A DNA stretch of 64,000 nt, taken from positions 1 through 64,000 of the forward strand of contig JANQMX010000039.1 in assembly GCA_028279885.1 (NCBI GenBank), written 5' to 3'. Within the stretch, counting starts at the first letter, position 1; every line of letters starts with the position of its first letter. The position numbers and the translations under genes were made by a program. Below the pieces are notes generated by a model. It saw only the letters and a list, made by a program, of their open reading frames with translations, was not told the DNA's origin and made no database searches. This DNA comes from Rhodovibrionaceae bacterium. GTDB lineage: Bacteria > Pseudomonadota > Alphaproteobacteria > Kiloniellales > DSM-21159. Positions 1 to 64,000 of this stretch are shown here, piece by piece.

Positions 1-16
1 CTAGAGCGGAATGCGT

Positions 17-583
17 TTAGGTTTGCTCATAACCGGCATTGGTGAAGTAGTTTCTGCATTCTTGGGGGGAGTAGTGCTGTAGGATTTGGCTGATTGCGGC
101 GCAGATTTCCTCTGGAGTTCTGGCGGCGGCCTTTCTGAGCAGGTGCTTGAGCTTTGAGAAGAGCTGCTCGATCGGGTTGAGGTCGGGGGAGTATTTGGGC
201 AGGAACAGCAGATGCGCGCCGGCGGCGCGGATGGCTTGGCGCACGGCCTTGCCTTTGTGGCTTCCCAGATTGTCGGCGATGACGATATCGCCGGGCTTTA
301 AGCTCGGGACAAGGAGTTTCTCGACATAGAGCCGGAAGCGCTCACCATTGATCGGTCCGTCGATCAGCCAGGGCGCTTCGATGCGGTCATGGCGCAGGGC
401 GGCGAGGAAGGTCATGGTCTTCCATCTGCCGTGCGGGACCTTGGCCAGAAGCCTCTGGCCCTTGGGAGCCCAGCCCCTGAGCGGGGCCATGTTGGTCCGG
501 GTCCAAGTCTCATCAATAAAGACCAGGCGCTGCGGGGCGACGCGGCCGCGGTACTTCATCCACTGCGCGCGCCGGCGGGCCAC
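17..583 (-). CDS. IS630-family transposase, DDE catalytic part (orfB)
   Basis: DDE_3-type motifs FIDET, DNLGSHK and YSPDLNPIEQ. Confidence 0.9.
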   Translation of the reverse strand: MARRRAQWMKYRGRVAPQRLVFIDETWTRTNMAPLRGWAPKGQRLLAKVPHGRWKTMTFLAALRHDRIEAPWLIDGPINGERFRLYVEKLLVPSLKPGDIVIADNLGSHKGKAVRQAIRAAGAHLLFLPKYSPDLNPIEQLFSKLKHLLRKAAARTPEEICAAISQILQHYSPQECRNYFTNAGYEQT

Positions 584-593
584 GTCAGGGCGG

Positions 594-1004
594 TCACGCT
601 CGCTGGCGACGGCGGTTTTTTTTGAAGCTCAGCTTCTCTTCATGCACGAAGCTCCACACCGTGCGGTAGTCAACCTCAAGGCCGCGCTCCGCCAACTCGC
701 GGACCAGGCCCACAAGCGTGAAGCCCTTTTCCTCCCGGCAGCGCGCGAGCAGCCAGCTGCGGTGCGCACCGGCGATTTTCTTCGGCCGGTGCCCACCCAT
801 CTGACCCGGCGCGACGCTCCCCTTCTCACGGTAGCGCCTCAGCCAGTGAACCGCCGTCGAGGGCGCAATGCCGAAGCGTTCCGCCGCCTGGCGGCGGGAC
901 AAACCTTCATTCTCCACCGCCCTGACAACACGCGCACGAAGATCCATCGAATAGGGTCTTGGCATGTTTGCCGGCCTCCTCACCCGGCAAACATGATGAA
1001 TCAA
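594..1004 (-). CDS. IS630-family transposase, N-terminal helix-turn-helix part (orfA)
   Basis: Translation contains MDLRARVVRAVENEGLSRRQAAERFGIAPSTAVHWLRRYRE, typical of IS630 orfA. Confidence 0.85.
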   Translation of the reverse strand: MIHHVCRVRRPANMPRPYSMDLRARVVRAVENEGLSRRQAAERFGIAPSTAVHWLRRYREKGSVAPGQMGGHRPKKIAGAHRSWLLARCREEKGFTLVGLVRELAERGLEVDYRTVWSFVHEEKLSFKKNRRRQRA

Positions 1005-1103
1005 AAACCAACCGATTTGGGAATCCCAAAACGATTCAAATAAACCTCATTCCGCTCTAGAAGAGCCTGAGACGTTAGCCGAAGGATTAGGTGCTGCGGA
1101 AGC

Positions 1104-1622
1104 TTAGTGTGCCGCCTCACGGACAATGGAGGGGTCGAGGCGCGCAAGCACATCACGAGCGTCGTAGGCTTCCGGATCGTCGGCCGGCTTCTCTCCACGG
1201 CGCAGGAGAATGTTGGCATAGGCCTCATAGCTGTTGATCGGACGGCTCGTTGCGGTCGAAAACCCACTGCCGAAGTAGGCGCCGCGAAAGCGCGTGCCAT
1301 AGAAGCTGCCGAAAGGTGCCCCGACACCGCTGTAGGTGGTGCGGTACTGGGTGTTCCGCTCCACGTCCTCTTCGGCGACGATGAAGTAATCGAACCCCCT
1401 CTCCAGCGTCACCTCGGCGGCCCGGTACAGCAGGTAGTTCTCGACCGTTTCGCGCGCTGTCAGGCTGTTGCCGGAAAAGGTGACGCGATAACGATCCGTT
1501 TCGAGTGGCTGCTCGGCATAGCCGAAGCCATCGGCCACCGGCTGATAAGGCGTCGGTGTGCCGCAGGCTGCCAACAGCAAGGCTCCGGCAAGCAAAAAGC
1601 CACTGACCCAATGGTGTTTCAT
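1104..1622 (-). CDS. Small lipoprotein, CC0125/CC1285-like
   Basis: Lipobox LLLAACG after MKHHWVSGFLLAGA; body YRVTFSGNSLTARETVENYLLYRAAEVTLERGFDYFIV resembles this family. Start moved to the internal Met (ORF track gives 1646). Confidence 0.7.
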   Translation of the reverse strand: MKHHWVSGFLLAGALLLAACGTPTPYQPVADGFGYAEQPLETDRYRVTFSGNSLTARETVENYLLYRAAEVTLERGFDYFIVAEEDVERNTQYRTTYSGVGAPFGSFYGTRFRGAYFGSGFSTATSRPINSYEAYANILLRRGEKPADDPEAYDARDVLARLDPSIVREAAH

Positions 1623-1845
1623 CCCGGCTCCTCCTGGTGCCGCCATAGCACGAATATAGGCGCAGGCGCTTGGCCCTCAAATCGCATTGTGTTGACAAGG
1701 CGCCAAAGATCTAAACCGCGACACATCATGCGATAAATTCTCAATGAAAATTTCCGCCTATTTTTTTCATGCTCATTGAAATCTCTGTCGTTGGCTTTAC
1801 GATGGGCAGACGAACGCCAGCAAGGCGTTCTGTCGAACCCACGAA

Positions 1846-3000
1846 ATGGGGCTCAACAACAGGAGGCACACAGTGAGGCGAACCCTAGCAGCAGCCGGCC
1901 TTTGCGCCGTGCTCGGCGCCGGCTTGCCGGCACAGGCGGAAACCGAGTTCAACGCGAGCATCTGGTTCCCAACCACCCATCCGCTCACCGGTATCGGCTA
2001 CGTCGATTGGGCCAAGGCGTTGGAAACAGCGTCCGACGGCGCGCTCAAACCCAACCTCTTCACCGGCACGGCGCTTCTGCCGCCTCAAGCGCACCTGAGC
2101 GGCCTGCGCGACGGCATTGCGCAGCTGACCTATCATGCGGGGACCTACACGCCGGCGGAGCTGCCGGAAGACAACACCCTCTCCATTCTCGGGTTCAATC
2201 TTCGCGACATCATGACGGCGTCCTTCGCCGTCACCGACTTCTACATCAACGACCCCGAGATGCAGAAGCGCTTCGACGAACTCGGCATCGTCTTCGTCGG
2301 CGGCTATGCGACGCCGCAGTACAATATCTTCTGCTCCAGCGAGGTGAAGGATGTCGCGGACCTGAAAGGCATGAAGATCAGGACGCCCGGCCCAATCCAC
2401 GCGGAGTGGGCGCGCAGCGTCGGGGCCGTGCCTGTCAGCGTGCCCTCGTCCGAGATGTTCACCGGACTCGAGCGCGGTCAGCTCGACTGTGCGTCGAACG
2501 CCGCCAACGATCTCAAGAGCCGTTCGCTCTGGGACGTGGCGAAGCACACCTACACCATTCCGCTCGGCGTCTATTTTGCCGGCTGGCAGTACGGCTTTAA
2601 CAAGGACTTCTGGGCCGACCTGACCGACGAGCAGCGCCGCGTCATCATGGACACCGTTGGCGACGCCATCGTCGATACCATGATCGGCTACGTCGCCCTG
2701 GCGCAGGAAGCCTTGGACGAGGCACCGTCCCACGGCGTCACCGTGACCGGCCCCTCTGAAGCCACCATGGCGGAGATGGAAGTCTTCTCGCGGGACGTCG
2801 TGCGCCCCTATGCCATTCAGCAAGGCAAGGAGCGCTTCGGGCTGGATGACCCCGAGGCGCTGATCTCCCGCTTCGAGGCGACGGTCGAGAAGTGGGAGAA
2901 GCTGCTGGAAGGGGTCGACCGCAGCGATGCGGCGGCGCTGAAGAAGATCTTGCACGACAACCTTTACGCCAAGGTCGACGCGGCGAGCTACGGACAATAA
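1846..3000 (+). CDS. TRAP transporter substrate-binding protein, DctP type
   Basis: Signal peptide followed by a DctP-like fold (DVADLKGMKIRTPGPIHAEWARSVGAVPVSVPSSEMFTGLERGQLDC). Confidence 0.85.
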   Translation: MGLNNRRHTVRRTLAAAGLCAVLGAGLPAQAETEFNASIWFPTTHPLTGIGYVDWAKALETASDGALKPNLFTGTALLPPQAHLSGLRDGIAQLTYHAGTYTPAELPEDNTLSILGFNLRDIMTASFAVTDFYINDPEMQKRFDELGIVFVGGYATPQYNIFCSSEVKDVADLKGMKIRTPGPIHAEWARSVGAVPVSVPSSEMFTGLERGQLDCASNAANDLKSRSLWDVAKHTYTIPLGVYFAGWQYGFNKDFWADLTDEQRRVIMDTVGDAIVDTMIGYVALAQEALDEAPSHGVTVTGPSEATMAEMEVFSRDVVRPYAIQQGKERFGLDDPEALISRFEATVEKWEKLLEGVDRSDAAALKKILHDNLYAKVDAASYGQ

Positions 3001-3025
3001 GCAGCTTACCCTGCAGACCACTTGA

Positions 3026-3053
3026 AGGGCGCCTCGCTGAGGCGCCCTTTTTC
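3026..3053 (+). terminator. Rho-independent terminator downstream of the DctP-type gene
   Basis: AGGGCGCCTC-GCT-GAGGCGCCCT perfect 10-bp stem followed by a T run. Confidence 0.85.
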
Positions 3054-3080
3054 TTTGCCGTGGATGCTCGCCGGTCTGCG

Positions 3081-4388
3081 TTAGTCCATCAGCGCCGGCA
3101 GCCAGAGCGAGAGCAGCGGGAAGGCCACGATCAGCGCCAAGGTGATCATCTCGGCGACCACGAACCAGGTGACGCCGGCAAAAATCTGCTGCAGCTTCAC
3201 CAGGCTGCCGAGCGCGCCCTTCATGACATAGACGTTGAGGCCCACGGGCGGGGTGATCAATCCGATCTCCAAGAGCTTGATCAGAATGACGCCGAACCAG
3301 ATCAGCTCGATCCCGGCATCGCGGGCGACCGGCAGGATGATCGGCAAGGTGAGCAGCAGGATACCGATGGAGTCGAGAAACATGCCGAGCAGCAGATAGA
3401 GCACGACGACCATCAGGATGATCATCAGTTCGCTGCTGCCCAGCGTAAGCAGCTCGCTGGCGATGAAGTTCGGAACGCCGCTCAAGGCCATGAAGCGGGT
3501 CAGAAGCACGGTGCCGATCACCACCATGAAGATGCCGGCCGTGCTCGACAGCGTGCTGACGACCGCATCGCGCAGTACCGGGAGCGTCAAGCGGCCCCGC
3601 AGCAGGGCCAGCACAAGCGCAAGGAAGGCGCCGACGGCGCCGGCCTCAGTCGGCGTAAAGAGACCGACGAAGATGCCGATCAGCACGCCGAAGACCAGTA
3701 CCGGCAGAGGCCAGATTTCCTTGATCGCGTCCAGCTTCTCCTGGGCGGTAAAACTCTCCTCCACGCGCGGCGCCAGCGACGGCTTCACGGTCACGCGTGC
3801 CACGATCATCACCGAGAGCATCACTGCGGACAGCAGCCCCGGAATGACGCCGGCGATGAACAGCTTGGCGATGGAGACCTCGGCGTAATAGCCGTAGAGC
3901 ACCATCAGGATGCTGGGCGGGATGAGGGAGCCCAAGGTCCCGGCGGTCGCCACCACGCCGGTCGCCAGGCCTGGGTCGTAGCGGTAGCGCAGCATCTCGG
4001 GCGTGGCGATACGCGCCATCGAGGACGCAGTGGCCACGCTGGAACCCGAGGCCGCCGACATGAGCGCGCAGGCGCCGACGCTGGCGATGGCGAGGCCCCC
4101 CGGCATGCGCGACAGAAAGATCCGCATGGCCTGGAACAAACCCTGCGTCAGGCCGGCCGACGAGGCGACGTAGCCCATCAGCAGGAACATGGGTATGGCC
4201 GTCAGGTTCCAGTCACCGACGAAGTTGAAGGGCACGGCGGTCAGCATGCCCCAGGCAGCCTTCATGTTGAGGATGACGGCAATGCCGAAGAAGGAGACGA
4301 TGCCTACGGCAACGCCGATCTGAATGCGCAAGGCGATCAGCAGCAGCCCGGCACCCAGTCCCAGAAAACCGATGGCAACGTTGCTCAT
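3081..4388 (-). CDS. TRAP transporter large permease, DctM type
   Basis: Long hydrophobic protein with DctM-like signatures (GASGSSVATASSMARIATPEMLRYRYDPGLATGVVATAGTLGSLIPPSILMVLYG). Confidence 0.9.
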   Translation of the reverse strand: MSNVAIGFLGLGAGLLLIALRIQIGVAVGIVSFFGIAVILNMKAAWGMLTAVPFNFVGDWNLTAIPMFLLMGYVASSAGLTQGLFQAMRIFLSRMPGGLAIASVGACALMSAASGSSVATASSMARIATPEMLRYRYDPGLATGVVATAGTLGSLIPPSILMVLYGYYAEVSIAKLFIAGVIPGLLSAVMLSVMIVARVTVKPSLAPRVEESFTAQEKLDAIKEIWPLPVLVFGVLIGIFVGLFTPTEAGAVGAFLALVLALLRGRLTLPVLRDAVVSTLSSTAGIFMVVIGTVLLTRFMALSGVPNFIASELLTLGSSELMIILMVVVLYLLLGMFLDSIGILLLTLPIILPVARDAGIELIWFGVILIKLLEIGLITPPVGLNVYVMKGALGSLVKLQQIFAGVTWFVVAEMITLALIVAFPLLSLWLPALMD

Positions 4389-4416
4389 GTCTCAGCCCCA
4401 CCCACGACGACGATAG

Positions 4417-4974
4417 CTAGGAGGGGTCGACGGCCGACTGCGCCGCCGGGGTCGGATCGAAGGCCGGATCGCGCAGCGCCTTCCAAGTGTGGAGGAGCAC
4501 GGCGAGCAGAATGGCGAAGAAGCTGATGGGCAGGATGAACTTCGCCAACCAGATCTCAACGTAGGTCACGCCCATGACCATTTCGCCGATGCGGTAGGAG
4601 CGTATCGCGTCGAGCAGAGTCTGGTAGGCGAGGATGCCAAAGAAAGCCGCGCTGACCAGGCTGCCGGCGACGTAGATCACCCGCTGCATCACGCGGGGCA
4701 TGAGCCGCACCACGAGATCCACATGAATATGCTCGTGCCGCAGCTCGACCATGGCGAGCGGCAGGAAGACGACCGCCACCATGTGATAGATCGAGACGAT
4801 CTCCAGGTTACTTTCGATCGGGCTGAGAAAGACGTTCGACAGGAAGACGTCGAGCACCATCTGGATCATCATCAACAGCAGGCTGATCCCCGCCACGACG
4901 GCGAGGCCCCGCGACAATCCTCTGATGACCTTCTCGAACACCGACTGCCGTGCGGCAGCGTTCCCCTCACCCAT
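4417..4974 (-). CDS. TRAP transporter small permease, DctQ type
   Basis: Four-TM-like 185-aa protein next to DctM; RHEHIHVDLVVRLMP motif. Confidence 0.85.
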   Translation of the reverse strand: MGEGNAAARQSVFEKVIRGLSRGLAVVAGISLLLMMIQMVLDVFLSNVFLSPIESNLEIVSIYHMVAVVFLPLAMVELRHEHIHVDLVVRLMPRVMQRVIYVAGSLVSAAFFGILAYQTLLDAIRSYRIGEMVMGVTYVEIWLAKFILPISFFAILLAVLLHTWKALRDPAFDPTPAAQSAVDPS

Positions 4975-5043
4975 GCGACGTTCAGCCCTTTCCCATTCCA
5001 GCGGCCGGGTCGCCGGCCTTCCCGCGCAACAGCCGGTCGCTCT

Positions 5044-6702
5044 TTATGGCTGACTCACCTTGCCATTGGCATCGTCAAGCGCGACGGCGTCGGCCGCGCG
5101 TTCAAGCTGAGGCCCCCAGCCACCGCCACCGGCCGTCTCGACCAGCAAGCGGTCGCCGGCCTTCAGGTCGGTGACGATCTTGGAGCTTATCACCTCGCGC
5201 CGGCCGTCGCCGCGGATAATCTCGGAATGCGCCTTGGCGCCGCTCTCGCCGCCGGCCAGGCCGGAGGCGGCGACGAAATGGCGCTCGCCGCGGTGGGAGA
5301 GGCTGACGGGGCCCTTCACCTTGTCCAGGATCTCGAACTCCTTGATCAAACCCAGACCGCCGCGAAACGTCCCGCCCCCTCCGGAGTCGGTGCGAAGCGC
5401 CATGCGCGTGATCCGAATGGGTGCCTCCATCTCCATGGCCTCGGCGGACAGGTTCATGCAGTTGGTCGCATCGGTCTCGATGGCGTCGACCCCGTCGCGG
5501 TCAGACCCAGCGCCGCTGCCGCCGGCGATCAGCTCGGCGGTTACGAAGGGACGGCCATCCTCCCAAGCACCACCAAAGGCGAGGACCAGCAGTTGTCCGG
5601 CAGCGGGCGCCGGCACCTTGTCCGGCAGCGCCTGTGCCAGGGCGGAGAGCATGCAACCGGTGATCCGCTTGATCGTCGCGGTGCGCGCGTTCACCGGCGC
5701 CGGCTCTTGCGGATTGACCAGCGAGCCTTCCGGCAGGGTCAGGCTGATGGCACGAAAGCAGCCGCCATTGTTTGGAATGGCCGGGTCGGTCACGGCCCGC
5801 ACGGCGAAGCAGGCGGCCGCGAGACTGCCGGACGGCACGCAGTTCACCGGCCCGCGCACCTGCGGCCCCGTGCCCGTCAGATCGAAGTGGATCTCGCCAT
5901 CGCCCACCGTCGCTGCGACCTCGATGCGGATGCGCTGATCGAGATCGATGCCGTCGTTGTCCAGCCAGTCGACGAAGCGGTAGGTGCCTTGCGGAATGCG
6001 CCGGATGGCGGCGCGCGTCATCTCCTCGGCGCGATCGATCAAGGCGCCGAACATGGCGAGCGCCGCATTGCCTCCGTACTTGGTGGCGAGGTCGTTCAGC
6101 CGGATGGCGCCGATCTTGGCGGCTGCGATCTGGGCATGAAGGTCGCCGAGAAAGAGATCGGGCATGCGGACGTTGAGGCGCAGCAGCTCGGTCAGGGTCT
6201 CGTCGAATTGGCCGGCTCTGGCCCAGCGCACCACCGGCAGGCGCAAGCCCTCCTGATGGATCTCCGTGGCGTTGGTCGGCACGGACCCAGCGCTCATCCC
6301 ACCCACATCCTGGTGGTGGGTCATGGTCGCAGCGAGCGCGATCGGCCGCCCGCCGTGAAACACCGGCATCATAACGGCGACATCAGGCAGATGCGTGCCC
6401 CCATGATAGGGGTCGTTCAACAGATAGATGTCACCGTCCTGCATGCTCTGCGGCGGGAACTTCCGCAGCATTTCCTTCACCGCGGGAATCAAGGTTCCGA
6501 GGTGAATCGGCACGGCGCAGGCCTGCGCCAAGGTCACGCCCTCGAGGGTGAAAAGGGATGCCGAGGCATCCAGGCCCTCCTTGACGATGGGCGAGCAGGA
6601 ACTCTTGAAGAGGGTGATCTCCATCTCCTGAGCGATGGTGTCGAGCTTGTTGCGCACCACCTCCAGAGTGATCGGGTCGATGCCCTCGCTCGTTCCGGTC
6701 AT
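5044..6702 (-). CDS. hyuB: Hydantoinase B/oxoprolinase family protein
   Basis: DPITLEVVRNKLDTIAQEMEITLFKSSCSPIVKEGLDASASLF and LNDPYHGGTHLPDV are HyuB signatures. Confidence 0.9.
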   Translation of the reverse strand: MTGTSEGIDPITLEVVRNKLDTIAQEMEITLFKSSCSPIVKEGLDASASLFTLEGVTLAQACAVPIHLGTLIPAVKEMLRKFPPQSMQDGDIYLLNDPYHGGTHLPDVAVMMPVFHGGRPIALAATMTHHQDVGGMSAGSVPTNATEIHQEGLRLPVVRWARAGQFDETLTELLRLNVRMPDLFLGDLHAQIAAAKIGAIRLNDLATKYGGNAALAMFGALIDRAEEMTRAAIRRIPQGTYRFVDWLDNDGIDLDQRIRIEVAATVGDGEIHFDLTGTGPQVRGPVNCVPSGSLAAACFAVRAVTDPAIPNNGGCFRAISLTLPEGSLVNPQEPAPVNARTATIKRITGCMLSALAQALPDKVPAPAAGQLLVLAFGGAWEDGRPFVTAELIAGGSGAGSDRDGVDAIETDATNCMNLSAEAMEMEAPIRITRMALRTDSGGGGTFRGGLGLIKEFEILDKVKGPVSLSHRGERHFVAASGLAGGESGAKAHSEIIRGDGRREVISSKIVTDLKAGDRLLVETAGGGGWGPQLERAADAVALDDANGKVSQP

Positions 6703-8756
6703 GTCGCGTCTCTTCGTTCGATTAACAGAGCCCGGCTGTCCAGCACGCGGGCTTGCCAGCCCGGTGGCAGCAAGGTCGTGGAGTCCGGTTGCTCGATCAC
6801 CGCCGGGCCGTCGAGCCGGTCGCCGACGGCCAAGCCGTCTCTGTCAACGACATGGGCCTCGACCGCATCCGGCCAGTCCTGAAACCGGACCTTGCGCAGC
6901 GTCCTGTCCGCCAGTGCGCCGTTGCGCTGCCCACGGTCGCTCAGGCTCGGCGCGGCAAGCTGCGCCCGCTGCACGCAACGCAAGTTGACGAACTTCGCCG
7001 GGGCGCCGCTGGCGTGCCCGTAGATTCGCGTGTGGGTCTCCTCGAACGCCTCGTACAGACGCTTCAGCATCTCCGGCGCCCCCGGATCGAACGGCACCTC
7101 GATACCGGTGCTTTGCCCTACATAGCAGACATCGGCAGCGTAGCTCTGCTGAACCGGCAGAGACCCGATGAACTCCGCCTTCATCAACTCTTCTGCCTGA
7201 CGGTCCAAACCGTCCAGGAACGTCCGAATAGCAAGCGGGTCGGCCTTTTCGAAGGGCACCGGATAGGCGGCGCTTATCTCGTGCTCGATCGGAGCCGACA
7301 GCAAGCCGCCCGCACAGAGAACACCCGGGAAGCGTGGGACCAAGACGCGCTCGACGCCCAGCTCTTCCGCAACCGGCACGGCATGGAGCGCGCCGGCCCC
7401 GCCCAACGGCACCAAGGTGTACTCTCGGGGATCGAGCCCGCGATTGAGCGAGACCAGGCGCACGCCTTCGGAAATCTGAGCATTGGCGATCCGGTGAATG
7501 CCGAGCGCTGCCTGCTCGACGGACAAGCCCATCGGCCCTGCGATGCGCTCTTGAATGGCCTCTGCCGCGCGCTCGGGGTAGAGCCGCACGCGCCCGCCGG
7601 CAAAGCGCGCCGGGTCGACATAGCCGAGCACGATGGAGGCATCGGTGACGGTCGGCTCGCTGCCGCCGCGGCCATAGCAGGCCGGTCCCGGCTCGGAGCC
7701 GGCCGACTGCGGCCCGACCCTGAGTCCTCCGGCACTGTCGAGCCAACAAATGCTCCCCCCACCGGCGCCCAAGGTCTCTATGTCGACCATGGGAACGCGC
7801 ACGGCATAGCCGGCAATCTGCGTTTCGCTGCGGACCAGCGGCGCGCCACCGTTCACCAGGGCAACATCGGTGGAGGTGCCACCGACATCGACGGTGATGA
7901 TCCCGTCGATACCCGCTTCGGCCGCTTCCGATAGCCCGCCGATGACACCGGCGGCGGGGCCGGACAGGAACATGCGAACAGGCCGCTTTCTGGCGACGCT
8001 GGACACCGCGAGTCCGCCGCGCGACTGCATGAGCTGAAGCGGCGCCGGGATATCGAGGGACTCGAGGGTCGCCTCCATGTCTCCGAGGTAACGGTCGACG
8101 ACGGGCTTCACGTAGCTGTCGAAAGCCGTGACCAGACAGCGCTCGTACTCGCGAAAGGCCGGGTCCACCTCGGACGACAAGGACACCGGCAAATCCGGAT
8201 AGGCCTCTTGGATATAGTCGCGCACGACCCGCTCGTGGGAGGCATCGAGGAAGGAGAACAGCAGGCAGACGGCGATGGCTTCGACGTCCTGCTCGACCAG
8301 CGTCTCGACGGCGCTGCGGATGCTGTCGGGATCGATCGGCACGACCACCTGCCCGTCGGCGGCAATGCGCTCGCGCACCTCGACACGCCGCACGCCGGGG
8401 GCCAGCCAGGTCGGTGTCTGCGGCTTGAGCTTGAGATCGTACATCTCGTGCCGCATCTGCCGGCCGATCTCGATCACGTCCCGGAAGCCTTCGGTCATGA
8501 TCAGACCGACCGACGCCCCCTTGCGCTCGAGAATGGCGTTGGTCGCCACGGTGGTGCCGTGAACGAAGCGTCCGATGGACTGCGGTGCTACGCCATGCTC
8601 TTCCTGAAGGCGCCGCAACGCTTCTGTGACCGCAAGATTGGGATTGGATCGAGAAGAAGGGACCTTGAAGATCTTCGGCCCGTCACCGGTCACGCAGACC
8701 ACATCGGTGAAGGTGCCGCCAATATCGATGCCGAGGCTGACGGCGCGCTCGGTCAT
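6699..8756 (-). CDS. hyuA: Hydantoinase/oxoprolinase family protein (A subunit)
   Basis: LGIDIGGTFTDVV and HGTTVATNAILERKGA; actin-like ATPase signatures. Overlaps the downstream hyuB by 4 nt. Confidence 0.9.
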   Translation of the reverse strand: MTERAVSLGIDIGGTFTDVVCVTGDGPKIFKVPSSRSNPNLAVTEALRRLQEEHGVAPQSIGRFVHGTTVATNAILERKGASVGLIMTEGFRDVIEIGRQMRHEMYDLKLKPQTPTWLAPGVRRVEVRERIAADGQVVVPIDPDSIRSAVETLVEQDVEAIAVCLLFSFLDASHERVVRDYIQEAYPDLPVSLSSEVDPAFREYERCLVTAFDSYVKPVVDRYLGDMEATLESLDIPAPLQLMQSRGGLAVSSVARKRPVRMFLSGPAAGVIGGLSEAAEAGIDGIITVDVGGTSTDVALVNGGAPLVRSETQIAGYAVRVPMVDIETLGAGGGSICWLDSAGGLRVGPQSAGSEPGPACYGRGGSEPTVTDASIVLGYVDPARFAGGRVRLYPERAAEAIQERIAGPMGLSVEQAALGIHRIANAQISEGVRLVSLNRGLDPREYTLVPLGGAGALHAVPVAEELGVERVLVPRFPGVLCAGGLLSAPIEHEISAAYPVPFEKADPLAIRTFLDGLDRQAEELMKAEFIGSLPVQQSYAADVCYVGQSTGIEVPFDPGAPEMLKRLYEAFEETHTRIYGHASGAPAKFVNLRCVQRAQLAAPSLSDRGQRNGALADRTLRKVRFQDWPDAVEAHVVDRDGLAVGDRLDGPAVIEQPDSTTLLPPGWQARVLDSRALLIERRDAT

Positions 8757-10444
8757 CCGCCGACTTTTTCCGCGCCGTAAACCTGCCGGGCGGTGTCCGC
8801 TGTCAGATAGCCATGGCGGATGTCCCGCACGATGTCGGCGGCATCGCGCTCTTCAACCGAGCCGTAACCGCCTCCCCCCGCCGTATAGAGATTGAGATAG
8901 TCGCCCTTGCGCAGGTCGAGCGCATCCTTGCTCTTGATCTCGATGACCTCGCCGTTGCGTTCGACGAAGCAGCGCGAGCGCTCGCCGTCGGTGCCGCCGA
9001 ACAGGCCGTAGGGCGACAGCCGGAAGCGGTCGGCATAGATGGCGAAGTTGACGTCGTCCTTCAGGATTTCGTAGCGCCGATAGAAACCGAGCCCACCGCG
9101 ATGCTTGCCGTGACCGCAGGTGTCCGGCAGCAGGCCGTAGCCGACGATACGGAAATGCGAGAAGTCCATGTCCGTGGCTTCGATCGGGGTGTTGGCGCAG
9201 TTCGAGAGCGGCGCATCGACCGCGTTGCAGCCATCGACGTTGGGCGAGGCCCCATAGCCACCGCCGAAGACCTCCAGGTAGACACGGTAGCGCCCCTCCT
9301 CCAGATGCGAGATCGAGGTGACGATCGTCGTGTCGTTGCCGCCGGCAATGACCTTTTCCGGCACGACCTGGGCCATGGCCTTCATGACCGCGTTGAAGGC
9401 GCGGTAGCCTGCCTCCATGCGGGCGCGCACCGGCGCCGGATAGTTCGGGTTGAGCAGCGAGCCCTGCGGCGCCGTGATGGAGATCGGCCGCTTCACCCCC
9501 TCGTTGAAGGGAATGTCGGAGCTGGTCAGCACCGACTTGATAGCGCTCAAGGAGGCCGACACGGTCGAGGAGAAGGGGCAGTTGAGGTTGCGGGTGACCT
9601 GCTCGCAAGTGCCGGCGAAGTCCACGCTGATCGTTTCGCCGGACACCGTGACGGCCGCCTTAACCACAAGGGGCTCATCGGTGATGCCGTCGTCGTCGAC
9701 TGCATCCTCGCCATGATATGTGCCGTCCGGCACCGCGCGCAGCGCCGCCCGGACCCGCCGTTCCGAATAGTCCAAAAGCTCGGCCATGACGGCCTTCAAG
9801 GTTCCGGCGCCGTACTTGGCGGCAAGCTGCTGCACCCGCTGCATGCCGATGGCGTTGGCCGCGAACTGGGCGTTGAAATCGCCGATCGTCTGTGCCGGCA
9901 CCCGGATGTTTGCGGCAACCAGACGCTCCAGCGGCCCGCCGTTCCAGTCCCTTCGGTAGTTGTAGCGGGACGGCGGAAAGATGAAGCCCTCCGCGTGCAC
10001 ATCGGCAGCCGTCGCGGTCAGCCCAGGATTGCCGCCACCCAGGTCGAGATGATGCGCGACCGTTCCCGAAAAGCCGATCAGCTCCCCTTCGACGAAGATC
10101 GGCGAGTAGATGAAGACGTCCTGCAGATGCTGGCCGCCAGCGAAGGGATCGTTGTTGATGTAGAAGTCGCCCTCCTGCAGCTCCGAGACGGGGTAGAGCT
10201 CGGCGCAGGCGCGGAAGGTGTCTGCCATGGGACCGAGCTGCATGGGAATGAGCTCGGCCTGCGCCACCACGTTGCCGTCTCTATCGAGCAGCGCGGCGGA
10301 CGCGTCGGAGGCTTCGCGGACGATGTTGGAGTAGGCGGAGCGGATGAGCTTCACGCCCATCTCGCGGGCGGCCGCGATCAGCCCTTGGCTGACCACCGCA
10401 TAGTCGACCGGGTCGAGCTTCGTCGTGGAGATACCATCGGGCAT
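8753..10444 (-). CDS. hyuB: Hydantoinase B/oxoprolinase family protein, second copy
   Basis: DPVDYAVVSQGLIAAAREMGVKLIRSAYSNIVREASDASAALLD and INNDPFAGGQHLQDV. Confidence 0.9.
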   Translation of the reverse strand: MPDGISTTKLDPVDYAVVSQGLIAAAREMGVKLIRSAYSNIVREASDASAALLDRDGNVVAQAELIPMQLGPMADTFRACAELYPVSELQEGDFYINNDPFAGGQHLQDVFIYSPIFVEGELIGFSGTVAHHLDLGGGNPGLTATAADVHAEGFIFPPSRYNYRRDWNGGPLERLVAANIRVPAQTIGDFNAQFAANAIGMQRVQQLAAKYGAGTLKAVMAELLDYSERRVRAALRAVPDGTYHGEDAVDDDGITDEPLVVKAAVTVSGETISVDFAGTCEQVTRNLNCPFSSTVSASLSAIKSVLTSSDIPFNEGVKRPISITAPQGSLLNPNYPAPVRARMEAGYRAFNAVMKAMAQVVPEKVIAGGNDTTIVTSISHLEEGRYRVYLEVFGGGYGASPNVDGCNAVDAPLSNCANTPIEATDMDFSHFRIVGYGLLPDTCGHGKHRGGLGFYRRYEILKDDVNFAIYADRFRLSPYGLFGGTDGERSRCFVERNGEVIEIKSKDALDLRKGDYLNLYTAGGGGYGSVEERDAADIVRDIRHGYLTADTARQVYGAEKVGG

Positions 10445-12459
10445 TAGGCCATCCTCTTGAGAACCAGGTTCTGCTGTTCGTCGGTGACTGCCTGCCAGCC
10501 GGCCGGCACGAAGAGGGTCGAGGTCGGGTCCTCGAGCAGCAGGGGGCCACTCAGGGTTTCCCCTTCCGCAAGATCGCTGCGGCTGAGCAGCGTGCCCTGC
10601 CAGGCGCGGCGCCGGTCGAACAATTCGATCTCGCCGCGCGGCACCCGATAGCTGCGCTCTTCCTGCAACAGCGGCAGCTCGCCAAGCTCGGCCGTGATGC
10701 CGAGGCGGAAGGAAACGAACTCGATCGGCTTGTCCGAGTCTGCCCCGAAGAAATAGATCTTCTCGTGCGCTTGGCCGAACATCTTGCTGATCAGCTCCCG
10801 GTCGACCTGCCGGACATCGTCTTCGCTCAAGGTGACCGGCACCTCGAAAGCCTGCCCGACAAAGCGCATGTCGGCAATGAAATCGAGCTTCACGTCGCCA
10901 CCCAGCGCCAGATGCTCGAAGCGCTCGACGGCCCGCGCCTTCATGCTCTCGAAGACCTCGCGGACAAGGTCACCGGCGTTGTCGTCGACCGGCGCGCGCC
11001 GCGTGAGCGACTCGAACTGGACGAAATCGGATGCGATCAGGCCATAGGCGGAAAGAACCCCGGCATTCGGCGGCACGACGATGGTGCCAACCCCCAGATC
11101 CTCCGCCACCTGAGCCGCATGCAGCGGGCCGGCACCGCCGTAGGGCACCAGCACGTAGTCCCGTGGGTCCTTGCCCCGTTCGGTCGAGATCAACTGAATG
11201 GCGCGCACGATGTTGGCATTGGCGAGCTCGATCGCGCTGTCCGCCGCTTGCTCGACCGACATGCCAAAGCGCGCCGCGATGGGCGCGAAGACCGCGCGCG
11301 AGGCGTCCGGGTGGATCGGCATCTCACCGCCAAGGAAGGCTTCCGGGCGAATCGTCTGGCGGATGACATGGGCGTCTGTGATGGTCGGCTTATCGCCGCC
11401 GCGGCCGTAGCAGGCCGGCCCGGGGTCGGCGCCGGCCGAATGCGGGCCGACCCGCAGCATCCCGCCGTCATCCACCCAGACGATGCTGCCACCGCCGGCG
11501 CCCACCGTATTGATGTCGACCACGGGGATGCGGATGGGTAAACCGTCGATGGTGAACTCGTTGGTCAGCTCCGGCTTGCCGTCGGTCACCACGCAGACGT
11601 CAGTCGACGTGCCGCCGATGTCGAGGGTGATAAGGTTGCCGTAGCCGGAGCGTGCTGCCTGGCGCGCGGCCCCCATCACCCCGGCCGCAGGGCCCGAAAG
11701 CAAAGCGGTCACCGCGCTGTCGCGAATGGCCTGGGCCGGAAGGCGTCCGCCATTGGACTGCATGACGCTGAAGCGGCCGGAGAAGCCTTCTTCTGCCAAG
11801 CGGTCCTCGAACCGCGCGATATAGCGGTCGATAACCGGCTGCACGTAGGCGGAGACGGTCACCGTCGAGGCGCGCTCGTACTCGCGGAACTCCCTGGTCA
11901 CCTCCGAAGACAAGGTCACGTGCAGGTCAGGCAGGTGCGCCTTGATGAGATCGCGCAGCGCAACCTCATGGGCCGGATTGACGTAGGAGTTCAGCAAGCA
12001 GACCCCGACGGCCTCGTAGCCACCCTGCTTCAACGCCGGGATGAGTGCCTCGACGACTTGCTGCTCATCCAGCGGCTGCAAGACCGTTCCGTCCGAGAGA
12101 ACGCGTTCGCTGATCTCGAAGCTGTCGGCCCGGCTCACGACAGGGTCCGGCTTCTGGTACTCCAAGTCGTAGATCCGCGTGCGGTTGTGGCGCTGCAAGG
12201 CAAGCACATCGCGAAAACCGCGCGTCGTGATCAAGGCCGTTGCGAAGCCTTTGCGCTCCAGCACTGCGTTGGTGGCAACGGTTGAGCCGTGTGCCAAGTC
12301 GAGGATCTCGGTGATCGCGACGCCGGACTTCACCAGGGCGTTGAAAGCGCCGACGTCCGGGCTTGACGGGACGCTGGGTACTTTGACGACACGAACACCC
12401 TCCGGCCCGATCCGCACGAAATCCGTGAAGGTGCCACCGACTTCAATCCCAACGCGCAT
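10444..12459 (-). CDS. hyuA: Hydantoinase/oxoprolinase family protein (A subunit), second copy
   Basis: VGIEVGGTFTDFV, LAHGSTVATNAVLERKG, ITLDIGGTSTDVCVV. Confidence 0.9.
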   Translation of the reverse strand: MRVGIEVGGTFTDFVRIGPEGVRVVKVPSVPSSPDVGAFNALVKSGVAITEILDLAHGSTVATNAVLERKGFATALITTRGFRDVLALQRHNRTRIYDLEYQKPDPVVSRADSFEISERVLSDGTVLQPLDEQQVVEALIPALKQGGYEAVGVCLLNSYVNPAHEVALRDLIKAHLPDLHVTLSSEVTREFREYERASTVTVSAYVQPVIDRYIARFEDRLAEEGFSGRFSVMQSNGGRLPAQAIRDSAVTALLSGPAAGVMGAARQAARSGYGNLITLDIGGTSTDVCVVTDGKPELTNEFTIDGLPIRIPVVDINTVGAGGGSIVWVDDGGMLRVGPHSAGADPGPACYGRGGDKPTITDAHVIRQTIRPEAFLGGEMPIHPDASRAVFAPIAARFGMSVEQAADSAIELANANIVRAIQLISTERGKDPRDYVLVPYGGAGPLHAAQVAEDLGVGTIVVPPNAGVLSAYGLIASDFVQFESLTRRAPVDDNAGDLVREVFESMKARAVERFEHLALGGDVKLDFIADMRFVGQAFEVPVTLSEDDVRQVDRELISKMFGQAHEKIYFFGADSDKPIEFVSFRLGITAELGELPLLQEERSYRVPRGEIELFDRRRAWQGTLLSRSDLAEGETLSGPLLLEDPTSTLFVPAGWQAVTDEQQNLVLKRMA

Positions 12460-12557
12460 TCCTCACTCCCGAAATTCGCGGATAGCTTTCGAATTCACTG
12501 CTCCAAAATATCCACTCTATTGAATAAATCACGAGAAAATTTTAGTGTGATAAAAAT

Positions 12558-13544
12558 TTGGGCACTGCCGACCGGCAGAGTCCCCGCAAGGCCGGCCATC
12601 AGATAAGCGGGATCGGACCTGCTTTGACCGCTCGTGAAACACCGCTTGTTCAGACACTTGTGACGCTTGGCTATCTTAGCGTCCTCGTCTTTGCCTGGGG
12701 TGGCAACTACACCTTGGTCAAGATCGCCCTGGAAGACGGCGGGCCGCTCACCTTCAGCGCGCTGCGCTTTTGCGGGGCTGCCGTCGTGATCGCAGGGGCG
12801 ATGATTCTTTTCGGGCGTGGCCGGCAATTGCTGCCTTACCGCGGCGAACGCACGGCACTGGCCGTCATCGGCTTCTTTCAAATCTCGGTGATGACGGTGC
12901 TGACCGCCATCGCCATGCTTTGGATCGAGGCAGGGCGTACCGTCCTGATTGCCTACTCCATGGCCGTTTGGGCCATGCTGTTCAGCGTACCGCTGCTCGG
13001 CGAGCGCATCAGCCCGCGCCTGGTCTTCGGCACGGCCTTGGGGCTAGGCGGGTTGGTCGTGCTGACCGAGCCCTGGCAGATGAGCTGGCATGAGCAGGAG
13101 GTGATCTTCGGCTCCACCATCGCGCTCATGGGAACCATAGCTTGGGCGCTCGGTGCCGTGCTTTATCGACGTCGAGTTTGGCAAAGCCCCTTCTCGTCAC
13201 AGGTTTTTTGGCAGATTGCCTGCGGCGGCGCCTTGACCACCATGGCGGCGCTGGTGCTGGAGTTCGACGAGCCGCTGACGTTGTCACCCAGCTTCACCGC
13301 CATATTGGTCTACAACTGGTTGCTACCGACCAGTCTTGGCTTCTGGTGCTGGGCCCGTGCCTTGAGCCGGACCTCGGCGACATCGGCGGGGCAGTTTCTT
13401 CTGCTCTCGCCGGTCTTCGGGGTCTGCCTTAGCTATTGGGTGCTTGACGAACCGCTCAGTCCAAGCTTGTTGGCGAGCGCCGTTCTCATCATCTTGGGGG
13501 CCTTTCTCTCGCTCAAGGCAAGCGGCGAGGCTGCACGCGGGTAG
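12558..13544 (+). CDS. DMT superfamily (EamA-type) transporter
   Basis: Ten-TM-like pattern, WGGNYTLVKIALEDGGPLTFSALRF. The true start may be the TTG near 12624. Confidence 0.8.
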   Translation: MGTADRQSPRKAGHQISGIGPALTARETPLVQTLVTLGYLSVLVFAWGGNYTLVKIALEDGGPLTFSALRFCGAAVVIAGAMILFGRGRQLLPYRGERTALAVIGFFQISVMTVLTAIAMLWIEAGRTVLIAYSMAVWAMLFSVPLLGERISPRLVFGTALGLGGLVVLTEPWQMSWHEQEVIFGSTIALMGTIAWALGAVLYRRRVWQSPFSSQVFWQIACGGALTTMAALVLEFDEPLTLSPSFTAILVYNWLLPTSLGFWCWARALSRTSATSAGQFLLLSPVFGVCLSYWVLDEPLSPSLLASAVLIILGAFLSLKASGEAARG

Positions 13545-13594
13545 ACGGATCGATCGGCAAGATGCCACTAGGAATTGCGTGAGTACGTTATGAT

Positions 13595-14233
13595 GTGTTC
13601 AGTCGTTGGAACCGGGATGTATGGAGAGTGGCGTTGAGGGCAACCGAGCAAAAAGTGGACATTAGGGACGGCGACACGTCGATCGGCATGAAGCTGAGAT
13701 TGCGTCGGAAGGCCAAGGGCCTGGCACTAAAAGACGTGGCGCAGGAAAGCAGGATTTCGGTCGCCCAGCTCAGCCAGATCGAACGCGGCATCTCGGCGCC
13801 ATCCATCCGGTCGCTGAAGCAGATCTGCGCCGCCTTGGACATGCCGATGGGCTGGCTCTTCGACCACAACACCGAAACCAATCCAGCGGACCAAGGGGTC
13901 GTTGTCCGCAAGCACGAGCGGCGCATCCTCGACCTCAGCGGCAAGGGCATCATCAAGGAGATGCTGACCCCCGACGAGTGCCCGCAGATTCAGATGATGC
14001 TGATCATCGTCCAACCGCAAGGCGGGTCCGGTGAAGACCCCTACAACAACGCCGAGGGCGCGAAGTGCGGCACGGTTCTGGAAGGCGTGCTCGGGCTCGA
14101 ATTGGACGGACAGGTCTTCGAGCTGGGACAGGGCGACTCCTTCGCCTTCGACGCCCGGCGAATGGTGCGCTTCTGGTGCGTCGGCGACCGACCGACCAAG
14201 GTCATCTGGACCTGCACACCTTCATTTTACTGA
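13595..14233 (+). CDS. XRE-family transcriptional regulator with C-terminal cupin domain
   Basis: HTH LRRKAKGLALKDVAQESRISVAQLSQIERGISAPSIRSLKQIC followed by a cupin-like segment; start may be the ATG at 13688. Confidence 0.85.
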   Translation: MFSRWNRDVWRVALRATEQKVDIRDGDTSIGMKLRLRRKAKGLALKDVAQESRISVAQLSQIERGISAPSIRSLKQICAALDMPMGWLFDHNTETNPADQGVVVRKHERRILDLSGKGIIKEMLTPDECPQIQMMLIIVQPQGGSGEDPYNNAEGAKCGTVLEGVLGLELDGQVFELGQGDSFAFDARRMVRFWCVGDRPTKVIWTCTPSFY

Positions 14234-14244
14234 GGCCTTGACCG

Positions 14245-15195
14245 TCAACCCAACGCCTGGCTGGCCAGTGCGAAGAGACGGGGCGACAGCTGACGGCCAT
14301 CAGGCGCTCCACCACGCACCATCGTGACGCCCTCGCCAACGTTGGAAAGACCATGCGCGGCAAGCCAGCCTGACAGGCCGCTGGCCGCGCGCACGTCGAT
14401 ACGAACGAAGCCGTCGCTCAGTCTTTCAATCCAGGTCCGCACAAGCGTCTTGGCGAGCCGGTCATCCTCTGCCACGACCGGGCCGATGACGTAGCCGAGG
14501 CCGAACGGACGGGCCAAGGCATAGCCCCGCAACTGTCCGCCACGCTCCGCCACCAAGCCCTCCCCTGCTTTGGTGAGTGCCTGCAACATTACGCCTCGCG
14601 GCCGCCCCGTTTCCTCTGCATCCAGGGCGACGATCGCAGCAAAATCGTCTTGTCCCATCGAACGAACCGGGGTCTCGTTGGACGCTGCCCCGGCGTCCGG
14701 CAGCGTCGGCTGGCCCTGATGCTGTTCGACGACGTCGATCTTCTCGAAGCCCTGCTCGGTATAGAGAGGCATACCTTCCTTCGTGGCATAGAGCGTGACC
14801 TGCCTCGAGCCAATCTCGGCCAAGGCCTCTTCCATGAGCGACCGACCGAGCCCCTGCCTCTGCCGCTCCCGTGCGACGATGACCATGCCGAGCGTTGAGT
14901 GACTCTCCCCGTTCGGCCACCACATGATGGTGCCGATGACCCGATCGCCGTCGAGCGCGACGGCGCCGCGGCCGAGCGCAAGCATGAAGTCCCAATCCTT
15001 GATCGTATGTGGCCAGCGCTCCGCCTCCGACAAGGCCCGAGCCTCGGTAAGGTGTTTCGAGTCCATGGGCGCGATCGAAATGCCGGACGGAGACAAGACG
15101 CGGTCCTTCTGAAAGCCGGCCCAGTTCTGGCGAGCGCTGCGGACCCTACGGTCCGGAGACTCGCGACTCAACCGAAGAGACCGCAAGGCAATCAT
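14245..15195 (-). CDS. GNAT family N-acetyltransferase (duplicated GNAT domains)
   Basis: IGTIMWWPNGESHSTLGMVIVARERQRQGLGRSLMEEAL matches the GNAT acetyl-CoA loop. The N-terminus is probably shorter (internal Met at MDSKHLTEAR). Confidence 0.75.
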   Translation of the reverse strand: MIALRSLRLSRESPDRRVRSARQNWAGFQKDRVLSPSGISIAPMDSKHLTEARALSEAERWPHTIKDWDFMLALGRGAVALDGDRVIGTIMWWPNGESHSTLGMVIVARERQRQGLGRSLMEEALAEIGSRQVTLYATKEGMPLYTEQGFEKIDVVEQHQGQPTLPDAGAASNETPVRSMGQDDFAAIVALDAEETGRPRGVMLQALTKAGEGLVAERGGQLRGYALARPFGLGYVIGPVVAEDDRLAKTLVRTWIERLSDGFVRIDVRAASGLSGWLAAHGLSNVGEGVTMVRGGAPDGRQLSPRLFALASQALG

Positions 15196-15260
15196 AACTC
15201 TCAGTTATAGATTGCCGCTCAGACGATATTGGCGGCCGGGCGCAAGGCACGCGAACATCG
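15194..15260 (+). promoter_or_regulatory. Putative LysR-type promoter, copy 1 (upstream of the aldehyde dehydrogenase gene)
   Basis: ATAACTCTCAGTTAT + 18 nt + TATTGG + 21 nt + AACATCG; spacing identical to two other copies in the window. Confidence 0.75.
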
Positions 15261-15290
15261 TTGTTCCGCCAGTCTGCCAGAAGCAACGCC

Positions 15291-16766
15291 ATGCTTGATT
15301 TTTACCCCGCCACGCTTGAGCTACCCAAAGGCCACTTTATCGATGGCGCCCTAAAGCCCGACCCAAACGAACCCATTGCCGTCCGCCGCCCAAGCGACGG
15401 CGCGGTCTACAGCGAGGTGCCGACGGCGGATGCCGAAACGGTCGACCGGGCGGTTCGCAATGCACGCGATGCCCAGCGCAGCAGCGACTGGGCGAAGCAG
15501 GCGCCCCGTGCGCGGGCAGACATACTGCGGCGCTGGGCCGACTTGATCGACAGACAGTGCAACGAGCTGGCGCAGCTCGAAGCGCTCGGTTCGACCCGGC
15601 CTATCGCCCAAGCGACTGGCTGGGACGTCCCTTACCTGGCCAAGACGATCCGCTTCTTCGCAGAGCTGGCCGACAAGCATGGCGGTGACGTCGCGCCGAC
15701 CGCCGAGGGTCAGTTCGGCTTCACCGTCACCGAGCCATATAGCGTCGTCGCCGCCATCGCACCCTGGAACTTTCCCTTGGTCATGGCCGGTTGGAAGCTT
15801 GCGCCGGCCTTGGCCGCGGGCAACGCCGTCGTCCTCAAGCCGTCGGAGCTGACGCCGCTGTCCGCCCTCCATCTGGCCAAGCTGGCCATCGAGGCGGGGA
15901 TGCCGGCAGGCCTGTTCAACGTCGTCCAGGGCGACGGACCGACAACCGGCGATGCGCTTTGCCGCCATCCTGACGTGGCCAAGATCACCTTCACCGGCTC
16001 AACCGCGACCGGCGCCGCCATCATGACGGCGAGCGCGGAGAGCGGCATCAAGCCGGTGACGCTGGAACTCGGCGGCAAGAGCCCGCAGTTGGTGTTCGAG
16101 GACGCCGATGCCGCGCTGGCGGCGCGCTGCGTGGCGCGGGGCATCCTCGGCAATGCCGGACAGGTCTGCGTCTCCGGCTCGCGTCTGGTCGTTCACCGCC
16201 GGCTGCAGGACGAGCTGCTGGAGCGCACCACCGCCTTGATGTCGCAGGTCACGCCCGGGCCCACGTGGCGGGAAGCGACCGGCTTCTCGCCGATCATCTC
16301 AACCAAGCAGTTCGACCGCATCGACAGCCTGGTGAAAAGCACCGTCGGCCAGGGCGCCGAGCTCCTGATCGGTGGCCGCCCTCTTGCGGCTGACGATGAG
16401 GGCGCCTTCTACGCGCCGACGATCCTGGCAGGTGTCACCGGCGAGATGGATGCCGTCCGCGAGGAGGTCTTCGGCCCGGTGCTGACGGTGCAGAGCTTCG
16501 AGGACGAGGAGGAGGGCCTCGCCTTGGCGGAGCACCCGGTCTACGGCTTGGCGGCCGGGCTTTACACCAGCGACCTCTCCCGCGCCTTGCGAACCATCCG
16601 GCGCCTGGAGGTCGGCACGGTCTGGGTCAACCGCTATGGGCGCAGCGAAGACTTCGCGATCCCAACCGGCGGCTTCAAGCGCTCGGGGATCGGAAAAGAC
16701 CTCGGCCGCGAGGCCTTCGAAGCCAACCTGCGCAAGAAGAGTGTCCTGATCGACATTGGCCACTGA
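15291..16766 (+). CDS. NAD(P)-dependent aldehyde dehydrogenase family protein
   Basis: APWNFPLVMAGWKLAPALAAGNAVVLKPSE, VTLELGGKSPQLVFEDAD, NAGQVCVSGSR. Start placed at MLDFYPATL, downstream of the proposed promoter (ORF track gives 15261). Confidence 0.9.
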   Translation: MLDFYPATLELPKGHFIDGALKPDPNEPIAVRRPSDGAVYSEVPTADAETVDRAVRNARDAQRSSDWAKQAPRARADILRRWADLIDRQCNELAQLEALGSTRPIAQATGWDVPYLAKTIRFFAELADKHGGDVAPTAEGQFGFTVTEPYSVVAAIAPWNFPLVMAGWKLAPALAAGNAVVLKPSELTPLSALHLAKLAIEAGMPAGLFNVVQGDGPTTGDALCRHPDVAKITFTGSTATGAAIMTASAESGIKPVTLELGGKSPQLVFEDADAALAARCVARGILGNAGQVCVSGSRLVVHRRLQDELLERTTALMSQVTPGPTWREATGFSPIISTKQFDRIDSLVKSTVGQGAELLIGGRPLAADDEGAFYAPTILAGVTGEMDAVREEVFGPVLTVQSFEDEEEGLALAEHPVYGLAAGLYTSDLSRALRTIRRLEVGTVWVNRYGRSEDFAIPTGGFKRSGIGKDLGREAFEANLRKKSVLIDIGH

Positions 16767-16800
16767 GGGTCGCTCCGCACACCCTCAGCCATGGCAGACG

Positions 16801-17688
16801 TTACCGCTCGAGATCGGACACGGCGGCCTCGAGATCGCGGGCGAACTCGTTCACGAAGCGGGACTTGGGCAGGACCGTGTTGGTGCCCACCACGATGTCC
16901 ATGGCGGCGCGGGGAATGAAGGGGCGCACGACCAGACCCCCGAAGCTCTCCCAAGGCACAAGGCCATCGACCAACGCCACGCCGAGTCCCCGCTGCACGA
17001 GGGGCGCGGCCGTGATGGACATGGTGATCTCGATCTGCGTCTGCCGCGTGAACCCGGCGGCGCGGAAATGGCGATCCAGCTTCTGACCCGCATGGGTGTT
17101 CGAATTGTAGCTGATCAGGGTTTGCTCCCGCAGATCCTCGGGCCCGATGTGATCGCGCTCGACCAGCGGAGAGTCCGAGGGAAGCACGGCGACGACTTCG
17201 GCGCTGCCGATGATCTGGGAGTGAATGCCCGGCTCTTCCAACGCGATCATCGTCACGCCGAGGTCGATGTCGCCGATGACGATGTGCTCGCAGATCTTCT
17301 CCGCGGGCAGAGTGGTCAGGCTCATGCGGATGCTGGGGTTGCGCTTGCGAAACCGCTTGGTCGCCGCGGGCAGTAGCCCGAAGGTCGAGGGGGTGCTGGC
17401 GGCGATGCGCAACAGCCCGAGCTGCTTGTCCCGGATCCGCTCGGAGAGGACCTTCAGCGCTTCGATCTCGCGAAATATCCGGTCAGCGTCGGCGATCAGG
17501 ACGTGCGCTTCCGAGGTCGGCACCAGTCGCCCGCCGAGCCGCTCGAACAGCCGATAGCCGATCTGGCTTTCGAAGTGTCGCAGAACCTTGCTGACCGCGG
17601 GCTGAGAGACGTTCAGCGCCTCTGCCGCGGCGGTCAGGGTCCCGTGACGCATAATGGCGCGGAAGACTTCAAGCTGGCGTGCGTTCAT
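16801..17688 (-). CDS. LysR-family transcriptional regulator
   Basis: MNARQLEVFRAIMRHGTLTAAAEALNVSQPAVSKVLRHFE N-terminal HTH. Start placed at MNARQ (ORF track gives 17718). Confidence 0.9.
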   Translation of the reverse strand: MNARQLEVFRAIMRHGTLTAAAEALNVSQPAVSKVLRHFESQIGYRLFERLGGRLVPTSEAHVLIADADRIFREIEALKVLSERIRDKQLGLLRIAASTPSTFGLLPAATKRFRKRNPSIRMSLTTLPAEKICEHIVIGDIDLGVTMIALEEPGIHSQIIGSAEVVAVLPSDSPLVERDHIGPEDLREQTLISYNSNTHAGQKLDRHFRAAGFTRQTQIEITMSITAAPLVQRGLGVALVDGLVPWESFGGLVVRPFIPRAAMDIVVGTNTVLPKSRFVNEFARDLEAAVSDLER

Positions 17689-17710
17689 CTCACGGCGTTC
17701 AAACCCAACT

Positions 17711-17777
17711 ATAACCAAGGGTTATGTAACACCGTCGACATTGTATTGGTAGCGGATTTGCCGGCAGGCAAACATCG
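17711..17777 (+). promoter_or_regulatory. Putative LysR-type promoter, copy 2 (upstream of the lyase gene, divergent from lysR)
   Basis: ATAACCAAGGGTTAT + 18 nt + TATTGG + 21 nt + AACATCG. Confidence 0.78.
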
Positions 17778-17807
17778 GTGATCAGCAACCACATCACACC
17801 TCTCGGC

Positions 17808-19331
17808 ATGAGCAAGAGACAGCAAGACGGTGCATCGCCGCGTCCGGCGGGCCGGTTGAAGGCGAAAGACCCACGCGCCATCGATCACATGACGGCACTG
17901 CTCCTGGACGCGGAGAAGAGCTGGATCCCGGAGCAGATCATGGTCGATACGGCGCATACGATCATGATCGCCGAACAGGGCATGATTACGCGCGAACAAG
18001 CCCGGCGCCTGCTCGACGCCTTGGAGAAAGCCATGGCGCTCGCCGAAGCGGGCGACTTCCCGCTCGACCGCGCTGGCGACTCGCTGCTGCCCCAAGCCCT
18101 CGACTTCTATGTGGCCGAAGCCGGGCCCGACGCCGGCGGGCGGCTGCATACGGGACGCAGCCGGATCGATGCCATCGCGGCCGTCAAACGCCTCTACGCT
18201 CGCAACTGCCTCCTTCGGGTTTACGGCTCGCTGACTAGCCTCCTCGCACTCCTGCTACGACTGGCCGAGGAGCATCGCGAGACGATCATGCCGGGGTGGA
18301 GCCACCTCCAGCATGCCCAGCCTTGGGTGCTTGGCCACTACCTCTTGAAGACCTTCGATGTCTTCGCCCGCCACGCGGAGCGCCTCCAGGCCTGCTACCA
18401 CCGCACCAACCGCAGCGCGCTCGGCGGCGCCGCGCTCGTGGGCAGCGGATGGCCGCTGGATAGGAGGCGCGTCTGCGAGCTGCTGGGCCACGAGGCCCTG
18501 GTGTACAACGCCATGGACGCCGGCCTGTTCACCAGCGATTGGCTGCTCGAATACAACGCCGTCCTCTCGATGCTGATGAACGACGTCGGCCGCTCGGCAT
18601 CCGATCTGGTCGTCTGGCACTCATGGGAGTTTGGCCTGGCCGAGCTCGACGATGGCTTCTGCTCGACCTCGACCCTGATGCCGCAGAAGAAGAACGCCGG
18701 CTCGGCCGAGTATCTGCGCGGATGCGCCGGCGATGCCGTCGGCTGGTACGCCAGCGCGGCCAGTATCAGCCGCTCGGCCACGACGATCGATTGCGACATC
18801 CACTATTCGCCCGACCTGCTGGCCAAGCCCGCCAACACCACCTGGCACTGTCTCGAATTGCTCGCCGGCGTGTACGACACCATCACGTTCAAGACCGATG
18901 TCATGCGCCGGAATGCAGGGGTCTATTGGAGCACGGCCAGCGGTCTCGCCGACAGCATCGCGGACCAAAGCGGCGTGAGCTTTCGTGAGGCCCACCACGT
19001 CGTCGCGCGCCTTGTTCGCAATTGTCTGACGGCGGGTATCAAGCCGCATGAGGTGACGGGACGGCATCTGGACGAGGCGGCAGGGGACGCTATCGGGCGC
19101 GCGCTCGAGTTGGAGACAAGCTGGGTTCAAGCGCAGCTCGACCCCGTCAACTTCCTCAACACGCGGGTCACCGCCGGCAGCGCGCACCAATCTGAGATCA
19201 CCAAGCAGCTGGATATGGCGCAGGCCACGCTAGCCCGCGACCGCCAATGGCTCGCGCACGAGCAAGCCTGCATTCGCGATGCCGGCACAAAGCTGGCAGA
19301 CGCCAAGGCGCGCATTCGCGCCGGAACGTAG
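17808..19331 (+). CDS. Aspartase/fumarase superfamily C-N lyase, argininosuccinate-lyase-like
   Basis: HTGRSRIDAIAAV and TLMPQKKNAGSAEYLRG signature motifs. Start placed at MSKRQQDG, downstream of the proposed promoter (ORF track gives 17778). Confidence 0.8.
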   Translation: MSKRQQDGASPRPAGRLKAKDPRAIDHMTALLLDAEKSWIPEQIMVDTAHTIMIAEQGMITREQARRLLDALEKAMALAEAGDFPLDRAGDSLLPQALDFYVAEAGPDAGGRLHTGRSRIDAIAAVKRLYARNCLLRVYGSLTSLLALLLRLAEEHRETIMPGWSHLQHAQPWVLGHYLLKTFDVFARHAERLQACYHRTNRSALGGAALVGSGWPLDRRRVCELLGHEALVYNAMDAGLFTSDWLLEYNAVLSMLMNDVGRSASDLVVWHSWEFGLAELDDGFCSTSTLMPQKKNAGSAEYLRGCAGDAVGWYASAASISRSATTIDCDIHYSPDLLAKPANTTWHCLELLAGVYDTITFKTDVMRRNAGVYWSTASGLADSIADQSGVSFREAHHVVARLVRNCLTAGIKPHEVTGRHLDEAAGDAIGRALELETSWVQAQLDPVNFLNTRVTAGSAHQSEITKQLDMAQATLARDRQWLAHEQACIRDAGTKLADAKARIRAGT

Positions 19332-19383
19332 CGACTGCCCTTTGTGCCGGCCTTCAGAGCCAGGCGTTCGAGCGCCAGCGTCC

Positions 19384-19450
19384 ATAACAGCAGGTTATAG
19401 CTCTCCCTCCAGAATGTATTGGTCGCAGGATCGGCGGCGCGCGAACATCG
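19384..19450 (+). promoter_or_regulatory. Putative LysR-type promoter, copy 3 (upstream of the oxidase operon)
   Basis: ATAACAGCAGGTTAT + 18 nt + TATTGG + 21 nt + AACATCG. Confidence 0.75.
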
Positions 19451-19536
19451 GGTCTCGATCACGGCGATGCAAAAGCGCCGCAGACAAAACAGTGGAAGGC
19501 AGGGCACATCATGCAAAGGGTGGCGAGAGATCTTCG

Positions 19537-19848
19537 ATGACTGGCCGCTTCGTTCGCCTGGGCGAGCTGGACCGCGCGCCCTTGGCCTTCTCCATCGATG
19601 GTAAGCCGGCAAGCGGCCTCGACGGCGACACGCTCCTGGTCGCCGTGTTGAACCAGACCGACCGCCTGCGCGTCTCGGAGTTCGGCGACGGCGCACGCTC
19701 CGGCTTCTGCCTGATGGGCGCCTGCCAGGACTGCTGGCTTTGGAGCGAGAGCGGCGAACGCCTGCGCGCCTGTACGACACCGCTGAAGCCCGGCATGCGC
19801 ATTCTGACTCAAGCACCCGGACGGGAATGGCTGAAGATCGCATCATAG
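19537..19848 (+). CDS. Small (2Fe-2S)-binding protein, opine oxidase/HcnA-like component
   Basis: MTGRFVRLGELDR...LDGDTLLVAVLN...GFCLMGACQDCWLW...ACTTPL; Fer2_4-type cysteine pattern. Confidence 0.8.
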   Translation: MTGRFVRLGELDRAPLAFSIDGKPASGLDGDTLLVAVLNQTDRLRVSEFGDGARSGFCLMGACQDCWLWSESGERLRACTTPLKPGMRILTQAPGREWLKIAS

Positions 19849-21203
19849 TCGTCGGCGCCGGGCCGGCCGGCGTGCGAGCAACGGAAGCACTGGTCGACGC
19901 CGGGCTGCGTCCCACCGTGATCGACGAAGAGCGTCGCGACGGCGGCCAGATCTACCGCCGCCAGCCCGAAGGCTTTCGCCGCGCCAAATCCGAGCTCTAC
20001 GGGACCGAAGCGACGCGGGCGGCCAACCTGCACGATAGCTTCGCGCGCCTGCAGCCTCAGATCGACTATCGGCCGGAGACCCTGGCCTGGAACATCGCGG
20101 ACAACCGTCTGCACCTAGTTCGAGGCGCGCAGTCCGATGCGTTGACCTACGGCGCGCTCATCATCGCGGCCGGTGCTACCGATCGCATCATGCCGGTGCG
20201 CGGCTGGAACCGAGCAGGTGTCTATAGCCTGGGCGGATCGCAGATCGCCTTGAAAGCGCAGGCCTGCGCGATCGGCCGGCGCGTAGTTTTCCTGGGGTCG
20301 GGGCCACTACTCTATCTGGTGGCCTCGCAGTACATAAAGGCAGGCGCCTCGGTGGCGGCCGTCCTCGACACCGCGCCGCGGCAGCTTCGCGTCAAAGCCC
20401 TGCCCAAGCTGATGGCGCGACCCGACGTTCTCTTCAAAGGGATCGCCCTGGATCGCCATCTGCGTCGGAGCGGCGTCGAAGTCCTGAGCGGCATCCACCC
20501 GCTGGCCATCGAAGGCAGCGACGAGCAGGGCGTCGAGGCGGTCACGGTCCGCCTGCCGGAAGGCGAGGTCCGGACGATCGCCTGCGATGCCGTCGGGCTG
20601 GGCTATCACCTGCGCCCGGAAACGCAATTGGCCGACCTAGCGCGCTGCGCCTTCCGCTTCGATGCCAAGACGCGGCAGTGGCAGCCCGAGGTCGATGCCG
20701 AGGGGCGCAGCTCGGTCAAGGGTGTCTACCTTGCCGGCGACAGCAGCCGCACCTTGGGCGCAGACGGCGCCGAGGCCGCCGGGCGCCTGGCCGCGCTCGC
20801 CGCGCTTAAAGACCGAGGACATACCGTCTCCGCCACGGAGATGGCCCGGCTGGCGAAGACGATTGCGCGCAGCGAACGCTTCCGCCAAGGCATCAGCGAG
20901 GCCTTCCCCTGGCCGCACCAGGCTGCCGCGGAGCTCTCCGACGACACCGTGATCTGCCGCTGCGAGTGCATCACCGCCGGCGAGCTGCGCGCTGTCGCCA
21001 GCGAGAAAGGCGCAACCGAACTCAATCGCGCCAAGGCGTTCAGCCGCGTCGGCATGGGCCGCTGCCAAGGCCGCTATTGCGGCCACGCGGCGGCCGAGGT
21101 GGTGGCCGCGGCCGCGGGGCTGCCGTTGGAGCAGGTCGGTCGCTTGCGCGGTCAGGCCCCGGTCAAACCGCTGCCCGTCGCCGCGGGAGTGACATCGCCA
21201 TGA
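19827..21203 (+). CDS. FAD/NAD(P)-binding oxidoreductase with C-terminal BFD-like [2Fe-2S] domain, opine oxidase/HcnB-like
   Basis: IIVVGAGPAGVRATEALVDAG Rossmann motif, IYRRQPEGF, C-terminal CRCECITAGEL...GMGRCQGRYCG. Overlaps the upstream gene. Confidence 0.85.
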   Translation: MAEDRIIVVGAGPAGVRATEALVDAGLRPTVIDEERRDGGQIYRRQPEGFRRAKSELYGTEATRAANLHDSFARLQPQIDYRPETLAWNIADNRLHLVRGAQSDALTYGALIIAAGATDRIMPVRGWNRAGVYSLGGSQIALKAQACAIGRRVVFLGSGPLLYLVASQYIKAGASVAAVLDTAPRQLRVKALPKLMARPDVLFKGIALDRHLRRSGVEVLSGIHPLAIEGSDEQGVEAVTVRLPEGEVRTIACDAVGLGYHLRPETQLADLARCAFRFDAKTRQWQPEVDAEGRSSVKGVYLAGDSSRTLGADGAEAAGRLAALAALKDRGHTVSATEMARLAKTIARSERFRQGISEAFPWPHQAAAELSDDTVICRCECITAGELRAVASEKGATELNRAKAFSRVGMGRCQGRYCGHAAAEVVAAAAGLPLEQVGRLRGQAPVKPLPVAAGVTSP

Positions 21204-22387
21204 CGCGGCAGCAGGCAGACGTGATCGTCATCGGCGGCGGCTTCATGGGTGCGTCGGCCGCGTTCTTCCTGCGGCAGCGTGGCCGTTCGGTGATCCTGAT
21301 CGAACGCGACCTGGTCGGACAGCAGGCCAGCGGCGTGAACTTCGGAAACGTGCGCCGCCAAGGCCGCTTCCTGCCGCAGTTGCCGCTGGCAAACCGCTCA
21401 CGGGAGATCTGGGGACGCCTCGATGAACTGATCGGGGAGGATGCCGAGTTCATTCCCACCGGCTATCTCAGGCTTTGCTATTGCAAAGAACAGCTTGGCC
21501 GGCTGGAGCAGTATGCCGCCGACGCCAAAGCCTACGATCTCGACCTCGAAATCCTGGGCCGCAACGCCCTGAAGGCGCGCTTCCCCTTTGTCGGCCCCGA
21601 GCCCATTGCGGCAATCTACTCGCCCAGAGATGGCCACGCCAATCCGCGCCTCGCAGCCCCCGCCTTCGGCCGGGCCGCCGCCCGCGCCGGCGCCCAGGTC
21701 TTCGAGCAAACCGAGGTCCTGTCGATCACGAAAGCCGGCGAGGACTTCGAGGTTGGCTGCAGCGACGGCCGCGTGTTTCGCAGCCCGGCGGTGCTGGTCA
21801 CCGCCGGCGCCTGGGGCAATGCCCTGTCCGAGCAGTTCGGCGAGCCCGTCCCCATCGTCGCGCGCGGCCCGCAGATGGCAGTCACCGAACCGATGCCCTA
21901 CGCCATCGAGCCGGTCGTCGGCCTTGCGACCGCCAAGGAGAAAGAGGTCATCTACCTGCGCCAGGTCACCCGCGGCAACATCGTCTTCGGCGGCGGACCG
22001 CGCGGCCCGGCCCATGCCGACATTCGGCGCGCCTATGTCCTGCCGCAAAACACGCTGGGGCAGCTTGTGCAGCTCCAGCGCCTCATCCCTGCCTTGGGTT
22101 CACTCAGCATTATCCGGACCTGGAGCGGCATCGAGGGCTACTTGCCCGACGACCTGCCGATCATGGGGCCGAGCGCGCGGGAGCCGGGCCTCTACTACGC
22201 CTTCGGCTTCTGCGGCCACGGCTTCCAGCTCGGCCCGGGGGTCGGCGACGTCATGGCCGAGTTGATCGACCGCGGCGAGACGACGACACCCATCGAGCCC
22301 TTTTCGATCGCGCGCTTCGCCTCCGAGACCGCCGCGCCCACGCATGCCACCAGTTCTGTCCAAGCAATGGAGACGTCACCACGATGA
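21200..22387 (+). CDS. FAD-dependent oxidoreductase, DadA/glycine-oxidase/HcnC-like
   Basis: MTRQQADVIVIGGGFMGASAAFFLRQRG, C-terminal TWSGIEGYLPDDLPIMGPSAREPGLYYAFGFCGHGFQLGPGVG. Confidence 0.85.
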   Translation: MTRQQADVIVIGGGFMGASAAFFLRQRGRSVILIERDLVGQQASGVNFGNVRRQGRFLPQLPLANRSREIWGRLDELIGEDAEFIPTGYLRLCYCKEQLGRLEQYAADAKAYDLDLEILGRNALKARFPFVGPEPIAAIYSPRDGHANPRLAAPAFGRAAARAGAQVFEQTEVLSITKAGEDFEVGCSDGRVFRSPAVLVTAGAWGNALSEQFGEPVPIVARGPQMAVTEPMPYAIEPVVGLATAKEKEVIYLRQVTRGNIVFGGGPRGPAHADIRRAYVLPQNTLGQLVQLQRLIPALGSLSIIRTWSGIEGYLPDDLPIMGPSAREPGLYYAFGFCGHGFQLGPGVGDVMAELIDRGETTTPIEPFSIARFASETAAPTHATSSVQAMETSPR

Positions 22388-23433
22388 CCGCCGTAACCGC
22401 CGCCACTTCCGGCAAAGACGCCGAGCTGAGCGCCGACGAGGAAACCCGCCGCTTCCATGACGAGACCTTTGTCTTCGACGGCTTGGCCATCGCCTATGTG
22501 CTCGAGGACAAATACACCGAGCGCTGCCTGGCCGGCGGCGTCAACGCCGCGAACGTCACCTTCGCCTTGGAGGAGTCCTGGGACGAGACGTTGCGCCGGG
22601 TCGAGAGCTATCTGACGACCATCGAGAAGAGCCCGGACCTGACGTTCTGCCTCACCGCCGATGACCTCCTGGCGGCCCAGAAGCAAGGCAAGCTCGGCAT
22701 CGTCTTCGGCACGCAGGGTGCTTCAATGCTGGAGGATAAGCTCTGGCGCCTCGAGCTCTTGGTGAGAATGGGGCTTCGCTTCCTGGGCCTCGCCTACACA
22801 ACTGCCAACGCCTTCGGCGACGGCTGCGGCGAGAAGCGCGACGCGGGCCTTTCCTATCTCGGCGAAGAGCTGGTCGAGATGGCCAACGAGCTGCCGATCA
22901 TGATCGACCTCTCGCACTGCGGTCACCGCACCCGTGCCGAGACCACGGCCATGGCAAAGGCACCCGTCTGTACCCATTCCAACGCCGACGGCCTCAGAGC
23001 CAATGGGCGCAACACGACCGACGACACCGTCAAGGCGATGGCCGAGAAAGGCGGCATGATCGGCGTCTGCGGCCTGCCGCAATCGCTTGCCGACGACACA
23101 CCGACCTTGGACGACCTGCTGGATCACGTCGACCACCTGACCAAGCTGTCCGGCGTCGAAAGCGTCGGTATCGGGCTGGATTACGTCGAGAAGTACGGCG
23201 AGCAGAAGACCGTCGTGGCGCCGCCCAGCGTGGTGACCTGGCGCACCCGGCGCCCGGACATCTTCGGCCCGGTCTCCGCCTTCGGGCGCCAGTCCTATCC
23301 GATCGGGATTGAGACTGTGGCGAAGCTTCCGAACCTGACGCAAGGCCTGCTGGACCGCGGCTACGACCGAGATGCGGTGACGGCGATCATGGGCGGCAAC
23401 TGGCTGCGTACGTTCCGTCGATTCTGCGGTTGA
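22384..23433 (+). CDS. Membrane dipeptidase (peptidase M19) family protein
   Basis: NELPIMIDLSHCGHRTRAETTAMAKAPVCTHSNADGL and VGIGLDYVE; M19 signatures. Start set at 22384 overlapping the previous stop. Confidence 0.85.
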   Translation: MTAVTAATSGKDAELSADEETRRFHDETFVFDGLAIAYVLEDKYTERCLAGGVNAANVTFALEESWDETLRRVESYLTTIEKSPDLTFCLTADDLLAAQKQGKLGIVFGTQGASMLEDKLWRLELLVRMGLRFLGLAYTTANAFGDGCGEKRDAGLSYLGEELVEMANELPIMIDLSHCGHRTRAETTAMAKAPVCTHSNADGLRANGRNTTDDTVKAMAEKGGMIGVCGLPQSLADDTPTLDDLLDHVDHLTKLSGVESVGIGLDYVEKYGEQKTVVAPPSVVTWRTRRPDIFGPVSAFGRQSYPIGIETVAKLPNLTQGLLDRGYDRDAVTAIMGGNWLRTFRRFCG

Positions 23434-23639
23434 TCGCTTGATCGCTTCGGAAGGCAGCGGGGCTCAGCACCCTAAAAACAACACTATAAGGAGGGAGAAA
23501 AAGGCACAGAGGCCATAGTTGGTTGCGGCCACCGCCGCACGACGAACAAGGAATGGCCGCAGGTGCCGTCTGTATCAGGGAGTAACGACAGACAGGCAGC
23601 CTCCAAGAAAGAGTGCTGCCACAGGGAAAGGAAGAGAAA

Positions 23640-25262
23640 ATGACACGCTTCAAAGATGATCTGGGACATCTCGTGCGCGTTCAGGACCGCTTGATGATTG
23701 AAGATGCCTTACGGCGCGGCGCGACTCGCCGCGACGTGCTCGGCATGCTGACGGCGGCCGGCGCCGGTATTGCTTTTGCCGGCAGCATGGTCGCCTCGGC
23801 CGAGAAGGCCTTGGCAGAGACCCCCAAGCGCGGCGGCCAGATCCGCTTCGCCTGGGCGCAGCACGGCCCCTCGGACACCCTCGACCCGATCCTGGCCACG
23901 AATACCATCGACTATGGGCGCAGCCGGCTGACCTACAACAACCTCTGCCGCATCGGCGCGGACCTGACCGCGGGCCCGGAGCTGGCCGAGTCGTTCGAAG
24001 CCAATGCCGACGCCACGGAATGGACCTTCAAGCTTCGCAAGGGGGTTGAGTGGCACGACGGCTCGCCGCTGACGGCGGACGATGTGATCTATTCCATGAA
24101 CCGGCATCTGGGCGAAGACTCGACGTCGAAAGCCAAGGTTCTGGTCAGCGACATCCGGGAGTGGGTGAAGGACGACAATCATACGGTGCGCGCGGTATTA
24201 GACGCACCCAACGCCGAGCTGCCTGTCGCGCTTGGCACCTTTCACTTCAGAATCATCAAGGACGGGACCACCGACTTCCAGATGCCGCTCGGCACCGGGC
24301 CTTACAAGGTCACGGAGTTCAAGCCCGGCGTGCGCTCCATCCATACGCGTAACGACAACTACTGGAACGAGGGCGGACCTTACATCGAGCAGGTCGAGGT
24401 TTTCGGCATCACCGACAATGTGGCCCGAGTCAACGCGCTCATTTCCGGCGACATCCACATGATGGGCAGCCTGAACCCGCAGGCCATCCCGCAGGTCGAG
24501 GCAACCGAGGGCGTCGAGGTCTTTGCCGTTCCCTCCGGCGCCTGCAACACCATGGTTGCCCGGCTCGACATGGCGCCCGGCAACAACCCCGATTTCGTCA
24601 TGGCCTTGAAGCACCTACAGCGCCGGGATCGCGTGCTGAACGTGATTCAAAAGGGCTATGGCGACCTCGGCAACGATCAGCCGGTCGGTCCGGCCTATGG
24701 CGTCGACTGGTGCAAGGAACAGGGCGTGCGGGCCTACGATCCGGACAAGGCGAAGTTCCTGCTCAACAAGTCCGGCATCACGGAAGCAACGATCGATGTT
24801 GCCGATGTGGCGGCCGGTCTGATGGACCGCAGTCTGATGATGCAGCGCGAGCTGGCCAAGCTTGGCGTCAACCTGCGGATCAATCGCGTGCCCACCGACG
24901 GCTATTGGAGCACGACCTGGCTCAAGGCACCCATGCACGTGGGTTCCTGGAACATGCGCCCGACCGCCAACATGATGATGACGATCGGCTTCAAGTCGGA
25001 CGCGCCGTGGAACGAATCACGGTGGAAGAACGAGCGCTTCGATCAGCTCCTTGCAATGGCGCGCGCCGAGTTGGACCCGGCCAAGCGCTATGAAATGAAC
25101 TGCGAGATGCAGCGTCTCTGTTCCGATAACAGTGGCGTTCTGATCGCAACGCATGGCGCCTACATCGACGCCAAGGTCACGAACCTGAAGGGCTTCCCGC
25201 GGGTCCCGCTCGCTCCCTTCGGCGGCATGGAGTGGCCGGAGTACATCTGGCTCGACGCCTAA
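23640..25262 (+). CDS. ABC transporter substrate-binding protein, family 5 (dipeptide/opine type)
   Basis: SBP_bac_5 features: LRKGVEWHDGSPLTADDVIYSMNRHLGE; N-terminal signal region. Confidence 0.88.
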   Translation: MTRFKDDLGHLVRVQDRLMIEDALRRGATRRDVLGMLTAAGAGIAFAGSMVASAEKALAETPKRGGQIRFAWAQHGPSDTLDPILATNTIDYGRSRLTYNNLCRIGADLTAGPELAESFEANADATEWTFKLRKGVEWHDGSPLTADDVIYSMNRHLGEDSTSKAKVLVSDIREWVKDDNHTVRAVLDAPNAELPVALGTFHFRIIKDGTTDFQMPLGTGPYKVTEFKPGVRSIHTRNDNYWNEGGPYIEQVEVFGITDNVARVNALISGDIHMMGSLNPQAIPQVEATEGVEVFAVPSGACNTMVARLDMAPGNNPDFVMALKHLQRRDRVLNVIQKGYGDLGNDQPVGPAYGVDWCKEQGVRAYDPDKAKFLLNKSGITEATIDVADVAAGLMDRSLMMQRELAKLGVNLRINRVPTDGYWSTTWLKAPMHVGSWNMRPTANMMMTIGFKSDAPWNESRWKNERFDQLLAMARAELDPAKRYEMNCEMQRLCSDNSGVLIATHGAYIDAKVTNLKGFPRVPLAPFGGMEWPEYIWLDA

Positions 25263-25355
25263 ACAGCCGACGCCAAGAGGTCAGCCTGGGCTTTCTCATT
25301 CGGAGAGTCCAAGCTGACCCGAGGCGACAACGTTGGCTGCGGAGCGCAGACGTTT

Positions 25356-26303
25356 ATGTGGCAACTGACCTTTCGTCGTATCGCCATCGGCTTCCTGCTG
25401 GTCTGGGTGGTGTCGGTGCTGATCTTCGCCATCACTCAGATCCTGCCGGGGGATGCTGCTGAGATTCGGCTGGGCCAGGACGCCACACCCGAAAGCGTTG
25501 CGGCCCTGCGCCGCGAAATGGGCCTCGATAAGCCGGCCTACATGCAATACCTGGTGTGGGTCGAGCGCCTGTTGAGCGGCAATCTCGGCGTCTCGGTCGC
25601 CGGCGGTGCAACGATCGCCAGCCTGATCGAGCACCGCATCGGCAACACGCTGTTCATGGCGGGCATGGTCTCGGCGATCGCCATCCCGATTTCGGTGACC
25701 ATCGGACTGCTCGCCGCCATGTTCCCAGGCGGCCTGATCGACCGGATCGTCACCACGGCGACCTTGGGACTGGTCGCCGTACCGGACTTCCTGGTCGCGA
25801 TCCTTCTGATTCTCCTCCTATCGGTGGAGCTCAACTGGCTACCCGCCGTGTCCTATCTCAGCGGCACGGAGTCTTTCTGGCAAACCTTGCGCGCGCTGGC
25901 CCTACCGATCGCCACCCTGGTTACGGTGGTGGCGGCCCAGATGATCCGCATGACCCGAGCCGGCGTCCTCAACGTGATGAGCTCGCCTTATATCGAAATG
26001 GCCATTCTCAAGGGTGTCCCGCGGCGGCGAATCATCCTGCGCCACGCCTTGCCCAACGCTATCGGGCCGATTGTCAACATCATCGCCCTCAACCTGGCCT
26101 ATCTGGTCAGCGGTGTTGTGGTGGTCGAAACCATCTTCGCCTACCCCGGGCTGGCCAAGCTGATGGTCGACGGCGTGCAGGCTCGCGACATGGCCGTGGT
26201 TCAGGCCTGTGGGATGATCTTCTGCACTACCTACATCACCCTGATTCTCATCGCCGACATCGCCGCGATCCTGTCGAACCCTCGGCTGAGGCATCCAAAA
26301 TGA
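25356..26303 (+). CDS. ABC transporter permease, DppB type
   Basis: MWQLTFRRIAIGFLLVWVVSVLIFAITQILPGDAAEIRLGQDATPE; EAA loop. Confidence 0.9.
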   Translation: MWQLTFRRIAIGFLLVWVVSVLIFAITQILPGDAAEIRLGQDATPESVAALRREMGLDKPAYMQYLVWVERLLSGNLGVSVAGGATIASLIEHRIGNTLFMAGMVSAIAIPISVTIGLLAAMFPGGLIDRIVTTATLGLVAVPDFLVAILLILLLSVELNWLPAVSYLSGTESFWQTLRALALPIATLVTVVAAQMIRMTRAGVLNVMSSPYIEMAILKGVPRRRIILRHALPNAIGPIVNIIALNLAYLVSGVVVVETIFAYPGLAKLMVDGVQARDMAVVQACGMIFCTTYITLILIADIAAILSNPRLRHPK

Positions 26304-27247
26304 CCGGCGATGCGATCAAGGCAGCGGTCGAAAGGCCGCCCGGTGACCAGAGCTTCGAAGAGTTGCCGGACGCGCCACCGCGGCAGCGTCTGAAGCTCTC
26401 CTGGGCCGGCAAGATCTCAGTCGGTATCATCGTTTTCTGGGTTCTCATGGCTCTGACCGGCTCCTTCATCGCGCCCTATCATGAAGCCGAGTTCATCGAA
26501 GAAGACCTGCAAGGCAACTACTACCTCGACCCCAGCTTCCTGCCGCCGAGCGCGCAGACCTGGCTGGGCACCGACTACCTGGGGCGGGACATCTTCTCGC
26601 GCGTCCTCTGGGGCGCGCGTACGACCCTGGGCATCGCCTTCGCCGCTACCCTGCTCGCCTATTTGATCGGCATTACGCTCGGCATCACGGCCGCCGTCGC
26701 CGGGGGTTGGACCGATATGGTGCTCAGCCGCCTCGACGACGCCATCCTCTCGATACCGACGATCATGCTAGCCCTGATCATCATCGCGGCTTTCGGCTCG
26801 TCGATTCCATTACTGATCGTCCTGGCGGGACTGGTCTATGCCGCGGGCATCTTCCGCATCGCCCGCGCCCTGGGCCAAGACATCATGGTGCAGGATTTCG
26901 TGGAGGCGGCCCGCGCCCGGGGCGAAGGGCTCTGGTGGATCATCACCCGCGAAATTCTGCCGAACGCCGTCATGCCGATCGCCACCGACTTCGGCCTTCG
27001 CCTGATCTTCATCATCCTCTTCATTTCGACACTGAGCTTCCTCGGCCTCGGCGTGCAGCCTCCAACCGCCGACTGGGGCAGCATGGTGCGGGAGAATCTC
27101 CAGGGGCTCGGCAACGGCTTCTCCGGCGGCGCCATCGCCTCTCTCGCACCGGCCGCCGCCATAGGCAGTCTGACCATCGCCATCAACCTGATCGTCGACG
27201 ACGTCTCGGCCCATGCCGGCGGCAGCCTGGCCAAGAAGATGATCTGA
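26300..27247 (+). CDS. ABC transporter permease, DppC type
   Basis: HEAEFIEEDLQGNYYLDPSFLPPSAQTWLGTDYLGRDIFSRVLWGARTTL; start overlaps the upstream stop. Confidence 0.9.
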   Translation: MTGDAIKAAVERPPGDQSFEELPDAPPRQRLKLSWAGKISVGIIVFWVLMALTGSFIAPYHEAEFIEEDLQGNYYLDPSFLPPSAQTWLGTDYLGRDIFSRVLWGARTTLGIAFAATLLAYLIGITLGITAAVAGGWTDMVLSRLDDAILSIPTIMLALIIIAAFGSSIPLLIVLAGLVYAAGIFRIARALGQDIMVQDFVEAARARGEGLWWIITREILPNAVMPIATDFGLRLIFIILFISTLSFLGLGVQPPTADWGSMVRENLQGLGNGFSGGAIASLAPAAAIGSLTIAINLIVDDVSAHAGGSLAKKMI

Positions 27248-29055
27248 TGTCGGCTCTGCTGGAGGTGCGCGATCTTTGGGTGTCCGCAAGCAAGGATGAC
27301 GGCACCACGCAACCCATCGTCAAAGGGGTCAACTTCGAGGTGAAGCCCTCCGAAGTCGTCGCTCTGATCGGCGAGTCCGGCTCCGGCAAGACGACCATCG
27401 CCCTCTCGGCACTCGCCTTCACGAAGCCCGGGCTCGAGTTCACCGGCGGCGAAGTCACCCTGCAGGGCAGCGATGTGCTGACCATGCCGCGGCAGGAGCA
27501 GCGCAAGCTGCGCGGCCAGCGCGTCGCCTATCTGGCGCAGAGCGCAGCCGCCACCTTCAACCCGGCGATCAAGATCGGCGAGCAGGTCACCGAGTCCTCG
27601 GTCCTGCACGGCATCCTGACCCAGGAGGAGGCGGACCGGCGCGCCGAAAGCCTCTACCGCGCGCTCGAACTGCCCGACCCAGAGCGCCTTGGCCGGCGCT
27701 ATCCGCACCAGGTGTCGGGCGGCCAGCTTCAGCGCCTGATGGCCGCCATGGCGCTCTGCGGCAAGCCGGACTTGCTGGTGCTGGACGAGCCGACCACGGC
27801 GCTCGATGTCACAACCCAGATCGAGGTGCTGAAGGCGATCAAGGAGGTGATCCGCGAAGAAGGCTCGGCCGCCATCTACGTCACCCACGACCTGGCCGTC
27901 GTCGCGCAGATCGCCGATCACATCGTCGTGCTCTATAACGGCGCCATCCAGGAGCAGGGGCCGGCGGACCAGATCATCAATCGCCCGACCCACCCCTACA
28001 CCCGGCGCTTGATGGCCGCCGTGCGACCGCCGCCCGCAGCCGGCGAGGATGCCGAGGCCGACACGTCGGGGCAGCAGAGCATTCCCGCCCTGGAAGCCAA
28101 GAACATCAGCGCCGGCTATCGCATCGCAAGCGGCGGCAAGCCCCTGGCGCTGGTCTTGAAGGACATCAACGTCGCCGTGAAACGCGGACAGGTCGTCGGC
28201 ATGATCGGTGAGTCCGGCTGCGGGAAATCGACCTTGGCGCGCGTCTTCGCCGGCCTGTTGCCCGCCATGGGTGGAGAGATTGCGCTCGACGGCCAGACCT
28301 TGGCACCCAGCCTCAAGGAGCGTTCGCGCGAAGAGCTGCGCAAGGTGCAGATCGTCTTTCAGATGGCCGACACTGCGCTCAATCCCCGGCAGCGGGTCGG
28401 CGACATCGTGGGCCGCCCGGCGCAGTTCTATCTCGGCCTCAAGGGCGCGGCGAAGCGCAAGCGCGTGGCCGAGCTGCTGCAGATGGTTGAGCTGCCGGCG
28501 GAGTTCGCATACCGCTATCCGCAGGAGCTATCGGGCGGGCAGAAGCAAAGGGTGAACCTGGCACGCGCCCTGGCCGCCGACCCGGAGGTGCTGCTCTGCG
28601 ACGAGGTCACCTCCGCGCTCGACACCATCGTCGGTGCCAACATCATCGAATTGCTGAAGAGCCTGCGTCGCGACCTCCAGGTCTCTTTCGTCTTCATCAG
28701 CCACGACCTTTCGACCGTCGCCTCCTTTGCCGATGAAATCGTCGTGCTCTACGCCGGACGCGTGGTCGAGCAGGGACCGGTCAACCAGGTCCTCTCGCCG
28801 CCCTACCATCCCTATACCCGGCTGCTGATCACCTCGGTCCCGGAGCTGCGCGTCGGCTGGCTGGAAGACAGCATGACGACGCGCGAGGCCGCGGCCGGCA
28901 TTGCGCGGGCGGTGGAGATATCCGCCATCGGTTGTCCCTTCAGCCGTCGCTGCCCGTTATCGATCGAAGGCACGTGCGACAGCGAGCTGCCGCCTATTCG
29001 CACGCCGTCTCCCGGGCACCAGATCGCCTGCCACCGTAGCTTGGGAGAGATCTGA
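27247..29055 (+). CDS. ABC transporter ATP-binding protein, fused DppD-DppF type
   Basis: Two Walker A motifs (GESGSGKTT, GESGCGKST) and two LSGGQ-type signatures (VSGGQLQRL, LSGGQKQRV) in one ORF. Confidence 0.92.
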   Translation: MSALLEVRDLWVSASKDDGTTQPIVKGVNFEVKPSEVVALIGESGSGKTTIALSALAFTKPGLEFTGGEVTLQGSDVLTMPRQEQRKLRGQRVAYLAQSAAATFNPAIKIGEQVTESSVLHGILTQEEADRRAESLYRALELPDPERLGRRYPHQVSGGQLQRLMAAMALCGKPDLLVLDEPTTALDVTTQIEVLKAIKEVIREEGSAAIYVTHDLAVVAQIADHIVVLYNGAIQEQGPADQIINRPTHPYTRRLMAAVRPPPAAGEDAEADTSGQQSIPALEAKNISAGYRIASGGKPLALVLKDINVAVKRGQVVGMIGESGCGKSTLARVFAGLLPAMGGEIALDGQTLAPSLKERSREELRKVQIVFQMADTALNPRQRVGDIVGRPAQFYLGLKGAAKRKRVAELLQMVELPAEFAYRYPQELSGGQKQRVNLARALAADPEVLLCDEVTSALDTIVGANIIELLKSLRRDLQVSFVFISHDLSTVASFADEIVVLYAGRVVEQGPVNQVLSPPYHPYTRLLITSVPELRVGWLEDSMTTREAAAGIARAVEISAIGCPFSRRCPLSIEGTCDSELPPIRTPSPGHQIACHRSLGEI

Positions 29056-29152
29056 CCGCCCGCAACACGTCCCATCTCCGGTTTCCCCGTTCCAAACCGG
29101 ACAGCCTTCCCTGCCGCCTAACCCGAAAAACAAACCAAAGAAGGAGAGCGCA

Positions 29153-29821
29153 ATGACGCAGTTTCGACCCAAGTACATCACCTTCGATTGCTACGGCACC
29201 CTGACCTGGTTCCAGATGAGCCGGATCGCCAAGGAGATGTACGCCGATCGCGTGCCGGACGGCGCCATCGACCGCTTCGTCCAGGACTTCAACTCCTACC
29301 GCTATGACGAGATCCTCGGCGACTGGAAGCCCTACAAGCAGGTGATCATGAACGCCGTGCGCCGGACCTGCGCGCTGTGGGATGTCGAGTATTTGGAGTC
29401 GGAAGCGGAGTTCTACTACAACGACATCCCGAATTGGGGGCCACACCCGGATGTCGCCGAGCCGCTGGCGCGGGTTGCCAAGCACTATCCGCTGGTCATT
29501 CTGTCGAACGCCTCCGACGATCAGATCCAGTCGAACGTCGACAAGCTTGGCGCGCCTTTCCATGCCATCTACACCGCCCAGCAGGCGCAGGCCTACAAGC
29601 CGCGGTTCCAAGCCTTCGAGTACATGCTCGATCAGCTTGGCTGCGGGCCGGAGGACCTGCTGCACGTCTCGGCCAGCCTGCGCTACGACCTTCAGTCGGC
29701 CTACTACATGCACATCGACAACAAGGTCTACGTCAACCGCGGCTACGAGCCTTCGAACCCCGCTTTCGGCTACCACGAAATCAAGGATATCAGCGGTTTG
29801 CCGGGAGTGCTTGGCCTCTAG
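29153..29821 (+). CDS. Haloacid dehalogenase type II-like HAD hydrolase
   Basis: KYITFDCYGTLTWF, LVILSNASDDQI, QAYKPRFQAFEYMLDQLG. Confidence 0.82.
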   Translation: MTQFRPKYITFDCYGTLTWFQMSRIAKEMYADRVPDGAIDRFVQDFNSYRYDEILGDWKPYKQVIMNAVRRTCALWDVEYLESEAEFYYNDIPNWGPHPDVAEPLARVAKHYPLVILSNASDDQIQSNVDKLGAPFHAIYTAQQAQAYKPRFQAFEYMLDQLGCGPEDLLHVSASLRYDLQSAYYMHIDNKVYVNRGYEPSNPAFGYHEIKDISGLPGVLGL

Positions 29822-29838
29822 AAAACAAGCGCTTTCCG

Positions 29839-31116
29839 ATGAAGCTCACCCCCTACTGGCTCGACACGGCACCGGACTTCACCTCCGGTGCCGTAGAGCA
29901 ATTGCCGGGCAAGTGCGATGTCGCCATCATCGGTGGCGGTTTGACTGGCCTGGCGGCTGCCTTGGCCCTTGCGCGGCGCGGTGTCGACGTCGTGGTGCTG
30001 GAGGCCGGCAAGGTGGTCGGCGCCGCCTCGGGCCGCAATGGCGGACACTGCAACAATGGGCTGGCGCACAACGTCGCCGGCCTTGCCAAGACGTTGGGGC
30101 CAGATCGGGCGCGGGCGCTCTATCACGCCTTCGATGCCGCGGTCGATCGAGTCGAGCAGCTGGTTGAGGAAGAGGCCATCGATTGCAGCTTTCGGCGCAG
30201 TGGCAAGATCAAGCTCGCCGCCAAGCCACGGCACTACGATGATTTGGTCAAGACGCACGAATTGCTGTCCCAAGACATCGACAGCGATACGGAGTTGCTC
30301 CCTGCCGCAGAGCTCGAGCGGGAAGTGAAGTCGTCTCAGTTCCATGGCGGGCTGCTGTACCGCCGCAGCGCCATGCTGCACGTCGGGCGCTTCGGAATCG
30401 GCCTAGCCGAAGCCGCCAGCCGACAAGGCGCCCGCATCTTCGAGCAGGCTGAGGTGAGCGGCCTGAACCGCCTGGCAGGAACGCGCTATGAGGTGCACTG
30501 TTCGAGGGGGACCCTGCGGGCGGAGAAGGTGCTGGTGGCGACCGGGGCCGAAACCGGCGATGCCCTTCCCTTCTTTCGACGCCGCATCGTGCCGGTCGGC
30601 AGCTTCATCATCGCCACCGAGCCCCTGACGTCCGAGCAGGTCGACAGCATCATGCCGACCCGCCGCACGGGAGTTACGACGAAGAATATCGGCAACTACT
30701 TCCGCATCTCGCCGGACGACCGGCTGATCTTCGGTGGCCGCGCGCGCTTCGCCCTCTCCAGCCCGGACTCCGACGCCAAGAGCGGTCGCATCCTTGAGCG
30801 CACCATGCTCCAGATCTTTCCGCAGTTGGCCGGGACCGAGATCGCCTACTGCTGGGGTGGCCTGCTCGACATCACCACCGATCGCCTGCCACGGGCCGGC
30901 CAGCAGGACGGCCTCTTCTATTCCATGGGCTACAGCGGCCACGGCGTGCAGATGTCGGTCTACATGGGTGAGGTGATGGCACAGGCCATGGCCGGGGAAG
31001 CTGCGGCCAACCCCTTCCGCGACCTTTCCTGGCCGCCCGTCCCGGCGCCGGCCAGCTCATCGTGGTTCCTGCCCCTGATCGGCGCCTATTACCGCGTGTT
31101 GGATTACGTGAGATGA
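29839..31116 (+). CDS. FAD-dependent oxidoreductase (gamma-glutamylputrescine-oxidase-like DAO)
   Basis: CDVAIIGGGLTGLAAALALARRGVDVVVLEAG; C-terminal DRLPRAGQQDGLFYSMGYSGHGVQMSVYMGEVMA. Confidence 0.85.
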   Translation: MKLTPYWLDTAPDFTSGAVEQLPGKCDVAIIGGGLTGLAAALALARRGVDVVVLEAGKVVGAASGRNGGHCNNGLAHNVAGLAKTLGPDRARALYHAFDAAVDRVEQLVEEEAIDCSFRRSGKIKLAAKPRHYDDLVKTHELLSQDIDSDTELLPAAELEREVKSSQFHGGLLYRRSAMLHVGRFGIGLAEAASRQGARIFEQAEVSGLNRLAGTRYEVHCSRGTLRAEKVLVATGAETGDALPFFRRRIVPVGSFIIATEPLTSEQVDSIMPTRRTGVTTKNIGNYFRISPDDRLIFGGRARFALSSPDSDAKSGRILERTMLQIFPQLAGTEIAYCWGGLLDITTDRLPRAGQQDGLFYSMGYSGHGVQMSVYMGEVMAQAMAGEAAANPFRDLSWPPVPAPASSSWFLPLIGAYYRVLDYVR

Positions 31117-31246
31117 GCCTTGTCCTGACCGAGAAATCCATTCGGGCCTGGCTGCCGCGGCTCGGCCTTTCGCTACCCAATGGCTCCGGACCGATCACGA
31201 CTCCCCCGTCACGGAGCAAGGTATAGCCTAGTTACTGGTACCAACC

Positions 31247-33295
31247 GTGGGGCAGACCACCATGAATACGTTCCGCACCGATCCGCTGCTCAAACCCTTT
31301 CGCCTTAAGCATCTCGCGTTGCGTAACCGTATTATGTCTACCAGCCACGCCTGCGGCTTGGGTGACGCCGATCATATGCCGGGCGAAGCCTATCAGGCCT
31401 ATCATGTGGCGAAGGCGCGTGGCGGGCTAGCACTGACAATGTTTGGGGGGTCGTCCTACGTATCGACGGACTCCAAGTGGGCCGGTGGCCAGTTGAGCGT
31501 GTCAACAGACGCGGTCATTCCGTATCTGCAGCAGTTTTCCGAGCGCGTTCATGCAGAAGGCGCAGCCTTGATGATCCAAGTGACCCATTTGGGCCGGCGT
31601 GCCGAAACCAACACGCAATCTTGGATGCCAACTCTTGCGCCGTCACCGATCCGCGAACGCGGACATCGCTCCATCCCGCGCCAGATCAACCGCCAAGAGA
31701 TCGAGCGCATCGTCCGCGATTTCGGACGCGCCGCCTTTCGCTGTAAGGAAGGCGGTCTGGACGGCCTCGAAGTCATGACTCATGGCCATTTGATTGGCCA
31801 GTTCCTCTCGCCCGACACAAACAAACGCGCAGATGAGTTCGGCGGCAGCGCTGAAAACCGCGCACGCTTCGGTCTGATGGTGATGGAGGAAATCCGTAAA
31901 CGCGTCGGCGACGACTTTATCGTCGGCATGCGGTATGCGATCGACGAGGGGATAGAGGGTGGCCAGGACTTCGACGATTGTCTCGCAATCCTGAAGCTGT
32001 TCGAAGAGCGCGGCCTCGTAGACTTCGTTAACGCGAATTATGGGCGTTTGGACACGGAGCTTGCATTGGTCGTCGATTGTATGCCCGGCATGCAGGAGCG
32101 ACAGGCCCCGTGGCTTTCAAAAGCCGCGGCGTTCAAACGCGAGATCGGCTTGCCGGTATTCCACGCGGCAAAGATCAACGACATCGCCACGGCGCGCCAT
32201 GCCATCCGTGATGGCCTGCTCGATATGGTCGCTATGACGCGCGCCCATATCGCTGATCCCAACATCGTCGCAAAGATCATGCGCGGCGAGGAGGACCGCA
32301 TTCGCCCTTGTGTCGGCGCGGTTCACTGCATGAGCGAAAACCGGCCTACATGTCTGCACAATCCTGCGACTGGGCGCGAACGCTTCTGGCCACAGGTAAT
32401 CGAGCCCACCACAGGCCCAGTGCATAAAGTCGTGGTTGTCGGCGGCGGGCCGGCTGGCTTGGAGGCGGCTCGCATCTCGGCCGAACGAGGGCATCGCGTC
32501 GTGCTCTTCGAGGCCGCGAGTACCATGGGCGGGCAATTGCGTCTGGCTGAAACAGCGTCGTGGCGCCGGGACGTGCGAGGAATCATTGAATGGCGCGAGG
32601 ACGAGCTCGCTCGTCTGGGTGTCGATACACGACTGAACATCTATGCCGAAGCAGACGATATCTTAACTGAAGCGCCTGACGTGGTGATCGTTGCAACCGG
32701 CGGCATTCCTGATTTCGACCTGATTGAGGGCGGTGATCTCTGCACCAGTGCCTGGGATGTCTTAGGCCGAACTGCGCAGGTAGGCGACCATGTCCTGGTG
32801 TATGATGGAACTGGCCGACACACGGCGCCGACGGTGGCTGAGTTTCTTGCCCGCACAGGCAAGCAGGTGCGCTTCTATATGGTCGACGATGTTCCGGCCA
32901 AGGAACTGGCCTATGGAGAGCGCGTGGTCTGGAAGAAGCGCCTGGCAGAAGAAAGTATCTCGGCCGTTGGTGATCATTCGTTGGTGTCCGTCGGACGCGC
33001 GGGCAATGGATTGGTCGCGACCTTGGTGTCCGACCTGACCGGGACTGAGAGCCGTCTCGAGGTAGCGGACGTTATTGTCGAGAACGGCTCGCAACCGGTC
33101 GACGGGCTATTCGAAGCTCTTCGCGCCGGCGCGGTGAACCATGGGCAATTGGACTTGGACTCCTTTGCGGAGGGGCGGCCTCAATCCTATCCGCAGTCCG
33201 GGGGCTACATGCTCTTTCGCATCGGGGACGCCGCGGGCAGCCGGAATGTGCAGGCCGCCATGTTCGACGCCCTGCGGCTGTGTTGCCGCCTATAG
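31247..33295 (+). CDS. NADH:flavin oxidoreductase (OYE/trimethylamine dehydrogenase/2-enoate reductase-like)
   Basis: N-terminal TIM-barrel OYE domain plus C-terminal VVVVGGGPAGLEAARISAERGHRVVLFEAASTMGGQL. Confidence 0.87.
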   Translation: MGQTTMNTFRTDPLLKPFRLKHLALRNRIMSTSHACGLGDADHMPGEAYQAYHVAKARGGLALTMFGGSSYVSTDSKWAGGQLSVSTDAVIPYLQQFSERVHAEGAALMIQVTHLGRRAETNTQSWMPTLAPSPIRERGHRSIPRQINRQEIERIVRDFGRAAFRCKEGGLDGLEVMTHGHLIGQFLSPDTNKRADEFGGSAENRARFGLMVMEEIRKRVGDDFIVGMRYAIDEGIEGGQDFDDCLAILKLFEERGLVDFVNANYGRLDTELALVVDCMPGMQERQAPWLSKAAAFKREIGLPVFHAAKINDIATARHAIRDGLLDMVAMTRAHIADPNIVAKIMRGEEDRIRPCVGAVHCMSENRPTCLHNPATGRERFWPQVIEPTTGPVHKVVVVGGGPAGLEAARISAERGHRVVLFEAASTMGGQLRLAETASWRRDVRGIIEWREDELARLGVDTRLNIYAEADDILTEAPDVVIVATGGIPDFDLIEGGDLCTSAWDVLGRTAQVGDHVLVYDGTGRHTAPTVAEFLARTGKQVRFYMVDDVPAKELAYGERVVWKKRLAEESISAVGDHSLVSVGRAGNGLVATLVSDLTGTESRLEVADVIVENGSQPVDGLFEALRAGAVNHGQLDLDSFAEGRPQSYPQSGGYMLFRIGDAAGSRNVQAAMFDALRLCCRL

Positions 33296-33344
33296 GCGTG
33301 ATCGGAAACCACTGCTTGATCCCCCGAGCGCCGCGGCGACTCCA

Positions 33345-33425
33345 CCGATGCCGGCGCCGGCCGGCTCACCTTGGTTTCTGCCCCTGATCGGCATGGACTA
33401 TCGCGTCTTTGACTATTTGAAATAG
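33345..33425 (+). pseudogene. 3' remnant of a paralogue of the FAD-dependent oxidoreductase at 29839..31116
   Basis: MPAPAGSPWFLPLIGMDYRVFDYLK* aligns without gaps to the C-terminus VPAPASSSWFLPLIGAYYRVLDYVR* of the upstream gene. Confidence 0.75.
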
Positions 33426-33520
33426 CAGCACTTATTTCCTTTCTACTTGGTCTCCTTGGTGCGGGCCGGAATACTCGCCTGCGAAAGAGCCCGTGCGGAA
33501 CCGAGAAAAAGGATCGCGAG

Positions 33521-34759
33521 ATGACCGGTGGAAACCTCCGAATAAATGAGGACCGGCTTTGGAGCCGGCTGATGCGCTCGGCGGAGATCGGGACGGGAGA
33601 GGCCGGCGGCTTGAAGCGACTGGCCTTGACCGAAGAAGATGCGGCCATGCGGCGCCAGCTGGTCGCCTGGGCCGAGGCGGATGGCTTTCCCGTCAGCGTC
33701 GACCGGGCCGGAAACATCTTCATCCGGCTGTCCGGGCGCGAGGAGTTGCCCCCTGTGCTGGTCGGTAGCCATTTGGACACCCAGGTCGCAGGCGGTCGCT
33801 TCGACGGTATCCTAGGCGTGCTGGCCGGTTTCGAAGTGATCCAGAGTCTCAAGGAAGCCGGTATCATCCCGAAACGTCCGATCGAGGTGGTGAACTGGGC
33901 GAACGAAGAGGGCGCCCGCTTTGCGCCGCCGATGATGGCGTCCGCCGTATTTGCCGGCGTGCAAAGCCTCGACTGGCTCTACGAGCGAACCGACGACGAC
34001 GGCGTAACCTATGGGGAGGCGCTGGCAGCCACCGGGTTCCGTGGCGATGAACCGGTCGGCGGCCGCGCGCTGGATTCCTACTTCGAGCTCCACATCGAAC
34101 AGGGACCGCTGCTCCAAGAAAACGATAGACCGCTCGGCATCGTGACGGGCGGCTACACCGTTCATGGCATGGTCATCCGCCTGACGGGAGAGACCGCCCA
34201 CACCGGCCCAACACCGATGGACCAGCGCCGCAATGCGCTGGTCGGTGCCGCCATGATCGCAGCGGCGACGAACGAGATCGGGCTCGCCTACGCACCCATC
34301 GGAAAGGCGACGGCGGCGCGCCTTGTAGCCTGGCCGAACAAGCCGGGGATCCTCTCCAGTTGGGCAGAGGTCACGGTCGACGTCCGCCACGAAGACCCGG
34401 CGGTCGCCGAGGCGATGCGCAGCGACTTGCAGCAGGCAATCGTTCGAAGCGCGGAGCGTGCCCGCGTCGAGGCGGAGATCGTCAGCACCTGGTACTTCGG
34501 CGATGAAGTCTTCGATGCCGACTGCAACGCCCTGGTCCGCCAGGCGGCCGAGCGGCTTGGCGTGCCTCATATGGAGATCAAGAGCCAGGCCGGCCACGAC
34601 GCCTACTATCTTAGCCGCGTGGCACCGACGGCTCTGTTGTTCAGTCCCTGCGTGGACGGCATCACGCACAATGAACGGGAAGACGTGCCTTTCGCGGAGA
34701 CGATGGCGGCCTCGAACGTTCTCCTCCAAGCCGTAATGGCCAGAGCTGAGCGAGACTGA
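33521..34759 (+). CDS. Zn-dependent M20-family amidohydrolase (N-carbamoyl-L-amino acid hydrolase/allantoate amidohydrolase-like)
   Basis: VGSHLDTQVAGGRFDGILGVLAGFEVI, WANEEGARFAPPMMAS, ELHIEQGPLLQ. Confidence 0.88.
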   Translation: MTGGNLRINEDRLWSRLMRSAEIGTGEAGGLKRLALTEEDAAMRRQLVAWAEADGFPVSVDRAGNIFIRLSGREELPPVLVGSHLDTQVAGGRFDGILGVLAGFEVIQSLKEAGIIPKRPIEVVNWANEEGARFAPPMMASAVFAGVQSLDWLYERTDDDGVTYGEALAATGFRGDEPVGGRALDSYFELHIEQGPLLQENDRPLGIVTGGYTVHGMVIRLTGETAHTGPTPMDQRRNALVGAAMIAAATNEIGLAYAPIGKATAARLVAWPNKPGILSSWAEVTVDVRHEDPAVAEAMRSDLQQAIVRSAERARVEAEIVSTWYFGDEVFDADCNALVRQAAERLGVPHMEIKSQAGHDAYYLSRVAPTALLFSPCVDGITHNEREDVPFAETMAASNVLLQAVMARAERD

Positions 34760-34761
34760 AG

Positions 34762-34981
34762 CAGCGATGCGGTCCTCCCAAGGAATGCTGTCGAGCGAGA
34801 AGCAGACGTGGTGAAGGCCCTCATCCTTTTCTCTTAGATGCTCAGCGAAGATCGAGTTGTCGTCGAGCGGTTGCATGAGTTCGAAGACAACCTTGCCCAC
34901 GTTGGCGAAGCCCACTCGAATCGAGAATGGGGTCGCGCGGCCGCGATAGGTCTGCTCGGTCGTGTAGGCAACGCCACCCAC
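34762..34981 (-). pseudogene. Truncated VOC/glyoxalase-like gene fragment
   Basis: Minus-strand translation RATPFSIRVGFANVGKVVFELMQPLDDNSIFAEHLREKDEGLHHVCFSLDSI is VOC-like; both ends missing. Confidence 0.65.
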
Positions 34982-35337
34982 AATGTAGTCCGTTCACCTG
35001 GGATCGTCAGTTCATCTCCTTTCGCTCGAACAGTACCCGGCCGAGAACAGTTGGAACGAAGGTAGGGACCTCGTGCACCGTGAGAAAAAGCGATGATCTC
35101 AGGCCGTAGATGAGATCAATTCAGCAACGGCACTATGCGCCGTCGGCCGGCGCCAACAGCTGGACCTGTTACAGGCCCCAGCGTCATGATTGCATCTAAA
35201 ACCGGCCCACAAGAGCCTCTCGGTTCGCACCTACCAGGATGCCTTGTTGCTGGAGCGCGCTGGTGGCTTCGATAGCCAAGCCATCGGCTCTAAATCTGCC
35301 GGGCGGATAGCTTGCCGAACCGAAGCAGCGACCTGTC

Positions 35338-35369
35338 CGCCTTCCCCCGGACTAAATCCGGGGAAGGCG
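35338..35369. repeat. Intergenic palindrome
   Basis: CGCCTTCCCCCGGA-CTAAA-TCCGGGGAAGGCG, 13 bp stem with one bulged C. Confidence 0.7.
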
Positions 35370-35415
35370 CGACAAACTCGGCGGTGATCCGATCCGATAG
35401 TCTCGGCGCACTAGC

Positions 35416-37701
35416 TCAGTTCGTCAGACGCAGGTAGAGCAGTGGCAGCTTTTCAGGCAGCGAATCGAGGCGATCGATCTGCACCACGCTGCGGCGCCCG
35501 AAGATACGGGTCAGATAGCTGTCGCCGCCTGAATCCAAGCCGACGCAAAAGACGTCGACGCCCTTCTGCGACAGGGACTGCACCGCCTTGCGCGCATCCT
35601 CCACCAGATATTTGCGGTCGCTCACGTCCACGTCCGAGGGCTCGCCATCGGTCACCACCAGCAGCAGCTTGCGGTGCGTCAACTGGCGTTCCAGGTCAGC
35701 AGCCGCATGGCGCATGGCCGCGCCGATGCGCGTCGACAGGCCGCTTTCCAGGCCGGCCAACCGGGCCTTCGACAGGGCGTCGTAAGGCACGGAAAAATCT
35801 TTGACCCGGTAGTAATGCACGGCTTCGCGACGGTCCGAGCAGAAGGCGGCCAGCGCGAAGGGATCGCCGATGCCGGACATGGCGTGCGCCAAGAGCGCAG
35901 TGGCTTGGCGCTCCAGATCGAGCACCGAGAGGTGTGATCCAAGCACCGTGTCTCGGGTCGATTCGGAGATGTCGAGCAGCACGAGGATGGAGAGGTTGCG
36001 TTCGCGCCGTTCCCAGCGGCCATAGACCCGAGGATCCGGCGTCTCCCCGGCGCGGCAGCTGATCGCCGCCTCGATGGTGGCGTCGATGTCGAGATACTCT
36101 CCCTCCATCTGTCGCTTGTGCCGTTGATGACGGCCGACTCGCGCCGCGTTGATCAGGTTGGAGATGCGATTGACCACGTCGCTGCGCTCGGCGAGGAAAG
36201 TATCGATCCTGTCGGCTGAGCCGGGCGGCGGCAGATACTCGATGATCGTGGTCCACTCCGGCCGTTCGCGGCCAGTGACGTAGTCGTATTCCGGATAGCG
36301 CGCGACCGGGATGCCGTCGACCTCGATGCTGCGCGAGCGTGCCTGCGGCTGTTCCTCGTCGGGAACCTCCTCGACCTCCTCGCGTTCCCGGTCCGGCGGC
36401 GTCTCGTCCTCCTCGTCCTGCTGCTCGATGCGCACGGAATCGAACAGCTGCTCAGCCTCCAGGGTCTCCTGCGACAGATCCTCGTCGAAGTCCCAGAGCC
36501 CGAGGTTGTCGTCGCGGTAGGGCGGCTCCACCACATAGGTGCGCGCATTGAACTGAATGCGCATCTGCCCAAGGGTGTTGCCAAGCAGGCCGCCGAGCTC
36601 TCGGCTGAGCTGCGGGTCCTCCCAGTCCGCCTCGCGGGCATAGAACAGCTCTCGCCCGCGTTGGACGAAGCCGTCCACGTCGCTGAAGTCCGGGTCGATC
36701 AGGGCGCGAGACAGCCGGGCAAAGAGGCTCGGCGCGGTCAGCGCCCCCGTCGCCTGCGCGATATGGAACTGGAGCCACAGCCGCCGGAGGCCGGGGAACT
36801 GCCGTATGGCGAGCTGCTCGACCCGGGCGTCCTCGATCAAGGAGATCAGGGCAACCTGCAGCGGCTTAAGCTTCTTCAGCGGATAGCGTTCGCCGGAGAA
36901 GACCAGATGGGCGCCGACGTGGGCGACGGCGGCGCGGTAAAGGTCTTCCGCGTCTTGGCCGCGGAAACCGGTGTAGGAGGTTGGCAGACGAATGATGCCG
37001 CGGTCGAAGCTGGAGCGCCGCCGCGCCACCACCGGTGCATTCACCGGCGGCTCCCGCATGGGATTGTGCAGGTCCCAAAGTGCGGCGAGATAGATCTTCA
37101 GGCGCCTTTCGACATCGGCGAAAATGACCTCGCCCGCTTCCCGCTGCAGCCAACGCTCCGCCTCAGGATCGATGAATTCGAAGAAGCGCAAGCGCCGCTC
37201 CGGGTCGCCGCCGCTGGCGCGCACCCCGGCAAGGACCCAGGCCTCCAGGCGTGAGACGTTGAGGTGGGCCATGAGGTAGTCCATGCGCCCCAGAAGCGAG
37301 GCCATGGACTCCGGCGCGATGGCGGCAACCCGCTGCATCAAGCCGAGCCAGGCGTGGTAGAGTTGATCGTTCTGCAGACGCTCCGCCGCCCGCTCCGCCG
37401 CTGGCGGCAGCTTCTCCGCCGTCGCGAGGCCCGACTTGATCGCCAGGATGGAGACCGCGTCGGCCAGATCGATGGCGGCGATGGGACTGACCAGGCGGCC
37501 CACGGCGACGGAGTGGCGCACGTAGCGGCGGACCACGCTATAGCCGTAGCCGGCCTGCTCCAGCTTGCGCGAGGCGCGCAGCCAGCGCGCGATCTCCGTT
37601 TCGTCGAAGACGGCGCGGACCTCTTCGGTCAGGACCGAGGGTTCCGCCTCATCCGAGCCGCTGCCGATCTGCAGCAGCTGCTTGAGCTCCGTAACCGTCA
37701 T
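35416..37701 (-). CDS. VWA-domain protein, CbbO/NorD family
   Basis: C-terminal VWA with MIDAS DISES (LLDISESTRDTV); acidic central linker; next to a CbbQ/NorQ-like AAA+ gene. Confidence 0.85.
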   Translation of the reverse strand: MTVTELKQLLQIGSGSDEAEPSVLTEEVRAVFDETEIARWLRASRKLEQAGYGYSVVRRYVRHSVAVGRLVSPIAAIDLADAVSILAIKSGLATAEKLPPAAERAAERLQNDQLYHAWLGLMQRVAAIAPESMASLLGRMDYLMAHLNVSRLEAWVLAGVRASGGDPERRLRFFEFIDPEAERWLQREAGEVIFADVERRLKIYLAALWDLHNPMREPPVNAPVVARRRSSFDRGIIRLPTSYTGFRGQDAEDLYRAAVAHVGAHLVFSGERYPLKKLKPLQVALISLIEDARVEQLAIRQFPGLRRLWLQFHIAQATGALTAPSLFARLSRALIDPDFSDVDGFVQRGRELFYAREADWEDPQLSRELGGLLGNTLGQMRIQFNARTYVVEPPYRDDNLGLWDFDEDLSQETLEAEQLFDSVRIEQQDEEDETPPDREREEVEEVPDEEQPQARSRSIEVDGIPVARYPEYDYVTGRERPEWTTIIEYLPPPGSADRIDTFLAERSDVVNRISNLINAARVGRHQRHKRQMEGEYLDIDATIEAAISCRAGETPDPRVYGRWERRERNLSILVLLDISESTRDTVLGSHLSVLDLERQATALLAHAMSGIGDPFALAAFCSDRREAVHYYRVKDFSVPYDALSKARLAGLESGLSTRIGAAMRHAAADLERQLTHRKLLLVVTDGEPSDVDVSDRKYLVEDARKAVQSLSQKGVDVFCVGLDSGGDSYLTRIFGRRSVVQIDRLDSLPEKLPLLYLRLTN

Positions 37702-37715
37702 AGCCGGCGTCGTCC

Positions 37716-38555
37716 TTACGCACAGGCGGCGATCGACGAGCTGAGCGCGTCCCTGATGTCCGGGTCATCGGTGATCGGCAGCACCAGGGCGACTTCGCAG
37801 GCTTCGCCCAGCGGCACGCCGCGCGCGATGAGCTGCCCCGCGTGGATCAGCATTCTGGTGGAGGCGCCCTCGTCCAGCCCGTGCCCGCGCAGGTTCCGGG
37901 AGCGCTCGGCGATCTTGACCAGGGTCGAGGCCACGCCCCGCTCGACCCCCGACTCGTGGGAAACGATCTCGGCTTCCAGGGCCTGCTCCGGATAGCTGAA
38001 GGCGATGGCGCCGAAGCGCTGCTTGGTCGACTCCTTCAGGTCCTTGAGCACGCTCTGGTAACCGGGGTTGTAGGAAATGACCAAATGAAAGTCCGGATGG
38101 GCCCGCACCACCTCGCTCTTCTTCTCGAGCGGCAGCATGCGGCGGTCGTCCGTCAGCGAGTGAATGATAACCGTGGTGTCCTGCCGCGCCTCGACGATTT
38201 CATCGAGATAGCAGATGGCGCCATACCGGACCGCCTGAGTCAGCGGCCCGTCGTGCCAAACGGTGCCCTCCACATCGAGCAGGAACCGCCCGACCAGGTC
38301 GGAGGCCGTCATGTCTTCATGGCAAGACACGGTGATCAGCGGCTTGCCGAGCCGCCAGGCCATGTGTTCGATGAAGCGCGTCTTGCCGCAACCGGTCGGG
38401 CCTTTCAGCATCATCGGCATGCGGTTCTCATAGGCCGCCTCGAAGAGCGCGACCTCGTTGCCGAGCGGCTTGTAGTAGGGCTCCTCAAGCAGCCGGTAGT
38501 CGTCCAAGTTCGTCACGTTCCAACACTCGTTCACTGAGCGGCCCGGCATCTGCAC
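37716..38555 (-). CDS. MoxR-family AAA+ ATPase, CbbQ/NirQ/NorQ type
   Basis: [71 protein letters not shown]. Confidence 0.9.
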
Positions 38556-38592
38556 CGGCCGTCATCGAAGTACGCGCTCGTCAGTCTACGCG

Positions 38593-38635
38593 AAAAAGCA
38601 GGGGCGTCCCCGGCGCATCCCAGTGACGCCCCTGC
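38593..38635 (-). terminator. Rho-independent terminator between amiE and the AAA+/VWA pair
   Basis: Minus strand GCAGGGGCGTC-N16-GACGCCCCTGC followed by TTTTT. Confidence 0.75.
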
Positions 38636-38649
38636 CGGCAGCAGTCCCA

Positions 38650-39687
38650 TCAACGATGGGCGGTCTTCTGGTTGGGGATGCCCTCGATCGGCGACTCCTC
38701 GGTGCCGACCGTGGTCCGGGTCATGGCTTCGACCATCTCCCGCGTGCCCTCGGGATCGTTCACCCACTTGCTGTAGAACTCGTAGGGGCAAGCAGCCACG
38801 CCGCGGTCACCGTCGCCGGACTTGATCGTGCCGGTGTAGCCGCGGTGCAGCAGCTTGAAGAGGTGATTCTGCGACTGCATGTTCTTGCGCGCATCGCGGA
38901 TGGCGGAGGTGGAGAGCTGGGCGTACTGGATGCCGTTCTCCTCTTCCGCGCACTGGCCCAAGGTGCGGCCGTCGAAGCCGACGATCGCCGAATAGCCGAA
39001 GTAGGAGTAGACACCGTCGAAGCCGGTGGCGTTGGCGACCGCGACATAGCTGTTGTTGGCCCAGGCCATGGCCTTGGCCATGGTGACCTGCTGCTCCTTC
39101 GAGGGGTACATGTAGCCCTGGCAGCGCACGATAAGCTCGGCGCCCTTCATGGCGCAGTCCCGCCAGATCTCCGGATAGTTGCCGTCGTCGCAAATGATCA
39201 GGCTGATCTTCAGGCCCTTGGGGCCTTCCGACACATAGGTGCAGTTGCCGGGATACCAGCCTTCGATCGGCACCCAGGGCATGATCTTGCGGTACTTCTG
39301 AACGATCTCACCCTTGTTGTTCATCAGGATGAGGGTGTTGTAGGGCGCCTTGTTGGGATGCTCCTCGTGGCGCTCGCCGGTCAGCGAGAAGACGCCCCAG
39401 ACGTTGATCTTGCGACAGGCCTCCGCGAAGATCTCGGTCTCCTCGCCCGGGCACTCCGAGGCGGTTTCGTACATCTCCTTCTCGTCGTACATGATCCCGT
39501 GGGTGCTGTACTCGGGGAAGATGACGAGGTCCATGCCGGGCAGGCCGACCTTCATGCCCTCCATCATGGTCGCGATGTTGCGCGCGTTTTCGAGCACCTG
39601 ATCCTTGGTGTGCAGCCGCGGCATCTTGTAGTTGACGACCGCGACGCCGACCGTGTCGTGACTGCTGGAAATATCTCCGTGGTACAT
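38650..39687 (-). CDS. amiE: Aliphatic amidase (nitrilase superfamily)
   Basis: [72 protein letters not shown]; characteristic AmiE sequence. Confidence 0.93.
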
Positions 39688-39738
39688 TTCACTCTCCTTA
39701 CTCAGGGCGGGTTGCGGGCAGTCGACCTGCCCTTTGGT

Positions 39739-40434
39739 CTAAACAGCCATGTGCCGGTGAACGAGTTCGTCGCTTAGCTCGTCGACCGCGCCCTGCGCGG
39801 CGACGCTTCCGCGGTCGAGGATGACGAAGCGCTGCGAGGCACGCCGGGCGAAGGCGACGTTCTGCTCGACCAGCACGACGGTCATGCCGTGCTCCTGATT
39901 GAGCTGCACCAGCACCTCTTCGATCTGCTCGACGATGTTCGGCTGGATGCCCTCGGTCGGTTCGTCCAAGAGGATGACCTTCGGCTGGGTCAGCAACGCG
40001 CGGCCGATGGCCAGCTGCTGCTGCTGACCGCCGGAGAGGTTGCCGCCGGGCCGGTCGAGGAAGTCCTTGAGGATGGGGAAGAGCTCGAAGATCCAGGCGT
40101 CGAGCTCGCCGTTGCCATCCTCAGTCGCGAAGGTGCCCATGCGCAGGTTCTCCCGCACCGTGAAGCGGGGAAGGATGCCGCGGCCCTGCGGCACGTAGCC
40201 GATGCCGGCGCGGGCGCGCTCGTGAGTGCCCTTGTCGATCAGCTCCGTGCCGTCGAGCTTGATGCTGCCGGTGGTGCGATCCATCAAACCCATCACCGCC
40301 CGCATGCAGGTCGTCTTGCCGACGCCGTTGCGGCCGAGAATGCTGACGAACTCGCCGTCGCCGACCGACATGGAGACGTCCTGCAGCGCGCGGCTGTTGC
40401 CGTAGAAGGCGTCGACGTTGCTGAGATCAAGCAC
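39739..40434 (-). CDS. urtE: Urea/short-chain amide ABC transporter ATP-binding protein, UrtE type
   Basis: LGRNGVGKTT Walker A, LSGGQQQQLAIGRALLTQPKVILLDEPTEGIQPNIVEQI. Confidence 0.85.
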   Translation of the reverse strand: MLDLSNVDAFYGNSRALQDVSMSVGDGEFVSILGRNGVGKTTCMRAVMGLMDRTTGSIKLDGTELIDKGTHERARAGIGYVPQGRGILPRFTVRENLRMGTFATEDGNGELDAWIFELFPILKDFLDRPGGNLSGGQQQQLAIGRALLTQPKVILLDEPTEGIQPNIVEQIEEVLVQLNQEHGMTVVLVEQNVAFARRASQRFVILDRGSVAAQGAVDELSDELVHRHMAV

Positions 40435-41194
40435 CGCTGATGCCTCCCGAGCCGAGGTAGGCGTCCTTCACCGCGGCATTCTGCTCGATCTCGGTGACCG
40501 AGCCTTCTGCCAGCATCTTGCCCTGGTGCATGACCGAGATGACATCGCCGATCTCTTTGACGAAGCCCATGTCGTGCTCGACGACAATCAGCGTGTGGTT
40601 GCCCTTCAAGCGATTGAAGAGCTCTGCCGTCTTCTGCGTCTCGTGATGGGTCATACCTGCCGTCGGCTCGTCCATCAGGATGAGCTCGGGGTCCTGGGCG
40701 AGCAGTAAGGCGATCTCCAGCCACTGGGTCTGGCCGTGGCTGAGCTCGCCAGCGCTGCGGTCCATGGCATCCTGCAGGCCGACCAGCTCGGCCAGCTTCT
40801 CAAAGCTATCGTCTTCCGAGCGGTGTCCGAAGCGGACGGCGTTGGCGAGAACGCTGGTGCTCTTGCAGTAGGCAACCTCCAGGTTCTCGCGCACCGTCAG
40901 TTCCTTGAAGACGCTCGGCACCTGGAACTTGCGGCCGATTCCGGCCTGAGCGATTTGGTGCTCTTCCAGTTTGTTGAGGCTCTTGCCCTTGAAGAGAATG
41001 TTGCCCGCGGTGACCTTGATCTTGCCGCAGATGAGATCGAGCGCGGTGGTCTTGCCGGCACCGTTCGGGCCGATCAGGCAGCGCAGTTCGCCCTTGCCGA
41101 CGGTGAAGTTGAAGCCCTCGATGGCGTGGAAGCCGTTGAAGCTGACCAGGATGTCGCGCATGACCAGATGGTCGTCGTTCGGACGGGCGTTCAT
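40427..41194 (-). CDS. urtD: Urea/short-chain amide ABC transporter ATP-binding protein, UrtD type
   Basis: MNARPNDDHLVMRDILVSFNGFHAIEGFNF, LIGPNGAGKTTALDLICGK. Start trimmed to MNARPN (ORF track gives 41464). Confidence 0.85.
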   Translation of the reverse strand: MNARPNDDHLVMRDILVSFNGFHAIEGFNFTVGKGELRCLIGPNGAGKTTALDLICGKIKVTAGNILFKGKSLNKLEEHQIAQAGIGRKFQVPSVFKELTVRENLEVAYCKSTSVLANAVRFGHRSEDDSFEKLAELVGLQDAMDRSAGELSHGQTQWLEIALLLAQDPELILMDEPTAGMTHHETQKTAELFNRLKGNHTLIVVEHDMGFVKEIGDVISVMHQGKMLAEGSVTEIEQNAAVKDAYLGSGGISGA

Positions 41195-42309
41195 TCGGCA
41201 GCCCCCGTCTGACCGGCGGCCTGCGGTGAGCCGGACCGTTCGCTCTGCGGCTTCTCGCGCCTGAACAGGCGGTCGACCAGCATCTCGACCGCGCCGGCCA
41301 GCCCCTTGGGCAGCAGCAAGACCACGAGCACGAAGACGAAGCCCATGATCAGCATCCAGGTGTCGAGGAAGGCCTCGGACTCGGAGAGCGCACCCTGCAT
41401 GCCGGTGACGATGATGGCACCGAGCATCGCCCCCAGGAGACTCTGCCGCCCGCCGACCGCGCACCAGATCACTACCGAGAGGCTGAGCGAGACGCCGAGG
41501 AAGGTCGGCGAGGCGAACTCCATGACGATCGTGTAGAGCATGCCTGCCACACCGGCGATGCCGGCTGAGACAGAGAAGGCGAAGATCTTGAAGAAGGCTA
41601 CGTCATAGCCGAAATAGCGAACGCGATCCTCATGGTCGCGGATGGCCTGCATGATCAGGCCCGCCTTACTCTTGGTGACGGCGAGCGCGAAGAACAGGCA
41701 GACCGTCAAGGTCCCGGCGATCAGATAGTAAGACGAGCTGCCGTAGGCATCGAAGGTGAAGCCCATGATCTCAAGCTGGGCCAGATCGGTGATGCCGTTG
41801 AAGCCGCCGGTGAAGCGCTGCTGATCGATGATCAGCAGGTTGACCACGACCATGGTCGCCAGGGTGATGATGGCGACGTAGACGCCGGTGATGCGGCCAC
41901 GGAACATGAACCAGCCGAGCAGCATGGCGAAGAGCACCGGCACCGCGATGCCGGCGATCAGGGCGAAGCTCAGCGAGTGGAACGGCACCCAGAACCAGGG
42001 CAGCGTCTCCACGTTGTTCCAGACCATGAAGTCGGGCAGGCCTTCGGAGCCAGTGTGCACCGGCACGGTGCGCAGCTTCAGCGCCATGGCCATGCAATAG
42101 GAGCCGAGGCCGAAGCAGGTCGCCTGGCCGAGGTTGAGGATCCCCGTGTAGCCCCACGACAGGCTAAGCGCGATGGCCAGGATGCCGAACACCAGATAGC
42201 GGCCGTACTTGTTGAGGATGAAGGCGTCGTCGACGAAGGTCGGCACCAAGAGGATGGCCAGGCAGACCGCCCCGTAGATGCAGAGCTGGATGAGGGTACG
42301 CCGCGACAT
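41191..42309 (-). CDS. urtC: Urea/short-chain amide ABC transporter permease, UrtC type
   Basis: Branched-chain-type permease: LSWGYTGILNLGQATCFGLGSYCMAMALK. Confidence 0.85.
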   Translation of the reverse strand: MSRRTLIQLCIYGAVCLAILLVPTFVDDAFILNKYGRYLVFGILAIALSLSWGYTGILNLGQATCFGLGSYCMAMALKLRTVPVHTGSEGLPDFMVWNNVETLPWFWVPFHSLSFALIAGIAVPVLFAMLLGWFMFRGRITGVYVAIITLATMVVVNLLIIDQQRFTGGFNGITDLAQLEIMGFTFDAYGSSSYYLIAGTLTVCLFFALAVTKSKAGLIMQAIRDHEDRVRYFGYDVAFFKIFAFSVSAGIAGVAGMLYTIVMEFASPTFLGVSLSLSVVIWCAVGGRQSLLGAMLGAIIVTGMQGALSESEAFLDTWMLIMGFVFVLVVLLLPKGLAGAVEMLVDRLFRREKPQSERSGSPQAAGQTGAAE

Positions 42310-42356
42310 CTAACGGGCGCCCTCCAGGTGGCTCAGCAAGGCAGTGGGTCGTGCCG

Positions 42357-43226
42357 TCATGCGCGGACCTTCTTCGAGAACAGGCCCTGCGGCCGAAATC
42401 GGATGAGAATGACGATGGCCAGCAGCGTGACCGCCTTGGCCATGGTGTCGTTGCTGTAGAAGGCCAGGAAGCCGGTCAGCTGGCCGAGGATCGCCGAGCT
42501 GACGATGGTGCCGATCAGACTCTCGACGCCGCCCAGCACCACCACCATGAAGGCGTCGATGACATAAGTCGTGCCCATCTCCGGCGAGACGCTCTTGAGC
42601 GGCGAGACCAAGGCACCGGCCAGCCCCGCGAGACCGGCGCCGTAGGCGAAGGTCAGGCTGTAGATACGCCGGCTGTTGATGCCGAAGCAGCTGGCCATCT
42701 CCCGGTTCTGGGTGATCGCCCGCAGCTTCATGCCGATGTCCGTGCGGTACATCAGGTACCAGGTCAGCCCGAAGAGCGCCGCCGCCAGAACCAGGATGAA
42801 GACCCGGAACAGCGAGGTCTCGACCCCGAAGATCGGCACGCTGCCAGCCAGCAGGGACGGCATCTCGACATAGCGCAGCTCCCCGCCGGCGGTCAGCCGA
42901 ATCGCCTGCTGGGCGATCACGCCGATGCCCCAGGTCGCCAGTATGGTGTCGAGCGGTCGTTTGTAGAGGTGCCGGATGACCCCGCGCTCGACCAGCCAGC
43001 CGAGCAACGCCACCATCAGGAAAATGATCACCAGGCTTTCGAGCAGCCCGAGCCCGATGACAGTTTGCAGCATCCAGGCCGAGTAGGCACCCAGCATCAC
43101 GAACTCGCCGTGGGCGAGATTGATGACCCCGGTGGTGCCGTAGATGATGGCAAGGCCGAGCGCCACGAGAAGCAGGATCGAGGCGATGCTGAGCCCGGTA
43201 ATCAACTGCGGAAGAACAGCGTCCAT
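42357..43226 (-). CDS. urtB: Urea/short-chain amide ABC transporter permease, UrtB type
   Basis: GLAIIYGTTGVINLAHGEFVMLGAYSAWMLQ LivH/UrtB-like signature. Confidence 0.85.
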   Translation of the reverse strand: MDAVLPQLITGLSIASILLLVALGLAIIYGTTGVINLAHGEFVMLGAYSAWMLQTVIGLGLLESLVIIFLMVALLGWLVERGVIRHLYKRPLDTILATWGIGVIAQQAIRLTAGGELRYVEMPSLLAGSVPIFGVETSLFRVFILVLAAALFGLTWYLMYRTDIGMKLRAITQNREMASCFGINSRRIYSLTFAYGAGLAGLAGALVSPLKSVSPEMGTTYVIDAFMVVVLGGVESLIGTIVSSAILGQLTGFLAFYSNDTMAKAVTLLAIVILIRFRPQGLFSKKVRA

Positions 43227-43332
43227 ATGCGCGTGGCTTCGTTGCTAGAGCGCGTCCCGGGGATGACGGGCAGAGCCCCGGGACCTCCGTGAGCCGGACG
43301 CCTGGCCGGCGTCCGGCCGGCTCAGACCTCGC

Positions 43333-44580
43333 TCAGACCTCGCTCAGGCCATTCTCCGTGCAGACCTGATTGGGGTAGGCCTTGTAGGGCACAGGCTCGA
43401 GCCACTCGTTCGATTGCTTCAGGATCTCGAACTGCCCGTCCGACTTGCAGACGCCGATCTTCGGCCAGAGGAAGGTGTGCAGCGTTGCCGGGTCGAGCCG
43501 CACCTGACCTTGCGGCGCCGTCAGCTCCACGCCTTTCACGGCCTCGCGAATGTTGTCCGGGGCGATGTCGCTCGGCGCGAGCTTCTCGACCGCCTGCTTG
43601 AACATGTAGACCTGGAAGTAGGAGGGCTCGGAGACGAAGTGGGTCACCTTGTCCTGACCCCAGCGGTCGCGATAGGCGCGCACGAAAGCCTCGTTCTCCG
43701 GCGACTCCCAAACCATGAAGTAGGGCGCCGAGGTGAAGTGGCCGGCGGCGGCATCGCCGCCCATGGCCGCCACCTCGTTCTCAGAGGTGGTGAGGCTGGC
43801 CATCGGCATGGTCTCCGGGTCGAGCCCGGCTGCGCGGTACTGGCGGTGCAGAGCCACCACCGAGTCGCCGACGACCGTCGAGAAGATCACATCCGGCTTC
43901 TCGTTGCGGAACTTGTTGATAACGGAAGAGAACTCGGAGTGCCCGAGCGGCACGTACTCCTCGTTGACGACCTCGCCACCGAGTTCAGCCAGGAGCTTCT
44001 TGCAGTAGTTGTTCTCCTCCTTCGGGTAGATGTAGTTGGACCCGATGAGGTACCAGCGCTTGCCGAACTTCTCGAACAGCCAGGGGACGAACTCGTCCTG
44101 CTGCTGGTTCGGCACGGCGCCGGTATAGATGACGTTCTTCGAGCACTCCCGCCCTTCGTAGAGCGTCGGGTACCAATAGAGGTTCTTGCGCTTCTCGAAG
44201 ACCGGCAGCACCGCCTTGCGGCTGGCCGAGGTGTAGGAGCCGAAGACGCTGACGCAGCGGTCGCCGAGCACCAGCTTGCGCGCCTTCTCGGCGAAGGTCG
44301 CCGGGTCGGACGCCGGGTCTTCGACCACGGGCACGATCTTCATGCCGTTGATGCCGCCGGCGTCGTTGATCTCTTCGATCGCCAGGAGGGTCGCCTTGTT
44401 GAGCGATTCCTCGATGATGCCGGTGGTGCCGGTCAGCGAGAACAGCACGCCGACCTTGATCTCGCCGTCGGCGGCGTAAGCCTGCGAATGATCCTTGATC
44501 CAGACGTGCGGGAAGCCGCTTGCGTAGAACGCGCCGGCGGCGATGGAGCCCTTGAGAAACGTGCGCCTCTTGATTGTCAT
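43333..44580 (-). CDS. urtA: Urea/short-chain amide ABC transporter substrate-binding protein, UrtA type
   Basis: Signal MTIKRRTFLKGSIAAGAFYASG; IKVGVLFSLTGTTGIIEESLNKATLLAIEEINDAGGING. RBS GGAGG upstream. Confidence 0.87.
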   Translation of the reverse strand: MTIKRRTFLKGSIAAGAFYASGFPHVWIKDHSQAYAADGEIKVGVLFSLTGTTGIIEESLNKATLLAIEEINDAGGINGMKIVPVVEDPASDPATFAEKARKLVLGDRCVSVFGSYTSASRKAVLPVFEKRKNLYWYPTLYEGRECSKNVIYTGAVPNQQQDEFVPWLFEKFGKRWYLIGSNYIYPKEENNYCKKLLAELGGEVVNEEYVPLGHSEFSSVINKFRNEKPDVIFSTVVGDSVVALHRQYRAAGLDPETMPMASLTTSENEVAAMGGDAAAGHFTSAPYFMVWESPENEAFVRAYRDRWGQDKVTHFVSEPSYFQVYMFKQAVEKLAPSDIAPDNIREAVKGVELTAPQGQVRLDPATLHTFLWPKIGVCKSDGQFEILKQSNEWLEPVPYKAYPNQVCTENGLSEV

Positions 44581-44598
44581 CTGTGCCTCCAGAAATAG

Positions 44599-44657
44599 AA
44601 AATGCCCCAAGCCGTGCAGCGCGGGACCGCGCTGAATCGCATTGGGGCATCATTGCC
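44599..44657 (-). promoter_or_regulatory. Second putative antitermination hairpin (hexaloop AAUGAU) overlapping a terminator just upstream of the urtA-like gene
   Basis: Minus strand GGC[AATGAT]GCC at 44646-44657 overlaps ATGCCCCAA (44642-44650), which pairs with TTGGGGCAT followed by TTTCTATTT. Confidence 0.6.
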
Positions 44658-44724
44658 AAAGCTCGATTTTTTGGACGGCGTCGTCGCCGCGTCGGCCGGT
44701 CCGCGCGTGTCAGGTTTGCGAACC

Positions 44725-44808
44725 AAAAAGACCCACTGCCAGCGCGCCGAGCGCTGAAGAGTGGGTCGCGTCCTTGCCGATCAAATTTTGGGTGGCGCCG
44801 TTGCCACC
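44725..44808 (-). promoter_or_regulatory. ANTAR-type leader: two hexaloop hairpins followed by an overlapping terminator
   Basis: Minus strand P1 GGTGGC[AACGGC]GCCACC (44791-44808); P2 TCGGC[AAGGAC]GCGA (44766-44780); terminator GACCCACT...AGTGGGTC-TTTTT (44725-44767) overlapping the 3' side of P2. Both hexaloops have A1 and G4. Confidence 0.8.
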
Positions 44809-44818
44809 GGAATAAACG

Positions 44819-45481
44819 CTAACCAATAAGGTCTTGCGTGTCAACGATGGCCGAGGCGAGCGCTCCGATGCTGACCCGGCGATGCATCGCCTGCTTGCGC
44901 AGATGATTGTAAGCGTCCTCCTCGGACAGGCCCTTACCGCGCATCAGGATCAGCTTGGCCTGCTCGACGGTGCGCGTGGTGCGCAGGTTGTCATCCAGCT
45001 TCTCGATCCTCTGACGTAGCCGCCGCTCGTAGCGAAACAAACCGTAGGCGATCGACAGGCTGGTCAGCGCCGCTTGCGGCGCCAGAGGCAGATGCACGAC
45101 GCCGTGCGGCGCACAATTCTCCAAGAGGGAGAGGTCGAGGTTCTGCTGCGGCCGCACCACGAGGACCAGCGCCGAGGTCGGCTCTCCGGTGACCCAGGGA
45201 AGGCGCTGCGGCAGGCTGCTGCAGAGATCGCAGTAGAGGACATCGAAGCTCCCAGGCAGCGGCTCCGGTCCCGGGGCGATGTGCTGGACGGCCGCGCGCG
45301 TGCGCTGTAGCTCGCGCAGCAGGTCTTTTGCTGCCGTATCATCGGCGGTGACGACGCCGATGCTCAAGCGTTCCAGAGCGCGTGCGCGGCGCAGCGCATC
45401 CGTCTCCGTCTTGGATGCTACGCCGCGGTCCTGCGGCTTGCTCGGGAGTGTAAGCTTCCGACGGTCCAACGCGCTATCCAA
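44819..45481 (-). CDS. amiR: ANTAR-domain RNA-binding antiterminator, AmiR/NasR type
   Basis: C-terminal ANTAR-like VEQAKLILMRGKGLSEEDAYNHLRKQAMHRRVSIGALASAIVD preceded by a receiver-like domain; adjacent to amiC. Confidence 0.9.
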   Translation of the reverse strand: MDSALDRRKLTLPSKPQDRGVASKTETDALRRARALERLSIGVVTADDTAAKDLLRELQRTRAAVQHIAPGPEPLPGSFDVLYCDLCSSLPQRLPWVTGEPTSALVLVVRPQQNLDLSLLENCAPHGVVHLPLAPQAALTSLSIAYGLFRYERRLRQRIEKLDDNLRTTRTVEQAKLILMRGKGLSEEDAYNHLRKQAMHRRVSIGALASAIVDTQDLIG

Positions 45482-46628
45482 GGGCCGTGCAACGGCCGTA
45501 GCCGATCAGATAGGGATCCGCGCTGACGCGCGATGGCGACTCGTACTGGATTTCGAACTGTCCCCTGCGGTTGGCCTTGCCGATCCGCGTCCAGAGATCG
45601 GCGTGGCCGTACTGCGGGTTGATCGACACGCGGCCCTGCGGCGCATCGAACTCGGTATCGAGCACCATGTTGCGAAGCAGATCGGTGTCCATGGAGTTGG
45701 TTCGCCTGAGCGCCTTGGCGAAGATGTGCATCTGGAAGTAGGCCGCCTCGACACACATGTTGGTCAGCTCGTCTTCGCCATAGCGGCGGCGATAGAGGCG
45801 CTTGAATGCCTCGGAGAACTTGGTGTTCAGCCCGTCGAAGTAGGGCGCCGCCGTGATGTGTCCCTCGCCGACGTCGCAGCCCATGGCGCGTATTTCCGCC
45901 TCGGCCGTGGTCAGGCTGGCGATCGGCATGACCTTGGGATCGAGCCCGAAGTCGGCATAGGTCTGATAGAGGAAGACGGTGCCGTCGCCGACGACCGTGG
46001 AGAAGATGACGTCGGGCCGACGGTTCTCCACCTCCTTCATGATGGGAATGAACTCTTCCCGTTTGCCGCGCAGATTGACGTAGCGCTCACCCACCACTTC
46101 GCCCCCGCTCTCGCGCAGGAACTCCCGCATGATGCGGTTCGACTCGCGCGGATAGATGTAGTCGGAGCCGATGAAGAAGAAGCGCTTGCCGTAGTGCGCC
46201 ATGAGGAAACGGCACAGGGCCATGCTGTTCTGGTTTGGCGCAGCACCCGTGTAGATCACGTTGGGCGAGAACTCGAAGCCTTCGTAGAGGGTCGGATACC
46301 AGAGCAAGCCGTTGAGGCGCTCCACCACCGGCAGGGTCGCCTTGCGGCTGCTCGAGGTATAGCAGCCGAAGATCGTGGTGATGCCGTCGTCCACCATCAG
46401 CTTCCTGGCATAGCGTCCGAAGGCAGAAGGCTCCGAGGAAGGGTCGTAGAGAACCGGCTCGATCGGGCGCCCGTTAATGCCGCCGGCCTCGTTGATCTCA
46501 TCGATCGCCGTCATGGTGCCGCGGAGCTGCGTCTCTTCGATCACGGCCATGAAGCCGGAGCGGGAGAACAAGACACCGACGCGCCAAGGTTCGCTTGTTT
46601 TCTGATCCTTTGTCATGATCGCCACCAT
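45474..46628 (-). CDS. amiC: AmiC-like amide-sensing periplasmic-binding-fold regulator
   Basis: No signal peptide; VGVLFSRSGFMAVIEETQLRGTMTAIDEINEAGGINGRPIEPVLYDPSSEPSAFGRYARKLM; overlaps amiR. Confidence 0.88.
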   Translation of the reverse strand: MVAIMTKDQKTSEPWRVGVLFSRSGFMAVIEETQLRGTMTAIDEINEAGGINGRPIEPVLYDPSSEPSAFGRYARKLMVDDGITTIFGCYTSSSRKATLPVVERLNGLLWYPTLYEGFEFSPNVIYTGAAPNQNSMALCRFLMAHYGKRFFFIGSDYIYPRESNRIMREFLRESGGEVVGERYVNLRGKREEFIPIMKEVENRRPDVIFSTVVGDGTVFLYQTYADFGLDPKVMPIASLTTAEAEIRAMGCDVGEGHITAAPYFDGLNTKFSEAFKRLYRRRYGEDELTNMCVEAAYFQMHIFAKALRRTNSMDTDLLRNMVLDTEFDAPQGRVSINPQYGHADLWTRIGKANRRGQFEIQYESPSRVSADPYLIGYGRCTALG

Positions 46629-46907
46629 CCATATGTGGCGGGCGTGCTCTCTCCACCCTGTCCGGCGCCTGCATTTTACTGCAGAGTTATGGCGTTCCTG
46701 TTAGCGCCTTCAGTTAGCTTAGACGCGGCGCACAGCAAATTGCTACAAGTTTATCGCAGCGCGTCCTTGGCATCGATGATCGGCTCCTGACGATCAAAGA
46801 AACTCCGTTCCGACGCCTGGTTGAAGTCGGCAATCGGCTATCCGGCCTCTACGTTGTGCAACAGGGCGCCGCTCCCCGGACTCCATCTGGGTCTTTACCC
46901 TCTAACT

Positions 46908-47095
46908 TTCGGTGGGTTAGCCGCCGAGAAGACCGGGCGATGCGCCCAGCTGCTCGAGCTCGACCCGCTCTACTGCGACACCATCCTCCGACGCTGGAAG
47001 GCCTTCACCGGCAAACGGGCCCGGCACTGCGAAAGCGGCCGCTCCTTCAAGGAGGTCGAGGAGCAGCGGGCCGACGATGTCCTGGCGGAAACCTC
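46908..47095 (+). pseudogene. Remnant of the C-terminus of a DNA methyltransferase
   Basis: FGGLAAEKTGRCAQLLELDPLYCDTILRRWKAFTGKRARHCESGRSFKEVEEQRADDVLAE resembles the C-terminal end of N4/N6-type methylases (IAAEKTGRxAxLIELDPxYCDVIVRRWxxxTG); no upstream catalytic part. Confidence 0.7.
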
Positions 47096-47248
47096 AAGCT
47101 GCGATCAAAGCAGCACGGCTGTCGCCCCTGGCCAAGGCAGCGAATACAAGCAAAAATCTTGATACTTTGGGGGTCAGGAACTAGGAGTTCTAGGCAAGCT
47201 GGATCAGCAGATTCGCACTCACAATCTAAGCTCGAAGTTCTCAGTGTC

Positions 47249-48043
47249 ATGAATGATAGACTGAGTATTGTCGTTCCCATGGCAGGGCGTGGAAGTCGCT
47301 TTCAGGCAGCAGGGTTTCGCAAACCGAAACCTCTTCTCGACGTGGGCGAGAAGGCGATGATCGAGCTGGTTATTGAAAACCTCAGACCGCGGCAACATCA
47401 CCGCTTTATTTTCATTTGCCAGGCGGACCACGTCGAACGCTACGGACTACAAGAAAAGCTGGAGAGCTGGGCGCCCGGTTGCGTTGTCGTGGAGCTGCAT
47501 GGCGTCACTGAAGGAGCCGCCTGCACGGTTCTGAAAGCGCGTGAGTATTTCGACAACGATGCGCCGTTGATGATCGCCAACAGCGACCAGTATGTCGATT
47601 ACGACGTCAATCGATACTTGGCTGACATGAAGGCCCCACGGGAGCTGGACGGGTTGATCATGACAATGCGGGCAGACGACCCGAAATGGTCTTATGTCGA
47701 GCTGTCGGATGCCGAGCTCGCAACGCGGGTCGTCGAGAAGGAAGTCATCTCGAATTGTGCGACAGTCGGCGTCTACAACTTTGCGCGAGGGAAAGACTTC
47801 GTCAGCGCAGCCGAGAAGATGATAGCGCGGGACCTGCGCGTGAATGGGGAGTTCTATGTAGCCCCCGTCTACAACCTCATGATCGAAAGCGGAGCCCGAA
47901 TCGGCGTACACTCCGTTGGCGCTGTTGCCGACGGCATGCACGGGCTCGGTACCCCCAACGACCTGAAAGCATTCTTAGAAACACAGATTGCGAGGCGTGT
48001 CACTCAACGGCATCAGAGCGACGATAGAGCGCGCGCCGAATGA
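47249..48043 (+). CDS. Sugar-nucleotidyltransferase-like protein
   Basis: MNDRLSIVVPMAGRGSRFQAAGFRKPKPLLDVGEKAMIELVIENL: NTP-transferase GxGxRF...PKPLL motif. Confidence 0.83.
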   Translation: MNDRLSIVVPMAGRGSRFQAAGFRKPKPLLDVGEKAMIELVIENLRPRQHHRFIFICQADHVERYGLQEKLESWAPGCVVVELHGVTEGAACTVLKAREYFDNDAPLMIANSDQYVDYDVNRYLADMKAPRELDGLIMTMRADDPKWSYVELSDAELATRVVEKEVISNCATVGVYNFARGKDFVSAAEKMIARDLRVNGEFYVAPVYNLMIESGARIGVHSVGAVADGMHGLGTPNDLKAFLETQIARRVTQRHQSDDRARAE

Positions 48044-48675
48044 AGCGCTCGATACTTGCACACCGCGGTCACTGGAAAGAGGACGCAGAGAAAAATACGC
48101 GTGCTGCGCTCGCATTGGCCCCCCAACAGGGGTATGGGATTGAAACAGACGTGCGCGATAGCGAGGGACGCTTGATCGTTTCGCATGATGTGCCGGTTGG
48201 CGGCGAGATGTCGCTGTTTGAAGTTGCAGAACACTGCACCGTTGCGGGGGTTCCCATCGCCATCAACATCAAAGCCGACGGTCTGGCAACTCTGATCAAA
48301 GAGATACTGGACCGCCATCCCAGTCTGGACGCCTTCTGTTTCGATATGTCAGTGCCGGAGCTGCTTCAGTACCAGAAGCAAGGCGTGCCCTGCTTTACGC
48401 GGGTCAGCGAGTTCGAGCGCACACCTGTGCTCTATGACGATGCCCGAGGCGTTTGGCTGGATGCCTTCTCTTCCGATTGGTACTCCGTTGACTTGATCGA
48501 GCGGTTCCTCGGCGACGGAAAGCAGGTTGCAATCGTGTCGCCCGAGCTGCACCGCAGAGACCATCAGGCGCTTTGGGAGGCCTTGCGGGACGCCGGCCTT
48601 GGCGGACTCGACGACGTGCTTCTTTGTACGGATTATCCGGATGCGGCGTTTGAGTTCTTTCGAGAGACATCATGA
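48040..48675 (+). CDS. Glycerophosphodiester phosphodiesterase-like protein
   Basis: SILAHRGHWKEDAEKNTRAALALAPQQGYGIETDVRDSEGRLIVSHD, GDPD HRG...E.D...V..HD pattern. Confidence 0.75.
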   Translation: MKRSILAHRGHWKEDAEKNTRAALALAPQQGYGIETDVRDSEGRLIVSHDVPVGGEMSLFEVAEHCTVAGVPIAINIKADGLATLIKEILDRHPSLDAFCFDMSVPELLQYQKQGVPCFTRVSEFERTPVLYDDARGVWLDAFSSDWYSVDLIERFLGDGKQVAIVSPELHRRDHQALWEALRDAGLGGLDDVLLCTDYPDAAFEFFRETS

Positions 48676-49316
48676 TACGAGCTGTGATCTTCGACATGGA
48701 CGGCGTCCTGATCGACGCGCGCGATTGGCATTATGAAGCTTTGAATAGAGCGCTCGGGCTCTTCGGCTACAAGATTGGGCGAGAGGAGCATCTCGACGTC
48801 TTCGATGGCCTGCCGACATCGCACAAGCTTCACATGCTGACGGAGAGCAGAGGTCTTCCGAGCGAACTACACTCACTTATCAACGAGATGAAGCAATCCT
48901 ACACCATGGACCTTGTCGCGCTGCGATGCCGGCCGGTGTTCCATCACCGCTATGCTTTGGCGAGACTGAAAGAAGCCGGTTACAAGCTGGCTGTCGCATC
49001 GAACTCCATTCGCGCCAGTGTCGATGCGATGATGGACAGGGCCGACCTGACTCGGTTTCTCGATGTGACCATGTCCAACGAGGATGTGTCTCGGGCCAAG
49101 CCTCATCCCGAGATTTACTTGGAGACCTGCGCGCTCCTGGGTGTCGCGCCGACCGAGGCGGTGGTCGTCGAGGACGCCGAATACGGCGTGCAAGCGGCCG
49201 AGAATGCGGGCACCCACGTCTTGCGAGTTAATGGTGTCGAGGATGTCACCTTCGCTGCAATCTCGCAGTTCATCCAAGAAGTCGAGGACTCATCCGCAGC
49301 TCTGCAGCGCGCGTAG
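48672..49316 (+). CDS. HAD-superfamily phosphatase (beta-phosphoglucomutase-like)
   Basis: AVIFDMDGVLIDARDWHYEALNRAL, AVASNSIRASVDAMM, SRAKPHPEIYLETCALLGVAPTEAVVVEDAEYGVQAAENAG. Confidence 0.85.
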   Translation: MIRAVIFDMDGVLIDARDWHYEALNRALGLFGYKIGREEHLDVFDGLPTSHKLHMLTESRGLPSELHSLINEMKQSYTMDLVALRCRPVFHHRYALARLKEAGYKLAVASNSIRASVDAMMDRADLTRFLDVTMSNEDVSRAKPHPEIYLETCALLGVAPTEAVVVEDAEYGVQAAENAGTHVLRVNGVEDVTFAAISQFIQEVEDSSAALQRA

Positions 49317-49579
49317 TGCTTGGCTGCTTGAGGTCTCAGTGCTCGTTGCTCAACGTGGGTGCTTGGGATGTTGAAACGCCGTCAGCACTAAAACACTCAA
49401 GAGTTGGACAGGCTTCCGAGTAAATGCATTAAAGATGGCCAAGACCGTCCACATCACTAATCCACAGAGAATACTGTGGGGCGAGGCATGTCCACATCGC
49501 GACTAGGCCACTAGCATTTCCATTGCTTGCACGCCAAAAGCCACCGCTAACGAACCTTACCAGTCGCTAAGGAAACACT

Positions 49580-51715
49580 GTGAAAGACAGTCCAACGTTA
49601 TCTCTAGTAATACCGACGCACGGCCGTGTTGACTTGTTTGAGACGACCCTACGATCAGTGTATTCGCAGGCGCTAGATACGTTCGAGCTGGTGATCAGCG
49701 ACGACTCAGCACAAGAAGAAGATCGTACGCGAATAAAGGAGCTGGTTGACGTCTATCGAGAGCAGACCGAGCGAAAGGCGAACTACATCCACACGGCACC
49801 ACGGCTTGGTCAAGCAAAGAACACAAATCAAGGCATGCGCGCGGCCACTGGTGACATTGTCCGCCTCCTACATAGCGACGATTTGTTACGGCCAGGTGCG
49901 CTAGCTTGGGAACTGGCCCATTTTCAAGAGCGGGCTGATCTTAATGTCTTGTTTCAGGATGCACTTGCCTTTGAGCGGGATGCAGAAATCGAGTGGGTCG
50001 ATAAGCCGATCTATCGCTTGATTGAGCCTGGAAGCTATTTTCGTCAGAATCTATCCACCTGTACAGCGCTGCCGTCTGGCCTTTTGTTCCGCAGAACGTC
50101 TTTGGAAGATATCGGCGGAATGCGTGACGATTGGAGTTTTTTGTGCGACTGGGAGTTCTTCGCCAAACTGATAATGCGGGAGATGGCCGCGCGCCGGCTT
50201 GTCGGCTACGCGCAGGCTGGCAATTACGCGTGGCGTATCCACGAAGATTCGACCACTGGGCGTCGTTGGCGTGATCACTTCACCGAACATCGTGCGCTGA
50301 TGGAGGAGTGGAAGCAATCTCTGGCTGAGCTAGAAGAAGACCTGTTCGTCTCCGCCGCGGAGCGTGAAGCGTTCTTCCGCCGAGGCGAGTTGTATCGCGA
50401 GCATCGCTTGATCAATGACGTTAAGAAACTGAAACCTGAGCTGCGCGCGGACGCACGATCGTGGGTCCGCAATGAGCTGGGTGCAAAGCGTTACTATTCG
50501 GTGCTTTGGCGTTTGCGCGCCGCGCCTGTTAGGAAAAGACTGAAGAAGCTGCGGCGCCGCGTGAAACATACCATCAGATCCCCAAAAAATAAGCCGGCGG
50601 CCGTTGCTGTTCCGCACTCAAAGGCTGAGGTGAGCGCAGCCGATGTAACGTTGCAAACAGAACTTGCAGAAGGCGAGATGAGTGTCGACGCGCTCAATCT
50701 TGTCGTTCCGTTCGACAACGGTTTAAGCCTTTGGCAAGTGCGGTCGGATTTGCTTTCAGCCCGACGAATCAAGATTGTCGGCATCAACCGAAGTCGTTTT
50801 TGGTCGCTGGTTCTTCAAGAGCTACTGAAGTACATCGCGCCGGGCGCAGAGGTTGAGTTCGTCTTCGTCGATAACAAGCATATGACATGGTTCGGCCTGA
50901 AGGCGATGGTTAACACCATTGCCGAAGGGCGCTTCGAAATGGCGAACCAGAATGTCACGCCTACGGAGGCCGTAGCGGAGCCGCAAGGCGTACGCCGGGT
51001 GGTTCTGCGCTGCGTCGCGCCGCCGGAAAAGTGGCATTCGGATCCGATGTCAGGGCTCACCGTAGGCGTGCTGACCTTAGGCGACCGCATGGAGGAGCTG
51101 AACGCCCTGATCGACAGCGCCATGACCTTCGCGACTATGCCGATTGAAATTCTGATTGTGGCACCGGAGCGGATCGCTGCGTTGGAAGGTCGCCCAAAGA
51201 TACGGCAGTTGGTGTTTGAGAATGACAACAGAAGCGGCAAAATATCGGAAAAGAAAAACCTGATATGCCAGCTTGCAGCTTATTCCGATATTGCTGTTTG
51301 TCACGACCGATTTACTTTTACCCCCTCCTTCTTCGAGTCATTCCAAACATGGGGAACGTCCTACGCTATCGCGACGCCCAAGGTGCGTACGATGGATGGC
51401 CGCCGTGGGCTCGACTGGGGGGTCGTACAAGGCGAAAACTATAGTTGGAGCACTGGTGGTTTGCTGGAGTACCGGGATCACTCAAGGTTCAGCTACGCTC
51501 CTGGCGGCGTGACCATGATTCGCAAGTCGGCATGGGAAGCTTTCCCTTGGAGCCCGCTGCTCTATTGGAATGAGCACGAGGACGTCGAACTATCTCGAAG
51601 ACTGCAGCGAGCAGGTCAGAGGGTTTCACTGTTTCCCGGTATTGTGACAGCGAGCCGAGATCGCTGGGTTGACCAAAACCCGAGAATACCCTTTTGCGAT
51701 CGCAAGGATCTTTAG
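49580..51715 (+). CDS. Large GT2-family glycosyltransferase
   Basis: LSLVIPTHGRVDLFETTLRSVYSQALDTFELVISDDSAQEE GT-A start; second GT-like C-terminal region (NHEDVELSRRLQRAGQ-like motif). Confidence 0.8.
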   Translation: MKDSPTLSLVIPTHGRVDLFETTLRSVYSQALDTFELVISDDSAQEEDRTRIKELVDVYREQTERKANYIHTAPRLGQAKNTNQGMRAATGDIVRLLHSDDLLRPGALAWELAHFQERADLNVLFQDALAFERDAEIEWVDKPIYRLIEPGSYFRQNLSTCTALPSGLLFRRTSLEDIGGMRDDWSFLCDWEFFAKLIMREMAARRLVGYAQAGNYAWRIHEDSTTGRRWRDHFTEHRALMEEWKQSLAELEEDLFVSAAEREAFFRRGELYREHRLINDVKKLKPELRADARSWVRNELGAKRYYSVLWRLRAAPVRKRLKKLRRRVKHTIRSPKNKPAAVAVPHSKAEVSAADVTLQTELAEGEMSVDALNLVVPFDNGLSLWQVRSDLLSARRIKIVGINRSRFWSLVLQELLKYIAPGAEVEFVFVDNKHMTWFGLKAMVNTIAEGRFEMANQNVTPTEAVAEPQGVRRVVLRCVAPPEKWHSDPMSGLTVGVLTLGDRMEELNALIDSAMTFATMPIEILIVAPERIAALEGRPKIRQLVFENDNRSGKISEKKNLICQLAAYSDIAVCHDRFTFTPSFFESFQTWGTSYAIATPKVRTMDGRRGLDWGVVQGENYSWSTGGLLEYRDHSRFSYAPGGVTMIRKSAWEAFPWSPLLYWNEHEDVELSRRLQRAGQRVSLFPGIVTASRDRWVDQNPRIPFCDRKDL

Positions 51716-52223
51716 ATCAGGCGTATTCCTGCGGGAAGCTGATACGCTTGCATTTGTGGTAGGCCCGGCGCCCGGCGCTCGCCTCCAAACACGCAATGAT
51801 TGCATACGCCGCCTTGGCAAGCTGTCAAAGAAGGGTAATGAAATTGCGGAGAAAGGAACCTTGGAAGTGGAACAGGAAGAGCGGAACAATGCGGAATTCG
51901 TTCAGAGCCGGGGGAAGCGGTCGCCGGCCGTCCAAACGTGATCGAGCCCGTTTTAGAAGCGGAGCGGCTCCGCACCGACGTAATCTCCGTGGCAGCATGG
52001 CGTAAACCAGATTGGTTTGGCCTTTTGTGCTTGATTCCGCAGGTGCTTCGCCCCACCGCGGCCTTCTCGTCGCACTTCTCTCGCTCCATGCGAGCCCTGG
52101 CCACAAGAGAAGCAAGTCTGGGGAAAGTCATTGCCGTGTGGCAAGTTCCCTGCACGGCGCGAAGCATGTGGTGGTGATGGCGGGTGAGACGCGGAGCAGA
52201 GCTTCGCGATAGTCGCTGCTATT

Positions 52224-53781
52224 GGATAAAGCGTCGTCCGTGAAGATTCCCCGCGGTTGGGTTTTCAAGCGTTCTGAGGCGTGAAGGCTGGCCTCAAGAG
52301 TGCCTGGAACAAGGCACGCAAAAGGGCCTCGAACCACCTGACGAGGAGTTTGAAGTTGTATCCGGCGGCGGCGAGGATGGCGTTGGCGCGGTCGCCCTCT
52401 CGGCCCTTGAGGTAGTTGCGCTCCATGCGGTGCTCGGCCTTGAGATGGCCGATCACCGGCTCGACGGCGGCACGGCGCCTCATCTCTCGGCGTATGGTCC
52501 GGGTGACCCGGCGGACCTGGCCTGAGATCCAGACCCTGAACTTCTTCGGGTGCTTGTGCCCGCGATAGCCTTTGTCGACATGGATGCGTTTGACCTCGAC
52601 GCCGGTCAGGGCCTCGATCTCGGCGATCACCGGGCCGAGCGTATGGCCGTCGTATGGATTGCCATGCAGAGCCTTGGCATGGAGCACGAACTGGCCGCCC
52701 TTGGGCTTGGTCACCGGGGTCGTCACCGAGACCTTGCAGCCGAACTCATAGGGCGCCTTGGCCTTGCCTTTACCGATGCACTCGACCTCCGGGGCGTGCC
52801 AGGAATAGAGCTTCCAGCCGCGCTGGCGCTGCTTCTGGCGGCGGATCTGGTCGGCGCGTGACAGCGGGACCGCGAGGGCCTGGCGCAGCGCCGGGTCGTC
52901 CTCGGTCTTGCGCCGTATGTCGCGGACCAGCCGGCCCAGGCGGGTGCGTAGGAACTTGAGTTGCCGGTTGTGGCGCTTGAACTGCTTGGCATGGCTATAG
53001 CGCCCGGCCATCAGGGCGGCGCGCTTGGCAACCCGCACATAGGACTGCCGCAGCGGCACGCTATGTTTCTTGGCCAGCTTGCCCAGCATGACGATCGCCC
53101 TGTGCAGCAACCGGGCGTCGGTCGGGAAGGCGATGGCCTTGGGCTGCACCGTCGTGTCCACCGCCACGCGCTCCAGGTCCTTGGTGGACAGCGCCCCGCT
53201 CTTGTGCGCCACCGATAGGCTTTCCTGCAGCAGGGCCGTGAGCTGCGCCTCGCCCAGGCGTTGGCGCCAGCGGCTCAGCGAGGAGCGGTCGAAGGGCAGC
53301 TTGTGGCAGAAACTCTGCTCGCCGCAGAAGTACTGATAATAGGGGTTCTCCAGCCAGCGGTCGCACAAGACCTCGTCGGACAGGTCGTGCATGTGCTTGA
53401 GAATGAACAGCCCGGCCACCAGGCGGCTCGGCAGTGGTGGCTGGCCCGGGCCGGCGCGGCATACCGAGCTGAAACGCTCGTGCAAGAAATCCCAGTCGAT
53501 CTCCCGCGCCAGCCGCGCCAACGGATGGTCGAGGTCGATGATCTCATCCAATGACGGCTGGAACAGGTCCCTGTGTCGCTCGTCGCGCGGCTTGCTCATC
53601 GCTCTGTCCCGAAGCCTCGAGGAGGCTCTAGGGAATCACGAAGGCTGCCGAGCCGGGAAGCTCAAATTGCAAGAAAGCCGCCGCCAGCACAGCACTTTCT
53701 TGCAATCTCGATCACTTGCCCGAGACTGATAATCCCTACCAATCAGCAGCTTGGGGATTCTTCACGGACGACTGGTTATCC
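52224..53781 (-). mobile_element. IS5-like insertion sequence with intact transposase and imperfect terminal inverted repeats
   Basis: Left GGATAAAGCGTCGTCCGTGAAGATTCCCC and reverse complement of right end GGATAACCAGTCGTCCGTGAAGAATCCCC; transposase 52265..53599 inside; possible 3-bp ATT duplication. Confidence 0.85.
52265..53599 (-). CDS. IS5-like (DDE_Tnp_1) transposase
   Basis: PLPSRLVAGLFILKHMHDLSDEVLCDRWLENPYYQYFCGE, VAVDTTVQPKAIAFPTDARLLHRA, HVDKGYRG, EPVIGHLKAEHRMERNYLKG. Confidence 0.9.
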   Translation of the reverse strand: MSKPRDERHRDLFQPSLDEIIDLDHPLARLAREIDWDFLHERFSSVCRAGPGQPPLPSRLVAGLFILKHMHDLSDEVLCDRWLENPYYQYFCGEQSFCHKLPFDRSSLSRWRQRLGEAQLTALLQESLSVAHKSGALSTKDLERVAVDTTVQPKAIAFPTDARLLHRAIVMLGKLAKKHSVPLRQSYVRVAKRAALMAGRYSHAKQFKRHNRQLKFLRTRLGRLVRDIRRKTEDDPALRQALAVPLSRADQIRRQKQRQRGWKLYSWHAPEVECIGKGKAKAPYEFGCKVSVTTPVTKPKGGQFVLHAKALHGNPYDGHTLGPVIAEIEALTGVEVKRIHVDKGYRGHKHPKKFRVWISGQVRRVTRTIRREMRRRAAVEPVIGHLKAEHRMERNYLKGREGDRANAILAAAGYNFKLLVRWFEALLRALFQALLRPAFTPQNA

Positions 53782-53782
53782 A

Positions 53783-54157
53783 TTTAATTTGCCGCTGGCA
53801 GCCGGTATAACTCACTATTGGATTGTGCCATTTGTGACCGTTCTGCCAATCATGGCTTACTTATCGGATCTGTTTGATCATGCGGGTCTTATTGGAAACG
53901 AGAACGAAATAGATAAATCCCGCAACTATCCAGTGTCCAATCCGTTCCTGCATTGGCTGTTTTTCCCGCGGCACGATTCCTACCATTTGGTGCATCACCT
54001 GTTTCCCATGGTGCCAACGAAGAACCTGGCTGACTGCCATCGGGTCTTGATGGCGGAAAGTCCTTACTATGCTGCGCGCCCGCACTCTTTGGCTGAATGG
54101 CTGCGCGACGCGACATTTCAATCTCCCACAAAACAGCTCGATGGCGCGACCACATAG
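53783..54157 (+). pseudogene. 3' remnant of a fatty acid desaturase/hydroxylase-like gene truncated at the IS boundary
   Basis: FVTVLPIMAYLSDLFDHAGLIGNENEIDKSRNYPVSNPFLHWLFFPRHDSYHLVHHLFPMVPTKNLADCHRVL: HxxHH motif; the N-terminal part is absent on the other side of the IS. Confidence 0.8.
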
Positions 54158-54170
54158 CGAGGAGTTGAAC

Positions 54171-54596
54171 ATGCACGGCCAAACCGTTCTTGCGAAGAAG
54201 GATAACCCGGTCGTTGTTGAGTTCATCGAAATCCAAGAACTCAAGCCGACGGAACACATCAATCCAGGACGGATGAGGGCGCTCGCAGCCCAGATTCAGC
54301 AAATGGGAATCTGGACGACACCTATTATGGTGCACGATCACAGCGGTGTGATCATGGATGGACACCATCGTTTTCATGCCGCGCATCTGCTTCAGCTGAA
54401 ACAGGTGCCCTGCCTACGCCTGTCATACGATGACCCAAACTTGTGTGTTGTGCGCTGGGCTGGCGGCGCGCCGTTTCCGCCTCGGAAAGTCTTACAGGCA
54501 GGGCTGAGCGGAGCGTTGTTGGATTTCAAGACGACGAAGCACACCTACAGACTTCAGATTGACTTTGAACCGGTCGTTCTGGGCGATCTGTTGTGA
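54171..54596 (+). CDS. ParB-like domain protein (SbnI/SerK-type family resemblance)
   Basis: VVEFIEIQELKPTEHINPGRMRALAAQIQQMGIWTTPIMVHDHSGVIMDGHHRFHAAHLLQ; C-terminal FKTTKHTYR. Start set at ATG 54171. Confidence 0.75.
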   Translation: MHGQTVLAKKDNPVVVEFIEIQELKPTEHINPGRMRALAAQIQQMGIWTTPIMVHDHSGVIMDGHHRFHAAHLLQLKQVPCLRLSYDDPNLCVVRWAGGAPFPPRKVLQAGLSGALLDFKTTKHTYRLQIDFEPVVLGDLL

Positions 54597-55960
54597 GACC
54601 CGGCAACGAAGAGTTCGCGCCTATCCTGTCTCTCCGCTGCGCTGACTTTCTGAGCGAGCGCGCAAGGCTTCGCAACATCGTTGACTGTTTCGGATCGCCC
54701 GTTCACGTGCTCTTCCCAAGTCAAGCCGCTGAAAATGCGCGGCTGTGGAGCGACCGTACCAGAGAGGTTTATGCGCAGACTAAAACGTTGTTCGCATACA
54801 AAGCCTGCAAATCTGACTCCTTGGCAAAGGCCTTCTCGGGAGCACAGCTGGGCGCGGATGTTTCTTCCGTCCAGGAATTCGTAGCGGCAATGAGCTGTGG
54901 CGTTCGCGGCGGCGACATATCCGTAACCGGTCCGGACAAGACGTGCGAGTTACTCGATCTGGCAAACGCCCACGGCGCGGCTGTCCATATCGACTCTGAA
55001 GAAGAAATGACGCGTCTGCTGCGCATTGGCAATCATGCAACTGACAATCGCTTCGTATTTCTAAGAATAAAACCTCCATCTCAAATAAAGTCTCGATTCG
55101 GCCTTGATCAAGAAAAGCTTTTCCGCTGCATCCATAGCATCAAGCCACGCCATGCAATCAGTATTGGTTTGTCCTTTCACCTGAACGAATACGCTCTCGA
55201 GGAAAGGGTTGCCGCTTTACGATGGGCCATACGAATCGCTGAAGAAGCAGCGACCGAGGGAGTCTTGATCCGCCATTTCGATATTGGGGGCGGTTACCCT
55301 TTGCGGTACACCGCCACACACAGCATCGAGTGCTATCGAAACGGTTCCCATCTAAGCGGCAATCCGGAAATCAACGCATATCCCTATGCAGCTCCGATCG
55401 CCACATTCGAACATGCGGCGGCTATAATCGGAAGAACACTCAAAAGTCCGGACTGTTCTGATTTTCTAACGAATAACGACGCCACGCTTTATTTGGAACC
55501 GGGGCGAGCGCTCCTGGATCAGTGCGGTGTAACACTGATGAGAGTGATCGCCACCAAGTCAAAGAGCGATAATGAGTTTTTTGTTATACTAGAGGGCATG
55601 TCATTTTCTGTTTCCGAACGCTGGTTTTCGTCTGATTTCGCACCGACCCCGATTCTAATCGGTTCACAACGAGAAAGAACAGATAGGCATCAAAACTACT
55701 ACCTCGTCGGACAAAGCTGCCTGGAAAGCGACATTCTCAGAAATCGCGCCGTGCGTTGGCGGCAACACCCAGAACCCGGCGATATCGTGTGCTTTGTAAA
55801 TACTGCTGGCTATCAAATGGATTCAAATGAAAGTACATTTCACCAAATCCCGTTACCAGAAAAAGTAGCCGCATTGCAACACGATGAAGACTGGAAAATC
55901 CACCGGGATGCGCGTTGCAATATCCGGATACTACGCAATGATCATCAAATCTCTGACTGA
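54593..55960 (+). CDS. PLP-dependent fold-type III decarboxylase-like enzyme (Orn/DAP decarboxylase superfamily, possibly Y4yA-like)
   Basis: TLFAYKACKSDSLAKAF (PLP-lysine region), GADVSSVQEF, HFDIGGGYPLRYT, YLEPGRALLDQCG. GTG start overlaps the upstream stop. Confidence 0.8.
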   Translation: MRPGNEEFAPILSLRCADFLSERARLRNIVDCFGSPVHVLFPSQAAENARLWSDRTREVYAQTKTLFAYKACKSDSLAKAFSGAQLGADVSSVQEFVAAMSCGVRGGDISVTGPDKTCELLDLANAHGAAVHIDSEEEMTRLLRIGNHATDNRFVFLRIKPPSQIKSRFGLDQEKLFRCIHSIKPRHAISIGLSFHLNEYALEERVAALRWAIRIAEEAATEGVLIRHFDIGGGYPLRYTATHSIECYRNGSHLSGNPEINAYPYAAPIATFEHAAAIIGRTLKSPDCSDFLTNNDATLYLEPGRALLDQCGVTLMRVIATKSKSDNEFFVILEGMSFSVSERWFSSDFAPTPILIGSQRERTDRHQNYYLVGQSCLESDILRNRAVRWRQHPEPGDIVCFVNTAGYQMDSNESTFHQIPLPEKVAALQHDEDWKIHRDARCNIRILRNDHQISD

Positions 55961-56942
55961 AACAATTGGCAACACGCCACTGCTTCGTCTGTACCAGGGG
56001 GACAATGGTGCTACGATATATTTGAAGTTGGAAATGTTTAACCCAACCGGTTCGATGAAGGATCGGATGGCGTTGAGTATGATCGTGGACCTGGAAGCCA
56101 GCTTGCACGGTTTTCAAGGCCAACCGAAGATCGTTGAGTCGTCGTCAGGCAATACGGCAAGTGCGCTTTCCATGCTCTGCGCATCGAAGAACTGGCAATT
56201 CACTGCCATCATGGACGGCCATGCCAGTATGGACAAAGTTCTGGCAGTTCAGGCACTGGGCGGGACGGTTCGCTTTGTCGGGGCAAACGATGGGGAGCTT
56301 TCGACAGCACTGCGTGATGCAGAAGCAAGACGGCTCGCAGAGAGCAATGACGGTTTTTTCTGGACGGCACAGCACGACAATCCAGCCAACAGCGCCGGTT
56401 ATGCGGGGCTGTGCGATGAACTCGTCTCTGATCTGGGCGATGATATATTTGCTTTCGTCTCAGCAATCGGAACCGGTGGCTCACTTTGCGGCACTGCGGC
56501 AAAACTCAAGGAATTGAATCCAGATGTTCTCATCGTCGGGGTGGAGCCGGAGGGAAGCATAATTTTTGGTGGGCCGGCACACGACTATCATCAGTCCGGT
56601 ACTGGTACGCCCGCCGGGGCGGATGTCGGATTGGTGATCGACTACTCTGTCATAGACCTGGGAAAAAAGGTGCCAGATCGCAATGCCTTTGCGGTATGCC
56701 GGCATCTCGCGAAGTCCCATGGACTACTGGTCGGAGGCTCTACAGGCGGAGCTGTCTATGAAGCTTTTCGTATTGCGCAGACTGCACCCGAAGACGCAAA
56801 AATCGTCACGATCGCATGTGATAGCGGAACTAAGTACTTGGACACGATATTCTCCGATCGTTGGCTACGATCTCAAGGTATCGACCCAACGGATCTAGAT
56901 TCTTTCGACTTTGAGAGCGCAGCAGAACATAGAGCTCAATGA
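55938..56942 (+). CDS. PLP-dependent cysteine-synthase-like enzyme (CysK/SbnA family)
   Basis: MIIKSLTETIGNTPLLRLYQ, LEMFNPTGSMKDRMAL, IVESSSGNTASALSMLCA, GTGGSLCGTAAKLKE. Start inside the end of the previous gene. Confidence 0.87.
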   Translation: MIIKSLTETIGNTPLLRLYQGDNGATIYLKLEMFNPTGSMKDRMALSMIVDLEASLHGFQGQPKIVESSSGNTASALSMLCASKNWQFTAIMDGHASMDKVLAVQALGGTVRFVGANDGELSTALRDAEARRLAESNDGFFWTAQHDNPANSAGYAGLCDELVSDLGDDIFAFVSAIGTGGSLCGTAAKLKELNPDVLIVGVEPEGSIIFGGPAHDYHQSGTGTPAGADVGLVIDYSVIDLGKKVPDRNAFAVCRHLAKSHGLLVGGSTGGAVYEAFRIAQTAPEDAKIVTIACDSGTKYLDTIFSDRWLRSQGIDPTDLDSFDFESAAEHRAQ

Positions 56943-57165
56943 GCATGGCATGACGCCTGCAACGAAGTAAGCAAGTCATAACGATGCCAGACGCCAGCAC
57001 GTTCTTCTTGCGCAACGGCCCACTTTGAAGGCGTGATTGACGAACATGAAGGCGATGCACCGCCAATAAAAGACCCCCATGTTGGCAGTGGTGGTTCAAT
57101 TCGCCTGCCTCTTCGAGCATAGCGACTTTCGCCGCCGAAAGTGACGATGTCGCGCTCGTCCGAAC

Positions 57166-58029
57166 TCAGCGCAGGGCGAGAGCGGTACTCGTGGCGCGGA
57201 CGTGCCGGACGACCGCGTGGTTGACCGGCTCGGCGTGGGTGATGGGCCCCATGTGGCCGGCGCGTTTGATCTCGACGCAGCGCAGGTTCCGCAAGCGCAC
57301 CGACAGCAGCTCGGCCACCTTGCGGGTCGAGGCGGGCGCGTGCTCGCCGACCATCAAGAGCACCGGCATCTCCAGCCGCGCGAAGTCCTCTGCGGCGACG
57401 GGCTCCTCGAGCAGGGCATGGAAGTCGAGCAGGGCCTTGGGGCTCCAGCGCAAGAGCGCGTCTCTGAGGTTCGGTCTCATGCCTTGCCAGGCCCCCGGGC
57501 CGCACCAGTAGTCGATGAAGCTCTGCATGGCGGCATCGTAGTTGCCGGTGGCGATGCCCTCCCGCACGTCCGCGACGATACCCTCGATCTCGGCCAGCTC
57601 CTTGGCAGCCGCAGCGCCGGCCGCCCTGAGCAGATAGAAGGCGGAGGGCTCGTAGAGCGAAACGCTCGCCACCGCATCGGGCCGGGCGAGCGCGGCATGC
57701 AGCGCCACGCCGCCGCCGTAGGAATGCCCGACCAGGTGCGCGGGCTGCGCCGCGTCGTCCAGCAGGCCGATGATGTGCTGCGCTTCGTCGGCGAGGGAGA
57801 AGGCTTTGGTCCCGGGCCAAGGGCCGGCGCTGACCGTGCCGTACTGCTCGGGCGCCACGAGCGCCGCCTGGGGCGCCAGGGCCTCGGCCAGGGCACGCCA
57901 TTGCCCCGCGCCCGAGCCCGAGCAGTGCAGTGCGATGACCGTCTCGATGGCGAGCGGCTCGGGCGCGAAGAGGTCTGGCATGTAGGGGTCGGACATGAGC
58001 TTCAGACAGGCGTTAGCCGGCATGGGCAC
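57166..58029 (-). CDS. Alpha/beta hydrolase
   Basis: VIALHCSGSGAGQWRALAEAL, HLVGHSYGGGVALHAAL (GHSYGG nucleophile elbow), C-terminal GHMGPITH. Confidence 0.87.
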   Translation of the reverse strand: MPMPANACLKLMSDPYMPDLFAPEPLAIETVIALHCSGSGAGQWRALAEALAPQAALVAPEQYGTVSAGPWPGTKAFSLADEAQHIIGLLDDAAQPAHLVGHSYGGGVALHAALARPDAVASVSLYEPSAFYLLRAAGAAAAKELAEIEGIVADVREGIATGNYDAAMQSFIDYWCGPGAWQGMRPNLRDALLRWSPKALLDFHALLEEPVAAEDFARLEMPVLLMVGEHAPASTRKVAELLSVRLRNLRCVEIKRAGHMGPITHAEPVNHAVVRHVRATSTALALR

Positions 58030-58177
58030 CTCCTATGCGGCTGAGCCGCGGGCTGTTGTGGGCGGTAAGCAGGCGGCCGTTTCCATGTTTGCTGTCGTCA
58101 TCTGTGCAAAAAGCATCCTGCTGGGGTGGGCCGCCCGACGACGGTGTCGGTGGGGGCCGCACCGAGAGACCGGAGGC

Positions 58178-58215
58178 GGTGGCGGGTCCGGGACTCACGT
58201 TCCGGACCCGCCACC
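58178..58215. repeat. Strong intergenic inverted repeat
   Basis: GGTGGCGGGTCCGG-GACTCACGTT-CCGGACCCGCCACC, 14-bp perfect stem. Confidence 0.8.
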
Positions 58216-58283
58216 TGGGGCCGGCCTTGGGAGCGCCGGCCTTGGGGACTATTCTCGGGGTCTATCCACGAGAGTGTTCTGGG

Positions 58284-59036
58284 TTAGAGGCCCGCGCGCG
58301 GGGGAAGGTCGGCGAAGAGCTGGATGTGCGCGCTCTTCGCGAAGTCACCCGGCAACACACCGTAGGTCTTGCCGTCGCTATGCCAGTTCAGCGCCAAGCC
58401 GGCCGCAAGATGCTCACCGGAAAGCTGCAGGCAGGGCTGGAAGGTCCGGTCATAGGTCGCGTTGCCCTTGGCATCGGCGACGAAGATCGACTGGGCCCCG
58501 TCACGGCTGCCAAGCGGCAGATCATAGGTACCGATGAAGGGCTCGGTCGGCGGCGTCGCCATGAAGTAGTGCCAGATGGTGTAGACCCCCTCCGGCACCA
58601 AGCCGGTGAAGTGGAGCTGGATGTGGCCCAGGCCGTTCACACAGCTGTAGGTGCCGCCGCCTTCGGCCTGAAGCCAATCGCCGAGCGAGATGTCCAGCGC
58701 CGCACCCTTGGGGAAGGGGCCGTTGGCCTTGGGGTCGAAGGGCGCGTGGTGTTGCGGCTCGGCCGCGGCATAGAGCGGGGCCGCCATGTTGCGCTCCGCG
58801 GGACCCGGCCGGAAGACCTGGTCCGAGCCGGCCTGATGCTCGATGAAGACGTCCTGCTCGGCCACGTCGACCTCGACATGGGTGACGAAGGCTAACTCGT
58901 GGCGCACCGGGCCGTCATAGGCCCCGTCATGGGCATCGTCCTGGTTCGAGTTGTCGGCCAGGGCGATGGCCGACACCAGGGCCGTGCCGGCAAGAACGCT
59001 GATGACCGGCAAAGACAAGGAAGAACTACGCATCAA
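58284..59036 (-). CDS. Secreted hypothetical protein
   Basis: N-terminal signal peptide (SLSLPVISVLAGTALVSAIALA); downstream of the cytochrome c peroxidase gene on the same strand. Confidence 0.65.
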   Translation of the reverse strand: MMRSSSLSLPVISVLAGTALVSAIALADNSNQDDAHDGAYDGPVRHELAFVTHVEVDVAEQDVFIEHQAGSDQVFRPGPAERNMAAPLYAAAEPQHHAPFDPKANGPFPKGAALDISLGDWLQAEGGGTYSCVNGLGHIQLHFTGLVPEGVYTIWHYFMATPPTEPFIGTYDLPLGSRDGAQSIFVADAKGNATYDRTFQPCLQLSGEHLAAGLALNWHSDGKTYGVLPGDFAKSAHIQLFADLPPRAGL

Positions 59037-59117
59037 TCAGTCCTTTCGTGGATAAGCATCGTTTGGTCTCTGTCGAACGATGGTCGGGGAAATCGGTTCG
59101 GTTGCTCAGTCGGCCGC

Positions 59118-60572
59118 TCAGTCGGCGACGGGCAGGCGGCTCGGCACGCGCTCCGGCACGAGGTGCGCCAGGTTGCGGGCTCGCGGGTCGGTGAGCGCTT
59201 CGAGAAAGGCCACCAGGTCGGCGATCGCGGCATCGTCGAGCGGCACGGCCGGGCGTTCGTTCGCCGCGGCAATGCGCGCCCTGAGCGCGGCGCTCTGCTG
59301 CACCCAGCCGTCGCGCCGGTCGAAGCCCGCACGGCGAGCCGGATTGATCGGCTGCTCCCGCAGCGCCGAGCCTTGGCCAACCGTCTGAGCGACTGAGGCA
59401 AGCGCCGGCAGAAGCTCCGGCGCCAGGCGGTAGGCTTCGAGCGAGCTTGCCGGGTCCAGGTGATGGCGCACCACCGCTTCCAGGCTGTCGAAGGCGCCGG
59501 CATGGCCCCAGGGACCGGTCAGGGCGACGTTGCGCAGCGAAGGCGTGCGGAAGCGGAAGAGATCGGCCGGCCGCCCGCTGACCGGCGCGCGGCCGACATC
59601 CTCCAGCCGGGCGGGGAAGCCGGTCGCCTCGAAATAGGAGGCGTCCGTACCGTCCCCCTTGCCGGGCCCGATCTGAGGCATGGCGATGGCATGGAAAGCC
59701 TGATCGCTCTGAAACTTGCCGCTGTGACAGGCAGCACAGCCGGCCTTGCCGTAGAACAAGTCCATGCCCAGTCGCGCCGGCGGCGAGAGATGCCGCACAT
59801 CCTGCGTGCGCAGGTAGCGGTCGAAGGGACTGTCATCGAAACGGAAGGCCGTCGCCTGGAAAGCCGCAAGGGCATTGGCCGCCTGAACGAAGGTGATGTC
59901 CGCAGCGCCGCGCACCTCCGGATAGGCCTTCTGGAAAAGCACCCGGTACTCGGGAATCTTGCGCAGCCGTTCGGCAAGCAGGTTCCAGACGCCGTTGGCG
60001 CCACCGAAGCGGCGCAGGGCCGTGGCATCGGCGATTTCGTTCTCGCCGCGCCCGCCCGCCATCTCCACATCGGAGGTGACGGGGAACATCGCCTGAGCCG
60101 CCAGCGCGTTATCTAGTCCCTCGGGGAGCTGCTCACGCGCCGGTGTCCAGAAGCCGCTGGCCCAAGGGCCCTTGGGATCGGCCTCGACGCGGCCGTCGTG
60201 GAACAGGCGGGAAAACTCCTTGACGCCGAGATTGGCGAGCGAGGGCGAGTTGCGCGGAATGCGACCGTGCACAGCCGCGCCTTCCGGCACCCGCCGCTCA
60301 GGGCCGAGCCCCACGCCGCCTTCCCCGATACCGAGGGCCAGGCCGTCCACCGTTGCGTGGCGCGGATGATGGCAGGTGGCGCAAGCGATATTGCGGTTGC
60401 CGCTCAGGATCTTGTCGAAGAACAGCAGCCGGCCGAGTTCCACCTGGGCCGCCGGGAAGCGGCCGTTGTTGTAGTAATCGGCGTCGACCACGGGCTCGAT
60501 CTCCGCCGCTCGGCCGGGCGCCGCCGCCAACAGCAGAGCGACGCCCGTGACAACCAGCGCTTTCGCGATCAC
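59118..60572 (-). CDS. Di-haem cytochrome c peroxidase/MauG-like protein
   Basis: Signal peptide plus two CXXCH motifs (CATCHH, CAACHS), LGRLLFFDKILSGNRNIACATCHHP. Confidence 0.88.
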   Translation of the reverse strand: MIAKALVVTGVALLLAAAPGRAAEIEPVVDADYYNNGRFPAAQVELGRLLFFDKILSGNRNIACATCHHPRHATVDGLALGIGEGGVGLGPERRVPEGAAVHGRIPRNSPSLANLGVKEFSRLFHDGRVEADPKGPWASGFWTPAREQLPEGLDNALAAQAMFPVTSDVEMAGGRGENEIADATALRRFGGANGVWNLLAERLRKIPEYRVLFQKAYPEVRGAADITFVQAANALAAFQATAFRFDDSPFDRYLRTQDVRHLSPPARLGMDLFYGKAGCAACHSGKFQSDQAFHAIAMPQIGPGKGDGTDASYFEATGFPARLEDVGRAPVSGRPADLFRFRTPSLRNVALTGPWGHAGAFDSLEAVVRHHLDPASSLEAYRLAPELLPALASVAQTVGQGSALREQPINPARRAGFDRRDGWVQQSAALRARIAAANERPAVPLDDAAIADLVAFLEALTDPRARNLAHLVPERVPSRLPVAD

Positions 60573-60811
60573 TGGTGCGCTTCCGAGGTCGGGTGATACC
60601 TCAGCCGTCCGCCGCAGATCTCACGGCTCAAGCCGATGTCTGCGAGCGTGCGCGAGTCAAGATGGGTCAACACGCGGCGGTCGCGGTGCTGCTTGGCCAA
60701 GCGCTTGAGCGCGTCCAGCAGCTGCGCCAGGAGCGAAGGCCGTGCAGGCACTTCCAGGAGCGCGCTCGGCGTTGCCGGGCTCTCGGCCAGGACTTCGAGA
60801 TTTCTATTCAT
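60569..60811 (-). CDS. DUF1127 domain protein
   Basis: RRVLTHLDSRTLADIGLSRE; stop overlaps the start of the peroxidase gene. Confidence 0.8.
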   Translation of the reverse strand: MNRNLEVLAESPATPSALLEVPARPSLLAQLLDALKRLAKQHRDRRVLTHLDSRTLADIGLSREICGGRLRYHPTSEAHQ

Positions 60812-61002
60812 GACATACTCCAGGATCTCTAGGACCGGGCGGCGGAACCGCCCTGTCTTCAGGCTCGAACCCTAGGCGGGTCGCCCGCCACCCGCTTGAG
60901 GAGGCGTTGGAGAATTCCTGGAGATTTGCTGTGGATTTGCTGGAAGGGAGAACCACCAGGCGGGGGCCGGGGGCGCCACGCCGCTGGCAGCTTCACTCAG
61001 AA

Positions 61003-61148
61003 CGTCATTCTTGGGCGAGCCGCTGTGCGGCGAGACCCGAGAATCCAGCGGTAGGCGCGGTCCGGGCTTGTGGCTGGACCCCGGCTGCCAAGGCTCGCGC
61101 GCCGGGACTGCGGGCAGTCCCGGGCTCGCCTAAGGGCCGGGGTGACAG
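61003..61148. repeat. Intergenic mosaic palindromic (REP/RIME-like) element
   Basis: Nested dyads: ATTCTTGGGC..GCCGC-TGT-GCGGC..CCCGAGAAT, GTCCGGGCTTGTGGCTGGAC, GGGACTGCGGGCAGTCCC. Confidence 0.6.
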
Positions 61149-61197
61149 AAAATGATCTAGCCGCGCAGGCCGCGCTCCAACCTCAGCGCGGAAATCT

Positions 61198-62904
61198 CTA
61201 AAGCCCCAACCGCGTGAGCGCGCCTTCGACGGGCTGCCGGTTCGGCATGGGGATAGGGAAGCAGCGGAAGAAGTCTTCGCGCGTGTAGTCCGGAACCACC
61301 GCCTTGAGGCTATCGACATGGCCGAGCGCCCGTCCGCGGCGGCCGGCCAGCTCATTGGTCCAGGCCGCAACCGCGGTGATGTGGTGATGCGCGGACGGCT
61401 CCCGCACGGCACGCTCGGCCCAGTCGGCGGCCGTCTCGAGTTCGCCTTCGAAAGACATCAGGATGGCGCGCACCGCCGAGAAGGCGAAGCGCATGGGGTC
61501 GTAGGGGCTGAGCCGCCACGCCTGATCGACGGCCGGCAAGCCCCGCGCCGTGTCGTCGCCGAACATCAGCCCGTAGGCGAGCGAGTACTGACCATTGGCG
61601 AAGCTGGGGCTCAGCGCCACGGCGTGCGACAGCTCGGCGACGCCGGCATCGATATCGCCCTCCAGATAATGCGCCCGCCCGAGGGCCCAATGACAGAACG
61701 GGTCGAGCGGGTCGAGCGCCACGCTGCGATGCGCATAGTCGAAGGTGCGGGCGACCTCCTCGGACCAGCCGCAGCCCAGGCCGAGGAAAGCGCGCTGCCA
61801 GTGCAGGAACGACAGGGCCGCGAAGACGCGCGGCGAGTCCGGGTCGAGGCGCGCCGCGAGAGAGAGAAAGTCTTCCGCCTGCGCCTGATCCTCCGCCCGG
61901 AAGCGAAGGAGATGGGACAGCGCCCGGTGGTAGGCGCCCCAAGAGTCGAGCGAAGCGGGATGCCGCGCCAGCGCGCGCCGACGTTCCTGGCACTCGATCT
62001 CCGATTCCACGGCGGCGACCACCTGCTCGACGATCTGGTCCTGCAGATCGAAGATGTCCGTGATCTTGCGCTCGAAGCGCTCGGCCCAAATCTCGCAGCA
62101 GCGTTCGGCATCCGTCAGCGTCAGGGTGATGCGCAGACGATCGTCGGCCACGAAGAGGGCACCGTCGAGCTGATAGCGCGCGCCCAGCCGGCTGCCGATC
62201 TCGGAGCCCTCGAGCCCTTTCGCCGCCAAAGCCATGACGCTGGCCCGCGCACTGACGAAGAGCCAACGGGTGCGGGCGAACTGCACGGTCATGTCCCGGT
62301 GCAGGCCTTCGGCGATTCCGAGGCCACTGCCGGCTCCCTGCACCTGAAACGGCAGCAAGGCCAGAGAGGGCCGGCTCGAAAGCGTCCGCGCCCTGTCGTC
62401 TTCAGCGCTCTGGGGTCCGTGGTCGCGGCAGCCGCAGGCGTCGTGGTGCTCGCGGCAAGAAGCGCGATGGGTCGCGGGATCGCTTGCCGGACCCACTTGG
62501 ATGCTGGAGGTCAGCCTCGGCGCGTTGTCTGGCACTGAGCCCAGGCTCTCCATCGCGGTCTCGACTGGAGCCTCTGCGGGATCCTCCACAGAATTCTCCA
62601 CGGGACCGACGAAGCGGAAGCCGCGGCCGTGGACCGTCCGGATCATGCACTGGCGCTGGCCGTCGTCGCCGAGCGCCCGCCGCGCCGCCTTGACGCAGCT
62701 CGACAGCGCCCCGTCGGAGATCGCCCGCCCACCCCAGATGGTCTCGACGAGCTCGTCCTTGCAAACCATGCGATGGCGGTTTTCGAGCAGAAACAGCAGC
62801 AGGTCGAAGACCTGCGGCTCGACCGCGACGCGCGCGTCGAGGCACCAAATCTCGCGCGTTTCGACGTTGATTTCGATATCGTCTATCTTATAGCGAAGAG
62901 CCAT
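61198..62904 (-). CDS. Winged-helix (OmpR/CadC-like) regulator with TPR-containing C-terminus
   Basis: MALRYKIDDIEINVETREIWCLDARVAVEPQVFDLLLFLLENRHRMVCKDELVETIWGGRAISDGALSSCVKAARRALGDDG. Start trimmed from 63132. Confidence 0.85.
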   Translation of the reverse strand: MALRYKIDDIEINVETREIWCLDARVAVEPQVFDLLLFLLENRHRMVCKDELVETIWGGRAISDGALSSCVKAARRALGDDGQRQCMIRTVHGRGFRFVGPVENSVEDPAEAPVETAMESLGSVPDNAPRLTSSIQVGPASDPATHRASCREHHDACGCRDHGPQSAEDDRARTLSSRPSLALLPFQVQGAGSGLGIAEGLHRDMTVQFARTRWLFVSARASVMALAAKGLEGSEIGSRLGARYQLDGALFVADDRLRITLTLTDAERCCEIWAERFERKITDIFDLQDQIVEQVVAAVESEIECQERRRALARHPASLDSWGAYHRALSHLLRFRAEDQAQAEDFLSLAARLDPDSPRVFAALSFLHWQRAFLGLGCGWSEEVARTFDYAHRSVALDPLDPFCHWALGRAHYLEGDIDAGVAELSHAVALSPSFANGQYSLAYGLMFGDDTARGLPAVDQAWRLSPYDPMRFAFSAVRAILMSFEGELETAADWAERAVREPSAHHHITAVAAWTNELAGRRGRALGHVDSLKAVVPDYTREDFFRCFPIPMPNRQPVEGALTRLGL

Positions 62905-63315
62905 TGCCCCTCCCTTCATAGCGTTGCTGTCCTGACGATGCGCGACCGTCAGGCCCTCATGAGCTTTGGAGACGCGCGGCAAGGGGCGGTGCCTCTCGCT
63001 CTCTCTTGCCTTCGCTTCAGACCAACGTAAGAGCGGTCCCCACAGAAATCCTGAAGGTTTTCTGAAGATTTCTTCAGGACGCCACATCGCGGTCATGCGC
63101 TGCGGCCGCTCAGCAGAGCGCCACGAGACCATATCAGCCCAATTTTTACTGTGAAATAGACCACTCTCCCGCCGCCAGCCGCAAAAAGGGCGGGATGGGC
63201 TCGCCTTTCAGAGTTTTCCGAAGTCTGCGGGAAACCGTGGGATCCAAGGCCGCGCACGACAGCGCGTGAGCCGGATTCGGTGCCCTGGCTTAGAGAAGGT
63301 ACAGCGACTTAGGCC

Positions 63316-64000
63316 CTACCCCGCGGCGCGGGCCGGGGCGTCGGCCTCCACCTCGGCGAAGACCTGGGTGAGGGCCGCGACCAGATGGTCCATCATCACA
63401 TCATCGTGAAGCGGCGTCGGGGTGAGGCGCAGGCGCTCGGTGCCCTTGGGCACCGTGGGGTAGTTGATCGGCTGCACGTAGATGCCGTGCTCGGTGAGCA
63501 GCTTGTCGGTGATCGCCTTGGCCTTGACCGGGCAGCCGACCAGCACCGGGACGATGTGGGTCTCGCTCGGCATCAGCGGCAGGCCGGCCTCGGTCAGCAG
63601 GGCCTTGAGGCGGGCGGCGCGGGCCTGGTGCTGCTGCCGCAGCTCGTCGTGGGCCCGCAGGTAGCGCACGCTTTCCAGCGCCGCACCCACGATGGCCGGC
63701 GCCAGGGAGGTGGTGAAGATGAAGCCCGGCGCGTGGCAGCGCACCGCGTCCACCAGGTCGCGAGAACCGGCGATGTAGCCGCCCATGCAGCCGAAGGCCT
63801 TGCCGAGCGTGCCCTCGATGACGGTCAGGCGATGGGCGACCCCGTCCCGCTCGGAAACGCCGCCGCCGCCCTTGCCGTAGAGGCCGACGGCGTGGACCTC
63901 GTCGAGGTAGGTCATGGCGCCATAGCGGTCGGCCAAGTCGCAGAATTCCGCGATGGGGGCGGTGTCGCCGTCCATCGAATAGAGCGACTCGAAGGCGATC
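63316..64000 (-). CDS. hemA: 5-aminolevulinate synthase, C-terminal part (gene runs off the window)
   Basis: [66 protein letters not shown]-like. Confidence 0.9.

Follow-up and report, generated by a model that had tools for sequence, protein, structure and literature searches.

How an operon that opens with genes for an amide sensor and an antiterminator controls the genes that follow them is the question raised by an amiC-amiR locus of a Rhodovibrionaceae bacterium, of which a stretch of 64,000 nucleotides (the window) was analysed. A first-pass annotation of this sequence had proposed an ANTAR antitermination leader directly downstream of amiR, through which AmiC-AmiR would control its own transporter and amidase genes. 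The antitermination mechanism of AmiR and EutV has been published (PMC3369931, PMC8934654), and ∼400 ANTAR leaders are known in firmicutes and proteobacteria (PMC8164766). Leaders with two hexaloops have been described, some of them preceding urea transporters and some belonging to multi-copy transcription units (PMC3369931). Our results indicate that amiR and the urtA-like gene are very probably separated by an internal attenuator, in which two ANTAR-responsive terminators follow each other.

The genes of the locus, all on the minus strand, are arranged as amiC-amiR-leader-urtABCDE-amidase-NorQ-NorD, and this layout is kept in the orthologues. amiC (45474-46628) encodes a cytosolic amide-sensing regulator of the Peripla_BP_5 family, whose best solved relative is Pseudomonas aeruginosa AmiC (1pea, E 7.6e-94). 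No signal peptide is visible on direct reading of the sequence, and the protein is 71-75% identical to its counterpart at the same position of close orthologous operons. The gene preceding the leader (44819-45481) was correctly named amiR, since its product carries an ANTAR domain (Pfam, 2.2e-16) and the AmiR N-terminal domain (AmiR_N, 7.1e-8); its nearest solved structures are P. aeruginosa AmiR (1qo0_D, E 5.5e-13), the putative antiterminator 1s8n and EutV. The locus thus encodes together a periplasmic-binding-protein-like cytosolic sensor and a pseudo-receiver/ANTAR protein. The genome encodes two ANTAR genes, of which one, amiR, adjoins the leader.

Downstream of the 238-bp gap, the urtA-like gene (43333-44580) encodes a substrate-binding protein with a Tat signal (Peripla_BP_5, 6.1e-141; PDB matches to 8tg1 and urea-binding proteins), which matches the UrtA family TIGR03407 below that family's cut-off. 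Matches above the respective cut-offs were obtained for the permeases UrtB (42357-43226, TIGR03409) and UrtC (41191-42309, TIGR03408) and for the ATPases UrtD (40427-41464, TIGR03411) and UrtE (39739-40434, TIGR03410), the true start of urtD probably lying downstream of the listed GTG. An aliphatic amidase follows (38650-39687), which reaches 707 bits against a cut-off of 427 for NF009802 and matches PDB 2plq with an E of 7.5e-196. Next come a CbbQ/NorQ-type AAA ATPase (37716-38555, AAA_5 and CbbQ_C) and a NorD-like protein with VWA domains (35416-37701), a conserved neighbour in orthologous operons; this NorQ-NorD pair (35416-38555) closes the amidase operon in all full-length orthologous operons seen. 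A promoter scan returned no convincing promoter.

The strings quoted in the first-pass annotation are all present on the minus strand, in the place given for them, just after the amiR stop. P1 of this element, hereafter element 1, is GGTGGC[AACGGC]GCCACC (44808-44791), a stem of 6 bp with A at position 1 and G at position 4 of its hexaloop. P2 (44780-44766) carries the loop AAGGAC (44775-44770), also with A1 and G4, and the intrinsic terminator predicted by folding consists of GACCCACT...AGTGGGTC (44767-44730) followed by TTTTT (44729-44725). The loop and the place of P2 were thus correctly described; its stem, proposed as UCGGC[AAGGAC]GCGA, only forms with a bulged G44778, leaving four pairs (C44776-G44769, G44777-C44768, C44779-G44767 and U44780-A44766). 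Alignment to the covariance model described below attributes this to two extra bases, GA, in the 3' arm when compared with a consensus GGC[6]GCC, and the insertion is matched by TC in the 3' arm of the terminator. With a predicted stability of about -1.1 kcal/mol, this P2 is the weakest found, nearly all other elements lying between -4 and -7 kcal/mol. Its overlap with the terminator is restricted to two bases, G44767 and A44766. Forcing P2 in folding displaces the bottom two pairs of terminator 1 and leaves six of its eight outer pairs formed, so that the mutual exclusivity claimed for the two structures applies to those bottom pairs and not to the other six. The sequence from the amiR stop onward (44821-44814) reads TARCGTTT in about seven of 12 relatives; the same motif also precedes an element located upstream of amiC at another locus (L076), where it is noncoding.

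The gap was described as containing a single ANTAR unit, and that unit is real; a second complete one, which scores better, lies between terminator 1 and the start of the urtA-like gene (44691-44593). P1 of element 2 is GCGGC[GACGAC]GCCGT (44691-44674; 5 bp), with G at position 1 and G at position 4 of the loop, and the G1 is a change also found in orthologues. P2 is GGC[AATGAT]GCC (44657-44646; 3 bp, A1 and G4), with a loop identical to that of the second elements of three orthologues (L009, L011 and L073). Both elements therefore have two hairpins of at least 3 bp closed by hexaloops, P2 of element 1 doing so only with its one-base bulge. Terminator 2 (44650-44593, by folding) consists of ATGCCCCAA...TTGGGGCAT and then TTTTCTATTT, or AUGCCCCAA...UUGGGGCAU-UUUUCUAUUU as RNA. 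It ends just ahead of the GGAGG Shine-Dalgarno sequence (44590-44586) and the ATG (44580-44578) of the urtA-like gene, and, unlike in element 1, its 5' arm contains the entire 3' arm of P2. Judged from these sequences, element 2 is the canonical case, in which P2 and terminator are predicted to be fully mutually exclusive.

To place both elements in a wider context, we read the gaps downstream of AmiR orthologues (43-59% identical) taken from the order, the class and a genome collection, and built a covariance model, R1, from 16 orthologous leader units with the window left out. The search of the 5.6-Mb genome with this model, a check that had been suggested for the leader, ranks the two elements as the two best sites, element 2 coming first (44691-44644, 40.0 bits, E 8e-8) and element 1 second (44808-44763, 35.9 bits, genome-wide E 1.1e-6), while the third-best site reaches 22.4 bits. 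A weak match of model R1 inside urtA (43761-43740, 19.2 bits) was set aside after inspection, as were weak matches at L063-L065 and L069, which lie inside or overlap coding sequence. Even with filters off, the search gave no ANTAR element upstream of the window's own amiC. Rfam gave no match in the window at the gathering threshold and none that was relevant at a relaxed threshold. A terminator scan missed both terminators, presumably owing to its requirement for a single uninterrupted stem with a loop of 3-8 bases.

Covariation of the hairpins in orthologues, on the lack of which the proposal was to fall, was observed for P1: four of its six pairs are changed on both sides, its covariation score of 0.21 was reached by none of 500 shuffles, and pairing drops from 98% to 23-78% when the partner is slid by one to three columns. 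By contrast, P2 is GGC/GCC in all units but element 1 and L075b; since the stem does not vary, covariation is uninformative for it, and its conservation could partly reflect the 5' arm of the terminator. In the tabulated units, G4 is present in 23 of 23 P1 loops and 22 of 23 P2 loops. The rule that loops carry A1 and G4 holds for both loops of element 1 and is nevertheless too strict for the family, because position 1 is usually A but often G. Some second loops outside the orthologous gaps have no G4, such as AAAAAA in L080 and GAAAAG in L078 (5066-5109), the latter upstream of a permease. Across 22 units, the two sides of the bottom terminator pairs change together, positions 5-7 showing several pair types, and pairing amounts to 90%, compared with 67% after shuffling; as the stems were selected for pairing, this is supporting and not independent evidence. 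The order P1-linker-P2-terminator occurs in nearly all orthologous gaps, at the same place in operons of several families. Tandem units are found in about half of the close orthologues (L009, L010/L073, L011, L012/L075, L014/L074 and L017/L076), the rest having a single one, and a canonical first element is kept in most of the tandem pairs.

Within the order, matches of at least 40 bits to model R1 are found in exactly the nine of 61 genomes that have this AmiR. This co-occurrence is partly circular because the other eight order-level genomes belong to the training set of the model, and the cases independent of training therefore weigh more, namely the window, L060, L062, L068, the element upstream of amiC in L076 and the plasmid loci. 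L060 (46.0 bits) and L062 (30.6 bits) are blind matches from the class, located between divergent amiR genes (only 33-36% identity) and urtA. The full amiC-amiR-urtABCDE-amidase-NorQ-NorD operon is also present on plasmids of Rhizobium etli and Roseibium, where the amiR-urtA gap likewise contains elements. The control of the downstream transporter-amidase operon by an ANTAR leader is thus supported by the conserved position, the covariation of P1, the co-occurrence with AmiR and the blind matches between amiR and urtA.

Elements were also seen outside this gap. At L068 (5264-5219, minus strand), a 47.2-bit element with a terminator precedes a cytosine/purine permease, away from amiR; the same genome also has an amiR locus, and the element apparently adds a second member to an AmiR regulon. 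An element is also carried by two genes of Roseibium aggregatum, one for a cytosine permease and one for a hydrolase, that are located directly upstream of amiC. Dual-hexaloop elements lie directly upstream of amiC in G435 (L076, 12778-12736, minus strand), Rhizobium etli, Agrobacterium and Roseateles (L079, 7527-7571; L080, 1552-1595; L081, 1467-1509), which suggests that AmiR autoregulates its own operon in these relatives. On an Agrobacterium plasmid (L080, 3546-5400), the genes after amiC-amiR are not urt genes and encode a hypothetical protein, a DUF6925 protein and a CobW-type GTPase; the gap after the pair gives a weak ANTAR match, and sensor and antiterminator may have been rewired to serve a different operon. 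Finally, a 31.6-bit match with good hexaloops and no clear terminator lies between two ammonium-transporter genes (L061, 1546-1501, minus strand) and is possibly a different ANTAR target.

The same genome (G000) contains, on contig C31 (L072, L077), a paralogous amiC-amiR-urtABCDE operon that ends in an amidase-signature enzyme. The leader of this operon has one P2-like G4 hexaloop before a terminator and no pair of hairpins like those of model R1, which finds nothing there. Since this leader is divergent and missed by the model, the two amiC-amiR systems may be insulated from each other.

That hairpins with hexaloops arose by chance in GC-rich sequence is hardly credible. The combination of P1, A1/G4 hexaloops, P2 and terminator occurs once in the real window, as element 1, and on average 0.1 times in 20 first-order Markov shuffles of it, but a looser loop rule (R1, G4) gives ∼0.55 such arrangements per shuffled window. 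A chance origin is refuted by the independent search with the covariance model, which places its two best genomic sites in one 238-bp gap that is conserved in orthologues. It is also very improbable that the elements are bound by the C31 ANTAR paralogue and not by the adjoining AmiR. The existence of a second amiC-amiR-urt operon with an amidase makes this conceivable; however, the paralogue shares only 25% identity with AmiR and has its own divergent leader in a separate operon, and the elements are nearly always found beside the AmiR used here. Alternatively, the hairpins might act without AmiR, as plain terminators combined with translation-coupled attenuation or as the anchor of another RNA-binding protein. 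The invariance of P2 and its overlap with the terminator arm, for which some conservation is expected without any protein, and the lack of a matching Rfam family here would fit this explanation, yet G4 is conserved in P1 loops, which are outside the terminator, P1 covaries, and the element tracks AmiR, one of two ANTAR proteins of the genome, across genomes. We consider action without AmiR improbable.

A less remote alternative, although still an unlikely one, concerns element 1 only, which would be the ordinary terminator of amiCR with a decaying ANTAR motif, element 2 alone being the regulated attenuator. The GA insertion that breaks the GGC/GCC stem, the weakest P2 of all and the two-base overlap with a terminator that is itself intact are in favour of decay. 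On the other hand, P1, both A1/G4 loops and the linker, in length and sequence (AAAATTTGAT), are kept, the element still scores 35.9 bits, and orthologues with tandem pairs mostly keep a canonical first element. Moreover, a strong unregulated terminator at this place would keep the operon permanently off in the absence of an internal promoter. Conversely, the tandem might be a functional design giving a steeper and less leaky response to amides, with element 1, whose P2 is nearly destroyed and whose P1 hexaloop is perfect, serving mainly as a loading site for AmiR or through a single hexaloop, a mode of action that has been proposed for EutV (PMC8934654); we put this forward tentatively.

In the reading that we prefer, two ANTAR-responsive terminators in series, what was seen at the locus is the sequence anatomy, the conservation, the covariation of P1, the co-occurrence with AmiR and the operon context; the amide as ligand, AmiR as binder and the release of termination are inferred from the biochemistry of AmiR and EutV. 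Transcripts would start upstream, probably before amiC, and run through amiC-amiR. In the absence of amide, they would end at the first (44767-44725) or the second terminator (44650-44593), so that the sensor and the antiterminator would be made and the transporter and amidase would not. As amiC-amiR precede the attenuator, the regulators would escape the attenuation that they impose. In the presence of amide, amide-bound AmiC would release AmiR, whose dimers would bind the P1 and P2 hexaloops at each site and hold or stabilise P2. P2 would then take the bottom pairs of the terminator and part its stem from the U-tract, so that polymerase would continue through urtABCDE, the amidase gene and the pair of NorQ/NorD-like genes. 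Folding predicts the terminator to be favoured over the P2-forced state by 6.0 and 9.9 kcal/mol for the two elements, in agreement with a default-off switch that needs a protein.

The regulator belongs to an already described ANTAR kind, and the known mechanism is unchanged. The locus extends AmiC-AmiR antitermination to a conserved operon, mainly of alphaproteobacteria, in which the regulators are followed by a doubled internal attenuator and an Urt-type amide transporter, and model R1 is a small and specific covariance model for such leaders. The only points for specialist follow-up are the tandem arrangement and the decayed P2, and the naturally occurring range of elements (tandem, single, autoregulatory and bulged) lends itself well to testing dual- against single-hexaloop models of ANTAR action. 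A literature search, outside whose scope were supplementary tables and most subscription journals, found no paper on the leader of this operon.

Several known systems resemble it in part. Plasmid-borne acetamide-utilisation clusters, with the orders amiC-amiR-ABC transporter-amiE and amiE-amiC-amiR-NorQ-NorD, contain the same gene families but differ in gene order and number of transporter subunits, and the accessible part of their description mentions no leader RNA (PMC13209695). The eut leaders of Enterococcus faecalis likewise have two hexaloops, A1/G4 and a P2 that overlaps the terminator (PMC3369931, PMC8934654), but EutV is activated by phosphorylation and acts on four separate leaders, compared with two in series here. 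In Paracoccus denitrificans, NasS-NasT works like AmiC-AmiR, and nasTS-nasABGHC also combines sensor and ANTAR genes, internal noncoding hairpins and then transporter and enzyme genes (PMC5424462, PMC3795266). There too, the regulators precede the attenuator (PMC5424462); the ligand is nitrate or nitrite, the two regulator genes are in another order, and the comparison is one of layout. The amiE leader of P. aeruginosa is similar in its sensor-antiterminator pair, substrate class and downstream amidase (PMC3369931; structure 1qo0), and in its dual A1/G4 hexaloops and intrinsic terminator (PMC3369931), the comparison being one of features. However, the P. aeruginosa operon, as cited in PMC3795266, is amiEBCRS and has its leader before amiE, whereas the present locus opens with amiC-amiR, contains a doubled attenuator inside the operon and encodes a UrtABCDE-type transporter.
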